A stretch of DNA of 28,454 nucleotides from a virus. The position numbers were made by a program, and so were the translations under genes. The stretch spans positions 1-28,454 of IMG/VR virus record IMGVR_UViG_3300022187_000167. One strand, written 5' to 3'. Of the stretch, positions 1 to 28,454 are shown in pieces (position 1 is the first letter of the stretch; each line of letters starts with the position of its first letter). The notes below the pieces were generated by a model, which was not told the DNA's origin, did not search any database, and saw nothing but the letters and a program-made list of their open reading frames with translations.

Positions 1-151
1 AGAAGCCGAAGACGACCACGCCGAAGACATGGAAGACGAAGACGCCGGGCTTATTGAGCTCGAGGACATGGAAGACGAAGACGGCGCGCTTAAAGAAATG
101 AAACCGATCCCCGCCCGCTACAGACATATAGACTTTTACCCTAATGAGACC
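1..151. repeat. Left copy of the terminal 151-base overlap
   Basis: These bases match 28304-28454 except at one position (T at 127, C at 28430, a silent change in a His codon). The portal reading frame crosses the join in phase (27141 and 28332, the counterpart of 29, differ by a multiple of three). This is what a circular or circularly permuted genome looks like when linearised by an assembler, giving a unique length of about 28,303 bases. A true short direct terminal repeat is less likely because the repeat sits inside a coding gene. Confidence 0.93.
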
Positions 152-688
152 ATGAGGGATAACGCCCGCCGTGGTCTTGAGCTTCGGGAAAAGTTCGGGC
201 GTGGTGGGACTAGCGTCGGAATAGCAAGGGGGCGACAAATCGCAGGCAATCGGGAAATTTTACCGCCCGACGTTTTGAGCATGTATAGTTATTTTAGACG
301 CCACGAAGTGGACAAGCGCGACGATTGGGGTAACCCTAGCAACCCAACAAATGGTTATATCTCATGGCTTTTATGGGGGGGCGACGCAGGTTATACGTGG
401 GCGACCACTAGACGGGATCAAATGTTACGAGCCGACAACGACCAAAAGACGGCACTAGTAGAGTTCCACTTGGCTAACGACTTATCGAAGTGGAAGCGTA
501 AAGCCGTTAAGTCTTACAAGACCAAAGACAAGCCCGCCGTAAGTTTCGAGAGTGATAATATTCCAAGCGTCTTACATGCTTCGATTATGGCACAACTTGA
601 AACCGTAACCGACCGACGGGAATTAGATTATATCTTTGATAACGCAAGCAACTACTACGATCACGACCACGACCACGAGGGATATTAA
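1..688 (+). CDS. Portal protein, C-terminal part (continues from right end), with extra WGGDAG domain
   Basis: This is the 3' part of the gene that starts at 27141; joined across the circle it encodes about 616 residues, far longer than the usual 380-450 for HK97-type portals. After the portal fold comes an acidic linker with two copies of a 19-base repeat (26-44 and 65-83, encoding EDMEDEDA and EDMEDEDG). Then follows a separate domain with NARRGLELREKFGRGGTSVG, RRHEVDKRDDW and WLLWGGDAGYTWA. I know that domain as a recurrent phage/prophage sequence of unknown role. The tail ends in His/Asp repeats. An ATG at 29 lies inside the gene and is not a real start. The next gene starts 2 bases after the stop. 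Confidence 0.88.
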   Translation, partial: EAEDDHAEDMEDEDAGLIELEDMEDEDGALKEMKPIPARYRHIDFYPNETMRDNARRGLELREKFGRGGTSVGIARGRQIAGNREILPPDVLSMYSYFRRHEVDKRDDWGNPSNPTNGYISWLLWGGDAGYTWATTRRDQMLRADNDQKTALVEFHLANDLSKWKRKAVKSYKTKDKPAVSFESDNIPSVLHASIMAQLETVTDRRELDYIFDNASNYYDHDHDHEGY

Positions 689-690
689 CC

Positions 691-1395
691 ATGCCAATAG
701 ACGACAAGCGACGGAAAGAGATCGAAGCCGATCTAGCCAAAAAGATAAGCTATTTTAGCGCAACGACCCGCCGGCGTATCTTAGAGCTTATAGGGGATCC
801 CCCAAACCTCGATAACCTAACCCCCGACGTTTACCGTACGCTAGCCATAGACCTTAACGGGATCTTGGGCGTGTCATTAGAGCAAACGTTTATAGAGGCG
901 GCTAATGCCCTTATGACCGATATCGGCTTTGTTGGGGTAAGCACGGACTTGATAAACGAAGGCGCGGTAACGTGGGCGCGTAATTATACCCCGCCCGTTG
1001 TTAACGACATGATCGCATATCGGCAAAAGCAAACGGCTAATTACGTTGCTGATTTCTTCGAGGGGACGACCGACCGCGCAGGGCTCGAAGATCGTATAGC
1101 ACGGCTATACAGTCCAGAAAAAGCCGCGCAAATAGCTATAACAGAATCAACACGCGCAGCAAACGAAGGACAAAGACCCGTAATAGAAGAACTTGAAAAA
1201 GAGGGCGTTACTATGCGCGGGGTCTTTCAAACCGTAAGCGACGGGCTCGTTTGCCCAATATGCCAACCATTAAACGGGGAAGTATCACAAGTAACAGGTT
1301 TTGACACGCGCTTTACAAGTGGGAATAAGGATTTTAGAATGCCCCCGCTACATGTCGGCTGTCGTTGTCTTGTATCGTTTGAATATCAGGAATAG
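691..1395 (+). CDS. Head morphogenesis protein, SPP1 gp7 / Mu F type
   Basis: Encodes 234 residues. The C-terminal half carries the hallmark of the family: AITESTRAANEGQ, then CPICQPLNGE and PPLHVGCRC, a cysteine/histidine set that looks metal-binding. Family members are minor head proteins found inside procapsids, often bound to the portal and affecting DNA ejection. The position directly after the portal gene (2-base gap) is the standard one. The N-terminal half is helical and not recognisable beyond the family. Function is assigned from family and position. Confidence 0.85.
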   Translation: MPIDDKRRKEIEADLAKKISYFSATTRRRILELIGDPPNLDNLTPDVYRTLAIDLNGILGVSLEQTFIEAANALMTDIGFVGVSTDLINEGAVTWARNYTPPVVNDMIAYRQKQTANYVADFFEGTTDRAGLEDRIARLYSPEKAAQIAITESTRAANEGQRPVIEELEKEGVTMRGVFQTVSDGLVCPICQPLNGEVSQVTGFDTRFTSGNKDFRMPPLHVGCRCLVSFEYQE

Positions 1396-1399
1396 CATT

Positions 1400-1783
1400 A
1401 TGCGAATTACGTTTACAGTAAAACAAGACAAAGCCGACGGCTTGCTTAACAAAGCTAAGAAAATGCAAGGCGTTAAAACGGGGATCAAAGCGGCAAGCGT
1501 TCACCTTGTAACGAAACTTAGAGAGTACCCGCCCCAACCTTCGGGCGTTAAGTACAAACGGACGGGCGACCTTAAACGCTTTTGGACTCACAAGATTAGT
1601 AAACAAGGTTTCACCTCACAGATCGGGAATAAGATCCCATACGTTACCGACGTACAAATTGAGCCCAAACTAAAATACTTTAAGCGGGTTTGGGGTAAGC
1701 ATAGCGTAAAGTACGTGGCAACAAAACAATACCAGCGTATACTAGATATAGTAAGAAACGAGATTAGAAAGGCTATGAGATAA
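1400..1783 (+). CDS. HK97 gp10-like head-tail protein
   Basis: The ATG at 1400 is preferred over an upstream in-frame start at 1301, which would overlap the head gene by 95 bases; an AGGA lies 9 bases before it. The 127-residue product is very basic, with a GDLKRFWTHK segment and a C-terminal helix (ILDIVRNEIRKAMR), as in small HK97 gp10/tail-completion proteins. It is unusual for such a gene to lie before the capsid gene, so the name is tentative. Its TAA shares a base with the next ATG (TAATG), indicating translational coupling. Confidence 0.55.
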   Translation: MRITFTVKQDKADGLLNKAKKMQGVKTGIKAASVHLVTKLREYPPQPSGVKYKRTGDLKRFWTHKISKQGFTSQIGNKIPYVTDVQIEPKLKYFKRVWGKHSVKYVATKQYQRILDIVRNEIRKAMR

Positions 1784-3615
1784 TGAGCGATCAGCTTATA
1801 CACTTGGGTAGTAGTATTAAAATGAATGAACAAAACGAGGTAAGCGGTTATCTTGTTTTGTATGGAAGCCCCAAAGAGGCCGACTTTGAGGGCGATTACT
1901 TTACAAGCGAAACCGACTTTGATCTAACCGACGGGCGCGGGTTTGCTACCATGTATTTTAACCATGGTCTTGATCCAGTCCTAAAGACCCATAAGCTCAA
2001 CAATGGCATTAAGGCGGAAATAGGGCAAGACGACGCCGGCGTTTGGATACGTGGCAAACTTGACGAAGCCCAAGCCTATGATAAAATGGTTATAGAACTA
2101 ATTAAGGCACGGCAAAAAGAAGGTAAAGCCATTGGGTGGTCTAGCGGGGTTCCGTCGCACTTAGTAGAACGGGAAAAGATCGAAGGCGCGTATCATGTCA
2201 AAACGTGGTCATTAGGCGCCGACGCAAGCCTAACCCATACACCGGCGGACTATCGCAACAAAGCAACCTATAAGACTTTACAACTTTTGCCCGTACAACC
2301 TGAGTTAGAAACGGTAAAGACCGAAGACACGGTAAAGACCGCCCCCGACTTAGATCACTATCCGATTACATTAACACGAGGTCACACAATGACAGAAGAC
2401 AACAACAAGCCGACCGAACAAACCGACGGCGTAAATAACGCTATTGACGGTCGCATTAACGAGTTTATGGCACAAAACGAAGCCATGAAAGCCGACGTAA
2501 AAGGTCTTAGCGACGCTTTGGCAAAGCTTACCCAATACATGGAAGACAGCCCAACCATTCGCAAATCAGGCTACTTCACAGTAGACGGCGGTACTGCTGA
2601 TAGCAATATCAAAAGCTTCGGCGATTGGGCTATGGCGGTTAAACGAGGCGACGATAAACGCCTTAATAAGATCTATGGAAGCTACAAAGCACAAACCAGC
2701 GCAAGCGGTGCCGACGGCGGTTACCTTGTACCCGACGAGTTCTATAATGAAATGGTACAAATTGCTATGCAAAATAGCGCGGTGGTAGCAGGTGTATCGC
2801 GTATGAACGTATCAAGTCCAGCAGGTACCTACCCAAGCCTCGATATGTTTACAGCCCCAACGGCGGGCGTTGGTGATACCGCTCTAGCAAGTGGCATTAC
2901 TACAGCAAACCGCGCCGAAGGTGGATCATACACCGAAACCGACGCAAGCTTTGATCAAGTAACATTCAACACAAACGACGCCGTCAGTGGTCTTGTAAAA
3001 GCAAGCCGTAAAATGATCCAAAGCGTACCAGCACTAGAAAGCTTGTTACGCAACCTCATTAGCGTAGCGTATCAAGCCAAACTTGAGTACTTTATCTTAC
3101 GCGGTAGCGGTAACGCGCAACCACTGGGGATCTTGAACGCCGACGCCCTCATTAACGTAACCCCCACTACAAACAGCACGTTTAAAATTGACGACGTAGC
3201 AGGTATGACCGCACGACTCAAAACTTTACAAGGGCGCGTCGCTTGGATCATGCACCCAAGCATGTATACGGATCTTATGAAGTTGGAAGTTGGAACCGGT
3301 GGCGCGGTATGGTTGCAAAATATCGCAGGCGGTCAACCACAGACATTAAGTGGCTACCCAATTTACTTCAGCGAACACCTACCACAAGCCGACAATAGCG
3401 GTTGCGTAGTCCTAGCCGACTTGGGCGCTTATGCCTTGTTTGAATACGGCGGGCTTTACGTAGACTACTCAGAACACCGCTTCTTTGACACGGGTCAAGA
3501 CGCTTGGCGCTTTGGGCAAGAACTAGACGGCAAGCCATGGCTTCAAAATGTGATCACCTTGGGCGGTCCGGGTTCGGCTTATACACAATCAGCATACGTG
3601 AACTTTAACGACTAA
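1783..3615 (+). CDS. Fused prohead protease and HK97-fold major capsid protein
   Basis: Encodes 610 residues in two parts. Residues about 1-175 resemble the U35-type prohead protease: a candidate catalytic His at 61 (YFNHGLDP) and Ser at 120 (AIGWSSGVPS), followed by SLGADASLTHTPAD. Residues about 215-255 form a helical, charged segment like the HK97 delta/scaffold domain. From about 265 on is an HK97 capsid fold with DGGYLVPDEF, GNAQPLGIL and WIMHPSMY. Maturation cleavage would release the capsid chain. An in-frame ATG at 2389 with a GAGGT six bases upstream could also produce a 408-residue capsid-only form. Protease-capsid fusions are known in some phages. Confidence 0.92.
   Translation: MSDQLIHLGSSIKMNEQNEVSGYLVLYGSPKEADFEGDYFTSETDFDLTDGRGFATMYFNHGLDPVLKTHKLNNGIKAEIGQDDAGVWIRGKLDEAQAYDKMVIELIKARQKEGKAIGWSSGVPSHLVEREKIEGAYHVKTWSLGADASLTHTPADYRNKATYKTLQLLPVQPELETVKTEDTVKTAPDLDHYPITLTRGHTMTEDNNKPTEQTDGVNNAIDGRINEFMAQNEAMKADVKGLSDALAKLTQYMEDSPTIRKSGYFTVDGGTADSNIKSFGDWAMAVKRGDDKRLNKIYGSYKAQTSASGADGGYLVPDEFYNEMVQIAMQNSAVVAGVSRMNVSSPAGTYPSLDMFTAPTAGVGDTALASGITTANRAEGGSYTETDASFDQVTFNTNDAVSGLVKASRKMIQSVPALESLLRNLISVAYQAKLEYFILRGSGNAQPLGILNADALINVTPTTNSTFKIDDVAGMTARLKTLQGRVAWIMHPSMYTDLMKLEVGTGGAVWLQNIAGGQPQTLSGYPIYFSEHLPQADNSGCVVLADLGAYALFEYGGLYVDYSEHRFFDTGQDAWRFGQELDGKPWLQNVITLGGPGSAYTQSAYVNFND
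2378..2391 (+). promoter_or_regulatory. Possible internal ribosome binding site and ATG for capsid-only product
   Basis: GAGGT at 2378-2382 is followed six bases later by an in-frame ATG at 2389 (codon 203). That point is the junction between the protease part and the delta/capsid part. Starting here would give MTEDNN... and 408 residues, close to a normal HK97-type capsid precursor. The SD is only moderate, so use of this start is an inference. Confidence 0.4.
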
Positions 3616-3628
3616 GGATAACTAACCT

Positions 3629-4081
3629 ATGGCTAGCAAATCACAACTAAACGAACGCTTAGCACTAATCGGGACAATTGACCCCGACGCATACAGCGCG
3701 GACACGTATACAAGCGACGAAATCAACATGCAAGACTATAGTCGTGTTATGTTTATCTTGACCGTTGGCGACTTGGGATCCAGCGCAACCGTAGACTTTG
3801 AAATTAACGGCGGGGCGACTAGCGACCCCGGATCATTAGCAACCCTCGTAACTGGCAAAGACGCGACCCAACTTACACAAGCGGGGAGCGATTCTAACAA
3901 GCAGGTTATCATTGAAGTATCAGCAGAAGAAGCAGCCGCGCAAGGCTTGCAATACCTCGAAGCTGAAGTAATCGTAGGAACCGCCGCTTGTGATCTTGGG
4001 CTTATCGTATTGGGCGAACCAGCACACTACAGCGACACGGCGGGGCTTGACCTTGCAACTGTTGCCGAAGTGATCGGATAA
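3629..4081 (+). CDS. Conserved structural protein next to capsid (unknown, possible head protein)
   Basis: Encodes 150 residues rich in Asp, Ala, Thr and short beta-strand-like stretches, starting MASKSQLNERLALIGTIDP. It starts 13 bases after the capsid stop with an AAGGA site (3615-3619) nine bases upstream of the ATG. Position between the capsid and connector genes suggests a head protein such as a decoration or stabilising protein. No motif fixes the function. Comparable proteins occur next to the capsid gene in other phages, to my recollection. Confidence 0.7.
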   Translation: MASKSQLNERLALIGTIDPDAYSADTYTSDEINMQDYSRVMFILTVGDLGSSATVDFEINGGATSDPGSLATLVTGKDATQLTQAGSDSNKQVIIEVSAEEAAAQGLQYLEAEVIVGTAACDLGLIVLGEPAHYSDTAGLDLATVAEVIG

Positions 4082-4085
4082 CATA

Positions 4086-4640
4086 ATGGCATATGTCACA
4101 CTAAGCGAGGTTAAGCAGCAAGGGGGTTATGACGCAAGCGATAGCTATCACGACGGGCTTATTGCTGCACTAATCCCACGCGCTCAAAATACAATCGAGA
4201 CCATAACGAATAACGTCTTTGAAGTAGCAAGCGTTACGACCCGACGCTTTGATTACCTCTTACAGACCGACGGTTATAAGTTATATTTTGACGAATACCT
4301 AGCAACGACCGACAGCTTAGTAGTGACAAACGGAACGGGCGACGTGGTGGCAAGTTCTAACTTTGTCACCATGCCCCGCAACCATACGCCAATCTATGGT
4401 TTGCAACTTAAGACCGATACAGATATAGTATGGGATTATGACGACAGCCCCGAAGCCGCTATAGAAGTAGAAGGCTATTGGGGATATAGCCAAACCCCGC
4501 CCGAAGCGATCAAGCAAGTCGCAATTCAACTTGTCTTACATTGGGTACGGCAAAACGACCAAGACCAACCCGAAGCGATCCCCGAAGATATCGCTATGAC
4601 GTTAAAACCGTATAGCCGACTTATGGGAATCGTATCATGA
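4086..4640 (+). CDS. Head-tail connector, HK97 gp6-like adaptor
   Basis: Encodes 184 residues. The N-terminus (MAYVTLSEVKQQGGYDASDSYHDGL then IPRAQNTIETITNN) and the C-terminal helix (AIKQVAIQLVLHWVRQNDQ) follow the gp6-like connector pattern, a helical ring protein that joins portal to tail. The middle part is beta-rich. The stop overlaps the next start (ATGA). Order capsid, small head protein, adaptor is typical. The assignment rests on pattern and position. Confidence 0.7.
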   Translation: MAYVTLSEVKQQGGYDASDSYHDGLIAALIPRAQNTIETITNNVFEVASVTTRRFDYLLQTDGYKLYFDEYLATTDSLVVTNGTGDVVASSNFVTMPRNHTPIYGLQLKTDTDIVWDYDDSPEAAIEVEGYWGYSQTPPEAIKQVAIQLVLHWVRQNDQDQPEAIPEDIAMTLKPYSRLMGIVS

Positions 4641-5095
4641 GCCAACTTAAAGAGGCTATCGCAACGTTATCAGGTATAAACGTATCCACTACCACAAAGA
4701 CGCCGGTCGTTTACAGCATACCGAACGCAACCCATAGCGTACGAGGAACGCCCGCCCGCGTGATATTCCCAATGCAAATAGCAACCCCCGAAGGGCAAGC
4801 CATGCAACGGGTAAGCTTCAGCAATAACGGAACGATCGTTATAACGTGGGTGATAGCCGACTTGTTACTCTTTGAAGCGGTAAAGCGTGGGACGTCTATC
4901 CATAACGCCCTATCCGAACTCATAGACTATACGACCAACTATATAGACGCAATCCGTCCCAAAATGTCGTTAACAGATAACGCCATGATCGAAACCATAG
5001 ATTATGAGTGGAACGCTTACGAGTTCCCCGAAGGTACGGAAAATATCTATTATGGTTGCCTAATGACCTTATCAATTAAAGAGATAATCGAGTAA
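4637..5095 (+). CDS. Tail completion / tail terminator candidate
   Basis: Encodes 152 residues and starts four bases inside the adaptor gene. There is a beta-rich middle (TIVITWVIADLLLF), a helix (HNALSELIDYTTNYIDAI) and a final beta segment ending LMTLSIKEIIE. Size and place between connector and major tail protein fit a gpU/tail-terminator-like role, which caps the tail tube. No diagnostic residue motif is visible, so this is inferred from order. The stop overlaps the next start as TAATG. Confidence 0.5.
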   Translation: MSQLKEAIATLSGINVSTTTKTPVVYSIPNATHSVRGTPARVIFPMQIATPEGQAMQRVSFSNNGTIVITWVIADLLLFEAVKRGTSIHNALSELIDYTTNYIDAIRPKMSLTDNAMIETIDYEWNAYEFPEGTENIYYGCLMTLSIKEIIE

Positions 5096-5373
5096 TGACT
5101 ATCTATAAGGTGCTTAAAAACTTAAGCCATATCAAGACTAACGAAAAGATCTATATGGGGGCTTTTTGTAGTGATAACCCGAACGCGTCTAATGGTCTAG
5201 AGATCATAGACGGCGTTACATGGTATGACGGTTACTTAGCAAACCGACCACAAGCCGACGTTAACGTATTACTAGGCTATGCCTTAGATATCGTAGACAA
5301 GACCCACCCCGATTATGATCGGCTCGTTAACGTGGGCATAATCCAAGAAGACAAGAAGAAAGGCGCTAAATAA
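5095..5373 (+). CDS. Small conserved protein of head-tail junction region (unknown)
   Basis: Encodes 92 residues beginning MTIYKVLKNLSHIKTNEKIY and ending with a lysine-rich QEDKKKGAK. It is linked by one-base start/stop overlaps to both neighbours (TAATG at each end), so it is clearly part of the virion operon. Small proteins at this place are often tail-tube or joining accessory proteins. I see no motif that settles the role. Confidence 0.65.
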   Translation: MTIYKVLKNLSHIKTNEKIYMGAFCSDNPNASNGLEIIDGVTWYDGYLANRPQADVNVLLGYALDIVDKTHPDYDRLVNVGIIQEDKKKGAK

Positions 5374-5819
5374 TGGCAAAATTTGCACAGCATGACGCGG
5401 TCGTTAAGTTCGACAACGCTAGCGACGCTTTACAAGACGTTTCGACGTCTATCCAATCCGTAACTATGGACATGACAGTTAACGGCGGGCAATTCCACAC
5501 ATTGGGAGACCGTTGGGCGGATAGCCTCGAGGGCGGTATCATGGGCACGGTTACCGTTAACTTTTATGACGATACCAGCGCGACCAGTTTCGCGGGCTAT
5601 ATGCGCGAGTGGCTCTTACACGCTAGCAATAAAGCCGGCGTTCGCAGTATGCAAATCCAAAAGCCCGACGGTACAAGTGGAAGCACACAATACGATTTCG
5701 AAGTACGCGCGGGCGGTTCGGTTCAATTAGTAAACGCTACGGCGGGCGCGGGTGATCCCCAAACTCTAAGCGTAACGTTGAACATTGACGGGCCAGTAAC
5801 CGAAACGACAATAGCTTAA
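5373..5819 (+). CDS. Major tail (tube) protein
   Basis: Encodes 148 residues made largely of alternating beta strands: ASDALQDVSTSIQSVTMDM, then WADSLEGGIMGTVTVNFYDD, and a final segment SVQLVNATAGAGDPQTLSVT. This is the usual look of a short siphophage tube protein: an opening tail-insertion beta region, a central loop and a closing strand pair. It precedes the chaperone pair and the tape measure, which is the expected place. The next gene begins 11 bases later, after an AAGGAG site at 5817-5822. Confidence 0.72.
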   Translation: MAKFAQHDAVVKFDNASDALQDVSTSIQSVTMDMTVNGGQFHTLGDRWADSLEGGIMGTVTVNFYDDTSATSFAGYMREWLLHASNKAGVRSMQIQKPDGTSGSTQYDFEVRAGGSVQLVNATAGAGDPQTLSVTLNIDGPVTETTIA

Positions 5820-5830
5820 GGAGCTAACTC

Positions 5831-6238
5831 ATGGCTAACGTAACGTTTACAGGGGTCGCAATCCCTGACAACAAAGCTAACATGGCGTGCCGGGTCGCAG
5901 GTGGTACGATCGCAAAACATGACATTGTATACATTGACGCAACCGACGCAAACAGCGTAAAACCAGCCGACGCAAGCGCAGCAGCTACCGCCGTAGCGTA
6001 TGGCATGGCATTACATGGAGCAAGCGACGGGGAATATGTACTTGTCGCAACCAACGGCGCAACCGTAACAGTCGGGGGCGGTCTAACTGCGAATACCCGT
6101 TACGTGGTCGGGGGCGACGCGGGAAAGATCGAGCCACAAAGTGGGCTATCAGGTGGGGAATATATCTGCGAACTTGGCTTTGCAAATAGTACCACTGAGC
6201 TATATATTGATATCTACTACAGCGGTAACACGGCGTAA
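5831..6238 (+). CDS. Decoration-like beta-rich virion protein
   Basis: Encodes 135 residues, low in charge and rich in Ala, Gly, Thr and Val, with SVKPADASAAATAVAYGMAL and a valine/threonine beta region (EYVLVATNGATVTVGGG). This resembles DUF2190-like or capsid decoration proteins. Lying between the tube protein and the tail chaperones is unusual for a head protein, so a tail decoration role is equally open. It has a perfect TAAGGAG upstream and a strong intrinsic terminator immediately downstream, both suggesting high expression. Confidence 0.6.
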   Translation: MANVTFTGVAIPDNKANMACRVAGGTIAKHDIVYIDATDANSVKPADASAAATAVAYGMALHGASDGEYVLVATNGATVTVGGGLTANTRYVVGGDAGKIEPQSGLSGGEYICELGFANSTTELYIDIYYSGNTA

Positions 6239-6243
6239 AAGCA

Positions 6244-6273
6244 TTAGGGACGGGAGACCGTTCCTAACTTTTT
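6244..6273 (+). terminator. Intrinsic terminator with GNRA loop
   Basis: TTAGGGACGG (6244-6253) pairs with CCGTTCCTAA (6258-6267) as a 10-bp stem with one G-U pair. It closes a GAGA tetraloop and is followed by CTTTTT. It separates the abundant capsid/tube genes from the chaperone and tape-measure genes, where reduced transcription would match lower protein need. No new promoter is evident downstream, so it probably acts as a partial terminator. Confidence 0.85.
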
Positions 6274-6301
6274 ATAGTTTCAAATAAAGAAAAGGTAACA
6301 C

Positions 6302-6739
6302 ATGTTTAAAATACAAAGCCACAAGCAAAAACTTATAACGGTAGAGCTTAAAAGCGCAACGGGCGACGTCCTAGAAACCTTTGAGCTTGCGGGTATCGGT
6401 TACCATAAATGGAATGAGTTAGGGTTACTTGTAACTACCCCAAAAGCCCCGAAGATCAAAGACCCAAAGAACCCCGAAAAGTATATAGACGATCAGGATC
6501 GGCAAAAGGAACTAGACGAAGACGCTAACATATTACGGAACGCTATCCGATTAGTCTATGCATTAGAGCATGGGGGCGGTATCGATTGGGGCGACGAAGA
6601 GCCCGAAGACCTAATAGCTAAGGGGAAAGCATTCCAAGAGATCGACGCCGACACGTTTACCGCTTTGATTAATGCTTTACACGTTTGGCTATACGGTAAA
6701 CGGATAAGCGCAACCGACGCGGTGGAACGATTTCAGTAA
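6302..6739 (+). CDS. Tail assembly chaperone (G-like)
   Basis: Encodes 145 residues, charged and helical (IKDPKNPEKYIDDQDRQKEL; DANILRNAIRLVYALEHGGG), with AAAGG before the start. It lies just upstream of the tape measure, the standard place for G-type chaperones that coat tape measure during tail assembly. The last four codons read CGA TTT CAG TAA; a +1 slip on TTT-C bypasses the stop and enters the frame of the next segment. The short product would be the main one and the fusion a minority product. Confidence 0.75.
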   Translation: MFKIQSHKQKLITVELKSATGDVLETFELAGIGYHKWNELGLLVTTPKAPKIKDPKNPEKYIDDQDRQKELDEDANILRNAIRLVYALEHGGGIDWGDEEPEDLIAKGKAFQEIDADTFTALINALHVWLYGKRISATDAVERFQ

Positions 6740-6950
6740 CTACGAAGATATCGTAATGAGGATATGCCAACGCATGGGATTATTATTAACCCAATGGATA
6801 GAGCTCGAGGATTGGCACAAAGATCGTTGGATCGACCACGAGACAAGACGGGTATCGTTTAGTAAAGAGCTTTTAGAGATCAGCAAAAACGAAGACGGTA
6901 AAACGTACCTAGAGCAGTATATCCCCATTATTCTAAGCTTGCATAACTAA
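6735..6950 (+). CDS. Frameshift extension of tail chaperone (GT-like segment)
   Basis: This frame, +1 to the chaperone gene, is closed upstream by TAA at 6705-6707. The shift must therefore occur in the about 30 bases between there and the chaperone stop at 6737. The best site is TTT C at 6731-6734, where tRNA-Phe can move from UUU to UUC; reading continues AGT AAC TAC GAA. The extension adds 71 residues (SNYEDIVMRICQRMG...) for a 215-residue fusion. The only internal ATG (6756) has no SD. Both the frameshift and its +1 direction are inferred from frame geometry. Confidence 0.65.
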   Translation, partial: SNYEDIVMRICQRMGLLLTQWIELEDWHKDRWIDHETRRVSFSKELLEISKNEDGKTYLEQYIPIILSLHN

Positions 6951-6962
6951 GGCAAAAGCATT

Positions 6963-9176
6963 ATGGCAAAAGAGACAATCGCAATCGTTATAGACGGGCA
7001 AGACAACGCTAGCGACGATATCCAACGCGTACAGCGTAACATGCAAAACATGAACAGTACCGCAAATCAAGCAAGCGGTAGCATGGGACAAGTTGGAACC
7101 GCTGCTAGTGGTACAAGTAAAAACCTTATGCTTGCTGCGACTGCTACGACTGCAGTTATAGGGACGACCGTAGCGGTAGCAGGTGAGTTAAATCGGGTAG
7201 TAGGCGAGCTTAACGAAGTCGGTATACAATCAAAACAAACAACGGCAATATTCCAACAATTAGCGGGCGGTATAGAAGAAAGTACAAACTTATTAAATCA
7301 ATTGAGAAGCGCGACCGGTGGGGTAGTAGACGACACAACGCTTATGGCAGGTGCCAACCGTCTAATGCGAATGGGGTTAGCGGAAAGCGCAGCAGAAGTA
7401 ACCCAATTAGTAGACGCCGCAATTACATTAAAAAACCCAACAGAAACCGCCGCCGAAGCAATAGATAATTTTAGTCTTATGCTTGCTAATGAATCGGTCG
7501 CCCGCTTGGATAGCTTTGGTATATCAGCCGCCGCCGTTCGGTTACGTATGGAAGAGCTTATAGAGACTGGAGAGGCGTTAAACAGAAGCGACGCCTTTAA
7601 AATAGCGACAATTGAGCAATACAAAGAAAGCTTGAAGACTCTAGGGGAAGTCGCGGATATTAGTCAAACGTCGTTAGCACGTGTACAAGCCGAAATCGAA
7701 AACAGAAAATCGACAATTGCAGAAGGAACCGCCGGACTAGTCGAAAGTGCAGCGGTCGGGCTTGAATATCTAGGCTATGCCTTACGTGGTCAAATGAATT
7801 TGTTCGGTGCACCAGCAACGCCCGAAGATATGACAGAATTACAAGCCAACGCTATGAGGGATATTATATCAGGGGCGTTAACTTACGATCAATTTTATCC
7901 TATTATAGCGGAATACGCAGGCGACGCGATTAACGACCCGCGACTTATTGACATGCTCGAAAATACCCATTGGATCGAGAACGCTATATCAGTGGGTATG
8001 TTAGTTGGGGAAGCTTACGCCATGACAGCGCTTGAGGGTGTAAGACCAGTAATTGACGAAGTAAATGATATTCTAGATTTTAGTATAGACATGCTTCCAA
8101 CCTTAGACGTATTAGATCCAACCATGACCGCAAATATTGCCACAATTAACGCCGAACTTGATCTATACATGCAAAAGATAAATGGCTTAGAACAAAGCGG
8201 GCAAGACGTAACAGAACTTAAAAGCGCGGTACAAGACTTAAAAGAGGTATGGGGAGGCGTTACAAACGCGGTTAATGGAAGCATAGCAGCGCTTGGTAGA
8301 ATCCAAGGCATGAACTTAAACGACTTATTAGGACGTGGCGCGGGTGATCAACAACAAACGGGGCTTATCGGTATGCTATTGGGACAAGTATCCGATAGCG
8401 ACCTACGAAGTACGTTACAATCAGAGTTCGAGTTATTAACGGGGCAAGAGACCAACTTAGGGCAAGTCGTAGAAGAGGAAATAAGCGCACAAATTGCCGA
8501 AGTTGCTAAAACCGTTGGGACGACCGCCGCCTTTGGTATGGTCGAAGCTGTGCAAAATGCATTACAAACGGGCGAGTTCCTAGGGCTTGATCAAGACGAA
8601 ATTATAGAAATGGTTAGAAGCGCAACCATGGCAAGTATGCCCCGATCTATGCTAATGAGACCGTCGGGCGGTTATACCGTACAGCCCGGAGATAGCCCGT
8701 GGAGTATCTTGGCTAATATGGGGATCCCCGCCGATCAAATCCCCGGCATGGTCGGCATGTTTGACCAGTACGGTACATTACAGCCCGGCATGCAAATAGG
8801 ATTACCCGGCATGGGTGGCGGTATGGGAATGTTGCCAAGCGACGCCATACTTGCAACGGGTGGCATGCTTGGGGCGCCCGCCCTCGAGCCAATCGAAAGC
8901 CTAGTAAGCGACGAAGCCAAAACGGAAATAGAGGAGCTTATGCAAGACTTCGAAGCGATAGATATGAAAATGAACCAGATTAGAAGCGCTATAGGGCTAG
9001 CGTTTAGAGATAGAACCATGACCGCAACCGTTAACATTAGGGCAAACGTAAGCGCCGACGATAAAAAATATATCGATTGGGCTATGGGATCGAATTCCAT
9101 TAATAACTTAGGGCAAGCCCCTTTACTACAACCCGGAACGCCCCCGCCTAGTGGTGGCGGCGGTACCAATCAATAG
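6963..9176 (+). CDS. Tail tape measure protein with LysM-like segment
   Basis: Encodes 737 residues. The N-terminus is low-complexity Asn/Ser/Gly (QNMNSTANQASGS), followed by a hydrophobic stretch around residues 50-75 and long Ala/Leu-rich helices, as in siphophage tape measures. By the usual rule of about 1.5 angstroms per residue the tail would be roughly 110 nm. Around residues 570-616 is GGYTVQPGDSPWSILANMG...LQPGMQIGLPG, which follows the LysM pattern (YTVQPGDS..SIA.....L.PGQ.L.LP) for peptidoglycan binding. A Met/Gly-rich stretch follows. It is the longest gene and sits between the chaperones and the tail-tip gene. Confidence 0.9.
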   Translation: MAKETIAIVIDGQDNASDDIQRVQRNMQNMNSTANQASGSMGQVGTAASGTSKNLMLAATATTAVIGTTVAVAGELNRVVGELNEVGIQSKQTTAIFQQLAGGIEESTNLLNQLRSATGGVVDDTTLMAGANRLMRMGLAESAAEVTQLVDAAITLKNPTETAAEAIDNFSLMLANESVARLDSFGISAAAVRLRMEELIETGEALNRSDAFKIATIEQYKESLKTLGEVADISQTSLARVQAEIENRKSTIAEGTAGLVESAAVGLEYLGYALRGQMNLFGAPATPEDMTELQANAMRDIISGALTYDQFYPIIAEYAGDAINDPRLIDMLENTHWIENAISVGMLVGEAYAMTALEGVRPVIDEVNDILDFSIDMLPTLDVLDPTMTANIATINAELDLYMQKINGLEQSGQDVTELKSAVQDLKEVWGGVTNAVNGSIAALGRIQGMNLNDLLGRGAGDQQQTGLIGMLLGQVSDSDLRSTLQSEFELLTGQETNLGQVVEEEISAQIAEVAKTVGTTAAFGMVEAVQNALQTGEFLGLDQDEIIEMVRSATMASMPRSMLMRPSGGYTVQPGDSPWSILANMGIPADQIPGMVGMFDQYGTLQPGMQIGLPGMGGGMGMLPSDAILATGGMLGAPALEPIESLVSDEAKTEIEELMQDFEAIDMKMNQIRSAIGLAFRDRTMTATVNIRANVSADDKKYIDWAMGSNSINNLGQAPLLQPGTPPPSGGGGTNQ

Positions 9177-9186
9177 GATTATATTT

Positions 9187-10845
9187 ATGATTCAATATAA
9201 GGTAGAACTCGATATATTACGCAATGGGGAGTTTAACCATGAGCTATCAGATATAACCAACCGCGTTAGAGATAGCCTAACGTTTACGACCGGCTTTAAT
9301 AATCCCGATCAAATACCAACCAACCCAAGCGCTTTGGTTGCGCCGACTAACCTATTACAGCTAACGCTAGACAATAGAGACGGCGCGTTTAACTATGAAT
9401 CGCAGGGGAGCAATGGCATTATAGGCGCGGCTTTTTATAACCTACTATCGCAGTCTATCATGATCCGTTTTAGTATGACGCTAGACGGGGTCACACATAG
9501 CTATACATTTTACACGGTGAGCATGAGGACAAGCGTCGGACAGTATGGCGACCAAATAGCATTACTAACAGCACAAGACGCAACGCCCCGCTTGCAAGCC
9601 GTACGGTACGAGCCCGAAGTTGAACAGAACAAAAGAACCAGCGACGCCATAACCGACTTTTTTAAAAATAGTGAAATATATTTACCCTATTCTAGCGACT
9701 TCTTTATACTAGATATATCGAAAATTAACCCACCTATTGGCATAGCTTCGATCATAAACCCAAGCGATACAATTAACCGCGTATTATATGACGCCGATAC
9801 ATTTATAGACGAGTTCCTAGAGACAGAGACGGGGATCGGGGTCTTAGATTATGTCGGGGATAACCTGCGAACGCCGGTAGACGATAAGCTATTACTACAA
9901 AACGGGTTAGCTTACGTCTATGATATTTGCATGGGTGAAGCCTTCGGGCGGTTATATTTTAACCCTCGAGATAATAAATTCCACTTTCAAAACCGCCACC
10001 ACGACGCAAATACAAACCCCGAACTTACACTAACGACCAGCGACGTAATAGCATTAGCGACACGTCAAAGCGTGGTATCCAACGACGTAAGAATATTTTA
10101 TACACCTCGAGAAGTTGGGGAAGCCGGAACAGTCCTTTTTGAAGCTCAAAACTTACCAATAACAATTGGACCAGAAAGCCGGGAAACGATCGGCGTACAG
10201 TTTAGAAACCCAGACAACAAAGACAACATACAAAGCGCATTAACGACCATTGACCCCGTTATAAATACCGACGTGATCGTAACGAGTAGCGGCGGGGCAA
10301 ATATTACAAAAGCCGCTTATGTCGGCGCAGATCTAAACGCAACCGGCGGGGAAATCTTTTTTAGAAACCCAACGGGGAACGATTACACCATAACGAAGTT
10401 ACAAGTACGAGGGACGCCGATCTATCAACATGATCAAGAGTACGCCCAAGCCGTAGACGCAAAATCAATCTTTTTTAATAATCATGCCCCACTTCCCGAC
10501 GTACGCATAGCTTACGCGTTTGATAAGCGCTTCGTGCAAGGCGTCGCCGATTACTTAGTTAGGCAATACGCCCCCATGAGGCGGGTCGCTGACTCAGTAA
10601 CGGTTATGCTAAGAGAAGATAATTTTATAGAGATCATGGGGCTAGACTTAGGCGACGCGGTTACAATAACCGACCCCGACGCCAATCATACAAACGATTA
10701 TATTATTATGGGCGAACGCCATGAGCTCGATATCCCCAACGGCGCCCATAGATTAACTTTTATCTTGAGAACTAAAGACGTGACAGCATACTTTATACTT
10801 GACCGTGATATACTAGACAGTAATGAGATTATACTAGGCTATTAG
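9187..10845 (+). CDS. Tail tip / baseplate hub protein
   Basis: The start at 9187 is chosen because AGGA (9175-9178) lies eight bases upstream and because the longer in-frame form from 9151 would overlap the tape measure. Encodes 552 residues. The opening (MIQYKVELDILRNGEFNHELSDITNRVRDSLTF) and LLQLTLDNRDGAFNYES are typical of distal tail/hub proteins that start the baseplate. The last third (VQGVADYLVRQYA...GDAVTITDPDAN) resembles the hub domain of Tal-like proteins. No hydrolase motif was recognised. Confidence 0.72.
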   Translation: MIQYKVELDILRNGEFNHELSDITNRVRDSLTFTTGFNNPDQIPTNPSALVAPTNLLQLTLDNRDGAFNYESQGSNGIIGAAFYNLLSQSIMIRFSMTLDGVTHSYTFYTVSMRTSVGQYGDQIALLTAQDATPRLQAVRYEPEVEQNKRTSDAITDFFKNSEIYLPYSSDFFILDISKINPPIGIASIINPSDTINRVLYDADTFIDEFLETETGIGVLDYVGDNLRTPVDDKLLLQNGLAYVYDICMGEAFGRLYFNPRDNKFHFQNRHHDANTNPELTLTTSDVIALATRQSVVSNDVRIFYTPREVGEAGTVLFEAQNLPITIGPESRETIGVQFRNPDNKDNIQSALTTIDPVINTDVIVTSSGGANITKAAYVGADLNATGGEIFFRNPTGNDYTITKLQVRGTPIYQHDQEYAQAVDAKSIFFNNHAPLPDVRIAYAFDKRFVQGVADYLVRQYAPMRRVADSVTVMLREDNFIEIMGLDLGDAVTITDPDANHTNDYIIMGERHELDIPNGAHRLTFILRTKDVTAYFILDRDILDSNEIILGY

Positions 10846-10857
10846 AAAGGTTATACT

Positions 10858-11355
10858 ATGGCATGGACAACGCCTAAGACGTGGATTAGTGAAGTTCTCA
10901 CTTCCGACGACATGAACACGTATCTATCAGATAACACACAGTACCTATATGACGAAATAACGTATACGCCGGGCGAATATACATACACAAGGGGGAGCGC
11001 GGTAGATTTCTCTACCACTAGTACGACATTTGTTGACATTAGCAACCCCAACATGGTTGGAACGATAACAACCGACGGGGGCGACGTGCGCGTAACATTT
11101 GCAGGGTCGTTATACCGTGCTGGCGGATCACCTCCAGACGTTCGATTCGCAATTAATTATAATGGCACAGACTGGGGCCCTGTTCGGGTCTATGTTGACC
11201 AATTGCCGGGCGTTAATGTGTCGTTCTCGTATGTATTTAATGGCGTGTCGGCTGGTTCACATACGTTTCGCATGCGTTGGCGCACGAGTAACACAGGCGC
11301 AACCGCTTATTTACGCGGATTACATTCACATTTTAGCGTTCGGGAGTTGAAATAA
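10858..11355 (+). CDS. Receptor-binding / tail fibre candidate
   Basis: Encodes 165 residues. The first 35 (MAWTTPKTWISEVLTSDDMN...) form an anchor I have seen at the start of many short phage tail proteins. The rest is a beta-rich jelly-roll-like domain (VRVTFAGSLYR, GVNVSFSYVFNGVSAGSHTF). The second half (about 11100-11340) has different base use: by hand count T is 72 of 240 (30%), against about 20-23% in sampled neighbours, and it holds one of only seven GGCC sites. This suggests a swapped receptor-binding domain. Function is inferred from position after the tail tip. Confidence 0.65.
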   Translation: MAWTTPKTWISEVLTSDDMNTYLSDNTQYLYDEITYTPGEYTYTRGSAVDFSTTSTTFVDISNPNMVGTITTDGGDVRVTFAGSLYRAGGSPPDVRFAINYNGTDWGPVRVYVDQLPGVNVSFSYVFNGVSAGSHTFRMRWRTSNTGATAYLRGLHSHFSVRELK

Positions 11356-11816
11356 TGGAAGAGCCGACGATTGTAACCAGCCCTATCATATGGGACACGC
11401 CAGCACTAGACGCTATCGCCCGCGCTATTCTAACAGACAATACCGCCGGGGTATCAGTTGGGGACTATAGCGCCATTGTGCTACTAAATGACACGCCAGA
11501 GCTAATTGAGACCGCCCAAGAAATTTTAACCGGCTATCAAGAATTAAGCGTACAAGCCGACCCATTGGAATTAACCGAAGGCGCGGGCGACGTTACCATA
11601 ACATGCAATGATTCACTAATCGCAGGCGACGCCGACGCGGGCTTTGTGGTATTACTAGACGGCGCGTTATATGCTAGCGGTACGAATAGCATTACAGCGG
11701 GCGTGATCGAGCTCACATTAGCCGACCCCGTAGACGGGCGTTATTCTATTTATATCTATCGGCTAGGCACGTCCTACCAATCGGGATATATTGACGTAGT
11801 AGTAAACGAGGCATAA
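11355..11816 (+). CDS. Tail-associated protein, Ig-like C-terminal half (unknown)
   Basis: Encodes 153 residues. Residues 1-70 include a helical region (ALDAIARAILTDN; PELIETAQEIL). Residues about 75-153 are beta-rich (GDVTITCNDSLIAGD, GVIELTLADPVDGRYSIYIY), like an Ig-type or bacterial surface-binding module. It overlaps the preceding gene by one base (TAATG) and precedes small late genes, so it probably belongs to the tail tip or fibre. No specific family is assigned. Confidence 0.6.
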   Translation: MEEPTIVTSPIIWDTPALDAIARAILTDNTAGVSVGDYSAIVLLNDTPELIETAQEILTGYQELSVQADPLELTEGAGDVTITCNDSLIAGDADAGFVVLLDGALYASGTNSITAGVIELTLADPVDGRYSIYIYRLGTSYQSGYIDVVVNEA

Positions 11817-11817
11817 C

Positions 11818-12009
11818 ATGGCAAAAAAGATTATAGAGCCAACCAGCGACGCGGCACAAATAACGGTAGAAACCAAACGGCTTAAGCGACTACTTAAAAC
11901 CCTGCGAAACGAGTTCGACGACATGGCGGCCGCTAAAAAGTGGGCGCTAGTAAAGCGCGTCTTGATTATCCTAGTACGTATTGAATTGCAACGATCACGG
12001 CGCGGGTAG
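11818..12009 (+). CDS. Small basic helical late protein (unknown)
   Basis: Encodes 63 residues, Lys/Arg-rich and helical (ETKRLKRLLKTLRNEFDDM), with a short hydrophobic run near the end (ALVKRVLIILVRIELQ). It starts two bases after the preceding stop. The amphipathic C-terminus could associate with membrane, and the gene lies next to a membrane protein in the slot where lysis genes often occur. That link is positional only. Confidence 0.55.
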   Translation: MAKKIIEPTSDAAQITVETKRLKRLLKTLRNEFDDMAAAKKWALVKRVLIILVRIELQRSRRG

Positions 12010-12048
12010 TATGCTATTTAATGATCCGATTATAAAACGAGGTGAATA

Positions 12049-12291
12049 ATGGAATTTAACGAGCTAATGCAAATCCTAATCCTTTTGGCTATTGTGCTTG
12101 CTTTTTGGTGGCAACATAAGAGCTTCCCACCAGAACAAACGGCGGAACTATTGAAACAACTAGACAACGCAAGCCGAAAGACCGAAACGACAGCCGACGA
12201 CTTGCTTTATGATATAGCCGCTGCATTGTATGAAATTGTACGCAATAGCGAACCAGAAGACGGGGATCCCATGACAAAGCCCGACGCATAA
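12049..12291 (+). CDS. Small single-pass membrane protein, holin/spanin candidate
   Basis: Encodes 80 residues. Residues about 7-21 are a membrane segment (MQILILLAIVLAFWW), followed by a soluble helical, acidic tail (TAELLKQLDNASRKTETTADD). A GAGGTGA site lies five bases before the start. Position at the end of the late genes and the topology suit a holin, spanin or other membrane lysis protein. No endolysin lies next to it, so the role is not secure. A promoter -35/-10 pair overlaps its last codons and stop. Confidence 0.55.
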   Translation: MEFNELMQILILLAIVLAFWWQHKSFPPEQTAELLKQLDNASRKTETTADDLLYDIAAALYEIVRNSEPEDGDPMTKPDA

Positions 12292-12299
12292 GCTATAAT
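12271..12299 (+). promoter_or_regulatory. Sigma70-type promoter at end of late region
   Basis: ATGACA (12271-12276, five of six matches to TTGACA), a 17-base spacer, then a perfect TATAAT (12294-12299). It overlaps the 3' end of the membrane-protein gene. The only thing downstream before an intrinsic terminator is about 30 bases, so its product would be a short RNA. Confidence 0.6.
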
Positions 12300-12305
12300 T
12301 ACAAC

Positions 12306-12355
12306 GTCCGAGTAAATACACAACTTACACGACTAAAGCCCTTTGGGGCTTTTTT
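12306..12355 (+). ncRNA. Candidate small RNA of about 50 nt (late/early boundary)
   Basis: Predicted from the promoter at 12271-12299 and the terminator at 12335-12355. The unstructured 5' part is A/C-rich (TACACAACTTACACGAC). No open reading frame with a start codon and SD fits inside. It could be a regulatory RNA or merely the leader of an attenuated promoter. The TSS is assumed to lie about seven bases after the -10. Confidence 0.4.
12335..12355 (+). terminator. Intrinsic terminator ending the late transcript
   Basis: AAAGCCC (12335-12341) pairs with GGGCTTT (12346-12352) around the loop TTTG, running into a T tract. It closes the late operon before the early promoter. Confidence 0.85.
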
Positions 12356-12381
12356 CTTTTGATCAATTTTAATATTGACCC

Positions 12382-12411
12382 TTTACAAGTTATATATCTT
12401 GGGTGTATAAT
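12382..12411 (+). promoter_or_regulatory. Main early promoter
   Basis: TTTACA (12382-12387), an 18-base spacer, then TATAAT (12406-12411). A TTGACC also lies just upstream at 12375. The 5' leader contains GGGGATTAACCCC (about 12429-12441), a small hairpin or dyad, before AAAGGAG and the first early gene. It follows the late terminator directly, so it most likely starts transcription of the early genes. Confidence 0.7.
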
Positions 12412-12457
12412 CTAATCATAATCAATTAGGGGATTAACCCCACAAAGGAGAATTATC

Positions 12458-12727
12458 ATGAACGCACAAACACACAAAGCCAACCAAAACCCAACAAGCG
12501 TAGACTTCTTTAATAAAGCTGCAAGCTCCCGAAAAATGGCGCAACAAATGGAAGACAGCTTCTTTAAACAAGTTCATATTGAATTGGCTAAGAACGCACT
12601 TAAAGAAGCGCATAACCTACGCATTGAGTTTTTAAAGGACTTAGTTCTCGATAGCTGGTACGCGGGTAAAATTTCTAACGAAGAATGCGAAGCAGAATTT
12701 GCAGCACTTAACGCCCGTAAATGGTAA
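12458..12727 (+). CDS. First early gene, small helical protein (unknown)
   Basis: Encodes 89 residues, mostly helical and of mixed charge (SSRKMAQQMEDSFFKQVHIE, then KDLVLDSWYAGKISNEECEA). It is first in the early operon, with an excellent AAAGGAG SD and its own promoter. Genes in this slot in other phages often modify the host, but nothing here identifies a target. It is followed by the first tRNA-elbow-like element, four bases after its stop. Confidence 0.65.
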   Translation: MNAQTHKANQNPTSVDFFNKAASSRKMAQQMEDSFFKQVHIELAKNALKEAHNLRIEFLKDLVLDSWYAGKISNEECEAEFAALNARKW

Positions 12728-12731
12728 GAAA

Positions 12732-12773
12732 AGAGCGTACGGTATAACGGCGGGTTCGATCCCCGCCCGCTCT
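12732..12773 (+). ncRNA. tRNA-elbow-like element, copy 1
   Basis: A 42-nt element. AGAGCG (12732-12737) pairs with CGCTCT (12768-12773). Between them is an 11-nt linker (TACGGTATAAC), then stem GGCGGG/CCCGCC with the 7-nt loop TTCGATC, which fits the tRNA T-loop consensus TTCRANY. The two helices are contiguous on the 3' side, giving a 12-bp stack, the same as acceptor plus T-stem in tRNA. The linker begins with UA (as U8, A9) and contains GGUA, like the D-loop. There is no anticodon arm. It sits exactly 29 nt before the next ATG. Confidence 0.75.
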
Positions 12774-12802
12774 ATTTTGTTAAAATTAAAAGGAGAATTA
12801 TC

Positions 12803-13099
12803 ATGAACGAAGCACAAAAGACCCCACTTTACACGGTTACACTAGACGGCGTTAACCCCGACCCCGTAACCGCCGACATGATCGAAGATTGGGCGACCGA
12901 TATCTTTATCGATAACGAATATTGGGAATATGAGCTAGAGTTTGATAACGATCAAGTTACAGTTTATGCGTACCTTATCGGCGACCTCGAAGCCATGTTA
13001 GACGAAGACGAAGAGCTTAGTACAGCTTGGGTTAAAATCCATAACGAACTTTTTTACCTCGTTATTGCCGAACTCATTGAAGACGAAGACGAAGAATAA
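12803..13099 (+). CDS. Extremely acidic small protein, DNA-mimic candidate
   Basis: Encodes 98 residues with 29 Asp/Glu against two Lys and no Arg (hand count), giving a net charge near -27. Aromatic and acidic residues are interleaved (DNEYWEYELEFDND) and the ends are pure acid (EDEDEE). Early expression, small size and such charge are shared by phage DNA-mimic proteins such as Ocr or Ugi-type inhibitors. No sequence match to a named family is claimed. It lies between the two tRNA-elbow-like elements and has a strong AAAAGGAG SD. Confidence 0.65.
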   Translation: MNEAQKTPLYTVTLDGVNPDPVTADMIEDWATDIFIDNEYWEYELEFDNDQVTVYAYLIGDLEAMLDEDEELSTAWVKIHNELFYLVIAELIEDEDEE

Positions 13100-13100
13100 C

Positions 13101-13142
13101 GGCGCGTATGGTATTAAGGCGGGTTCAATTCCCGCCCGCGTC
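13101..13142 (+). ncRNA. tRNA-elbow-like element, copy 2
   Basis: Same 42-nt layout as the copy at 12732. GGCGCG (13101-13106) pairs with CGCGTC (13137-13142, one G-U). The linker is TATGGTATTAA, the T-stem is GGCGGG/CCCGCC and the loop is TTCAATT. Relative to copy 1, stem pair 1 changes A-U to G-C, pair 3 changes A-U to C-G and pair 2 changes G-C to G-U, so pairing is kept. The loop differs only at the R and Y positions of TTCRANY. The next ATG is again exactly 29 nt downstream, and that spacer is 24/29 identical between copies. Confidence 0.75.
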
Positions 13143-13171
13143 TTTTTGTTCAAATTAAAAGGATATCTATC

Positions 13172-13507
13172 ATGCAAGAAAAGAAACGCTTTGTAAATCT
13201 TACACCCCATAACATTAACATTACGCGGGGCGTCGAGGGTAATCTTATTATCCCACCTAGCGGGCTCGTATCGCGGGTTATGAAAAATCTAGTAAAAGAC
13301 GAAGTTAACGGCGTGGAAGTCGTATCATTTAACTATGGGGAAATTAAAGGGCTTCCAACCCCCCAAGCCGGCGTTATCTATATCGTATCGGATATGGTAG
13401 CACAAGCAGCAAAGCGCCCCGACGTTATGGCCCCGTGGGGTTTGCAAAAAGACGAAAAAGGGAGCGTCGTTAGTTGCTTAGGGTTGGTTTGCTATGCGAC
13501 TAATTAA
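13172..13507 (+). CDS. Conserved NLTPH-type phage/bacterial protein (unknown)
   Basis: Encodes 111 residues. The opening VNLTPHNINI, the centre IIPPSGLVSRV and GEIKGLPTPQAGVIYIVS, and RPDVMAPW form a pattern that I recognise from many phage and bacterial hypothetical proteins, normally about 100 residues long. The fold appears beta-rich; function is unknown to me. The SD is AAAGGA. The gene overlaps the next by 14 bases. Confidence 0.72.
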   Translation: MQEKKRFVNLTPHNINITRGVEGNLIIPPSGLVSRVMKNLVKDEVNGVEVVSFNYGEIKGLPTPQAGVIYIVSDMVAQAAKRPDVMAPWGLQKDEKGSVVSCLGLVCYATN

Positions 13508-13727
13508 CCGCAAGCCAACAGTAACCCGGGTCTATGAGGTATCAGAAACACGGGCTAAAAGCATTAGCAAGGCGCTTCTAGCCCGCCATAACTGCTTTGT
13601 CCGTTACTTGGGTCGCTACGGTTACGAAGAAAAGAACGTAACGACCACCACCGCAACATATCGGCTTATACGTAAACATGAACATGATACAACTTACCTA
13701 TGGGAGGTAACACGTGGCACAAATTAA
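13494..13727 (+). CDS. Small basic early protein (unknown)
   Basis: Encodes 77 residues, Arg/Thr/Tyr-rich (RAKSISKALLARHNCFVRYL; NVTTTTATYRLIRKHEHD). The start overlaps the previous gene and the end overlaps the next by 14 bases, indicating a tightly coupled operon. An alternating beta pattern in the second half is visible; no known domain is recognised. Confidence 0.6.
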   Translation: MRLINRKPTVTRVYEVSETRAKSISKALLARHNCFVRYLGRYGYEEKNVTTTTATYRLIRKHEHDTTYLWEVTRGTN

Positions 13728-13908
13728 TGTACAATTAACCACCAACCAAAAGCGCGCCTTAGAGCAAGCCGAAAACATGGCAATTAAGCCCAATGGCGAA
13801 AAGGTATCTAAGCAAGTCGTTTATCGTGAAGCTTTACGCCGTTACTGTATCAGCTTGGGGATCCACTTCCCCGACGACATGCCACAGCACGGCGGTAACC
13901 GTTATTAA
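13714..13908 (+). CDS. Small ribbon-helix-helix-like protein
   Basis: Starts with GTG behind a strong GGGAGGTAA SD and overlaps the preceding gene. Encodes 64 residues: a short strand (INVQLTTNQKRALEQAENMA), a helix and QVVYREALRRYCISLGI. This is reminiscent of ribbon-helix-helix DNA-binding proteins (strand, helix A, helix B). The match is by pattern only. A role in early regulation would suit its place before the SSB gene. Confidence 0.55.
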   Translation: MAQINVQLTTNQKRALEQAENMAIKPNGEKVSKQVVYREALRRYCISLGIHFPDDMPQHGGNRY

Positions 13909-13934
13909 TTAACCTATCAAAGGATAAAAACATT

Positions 13935-14318
13935 ATGCCAAACAGCGCAACCGCCCAACTTATGGGACACTTAGGGCAAGACCCTGAACTTAAATACAGC
14001 CAAGCCGGGACAGCGTTCGCAAAAGGAACCATTGCAATTAAGACCGGTTACGGGGAACGATCAGTAACTACATGGTGGAGCTATACGATCTTTGGTAAAA
14101 AAGCCGAACTTTTAGCCGATTGGGCAAGCAAAGGGCAAGCCGTTTTGTTGATCGGCACGCCGTACCTCGAGGAATGGCAAGCCAAAGACGGAACCACACA
14201 AAAGACCGCTAAACTTGACGCTAGCGATTTTACCGTTATTAACGACAAGTCGCACGCAAGCCCACCGTCGGGAACCCGGGCAATTGCAAATGAACCCAAC
14301 GACGCTATTCCATTTTAA
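13935..14318 (+). CDS. ssb: Single-stranded DNA-binding protein
   Basis: Encodes 127 residues with an OB-fold pattern: AQLMGHLGQDPELKYSQAGT, then WWSYTIFGKKAELLADWASK, GQAVLLIGTPYLEEW and TAKLDASDFTVI. The C-terminus NEPNDAIPF matches the acidic tip plus IPF used by bacterial SSBs to bind partner proteins. The size is on the short side for bacterial SSB and usual for phages. It is encoded just before the annealing protein and nuclease, as in other phage recombination modules. Confidence 0.9.
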   Translation: MPNSATAQLMGHLGQDPELKYSQAGTAFAKGTIAIKTGYGERSVTTWWSYTIFGKKAELLADWASKGQAVLLIGTPYLEEWQAKDGTTQKTAKLDASDFTVINDKSHASPPSGTRAIANEPNDAIPF

Positions 14319-14336
14319 TATATAACTTGATATACT
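14319..14336 (+). promoter_or_regulatory. Extended -10 promoter for recombination genes
   Basis: TGATATACT (14328-14336) is an extended -10 without a good -35. It is preceded by TATATAACTTGA (14319-14330), a 12-base sequence found again at 19694-19705 before the PP-loop gene. Both genes also share the SD-region sequence TAAGGAGAAAT. Confidence 0.5.
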
Positions 14337-14366
14337 AGACCCAATCAAAAACTAAGGAGAAATATC

Positions 14367-15254
14367 ATGAGCAAACCTTATATGAACGCCCCGTATATGA
14401 CTAAGCTTAAGGGCAAAGACTACATGATCGTAGCGGGTCGCTTGCTATGGTTCCGCGACGAATGCCCCACCGGCTCGATTATCACTAACCCGATCGTGGC
14501 AGGGACGCAAATCGTAGGCGTCAAAGCCGAAATCGTAGACAGCGATAACGTCGTACTTGCTTCGGGTATGGCGACGGTACGCGCCGGCAACGGTACAAGT
14601 TGGCAAGGTCGGGAACTTGAGAAAGCCGAAACGGCTGCGATTGGGCGCGCCCTAGCCCACGCAGGTTACGGAACACAATTTGCCCTCGAGGACATGAGCG
14701 AAGGCGACTATCTAGCCGACGCCCCCGTTAACAAACTAGACCCCCGAAAAGCAACCCCGACAGAACTACGTAACGAGGAACGCGAAAAACTCAAAGCGTG
14801 GGCTAGTAAAAACCCCATTGTAGAAGTTCACAAGATCGAGCGGGAAGGCTACTTCCGAAAGGGGAGCGCAAGCAATCCCCGTTATTCGGCTTGGGCAATG
14901 GTAGACGATACCCCGCTTCGTTTCGTTATGTTTGAAGAGCACGTAAACGCCGTACGCATGACAACCGCCCAAGCCGATACATACAGCACGATCGAATTCC
15001 CCAAGACCGCCGGCTTTGCATGTCGTATTACTCACAACCCCAAGCAGGGCGTACGAATTGACGAGCCAATCTTAGACCTCACAAATAAGGCGATCGCGTC
15101 CCAACTCGTTACAGATTACGCGGGCAAGTTTGCCCAAGACCGCAACGACGGAATTAAGACCATGCTTGATATCCTGAAAGTCGAAAAGTTCAGCGACTAC
15201 AAAGGATCATATCAAGACGCGCTTAAAGTCCTAAATAGCGCGGTACAAGCATAA
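14367..15254 (+). CDS. Putative Rad52-fold single-strand annealing protein
   Basis: Encodes 295 residues. The N-terminal half has YMIVAGRLLWFRDECP, a central beta region (GVKAEIVDSDNVVLASGMAT) and ELEKAETAAIGRALAHAGYG, followed by TQFALEDM. I recognise this layout in a common phage family. The KAET-IGRAL-GYG block resembles the helix of Rad52/ERF-type annealing proteins. Context supports recombination: SSB upstream, nuclease directly downstream with one base between. The C-terminal half (from about 135) is specific to this phage. Annealing activity is inferred. Confidence 0.6.
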   Translation: MSKPYMNAPYMTKLKGKDYMIVAGRLLWFRDECPTGSIITNPIVAGTQIVGVKAEIVDSDNVVLASGMATVRAGNGTSWQGRELEKAETAAIGRALAHAGYGTQFALEDMSEGDYLADAPVNKLDPRKATPTELRNEEREKLKAWASKNPIVEVHKIEREGYFRKGSASNPRYSAWAMVDDTPLRFVMFEEHVNAVRMTTAQADTYSTIEFPKTAGFACRITHNPKQGVRIDEPILDLTNKAIASQLVTDYAGKFAQDRNDGIKTMLDILKVEKFSDYKGSYQDALKVLNSAVQA

Positions 15255-15255
15255 T

Positions 15256-15534
15256 ATGAGCCGTTACGCCCGTAAACGTGATAGTAACGAGCGTATCATA
15301 ATCGAAGCCCTTCAGGGCTTCGGTTGCTTCGTGATCCAAGAGGAACATATTGATCTATACGTTAAACCGCCCCACTTGCCCTATTGGATCCCCCTAGAGG
15401 TTAAAACCCCACGCGGTAAATTGACCGCCTACCAGCGTAAGCTACATGACACACTAGACAACAACTACGGTTATAAAGTGCCAATCGTAACGACCCCCGA
15501 AGAGGCGTTAAAAGCCGTGGGGTTACTCGAATAG
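15256..15534 (+). CDS. PD-(D/E)XK nuclease, VRR-NUC / resolvase-like
   Basis: Encodes 92 residues. HIDLYVKPPHLPYWIPLEVKTPRGKLTAYQRK gives the D...E-x-K triad (D in HID, then EVK) followed by the GKLTAYQ helix typical of small VRR-NUC or Holliday-junction-type nucleases. The N-terminal helix is RDSNERIIIEAL. It starts one base after the annealing-protein stop. It probably processes recombination or replication intermediates; substrate specificity cannot be read from sequence. Confidence 0.75.
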   Translation: MSRYARKRDSNERIIIEALQGFGCFVIQEEHIDLYVKPPHLPYWIPLEVKTPRGKLTAYQRKLHDTLDNNYGYKVPIVTTPEEALKAVGLLE

Positions 15535-15602
15535 CTTAAAAAGCCCGTTATATATATATATAGTCACATAAATAACCACTTCCAGAAGGGAAAATAGAGA
15601 AA

Positions 15603-15797
15603 ATGAGCGACAAAGAGATAACCAGAAGACTGATAGAAGTAAACCAAAATATACTAAAATGGACTTTCCGCTTACGTACCGCAACGCTTTTTTATGGTCG
15701 TTATACACCTATCGAATGTATCAACGTCATTAATGAGCTCGAAAAAGAACGGCAATACTTGGAAGGGAAGCGGGATCACCTTCGGGGGATTGGGTAA
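15603..15797 (+). CDS. Small helical protein (unknown)
   Basis: Encodes 64 residues, charged and helical (KEITRRLIEVNQNILKW; INVINELEKERQYLEGKRDH). The upstream gap of 68 bases holds a TATATATATATA run but only a weak SD (AGAAGGG, 16 bases away). A terminator follows within 20 bases of its stop. No known domain seen. Confidence 0.55.
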   Translation: MSDKEITRRLIEVNQNILKWTFRLRTATLFYGRYTPIECINVINELEKERQYLEGKRDHLRGIG

Positions 15798-15810
15798 CAT
15801 GCAAACAAAA

Positions 15811-15839
15811 AGCCCCAATAATATAATGAGGGGCTCTTT
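15811..15839 (+). terminator. Intrinsic terminator, copy A
   Basis: AGCCCC (15811-15816) pairs with GGGGCT (15830-15835), followed by CTTT. The flanks CAAACAAAAA and GGGGCTCTTTGC recur in the second terminator about 110 bases on, which suggests a duplication. The T tract is weak, so read-through is likely. Confidence 0.6.
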
Positions 15840-15854
15840 GCGTTAGGAGTAGGA

Positions 15855-15908
15855 ATGCGGAAACGTTATGCTTTATGTCGTAAGTATATCGGCAAAAGGC
15901 ATATATAA
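15855..15908 (+). CDS. Microprotein of 17 residues, highly basic (candidate)
   Basis: ATG at 15855 with AGGAG five bases upstream; reads MRKRYALCRKYIGKRHI then TAA. Seven of 17 residues are Lys or Arg. It lies alone between two near-identical terminators. It could be a real arginine/lysine-rich nucleic-acid-binding peptide, or the product of a decayed gene. Support is limited to the SD and the strong charge bias. Confidence 0.35.
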   Translation: MRKRYALCRKYIGKRHI

Positions 15909-15925
15909 CAAGCCCAAACAAAAAA

Positions 15926-15947
15926 CCCCACGTCAGCGGGGCTCTTT
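15926..15947 (+). terminator. Intrinsic terminator, copy B
   Basis: CCCC (15926-15929) faces GGGG (15938-15941) followed by CTCTTT. The stem is weak (AACCCC against GGGGCT), but flanks and 3' end repeat those of the copy at 15811. Directly after it is AAAAGGA with a two-codon ORF (ATG AAT TGA, 15965-15973), then the next promoter. Confidence 0.45.
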
Positions 15948-15979
15948 GCTAAAAGGACAATATCATGAATTGAATATAG

Positions 15980-15985
15980 TATAAT
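15980..15985 (+). promoter_or_regulatory. -10 element before small wHTH gene
   Basis: A perfect TATAAT (15980-15985) in an A/T-rich stretch (GAATATAGTATAATATAAG). No convincing -35 is present at 17 bases, so it may need an activator. It lies about 32 bases before the ATG at 16018. Confidence 0.4.
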
Positions 15986-16017
15986 ATAAGCAAGCCGATC
16001 ATACAAGGATAAGCATT

Positions 16018-16344
16018 ATGCAAAGTGAAAATAACGAGCTAACGCCGGTAGAGAATAACTTCATAGATAATGTAATCCCATTGCTTACCAGCGACGAAGT
16101 AAAGACCTATCTAGTCGTAAAGCGTTTATGCTTTGGCACGGGGAACTATACAGCTTACATTAAACCAGCCGACATTATGAACCGAACAAACCTATCAGGC
16201 ATACGCGCGCTTAATGCCATAATGGAATTGATCAAGCATGATATCGTTTTGGAGCTTGACGACATGACAGCCGACGGGCAACTTTACGGGATCGGACCCG
16301 TGCCAAACCTCGAGGGACTTAGATCACGGATAGGGCTAGAATGA
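16018..16344 (+). CDS. Short winged-helix protein, paralogue of the replication initiator N-terminus
   Basis: Encodes 108 residues. It shares architecture and local sequence with the N-terminal domain of the initiator at 16847: VKTYLVVKRLCFGTGNYTAYI against the initiator's FKVYMFAIRHVYGW, and LYGIGPVPNLEGLRSRIGLE against AYAIGQDPDIEGLQRRAGIE. It lacks the initiator's C-terminal half. It may bind the same DNA or dimerise with the initiator and so modulate replication. Good AAGGAT SD; the stop overlaps the microgene start (ATGA). Confidence 0.65.
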   Translation: MQSENNELTPVENNFIDNVIPLLTSDEVKTYLVVKRLCFGTGNYTAYIKPADIMNRTNLSGIRALNAIMELIKHDIVLELDDMTADGQLYGIGPVPNLEGLRSRIGLE

Positions 16345-16436
16345 GCATAGCCATTGTATATCTATTAACCTGTATTTTATGGCTTGCCTTAGTTATTATA
16401 GGGCTATGGCTAGCAAAGGAGAAACGCAATAAATGA
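16341..16436 (+). CDS. 31-residue single-pass membrane microprotein
   Basis: ATG at 16341 overlaps the preceding stop (ATGA) and its TGA overlaps the next start (ATGA), so it is translationally coupled on both sides. The product has a membrane segment of about 22 residues (IAIVYLLTCILWLALVIIGL) and a basic tail (AKEKRNK), predicting C-terminus inside. It is shorter than usual gene-finding limits. Possible roles are a small holin or lysis peptide, superinfection exclusion or a membrane anchor; none can be fixed. The double ATGA join makes chance unlikely. Confidence 0.68.
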   Translation: MSIAIVYLLTCILWLALVIIGLWLAKEKRNK

Positions 16437-16627
16437 AACGACCACCAAAGACCAACGACCGCGACGCTTGGATAGACTTCTTAAAGTCGCTTGGGGATAA
16501 ACAACTTGCTTTCATGTATAAGGCATTATGTGAAGCCCCAAGCGAGGACATGATTAACGGGTTTGCTGCAAGGGATTGGGTAGACATGATCGTAACCGCC
16601 CGTTATGAACTAGCAGGCTTTGAATAG
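16433..16627 (+). CDS. Small conserved-looking early protein (unknown)
   Basis: Encodes 64 residues (MKRPPKTNDRDAWIDFLKSL...SEDMINGFAARDWVDMIVTA), helical and acidic in the middle. An AAAGGAGAAA SD lies inside the microprotein gene 10 bases upstream of the ATG. No domain recognised. A promoter follows within four bases of the stop. Confidence 0.6.
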   Translation: MKRPPKTNDRDAWIDFLKSLGDKQLAFMYKALCEAPSEDMINGFAARDWVDMIVTARYELAGFE

Positions 16628-16628
16628 G

Positions 16629-16639
16629 TATGCTATAAT
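16629..16639 (+). promoter_or_regulatory. Extended -10 promoter before structured leader RNA
   Basis: TATGCTATAAT (16629-16639) is a full extended -10. There is no -35 match at 17 bases, which is common for extended -10 promoters. The same TATGNTATAAT/ACT pattern recurs at 23293, 23841 and 23963. Confidence 0.55.
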
Positions 16640-16646
16640 TATAACA

Positions 16647-16711
16647 AGCCGTAGGAATGCGATATATATTAACCGAATGCGACGAGAAACGCCCCCGGTT
16701 GTCCTACGGCT
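16647..16711 (+). ncRNA. Structured leader RNA with 10-bp closing stem
   Basis: AGCCGTAGGA (16647-16656) is a perfect complement of TCCTACGGCT (16702-16711). Inside, AACCG (16671-16675) pairs with CGGTT (16696-16700), and GCG (16679-16681) may pair with CGC (16690-16692). The result is a three-tier rod of 65 nt. It begins about eight bases after an extended -10. It may be a separate RNA or the 5' leader of the initiator gene at 16847. No known RNA family recognised. Confidence 0.6.
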
Positions 16712-16720
16712 CATATAAAT

Positions 16721-16747
16721 AAAAAAGCCCGCCGAAAAAAAGCGAGC
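16721..16747 (-). terminator. Intrinsic terminator on the minus strand
   Basis: On the minus strand, GCTCGC (16747-16742) pairs with GCGGGC (16732-16727, one U-G) and is followed by six T (16726-16721). No + strand gene needs it. It fits a short minus-strand RNA started by the -10 at 16782-16790. Confidence 0.5.
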
Positions 16748-16781
16748 CGAAACAAAGTTATAGTTAGTCTGAAGTGATCTA

Positions 16782-16790
16782 ATTATAGCA
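16782..16790 (-). promoter_or_regulatory. Extended -10 on the minus strand
   Basis: The minus strand reads TGCTATAAT here, a perfect extended -10. Transcription would start near 16775 and end at the minus-strand terminator near 16721, giving an RNA of about 55 nt antisense to the initiator leader. No -35 match was checked beyond inspection. Confidence 0.4.
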
Positions 16791-16846
16791 GGCAAAGCGG
16801 GCAAACGCTATTATAATTAAGGTTCAATATACAAAGGAATAAGACA

Positions 16847-17737
16847 ATGCCCGAAAATAACTATATCCCCAATAGTTTCCAAACGCCTAATATCGTAGTA
16901 GACGAATTACTTTACTTGCTAAAGGGCGGGGAGTTTAAAGTTTACATGTTTGCTATTCGCCACGTTTACGGTTGGCGTAATGAGATCGAACGCGGTTATA
17001 GCCATATGAGTTACAGCATGATCGAGGACGGTTACGAAGCAAGCACAGGGACAAAGTTCCACGGTACCGGTCTATCACGTCAGTCTATAACGACCGCGCT
17101 TAATGCCTTAGTAGAATATCGCTTGTTAATCAAAGTAAAGACCGATTACGACAACGTAAAAGGGCAAGCTTACGCTATTGGGCAAGACCCCGACATTGAA
17201 GGGTTGCAACGGCGGGCAGGTATCGAGCCCGAAGTAGTCAAAAAATTAGACCCCCCAAATCAAGAGGTAGTCAAAAAATTAGACTACCCCCAGTCTAAAA
17301 ATGAGACTACCCCTAGTCTAAAAATTAGACACAAACAAACACAACAAACACAAGACAAATTTACGCCACAAGGCGACAAAGCGATTAAAGAAGATCGAGT
17401 ATGGGAAGTTATCTTAAGCATGGTCTTTGATATCGATTATAAACAGATCGAAGACCCCGCGCCCCTTAGTCGTACCTTCGGTAGAACTAATCTAATTCAA
17501 AAAGCATTACGTGACATTCACAGCGCCCACGGTACAACGTTAACCGTGAATCACCTTCGAGCGTTTAGCACGTGGTTTTATGATCACCATGATTATTCTA
17601 TGCCAAAGAGCGACGTTAAGCTTGGGGAGCTTTACTTAAAGTTTTATCATGAGAACCTTAAGCGTAAAGCCCAACAAGACGCGCCCGCTTTTGATAGTTT
17701 CGACTATTCACAATTAGAGATAGACGACTTAGAATAG
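16847..17737 (+). CDS. Replication initiator, lambda-O/DnaD-like
   Basis: Encodes 296 residues. Residues 1-125 form a winged helix of phage O / DnaD N-terminal type (PNIVVDELLYLLKGGEFKVY, YGWRN, GLSRQSITTALNALVEYRLL). Residues about 130-165 are a linker encoded by repeated DNA (EVVKKLDPPNQEVVKKLDY). Residues about 180-296 form a helical C-terminal domain. The wHTH would bind iterons within its own gene and load the helicase encoded next. SD AAAGGA. This is the usual arrangement of initiator followed by helicase. Confidence 0.8.
   Translation: MPENNYIPNSFQTPNIVVDELLYLLKGGEFKVYMFAIRHVYGWRNEIERGYSHMSYSMIEDGYEASTGTKFHGTGLSRQSITTALNALVEYRLLIKVKTDYDNVKGQAYAIGQDPDIEGLQRRAGIEPEVVKKLDPPNQEVVKKLDYPQSKNETTPSLKIRHKQTQQTQDKFTPQGDKAIKEDRVWEVILSMVFDIDYKQIEDPAPLSRTFGRTNLIQKALRDIHSAHGTTLTVNHLRAFSTWFYDHHDYSMPKSDVKLGELYLKFYHENLKRKAQQDAPAFDSFDYSQLEIDDLE
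17235..17330. other. Putative replication origin: four iterons inside the initiator gene
   Basis: Four 17-base units lie at 17235, 17268, 17291 and 17314: TAGTCAAAAAATTAGAC twice, CAGTCTAAAAATGAGAC, and TAGTCTAAAAATTAGAC. The consensus is a dyad, GTCTAA-AAA-TTAGAC. C-runs separate units and the last three are spaced 23 bases apart. To the right is a 30-base A/C-only stretch (ACAAACAAACACAAC...) then AAATTT, a possible unwinding region. Iterons within the O gene followed by an A-rich strand is the lambda origin plan. Confidence 0.8.
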
Positions 17738-17764
17738 AAGCAAGTTATATAAAAGGACAATAAC

Positions 17765-19684
17765 ATGAGCACGCTAGAAAATGTATTAAACGCTATAGAC
17801 GCGTTACCGCACACAAAGCGAACGCGCTACAAAGACGGCTATAAAATGAATGATCCATTTAACCCGTCTAGCGATTCCCAATCTTTTTGTATCTTTGATA
17901 TACGACCCGACGGGGAAGGCGCAACTTATAAATACTTTGCAGGTGGGGAAGCCGGGACGCTTTACGATCTAGCCCAAAAGTTAGGCGTAAAGATCGCAGC
18001 CGATACCCGCGCCCAAGCGATCAACACCAAAAAGCATTATGCAAATGGTCTCGAGGATTACGCCCAAGCCCACGGTGTAAGCGCAGACTATTTAACCCAA
18101 TGCCATTGGGTAGAGACCACCCACCACGGGCGACCCGCGTTACAATTCAAGACAGCCGGCGGGCTTCGGTATCGCTTTTTAGACGGGAACGCGCCTTATT
18201 ACGTATCGGAAAAAGGTTATAAAATTTGCTGGTATGGATTAGACGACGCCATTAACAAAGCGAACCAAGCCAACCACGACTATATAGTAATGTGTAATGG
18301 GGAAATATCCACATTAGCGGGCAAGTTTCACAACGTGCCGACGTTTTGCAAGACAAGCGGGGAGTCGGCTATCCCTGAAGATCTACTTAATGAGCTTAAC
18401 AACAAATGGAAGGGCAAGATCGTTATCGCCTTAGATTGCGACGACGCCGGGCGTAAAGCTTCCAAAGCCATACAGTCGCAGTTACAAGATAACGGGCTTG
18501 CTTTGGATCTTATGCTAACCGACGGCGGTGATCTTGCCGACTTTTGCCGGTTACATGGTGACAAGACTACAAACGCCATAGCCGACTTAATCCAAAAGCA
18601 ATACCCGAAGCCGACCACCACGGGGCACGATACCAACGCCCACCGTAGCGACGCCGTCTTTGCCGACGTGATCCAAGAGCTCGAAGGTCATAAACCAGTT
18701 GAGACCGTAAGCTTTTTATTCCCAATCAAAGAGCTTCGGAAGTTTGGGGGCTTTGCTGAATTATGCGAAACGGGCAAGGTTACGCTTATTGCCGGTGGTA
18801 GTGGTACGGGCAAGACGCAATTCCTCGAGACCATAAACGACAAGTTAAACCACCAAGGGCTTAACGGCTTTTGGTTTGGGGCGGAATGGCAAGCCCAAGA
18901 AATGATATGGCGACGGATCCAACGCTGGAGTAAACGCCTAGACAAAACGGCGGTAACCTATGACGATATCAGAAGACACCGGCTATATTTACACGACCAA
19001 CAAAATGGCATATACGACAGCGAAGGCGCGCCCCTATCACAAGCCCAATTGCAAGCGATCAAAGACGTACAATACTTTTTTAGCCATGAGACAGTCGGAA
19101 CCACCGAATACTTTGAAGACACTGAAAACTTAAGCGACGTATTTTACAACATGCGAATAGCTATAGAACGGGAACGCCGTAACAATCGTAGCATATCGTT
19201 TGTGATCTTTGATTATGTCCAGCTATTGAAAGCGTCGAGCCCTGATAGTTCCGTTAATCGCTACGAATATGCGTTCGAGCTCGTTAAAAGTTTTGCTATA
19301 GATTGCAATGTCCATGTCTTTATGACCTCACAAGTTAACAAGCAGAACCAAAGCGATATCAGCGCGGGCGTGTCTTTGGGTATGGAATCAGCGCATTATG
19401 TAAGAGGTGACAAAGCCAATCTATTCCTTACGCTTAACCGACAATACTACAAACAAGGCGACGATCATATAGAAACAAACGCCTTTTATCTTGTCATTGC
19501 TAAAGCGTCGCTAGGTGGTCGCCCCGAAGGATACAACGAACCACAATTAAGAATCCCTATGATTATGATCCCCTCACAATTGACGTTTAACACGGTAACC
19601 GATTGGAGACAAATTAACGAAGAGCCATTTAACCGTCTTGCTGATAACTTCTATTACACCGGCGGGGCAAGTTTCAACTTTTAG
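17765..19684 (+). CDS. Primase-helicase: TOPRIM domain plus DnaB-like helicase
   Basis: Encodes 639 residues. The N-terminal part (YKYFAGGEAGTLYDLAQKLG) resembles primase N-termini but lacks zinc cysteines. The TOPRIM domain has E180 (CNGEIS) and D224-x-D226 (ALDCDDAGRK). The helicase domain has Walker A GGSGTGKT at 344-351, Walker B VIFDYVQLL with D483, and FMTSQVNKQ. The T7 gp4-like order suggests unwinding and possibly priming at the fork. Absence of the zinc finger may mean it does not prime by itself. SD AAAAGGA. Confidence 0.9.
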   Translation: MSTLENVLNAIDALPHTKRTRYKDGYKMNDPFNPSSDSQSFCIFDIRPDGEGATYKYFAGGEAGTLYDLAQKLGVKIAADTRAQAINTKKHYANGLEDYAQAHGVSADYLTQCHWVETTHHGRPALQFKTAGGLRYRFLDGNAPYYVSEKGYKICWYGLDDAINKANQANHDYIVMCNGEISTLAGKFHNVPTFCKTSGESAIPEDLLNELNNKWKGKIVIALDCDDAGRKASKAIQSQLQDNGLALDLMLTDGGDLADFCRLHGDKTTNAIADLIQKQYPKPTTTGHDTNAHRSDAVFADVIQELEGHKPVETVSFLFPIKELRKFGGFAELCETGKVTLIAGGSGTGKTQFLETINDKLNHQGLNGFWFGAEWQAQEMIWRRIQRWSKRLDKTAVTYDDIRRHRLYLHDQQNGIYDSEGAPLSQAQLQAIKDVQYFFSHETVGTTEYFEDTENLSDVFYNMRIAIERERRNNRSISFVIFDYVQLLKASSPDSSVNRYEYAFELVKSFAIDCNVHVFMTSQVNKQNQSDISAGVSLGMESAHYVRGDKANLFLTLNRQYYKQGDDHIETNAFYLVIAKASLGGRPEGYNEPQLRIPMIMIPSQLTFNTVTDWRQINEEPFNRLADNFYYTGGASFNF

Positions 19685-19693
19685 GATAGATAT

Positions 19694-19715
19694 TATATAA
19701 CTTGAATGATAAAAT
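19694..19715 (+). promoter_or_regulatory. Promoter region of PP-loop gene with repeated TATATAACTTGA
   Basis: TATATAACTTGA (19694-19705) is identical to 14319-14330 before the annealing-protein gene. It is followed by TGATAAAAT (19707-19715), an extended -10-like element. No good -35 is seen. Shared 12-mer plus shared SD region suggests these two genes are controlled together. Confidence 0.4.
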
Positions 19716-19721
19716 AATGGA

Positions 19722-19741
19722 AGCCGGCGACGGGGTCGGCT
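19722..19741 (+). other. Leader hairpin A before PP-loop gene
   Basis: GCCGGC (19723-19728) pairs with GTCGGC (19735-19740, one G-U) around GACGGG, with an added A-T pair. The sequence from the stem's 3' arm to the SD (GTCGGCTTTGTATAAACTAAGGAGAA) is the same as at 20624-20649 before the next gene. It may stabilise the mRNA 5' end or act as a processing site. Confidence 0.6.
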
Positions 19742-19765
19742 TTGTATAAACTAAGGAGAAATATT

Positions 19766-20605
19766 ATGGAATTATGGAAGCATAAACGAGTTTTTAGCTT
19801 TGGAGCGGGTACGCAATCCATAGCGGTTATGGTTGCTCAAGCTCAAGGGCTATTAAGCAAACCTTACGACTACTTTATATATGCCGACGTGGGTCATGAC
19901 TCAGAAGATCCACAAGTAACGGACTACATGCAAAAAGTTATTATCCCTTTTTGTAATGAGCATGAGATCAAGATCGTAAGAGTAGCAAAGCAATACAAAG
20001 GACAAGAAGACACAGTATTAAAAGCTATCTATAGAGACAATCGGAATATCCCGATCCCCGTCTATATGGAAAATGGCGCGCCCGGGAACCGTACTTGTAC
20101 TTATAATTTTAAGATTAAACAAGTCGACGATTGGATTAAACGCAATCATATTACTCATGCCACTATAGGGCTAGGGTTTAGCTTAGACGAAACCCGACGG
20201 GCAAATAATAAACCCACAAACTTTATACCGATTGACCCCAAGAATGTAAATAAGACCGCGTTTAAACGCTTTGACTTCCCACTATTAGAATTACAATACC
20301 GCCGTATTGATTCTATCCGATTAGTAGAGCGCGCAGGGTTACCCACGCCCCCAAGATCGGCTTGCTTTTTTTGCCCGTTTAAAAGTCGGGGCGCATGGAT
20401 CGAAGACAAAAAACACCGCCCCCACCTCGTAGCAGAAGCGGTTAAAATCGAAGAAGCCTTAAACGCTAAACGGCAAAAGATCGGTAAAGATCGAGTTTAC
20501 TTACACCCTTCGACCGGCGGGCGCATGCACAGAATGCCCGACGCGATTGGGGATCAATTAAGCCTCTTTGAAGAAACTTGTGAAAGTGGTTATTGCGGTC
20601 TATAA
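19766..20605 (+). CDS. PP-loop ATPase, PAPS reductase-like family
   Basis: ATG at 19766 is chosen over 19742 because TAAGGAG lies right before it. Encodes 279 residues. The PP-loop is SFGAGTQS at 11-18. Later features are GNRTCTYNFKIKQVDDWI (C111), GLGFSLDETRRA and PRSACFFCPFKS with C200-xx-C203. The cysteines could bind iron-sulfur or zinc. This phage family resembles PAPS reductase/DndC-type enzymes and is thought to act on nucleic acids or sulfur transfer rather than sulfate assimilation. Substrate unknown; DNA or RNA modification is an inference. Confidence 0.78.
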   Translation: MELWKHKRVFSFGAGTQSIAVMVAQAQGLLSKPYDYFIYADVGHDSEDPQVTDYMQKVIIPFCNEHEIKIVRVAKQYKGQEDTVLKAIYRDNRNIPIPVYMENGAPGNRTCTYNFKIKQVDDWIKRNHITHATIGLGFSLDETRRANNKPTNFIPIDPKNVNKTAFKRFDFPLLELQYRRIDSIRLVERAGLPTPPRSACFFCPFKSRGAWIEDKKHRPHLVAEAVKIEEALNAKRQKIGKDRVYLHPSTGGRMHRMPDAIGDQLSLFEETCESGYCGL

Positions 20606-20613
20606 ATTAATAC

Positions 20614-20629
20614 GCCGGCTTCGGTCGGC
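20614..20629 (+). other. Leader hairpin B with UUCG tetraloop
   Basis: GCCGGC (20614-20619) pairs with GTCGGC (20624-20629) around TTCG, the very stable C(UUCG)G loop. Stem and downstream leader repeat those before the PP-loop gene while the loop differs. The preserved stem argues for a function in RNA. Confidence 0.65.
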
Positions 20630-20653
20630 TTTGTATAAACTAAGGAGAATATC

Positions 20654-20983
20654 ATGAACCAACAAGCCCAAGCGTATTTTAAGAACCTAAGTAAAAAAGC
20701 ACGAATTAGCGTTATTAACCACCAGTTAGACGTTATCGATCTCTTTCTTGAGCATGGCACTATTGCACTCCCACAAGTTGCGCGTATGACAAAAGCGAAT
20801 TTCCCCGCCCGTCGGGTTATGGCTAACCTTGCACGTTTCGAGGTGATCCAAAAGACCGGCGTTAAAAAGCTTTGGTATTTTCAAAGCAAACCCGTACAAA
20901 GCCCCGACTATGAGCTAAGCGATCAAGCAGCCGACTATATCGCTTTACTCTTAGAGGTGAGAGAGGCGGCGCAACGTGGTTAA
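20654..20983 (+). CDS. Small winged-helix DNA-binding protein
   Basis: Encodes 109 residues. A helix-turn-helix is visible at about 30-65 (VIDLFLEHGTIALPQVARMT, then FPARRVMANLARFEVIQKT), followed by a wing (VKKLWYFQSK) and an acidic tail helix. It is probably a transcriptional regulator or DNA-binding accessory. SD TAAGGAG behind leader hairpin B. It overlaps the next gene by eight bases. Confidence 0.65.
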   Translation: MNQQAQAYFKNLSKKARISVINHQLDVIDLFLEHGTIALPQVARMTKANFPARRVMANLARFEVIQKTGVKKLWYFQSKPVQSPDYELSDQAADYIALLLEVREAAQRG

Positions 20984-21899
20984 TGTAAACGGACTTACAA
21001 CCGTACAAGCGCGGGCTATGATCGGCTTGCTTAAGAAACCACTAGCCCCCGAAGTCCCACGCGGGGCTCTTAAAGCGATTAGACGCCACTACTTGCCCAA
21101 TGCTGAAAACCGTACAACCCTTAAGCTCTTTCATGAACTAGGATATATCAAGATCCCAAGCCATGACCTCGAGGCTTTTGAAGGTAACGCGCTTTTGATC
21201 CTAAAAGCATTACAAGCGAACCCAATCGCTAGCAATGAAGAAATTATGAGCACGACTTATTTAACAAACCCGACGCAGATCTTAAGACAGATCTATAAGC
21301 GCGTGGGGTTTGTAGCATGTAACCCCCGTTTTAGACGTCTAGAATTTTATGATTATATGGGTTGGCTCGATCGCGACGCTATGAGACAAGACGCGCGCGC
21401 CCTAGACGTAAACGTAACGCCGACGTTATTCCCCGCGACCGCAACCGAATCACAAGTAAGGATCTTATATGAGCTATATAAAAACCCGCTAGGATCAAGA
21501 CGATCTATAACAAACGCGGCACATTGTGCGATTGACACGTACGCCCAAACGTTGCAACGTTGCCAAGGTCATATCAGCCGTGAGCTTTGGTTTGATAGCC
21601 TAGGCTATATCAAGATCACATTACGCGGTACTTTCCGAAGTAGTAACAAGCGCTTAGATAAGATCTTGAGAGATTGGAGAGAACACCCCGGAACAACATA
21701 CAACGAGACCGCCGACCGTCTAGGATTAACCCCGACAAGCGTAATCGAGTATCAAAAACAGATATATAAAATTTTAGGATACAAAGCTACAAAGTTTAGC
21801 CGGGCATACGGGCGACTTGGGCTTTACTGGTATATGGGGTGGTTTGATCTACCACGATTACAAGAAGACGCCCAAAAAGCATATAAGGAATTGAAATAA
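20976..21899 (+). CDS. Two-repeat HTH protein of an unfamiliar family
   Basis: GTG start overlapping the previous gene. Encodes 307 residues in two halves of about 150, each with an HTH region, LGYIKI, a second HTH (TTYNETADRLGLTPTSVIEY) and a closing block YMGWxDxxRxxxxA (FYDYMGWLDRDAMRQDARAL; YWYMGWFDLPRLQEDAQKAY). The second HTH looks like LuxR/sigma-type recognition helices (ETADRLGLTPTSV). The next gene encodes a third copy. No known full-length family recognised; DNA binding and early/late control are inferred. Confidence 0.65.
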   Translation: MVNVNGLTTVQARAMIGLLKKPLAPEVPRGALKAIRRHYLPNAENRTTLKLFHELGYIKIPSHDLEAFEGNALLILKALQANPIASNEEIMSTTYLTNPTQILRQIYKRVGFVACNPRFRRLEFYDYMGWLDRDAMRQDARALDVNVTPTLFPATATESQVRILYELYKNPLGSRRSITNAAHCAIDTYAQTLQRCQGHISRELWFDSLGYIKITLRGTFRSSNKRLDKILRDWREHPGTTYNETADRLGLTPTSVIEYQKQIYKILGYKATKFSRAYGRLGLYWYMGWFDLPRLQEDAQKAYKELK

Positions 21900-22408
21900 T
21901 GGAACTATTCCCAAAGAAGGCGACGCGCTTAAAACATGATATCTTATATGCGATCTATACCGATCCATTTATAACGCAACAAGAAATAGCGAACCGTACA
22001 AATACTTCCCAAACTATGAAAGTGCTAGCGATCGGCTTAGTGATCCCCAACGAAGCCAACCGATCACGGGTTAAGCTATTTACACGACTAGGCTATATCA
22101 AAGTGCCACCGGTAGACCAAACCAGCTCATTACTACCAAACTATTTAAAACAGATCATAAGGGCATGGCGTTATGACCCCGGCGCAACCGATAAAGAAAT
22201 AGCCGACTATCTAGGTATAGCTAAGCGATCGGTATACTCGTTTAATAGACAAATCTACTTCCACTTTGGCTATAAGCCAAACAAGAGCATACCAGATCAA
22301 TTTTCCCGCCTGTATTTCTTTTGGTATATGTCATGGTTTGACAAGCCACGCTTAGACCTCGAAGCACGGATAGCATACCGTAAACTATATGGACAAGTGA
22401 GAACATGA
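21899..22408 (+). CDS. Single-repeat HTH protein, paralogue of the gene upstream
   Basis: Encodes 169 residues equal to one unit of the preceding protein: QQEIANRTNTSQTMKVLAIG, FTRLGYIKVP, then GATDKEIADYLGIAKRSVYS and FFWYMSWFDKPRLDLEARIA. It aligns best with the second half of the 307-residue protein (YWYMGWFDLPRLQEDAQKAY). The start overlaps the previous stop (TAATG) and its end overlaps the methylase start (ATGA). The three units appear to have arisen by tandem duplication. Confidence 0.65.
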   Translation: MELFPKKATRLKHDILYAIYTDPFITQQEIANRTNTSQTMKVLAIGLVIPNEANRSRVKLFTRLGYIKVPPVDQTSSLLPNYLKQIIRAWRYDPGATDKEIADYLGIAKRSVYSFNRQIYFHFGYKPNKSIPDQFSRLYFFWYMSWFDKPRLDLEARIAYRKLYGQVRT

Positions 22409-23268
22409 GAAGCCCAATAGCATGGTTCGGTGGCAAGGGGAACATGACCGCCAAAATAATCCCACTACTTAACAGCGTACAGCATAGTTATTACTGCGAG
22501 CCGTTCGGTGGTGGCGCGTCGGTCTTGCTAGCGAAACCGCCCGTAAGCCTCGAAACGTACAACGACTTAGACAGTGGGTTGTACGACTTCTTTACAACCC
22601 TAGCCGACCCCGACGCATTCCAACAGTTTTATCGCCGTGTGGAAGCGCTTCCATATAGTCGCCAGCTATTCAATGAAGCGCGGGCGACATGGCAAAACGA
22701 GCCCGACAAAATTAAACGCGTGGTCTTATGGTTTATAGTTGCGCGTCAAAGTTTCGGGGGGCGTTTCGGTAGTGGTTGGGGTACAGCGGTTACAGAATCA
22801 AGACGGGGACGCGCCTACATGTGCAACAACTGGCAACAGGCATTAGAGCGATTGCCCGCTGTCCATGCACGGTTGCAACGGGTACAAATCGAAAATAAGC
22901 CCGCCGTGGATTGTATAGCGCAATACGACACGCCCGACACGCTATTTTATTGTGACCCGCCATATGTATTAGACACACGAAGCGCAGGCGGTTACACGCA
23001 TGAGCTAACCAACGACCAGCACAGCGAACTATTAGACGCTATTCTAAGCGCGGCGGGGTCGTTTGTAATCAGTGGTTACAACCACCCAATATACGAGCGA
23101 TTAGAACAAAACGGCTATAGTCGCATAGACTACCAGACCGTAAGCTATGCGTCGGGTAAAACCCGAGCCAGCAAGTTACAAGGCAAGGGAAGCGCGTTAG
23201 AACATGCGTCGCGGATTGAATCGGTATGGTTAAAGACCAGCGACCGCAGGCAAGCAAGACTATTCTAA
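22405..23268 (+). CDS. D12-class N6-adenine DNA methyltransferase (Dam-like)
   Basis: Encodes 287 residues. SAM-binding motif at the start (WFGGKG, 7-12), CEPFGGGASVLL near 33-43, catalytic DPPY at 184-187, and GSFVISGYNHPIY near 215. This follows the Dam/D12 order. If it methylates GATC it would act on frequent sites: I counted eight GATC in the first about 1,010 bases, roughly twice chance. Specificity is not deducible from the protein. It may protect against restriction or replace host Dam. Confidence 0.9.
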   Translation: MRSPIAWFGGKGNMTAKIIPLLNSVQHSYYCEPFGGGASVLLAKPPVSLETYNDLDSGLYDFFTTLADPDAFQQFYRRVEALPYSRQLFNEARATWQNEPDKIKRVVLWFIVARQSFGGRFGSGWGTAVTESRRGRAYMCNNWQQALERLPAVHARLQRVQIENKPAVDCIAQYDTPDTLFYCDPPYVLDTRSAGGYTHELTNDQHSELLDAILSAAGSFVISGYNHPIYERLEQNGYSRIDYQTVSYASGKTRASKLQGKGSALEHASRIESVWLKTSDRRQARLF

Positions 23269-23279
23269 AAGAACAAGAC

Positions 23280-23329
23280 GGCTATCCTTAACTATGCTAT
23301 ACTATTAATGGTATAAATTAGGGATAGCC
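23280..23329. promoter_or_regulatory. Operator-like nested dyads around an extended -10
   Basis: GGCTATCC (23280-23287) and GGATAGCC (23322-23329) are exact inverted repeats flanking TATGCTATACT (23293-23303), an extended -10. A 14-base near-palindrome TACTATTAATGGTA (23300-23313) covers the -10/start point. Because the left arm lies upstream of the expected start, an mRNA hairpin is unlikely. A protein-binding site that represses or activates the following gene is more likely. Confidence 0.55.
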
Positions 23330-23332
23330 CCA

Positions 23333-23845
23333 ATGCCTCGAAACTTCCACAACGACCACAAACAAAGCCAACGAGAACAATTAAGCCCATGGTGGCAAGC
23401 CTTATACATGAAAGCATTCCCAAATTTCCACAGTATGGAAGTCGTAACCGATCTTGCACTACAGAAGACGGGGATCGATCGGATCATAACGCTAGACGAC
23501 GGGCATACAATCACAATAGAAGAAAAAGTAAGATACCACGTTTACCCCGACATATTACTAGAGTACCGAAGCACGCCGACCGCCACCGGTTGGATCAACA
23601 AGCCACTACATTGTGACTATATCGCTTACGTCTTTGAACCAAACAAGACCGCGCACATTTTACCGTATCAGTTACTACGGCGGGCATGGCTAGAGAATAA
23701 CAAAGCATGGCTAAAGCAATACAAGCACGTACCGGGTCGGAATCAAGGTTATACAAGCATGAGCGTTGCGATCCCGATCCGTGTCTTAAAGCAAGCGTTA
23801 TATGACGCTTCACTTATTAGCTTTGCAAGCGGTCTAGACCTATGA
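23333..23845 (+). CDS. PD-(D/E)XK-like nuclease candidate
   Basis: Encodes 170 residues. KTGIDRIITLDDGHTITIEEKVRYH gives a D-x14-E-x-K-like core (D in GID, then EEK), followed by PDILLEYRS, a strand, and later TWINKPLHCDYIAYVF-like strands. It resembles sequence-poor PD-(D/E)XK proteins of phages and of restriction enzymes. It follows the methylase after a separate, apparently regulated promoter. A methylase-nuclease pair could be a phage restriction-type system, but the nuclease call is by pattern only. Confidence 0.55.
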   Translation: MPRNFHNDHKQSQREQLSPWWQALYMKAFPNFHSMEVVTDLALQKTGIDRIITLDDGHTITIEEKVRYHVYPDILLEYRSTPTATGWINKPLHCDYIAYVFEPNKTAHILPYQLLRRAWLENNKAWLKQYKHVPGRNQGYTSMSVAIPIRVLKQALYDASLISFASGLDL

Positions 23846-23851
23846 TATAAT
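23823..23851 (+). promoter_or_regulatory. Strong promoter of candidate small RNA
   Basis: TTGCAA (23823-23828), a 17-base spacer and TATAAT (23846-23851) with the extended TG (TATGATATAAT, 23841-23851). It overlaps the end of the nuclease-like gene; the TGA stop is part of the element. Confidence 0.7.
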
Positions 23852-23857
23852 ATCGCT

Positions 23858-23937
23858 AACAAGACTCTCCTATCTTGTAGGATTTCTCCTTAAATTGATT
23901 GCCAAAAGCCCGCGCCCGTTACCTCGCGGGCTTTTTG
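23858..23937 (+). ncRNA. Candidate ~80-nt small RNA with anti-SD segment
   Basis: Bounded by a strong promoter and an 11-bp terminator, with no ORF. Near the expected 5' end is a hairpin ACAAGA (23859-23864)/TCTTGT (23873-23878) with loop CTCTCCTA. Next comes the open segment ATTTCTCCTTA (23882-23892), the exact complement of TAAGGAGAAAT at 14353-14363 and 19752-19762, which are the SD regions of the annealing-protein and PP-loop genes. An alternative TCCTA/TAGGA hairpin competes with the first. Architecture is that of base-pairing sRNAs. Confidence 0.6.
23904..23936 (+). terminator. Intrinsic terminator ending early region and small RNA
   Basis: AAAAGCCCGCG (23904-23914) pairs perfectly with CGCGGGCTTTT (23925-23935) around a 10-base loop and runs into T. 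It separates the early genes from the late promoter. Confidence 0.92.
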
Positions 23938-23944
23938 GTTGCTT

Positions 23945-23973
23945 TTTACGAAATCCCCGCAATATGATATAAT
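23945..23973 (+). promoter_or_regulatory. Late-region promoter
   Basis: TTTACG (23945-23950), 17-base spacer, TATAAT (23968-23973) with the extended -10 TATGATATAAT (23963-23973), the same 11 bases as the small-RNA promoter. TATAACAAGCCGT (23983-23995) just downstream is repeated at 16640-16652. It probably starts the transcript through terminase, head and tail genes. Confidence 0.7.
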
Positions 23974-24008
23974 ACTATAGTATATAACAAGCCGTTACAT
24001 GGTGATAA

Positions 24009-24407
24009 ATGGAATTAGAGACATTAGAAAAGCTATGGACTATAGCCGGCACTATTGGCATTATGCTAATTACCTACACCAAGGTAACGCAACGGCTAAC
24101 CAAAAGCATTACCGAAGACGAAAACGAGCCCGACGGTATGATTAGCCAACAGCTCGAAGTTACTGCTATTCAAACCGACATGTTAGACCGCTTATTAAAA
24201 CAAGTCGAAAATAATAACAAGCTCATAAGCGATATGCAAACCCAATTAAACGACCTTAAGGCACGCAACGCCGAACTTGAGACATACAAAAATCAGCAGG
24301 CCGAACAAATAGACCGGCTTAAGGCGCGGGTTGCACAATTAGAAGCGGAACTAAAGCATAACGATTTACCCGTACCAAGCCCCGAAGGCGATAACCATGA
24401 GAAATAG
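24009..24407 (+). CDS. Membrane-anchored coiled-coil protein (unknown)
   Basis: Encodes 132 residues. Residues about 9-24 form a moderate membrane segment (LWTIAGTIGIMLITYT), followed by an acidic stretch and a long coiled coil (about 50-118: QVENNNKLISDMQTQLNDLK, ARNAELETYKNQQAEQIDRL). First gene after the late promoter. Topology resembles some holins and phage membrane-tethered proteins; a lysis function is possible given no other lysis set, but unproven. SD GGTGAT. Confidence 0.6.
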   Translation: MELETLEKLWTIAGTIGIMLITYTKVTQRLTKSITEDENEPDGMISQQLEVTAIQTDMLDRLLKQVENNNKLISDMQTQLNDLKARNAELETYKNQQAEQIDRLKARVAQLEAELKHNDLPVPSPEGDNHEK

Positions 24408-24873
24408 AATTAAACGCCTAGACTATATCGCAGCAAATCAGTTACTAGCCAACCCAAACAACCCAAGGCGCCACCCGGGCAAGCAAAGGGAAGCCCTTCG
24501 GGGAAGCCTCGAAACGCTAGGCTATTATGACGCTGTGATTATGAACGAGCGAACGGGCTATTTAATAGACGGGCACGCAAGAGTAGAAGAACAATTAACG
24601 CTAGACGAAACCGCTTTGATCCCCGTCCTAGTGGTAGACATGACCGAAGCCGAAGAGAATCAAGCGTTATTAACCCACGATTACATAACACAAATGGCTA
24701 TATATGATCAAGATACGCTTAACGACTTGTTACAGCAAACCGAAGCTTACGACGATCGCATAGCCGACTTGCTGCGAGACATGGGGGGCATGGTAAGCGT
24801 ACCCGAACCCAAAAGCATTACCGAAGACGAGCCCGAACAATGCCCAACATGTGGGCAAATGATAAGGGGATAA
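24397..24873 (+). CDS. ParB/Srx-like N-terminal domain protein
   Basis: Encodes 158 residues. NPNNPRRHPGKQREALRGSL and GYLIDGHARVEEQL are the ParB-N motifs (the RRHP region and GHAR), seen also in phage nuclease/CTPase-like proteins encoded near terminase. The HTH domain of true ParB is missing. The end has CPTCGQM, a possible zinc knuckle half. Overlaps the previous gene by 11 bases. A role in DNA packaging or modification is possible; substrate unknown. Confidence 0.75.
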   Translation: MRNRIKRLDYIAANQLLANPNNPRRHPGKQREALRGSLETLGYYDAVIMNERTGYLIDGHARVEEQLTLDETALIPVLVVDMTEAEENQALLTHDYITQMAIYDQDTLNDLLQQTEAYDDRIADLLRDMGGMVSVPEPKSITEDEPEQCPTCGQMIRG

Positions 24874-24874
24874 C

Positions 24875-25627
24875 ATGCAAGACAATCAAGACGATAACTT
24901 AAACGAACTACTAGCCATGTTAGGCGCCGACCGTCCAGAAGCAACTATGGAGCTCGATTGGAACTTTGAGGGGCAAACTAGCAAAGTTCCAAAGACCGAA
25001 CTACTTAAGCGTATGGAAACTAGTCCCATGTTTAAGATTTTAGCTAAGCATGAGTTTAGAATCGGCTTGCGTAAAGAAACCCTTAACACGCTTATACCAG
25101 AACTACCACCACCGGGAACCGATCTATATATTATAAGTAACGGATCAGGTAAAGCCCTTACACGCGGGCAAAATAAGGGAGTTTATGACTTTGCCGCGTT
25201 TATCCCATACCTTGCCGACATGATAAGCCCCGATCCAATAGATCTACTTATATCTACTTGGAGCATGAACAAAGACGCCGCTCTTTGTATCGCTAAAATG
25301 ATAGACGACGGGCGACTTAGCTCATTAACCATTGCAAGTAACTTATACTTTAATCAGAGAGAACCACAAATAGCGAACTTTTTAGTTAACAAAATGGACG
25401 GCGATAAGTATCGTTATGTTAGCTTTAAAAATCATTCCAAAATTATATGCGTAGGAAGCGAAAAGGATAACCGTTACGCTACAATAACGGGAAGCTCGAA
25501 TATTGCTAGCCAACCACGAATAGAACAGTTTAACCTAAGTACAAGCCCCGACGTCTATCACTTTTATAAAGATAACCTCTTTGATTGGGCTATTAGAGAA
25601 CTGGAGAAACAACACCATGACAAATAA
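24875..25627 (+). CDS. Phospholipase-D-like (single HKD) protein
   Basis: Encodes 250 residues. The C-terminal part has FKNHSKIICVGSEKDNRYA then TITGSSNIASQPRIEQFN, matching the PLD pattern H-x-K-x(n)-GSxN with a downstream Glu. Only one HKD is present, so a dimer would be needed. Middle region (LLISTWSMNKDAALCIAKMI) resembles the PLD beta-alpha core. Family members include nucleases and lipases; with terminase next, a nuclease role is the simpler guess. It overlaps the TerS start by 11 bases. Confidence 0.7.
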   Translation: MQDNQDDNLNELLAMLGADRPEATMELDWNFEGQTSKVPKTELLKRMETSPMFKILAKHEFRIGLRKETLNTLIPELPPPGTDLYIISNGSGKALTRGQNKGVYDFAAFIPYLADMISPDPIDLLISTWSMNKDAALCIAKMIDDGRLSSLTIASNLYFNQREPQIANFLVNKMDGDKYRYVSFKNHSKIICVGSEKDNRYATITGSSNIASQPRIEQFNLSTSPDVYHFYKDNLFDWAIRELEKQHHDK

Positions 25628-25979
25628 AGAACAGTACACCCCCGAACAGATCATACAAGCATTAGAGAAGACCAAAGGACAAACGACATTAGCCGCGCGG
25701 GCTTTGGGTTGCACATATCAAACTGTTAGAAACTACATGGCACGTTACCCCGAAGTAGCAGAAGCCCAAAAAGTAGAGCATGAGAAAATGGGCGACGCTG
25801 TCGAATTAGCACTATATGACGAAGCCGTCAACCAACGAAACACGGCCGCGCTTATCTTTTTAGCTAAGACCAAATTTAAAGAGCGTGGTTATACGGAACG
25901 AACCGAAGTAACCGGAAACGGTGGGAAAGATATAGCGATCAAAATAGACTATGACAAGCACGATAACGATTACGCTTAA
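25617..25979 (+). CDS. terS: Terminase small subunit
   Basis: The ATG at 25617 is chosen since GGAGAA lies ten bases upstream; a TTG in frame at 25581 would overlap more. Encodes 120 residues. N-terminal HTH (TTLAARALGCTYQTVRNYMA) for pac recognition, a helical oligomerisation region (GDAVELALYDEAVNQRNTAA) and a charged C-terminus (KIDYDKHDNDYA). It lies directly before the large subunit and overlaps it by 29 bases. Confidence 0.82.
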   Translation: MTNKEQYTPEQIIQALEKTKGQTTLAARALGCTYQTVRNYMARYPEVAEAQKVEHEKMGDAVELALYDEAVNQRNTAALIFLAKTKFKERGYTERTEVTGNGGKDIAIKIDYDKHDNDYA

Positions 25980-27141
25980 CAAGCCACACAAACAACAAGA
26001 CAAAATATTAAGGGACAAAACCCGTTTCCGTGTCTTGTGTATTGGGCGCCGTTGGGGTAAAACTGAAATCCTTATCATAGCCATGATCCATAGACTACTT
26101 AACGGGCAAAACGTTTGGTTTTGTAGTCCTACCAACAAGAACAACAAGAACGTATTCCCGAAGGTCAAAGCAGCATTACAAGGCTTTCCCAACTTATACG
26201 TTAATCACACCGATTATATTATTAGAAGCCCAAACGGCGGAACTATTCAATTTGTATCATTGCACGACGCCGATAACCTACGAGGTGTAGGGCTCGATCA
26301 TATCTTTATTGACGAAGCCGCATATATTAAAAGTGGGATATGGGATACAGTCTTACGCCCAATGCTTGCCACCACCGGCGGGGGCGCAACGTTTGCAAGC
26401 ACCCCCAACGGAACGGGGAACGACTTCCATAAGTTATACTTGCGCGGTCTTGATCCTAATGAACCTAACTGGATTACGTACCACTTGCCTAGTCATACGA
26501 GCCCGCTAATACCCGACAGCGAACTAGAAGACATTAAACGCAATACGCCCGAACGAGCATACCAACAAGAATACTTAGCGCAATTTCTAGAAGACGGGGG
26601 CGCTGTATTCAGAAACTTAAGCGCATGTATCAAAGAGCCCCCCGCCCGTTATAGCCGTGTGGTCTTTGGGGTCGATTGGGGGCGCATTAACGACTATACC
26701 GTAATTGTAGCGTTAGATATGGACACGGGAACCGTCTTAGAGATAGACCGTTTTAACCAGATAGATTGGACATTACAGCGGGGGCGTTTACAAGCCATGT
26801 ATAATAGATATAAACCGTTAAGCGTATTAGCTGAAAAAAATAGTATAGGCGATCCGAATATCGAGGAACTCAAAAAGTTAGGCATACCCGTTAAGCCGTT
26901 TAGCACAACCCACACAAGCAAAGCCGAAATTATTAACAGCTTATCGCTTGCGTTTGAACAAGAGACTATAGGCATTCCCAACGATCCTATATTATTAAAC
27001 GAGTTACAAGCGTTTACAGTGGAAAGGCTAGCAAGTGGATCATACCGCTATACAGCCCCAAGCGGGTTACACGACGATACAGTAATAGCCCTAGCATTAG
27101 CAAACAAAGCGCGGTCAGTACCGGCAAAGGTCTTTATATAA
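25951..27141 (+). CDS. terL: Terminase large subunit
   Basis: Encodes 396 residues. Walker A CIGRRWGKTE (30-39), Walker B HIFIDEAAYI with D121-E122, an ATPase coupling-type segment FASTPNGTGN, and an RNase-H-like nuclease domain starting GVDWGRINDYTV (D242), ending with HDDTVIALALA (D375-D376). This is the packaging motor and cutter. The circular assembly is compatible with headful packaging. Its stop shares one base with the portal start. Confidence 0.95.
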   Translation: MTSTITITLNKPHKQQDKILRDKTRFRVLCIGRRWGKTEILIIAMIHRLLNGQNVWFCSPTNKNNKNVFPKVKAALQGFPNLYVNHTDYIIRSPNGGTIQFVSLHDADNLRGVGLDHIFIDEAAYIKSGIWDTVLRPMLATTGGGATFASTPNGTGNDFHKLYLRGLDPNEPNWITYHLPSHTSPLIPDSELEDIKRNTPERAYQQEYLAQFLEDGGAVFRNLSACIKEPPARYSRVVFGVDWGRINDYTVIVALDMDTGTVLEIDRFNQIDWTLQRGRLQAMYNRYKPLSVLAEKNSIGDPNIEELKKLGIPVKPFSTTHTSKAEIINSLSLAFEQETIGIPNDPILLNELQAFTVERLASGSYRYTAPSGLHDDTVIALALANKARSVPAKVFI

Positions 27142-28454
27142 TGGCATACCAAGAAATAAAGTTAACAACCGTAAACGGCGTAAAGTCTATCCCTATTCGC
27201 AACATGCCCCCCGAAGCGTGGACTTCGGTCTTTGGTGATCCAACCGACGGGGACGTTTATAGTCTAGCCCGAAGCGTACCGTGGTTATATCGTGGCATTA
27301 ACGTTATAGCCGAAGCGGTCGTAAACTTACCCCGCAACTGCGAACCACTAGACGACGCCGGCATTATGATAGACTATCCAACGTTATTAAATGAGCTTGT
27401 GGGCGACTACTTGCTAGCGGGCGCCATGTTTGCATGTATGGAAGAAAACCAAGCCCGCAACAAGCGCACCATGAGACGCTTTCACCCCAAGACTATTAAG
27501 CTTATAACCGACCCTCAAAACGGGCTAGTTGGTTTCGAGCGTAATCTAAGAGACAATAGCCCCGCTTTTTATGACATAACAGAAATTGCCTATAGTTGGA
27601 TCCCAAGCCGTACAAGTGAGATAGCAATAGGCGACGCGCCCGCTAAAGCAGCAATACGAGCAAGCGGGTTACTCAATAGCATAGACGAACACGCGGTAAA
27701 ATATTTTGAGGCGGGGGCAATTAACCCAACCATTGCCAAAATAGCCGACTTCCAATCATACCCCGAAGCCGAACAAGAACGCACGAAGTCGATACTCGAT
27801 AGGCTCTTTGGGCGTGGGGTTGATAGCGCCCACCGCGTGGCGCCGGTCGGGACTAATATCGAGTTTGAAACAATCGGTTCCCCAATGTCGGACTTAGCAG
27901 TACCAGAATTAACCAACGCAAAAAGAGAAGATATAAGTACAGCGTTAGGCATTCCCCAAAGCTTGTTGTTTAGTAATGCTACGAACTTCGCAACCGCCCA
28001 ACAAGATAACCGACACTTTTATGAGAAGACGATTATCCCATTAGCGCGTAAAATAGAAACCATGTTTAACCATTACTTTATGCAATATGGAATAGACGAC
28101 GCGCTTACGTTTAACGAACAACAATTAGAAGTATTCCAAACCGACGAAGCCATGCGATCGGGGTCGTTAGTTAATCTTGTAAATGTGGGCATGCCCTTAA
28201 CCGTTGCTATGGAAGTTCTAGGATACGACTTGACAGAAGACCAATGGCAAGCCTTGGGCAAAGCCCCCGACCCTATGGAAGCCGAAGAGGACGTTATCAT
28301 ACAAGAAGCCGAAGACGACCACGCCGAAGACATGGAAGACGAAGACGCCGGGCTTATTGAGCTCGAGGACATGGAAGACGAAGACGGCGCGCTTAAAGAA
28401 ATGAAACCGATCCCCGCCCGCTACAGACACATAGACTTTTACCCTAATGAGACC
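27141..28454 (+). CDS. Portal protein (HK97 type), N-terminal part; gene continues at window start
   Basis: 438 codons to the window edge, then on through 1-688. Portal hallmarks: SVPWLYRGINVIAEAVVNLP, a DYLLAGAMFACME segment, HPKTIKLI and the stem/crown region ALGIPQSLLFSNATNFATAQ followed by FYEKTIIPLARKIET. It forms the dodecameric DNA gate and docks terminase. The C-terminal acidic repeat (EDMEDEDA) and the added domain are described at the left end. The start overlaps the TerL stop (TAATG). Confidence 0.92.
   Translation, partial: MAYQEIKLTTVNGVKSIPIRNMPPEAWTSVFGDPTDGDVYSLARSVPWLYRGINVIAEAVVNLPRNCEPLDDAGIMIDYPTLLNELVGDYLLAGAMFACMEENQARNKRTMRRFHPKTIKLITDPQNGLVGFERNLRDNSPAFYDITEIAYSWIPSRTSEIAIGDAPAKAAIRASGLLNSIDEHAVKYFEAGAINPTIAKIADFQSYPEAEQERTKSILDRLFGRGVDSAHRVAPVGTNIEFETIGSPMSDLAVPELTNAKREDISTALGIPQSLLFSNATNFATAQQDNRHFYEKTIIPLARKIETMFNHYFMQYGIDDALTFNEQQLEVFQTDEAMRSGSLVNLVNVGMPLTVAMEVLGYDLTEDQWQALGKAPDPMEAEEDVIIQEAEDDHAEDMEDEDAGLIELEDMEDEDGALKEMKPIPARYRHIDFYPNET
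28304..28454. repeat. Right copy of the terminal 151-base overlap
   Basis: Same sequence as 1-151 apart from position 28430 (C instead of T). It lies within the portal gene and marks closure of the circle. The one difference is silent and may reflect strain variation or a read error. Confidence 0.93.

Follow-up and report, generated by a model that had tools for sequence, protein, structure and literature searches.

Introduction

In mitochondria, tRNA structures act as punctuation: they lie between genes, and RNase P together with RNase Z frees single mRNAs from the polycistronic transcript. The mascRNA and menRNA are likewise tRNA-like, bound a longer RNA, lack a working anticodon arm and are excised by the same two enzymes. 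In the tRNA-like domain of tmRNA, a 12-bp acceptor plus T-stem is combined with a T-loop and with a D-loop that has no D-stem, and there is no anticodon arm.

Mitochondrial tRNA punctuation is treated in reviews (e.g., PMC4394434). RNase P also cuts phage RNAs, namely the C4 antisense RNA of P1/P7, bacteriophage M3 RNA and the T4 gene 32 mRNA, and AT1 and related minihelix substrates, made of an acceptor stem and a T-arm, are cleaved by E. coli RNase P RNA (PMC11143913).

Here, we describe two 42-nt elements in a 28,454-base virus record (IMGVR_UViG_3300022187_000167, positions 1 to 28,454; hereafter, the window) and their relatives in other phages. Their architecture is of a known kind, that of tRNA-like structures, the tmRNA domain being closest in form and mascRNA closest in presumed handling. 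Each of these systems differs from the phage elements. The mascRNA and menRNA are mammalian, longer, and have D- and reduced anticodon-like regions, whereas the phage elements are 42 nt long, often multi-copy and located between cistrons. The two halves of tmRNA enclose a reading frame and pseudoknots in place of an 11-nt linker, and mitochondrial tRNAs also decode, which the phage elements cannot do. The C4, M3 and T4 gene 32 substrates are single RNAs, not recurrent gene separators. AT1-type substrates share the recognition module of the elements, but they are laboratory constructs with RCCA 3' ends and no D-loop-like linker. In the leader of Lactococcus phage Tuc2009 (AF109874, about 13284-13314), an unannotated and unbulged 12-bp hairpin with the 7-nt loop CUCGAAC stands where the related locus L284 has an element; it lacks the linker, and its loop departs from TTCRANY.

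Neither ARAGORN nor Rfam at gathering thresholds returned anything in the window, including the Rfam family of C4 antisense RNA and tmRNA (RF00023), whose tRNA-like ends around a tag reading frame were not found. The best sensible sub-threshold Rfam match, for copy 2, was mascRNA-menRNA (RF01684; 18.5 bits against a gathering threshold of 42.5), and the likeness to tmRNA was confined to a weak local match in the T-arm (12.5 against 47 bits). The initial annotation of this DNA knew of no described phage element of this kind, and the open-access literature that we searched contains no such description. In that literature we also could not find any account of DNA phages that use such structures repeatedly, often in several copies, to separate genes, and this use appears to be undescribed.

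Results

The window belongs to a tailed phage with recognizable head-morphogenesis protein, major head protein, SSB, helicase-primase and terminase. Its ends (1-130 and 28325-28454) overlap near-identically, with few mismatches and no exact terminal repeat, which suggests that the genome is circular or terminally redundant. Both elements are found by direct reading within a cluster of small genes that precedes the SSB gene, as follows.

12382-12411, + strand: promoter-like site, 11/12 matches, upstream of the small-gene cluster; such sites are no commoner in the region than in shuffles
12458-12727, + strand: upstream small gene, 89 aa, no PHROGs match
12732-12773, + strand: copy 1, whole tRNA-elbow element (reading, shuffles, fold; 52.2 bits with model R1, copy 1 being in the R1 training set)
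12732-12737, + strand: copy 1 acceptor-like stem, 5' strand AGAGCG, paired with 12768-12773 (fold)
12738-12748, + strand: copy 1 D-loop-like linker UACGGUAUAAC (reading; consensus UAYGGUAU across phages)
12749-12767, + strand: copy 1 T-arm, 6 bp plus loop UUCGAUC (fold)
12768-12773, + strand: copy 1 acceptor-like stem, 3' strand CGCUCU (fold)
12774-12802, + strand: 29-nt leader of the next gene, with a U-rich start and the ribosome-binding site AAAAGGAG
12803-13099, + strand: gene between the two elements, 98 aa, no PHROGs match
13101-13142, + strand: copy 2, whole tRNA-elbow element (reading, shuffles, fold; 54.3 bits with model R1, copy 2 being in the R1 training set)
13101-13106, + strand: copy 2 acceptor-like stem, 5' strand GGCGCG, paired with 13137-13142 (fold)
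13107-13117, + strand: copy 2 D-loop-like linker UAUGGUAUUAA (reading, linker comparison)
13118-13136, + strand: copy 2 T-arm, 6 bp plus loop UUCAAUU (fold)
13137-13142, + strand: copy 2 acceptor-like stem, 3' strand CGCGUC (fold)
13143-13171, + strand: 29-nt leader of the next gene, with a UUUUUG start and AAAAGGA
13172-13507, + strand: gene after copy 2, 111 aa, phage family of unknown function (phrog_21731)

The two copies share a 6-11-6-7-6-6 layout, in which 6+6 bp form a coaxial stem with an 11-nt linker and a 7-nt T-loop: AGAGCG / TACGGTATAAC / GGCGGG / TTCGATC / CCCGCC / CGCTCT in copy 1 and GGCGCG / TATGGTATTAA / GGCGGG / TTCAATT / CCCGCC / CGCGTC in copy 2. The initial annotation had given these coordinates, this layout and a TTCRANY loop, and all proved correct to the base on reading and on folding. 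For both copies the minimum free energy and centroid structures coincide, ((((((...........((((((.......)))))))))))), at -17.6 kcal/mol for copy 1 and -18.5 kcal/mol for copy 2. The 12-bp acceptor/T stack and the T-loop are traits of tRNA (RF00005); the anticodon arm is absent, and the 11-nt linker takes its place. Three pairs of the outer stem change between copies (A-U to G-C, G-C to G-U and A-U to C-G), two of them by double compensation, as had also been noted. Two instances of the exact layout with TTCRA are present in the window, compared to none in 300 first-order shuffles of it and none in one shuffle of 3.3 Mb of retrieved DNA.

Copy 1 starts 4 nt past the stop codon that ends at 12727 and copy 2 starts 1 nt past the one that ends at 13099, and exactly 29 nt separate the end of each from an ATG (12803 and 13172). 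Like the family at large, they stand between same-strand genes, after a stop and before a start codon. The copies are paralogues, 32/42 identical in the elements and 24/29 in the leaders that follow, and their equal spacing may therefore be inherited. The fixed distance of 29 nt initially proposed holds for these two paralogues; in other phages the distance is mostly 20-40 nt.

When the whole record was searched with model R1, which describes the 42-nt 6-11-6-7-6-6 fold with a UAYGGUAU-type linker and a TTCRANT loop, these two copies were the only matches. Being in the training set, they match by construction, but elements outside that set (L276, L253, L270 and others) match as well. Both copies are unchanged in a contig with an identical head protein (L005/L233). 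In relatives with 75-84% identity in the head protein, neither these early genes nor the elements are present in the stretches compared, so the elements are not essential to this phage lineage, and covariation within the lineage itself rests on two copies. A BLASTN search of the region and a tblastn search of the window helicase against named phages gave no match.

To collect relatives, viral contigs were scanned with patterns in which part of the linker and the T-arm were fixed and the acceptor stem was free; ARAGORN tRNAs were then discarded, and the remainder passed through a structural scanner that let the junction float and required at least 12 bp. This yielded 82 distinct elements of about 40-50 nt in 56 loci; a few, whose linkers are long or whose surroundings are unusual, are probably partial tRNAs or chance matches. 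Nearly all have a total stack of 12-13 bp, while the linker enters after 5, 6, 7 or 8 pairs (5+7, 6+6, 7+5 and 8+5), as expected if total helix length is the feature that is recognized. The linker is mostly 10-15 nt long, with the consensus U-A-U/C-G-G-U-A-U; its two G residues are almost always kept (30/30 and 29/30 in the 42-nt class), and the T-loop is UUCRANU. Elements found only through a pattern-matching neighbor on the same contig, for example CTTGGAGCATG and AATGGTTCTTG in L302 and CTCGGAGTTTT in L286, keep the YGG, and the core is thus not merely the search pattern. Elements that have 15-21-nt linkers or lie near tRNA genes may differ in function.

The loci are many and often share no proteins; the window has none in common with L185, L282 or L302 (80 aa or more, E 1e-5). 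Genes for TerL, portal protein and primase-helicase confirm several of the records searched with R1 as phages. L245 has two elements, L185 has one 42-nt element with the layout of the window copies plus two further tRNA-like elements between small genes, and some loci also carry real tRNA genes. BLASTN with the elements alone returned mostly real tRNAs. A match in phage RcRudolph was rejected for lying inside a coding gene, as was the phiM12 'tRNA-TERM', a full tRNA according to ARAGORN. No element was found in MW202803, a named relative of L185, or in Pelagibacter phage Skadi-1, which is weakly similar to L286, and L302 had no BLAST match.

Several loci depart from the common form. In L185, the third tRNA-like element (1270-1340, between small genes) has an extra GC hairpin (GATGCGCGCATC) and is nearer to a one-armed tRNA. 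A tight sub-family (L080, L138, L169, L172, L186, L217, L224, L239, L240, L241 and L243) shares the linker CTACGGTACTAAGGT and a 3' flank CTAA; in many of its loci a varying palindrome with a self-complementary center (GCCTCTAGAGGC, GTCTGTACAGAC, GTTCATGAAC) and AAC precede the element. L217 contains, directly upstream of its elbow element, a 142-nt Rfam tRNA match (315-456) that is apparently a tRNA gene with a large insertion. Among Lactococcus P335-group phages (L376:3086-3116, Tuc2009; L375, P335; L284:6772-7692), the leader after an Alt-type gene varies by phage: some have an elbow element, others a truncated copy or a 12-bp minihelix without bulge. In Thermus phage YS40_Isch (L137, about 1469-1535), an acceptor stem, one hairpin arm, a T-arm and a T-run lie in intergenic DNA on one strand, with the flanking genes on the opposite strand.

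An ATG that opens an ORF was found within 60 nt downstream of 51/82 elements in the sense direction, compared to 6/82 in antisense and 502/1640 (31%) random positions. The median distance is 30 nt among elements with an ATG within 200 nt. The upstream stop codon is often 0-10 nt from the start of the element, and in array phages the first base of the element is either the final base of the stop codon or lies a few nucleotides from it (at 3889, 4136, 4440 and 4978 in L282, at 2504 and 3645 in L268, and in 4/5 elements of L286). Among the 22 records searched with R1, 14 carry at least two copies, with a maximum of seven and one strand per record, and arrays of four to seven copies lie between genes on a single strand. 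Structure and placement together strongly support the view, already in the initial annotation, of a tRNA elbow without anticodon arm between cistrons.

Such a position, just past a stop and 20-40 nt ahead of a start codon, might be explained at the level of translation, the tRNA-like fold promoting re-initiation at the next ATG or insulating the cistrons from each other. We consider this unlikely. Shine-Dalgarno-like sequences of the ordinary kind precede the next gene in many cases, so special initiation is not needed, and we know of no bacterial re-initiation element of elbow shape.

The sequence 3' of the helix bears on two further explanations. Counting from the end of the 12-bp helix, position +2 is C in 56/67 elements, +3 is U in 40/67 and +4 is A in 52/67. 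This N-C-U-A flank, common but not universal in the family, is in register with tRNA N73-C74-C75-A76 and echoes NCCA. The window copies lack it and have instead AUUUUG (copy 1) and UUUUUG (copy 2) directly after the stem. A GC-rich hairpin followed at once by a U-tract is the hallmark of intrinsic terminators, both copies score terminator-like, and elements of this sort could reduce downstream transcription as terminators or attenuators between cistrons. For the family this seems quite improbable: only 6/67 elements have TTTT within 10 nt of the stem, and a terminator has no need for an 11-nt bulge with an invariant GG or for a TTCRANT loop. In the window copies, given their U-tracts, termination may be the function, alone or in addition to another. 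A stem of at least 5 bp follows within 40 nt of 25/67 elements, compared to 13% of mononucleotide shuffles, and in a number of loci this hairpin precedes the ribosome-binding site.

Some copies (L150, L281 and L303) have a CCA-like 3' end, and many tRNA enzymes bind their substrates at the T-loop and elbow. The elements could then be genes for free mini-tRNA-like RNAs that act in trans, as decoys for tRNA-binding host or defense proteins, with their position beside genes being incidental. This, too, seems quite improbable, as placement from stop to ATG and same-strand arrays point to a role in cis, and acceptor stems differ between most copies.

The initial annotation had staked its proposal in part on the existence of further homologues with covariation, and these were found in number, with extensive compensatory change. 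In a gapless alignment of 27 sequences and 42 columns (A2), in which the pairing figures are inflated because most rows had been chosen for pairing, 99.4% of cells are paired compared to 57.7% in shuffles, double-change cells number 137 compared to 35, and the covariation score is 1.11 compared to 0.22. Eleven of the 12 pairs vary on both sides, registers slid along the helix pair at 42-54%, and RNAalifold returned the same structure unaided. In a fairer test with a pattern blind to the acceptor, 27/57 non-tRNA matches formed at least 12 uninterrupted pairs, compared to 6.3% with swapped 5' flanks, and several more of the 57 narrowly miss 12 pairs. Compensatory change of this extent shows that selection has acted on the short version itself. 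A rival origin, by decay of tRNA genes or as tRNA-derived integration sites that recombination left behind, might be suspected from a T-arm and 3' acceptor that resemble tRNA 3' ends and from the real tRNA genes at some loci. This covariation largely refutes it, no integrase was found among the window proteins searched, and we rejected this highly improbable reading.

Discussion

We regard it as moderately probable that the elements mimic tRNA in cis and thereby bring RNase P to polycistronic phage mRNA, which it would then cut between genes. In such a scheme, the acceptor-like stem would stack on the T-arm to give a helix of 12-13 bp, and the linker GG would dock into the T-loop as G18-G19 of tRNA do, which we infer from sequence, so that an elbow would be formed without an anticodon arm. 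To host RNase P this would be a pre-tRNA in minimal form, and the enzyme would cleave it along the 5' border, which coincides with the preceding stop codon or follows it closely. Of the two products, the upstream mRNA would end near its own stop codon, and the downstream one would carry its 5' monophosphate inside a stable helix, with the start codon usually 20-40 nt further on, not counting the element itself; expression of the separated genes might be affected in this way. RNase Z may also cut, at the 3' edge, and so free a mini-RNA, though this is less certain.

This RNase P reading is favored because the constant 12-13 bp stack with its T-loop, the conserved linker GG and the NCCA-like 3' flank are what the enzyme reads, and because a site after the stop codon places the predicted cut between cistrons. 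More broadly, a function in processing by RNase P or RNase Z, or in tRNA mimicry, appears to fit the anatomy, most clearly in the 12-13 bp stack and in the N-C-U-A flank seen elsewhere in the family. The U-rich flank of the window copies counts against cleavage by RNase P.

Taken further, many unrelated phages may use decoding-incompetent tRNA elbows, often in arrays, as separators, with the essential host RNase P as operon processing enzyme, in what would be a phage counterpart of mitochondrial tRNA punctuation; to us, the case for and against this generalization is evenly balanced. If it is true, an undescribed and widespread RNA family is added to phage gene expression, and RNase P gains a systematic role in mRNA, so far known from scattered cases. 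The elements would also supply naturally occurring substrates of minimal size, at the 12-bp minihelix limit and in many evolutionary versions, and annotators would have a simple model to locate operon processing sites of phages that tRNA finders miss. Even if RNase P is not the enzyme, a tRNA elbow kept between phage genes by compensatory change needs explaining.

The elements look nearly restricted to phages, and bacterial genomes are almost devoid of them. When about 85,000 genomes were scanned twice for exact patterns, 0 and 67 matches were returned and no element was demonstrated; 59 of the 67 are ARAGORN tRNAs, and none of the other eight (one of them, L349, at a contig end) folded as an element in the scanner. 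With model R1 at E 0.001, matches were obtained in 0/398 genomes of the phylum of a Clostridia MAG (G031), 0/398 of the phylum of Sulfurisoma (G030) and 3/296 of the phylum of Arthrobacter (G032), in searches that may miss weak copies because they used stricter filters and scored few candidates per genome. One of the three Arthrobacter-phylum matches, L379, has a gene layout suggestive of a phage contig.

The other matches are among three very similar minihelices in genomes of this phylum (L380:1500-1542, L382:1501-1541 and L381:101-144), with a GGCGGGTTCGACTCCCGCC core and the linker ATGGTCGCAG or ATGGTCGCAAG. The one in L380 is preceded, at about 15 nt, by an ORF with calcium-binding-like repeats and followed by an ORF that resembles acyl-CoA dehydrogenase, and is apparently chromosomal on account of these flanking ORFs.
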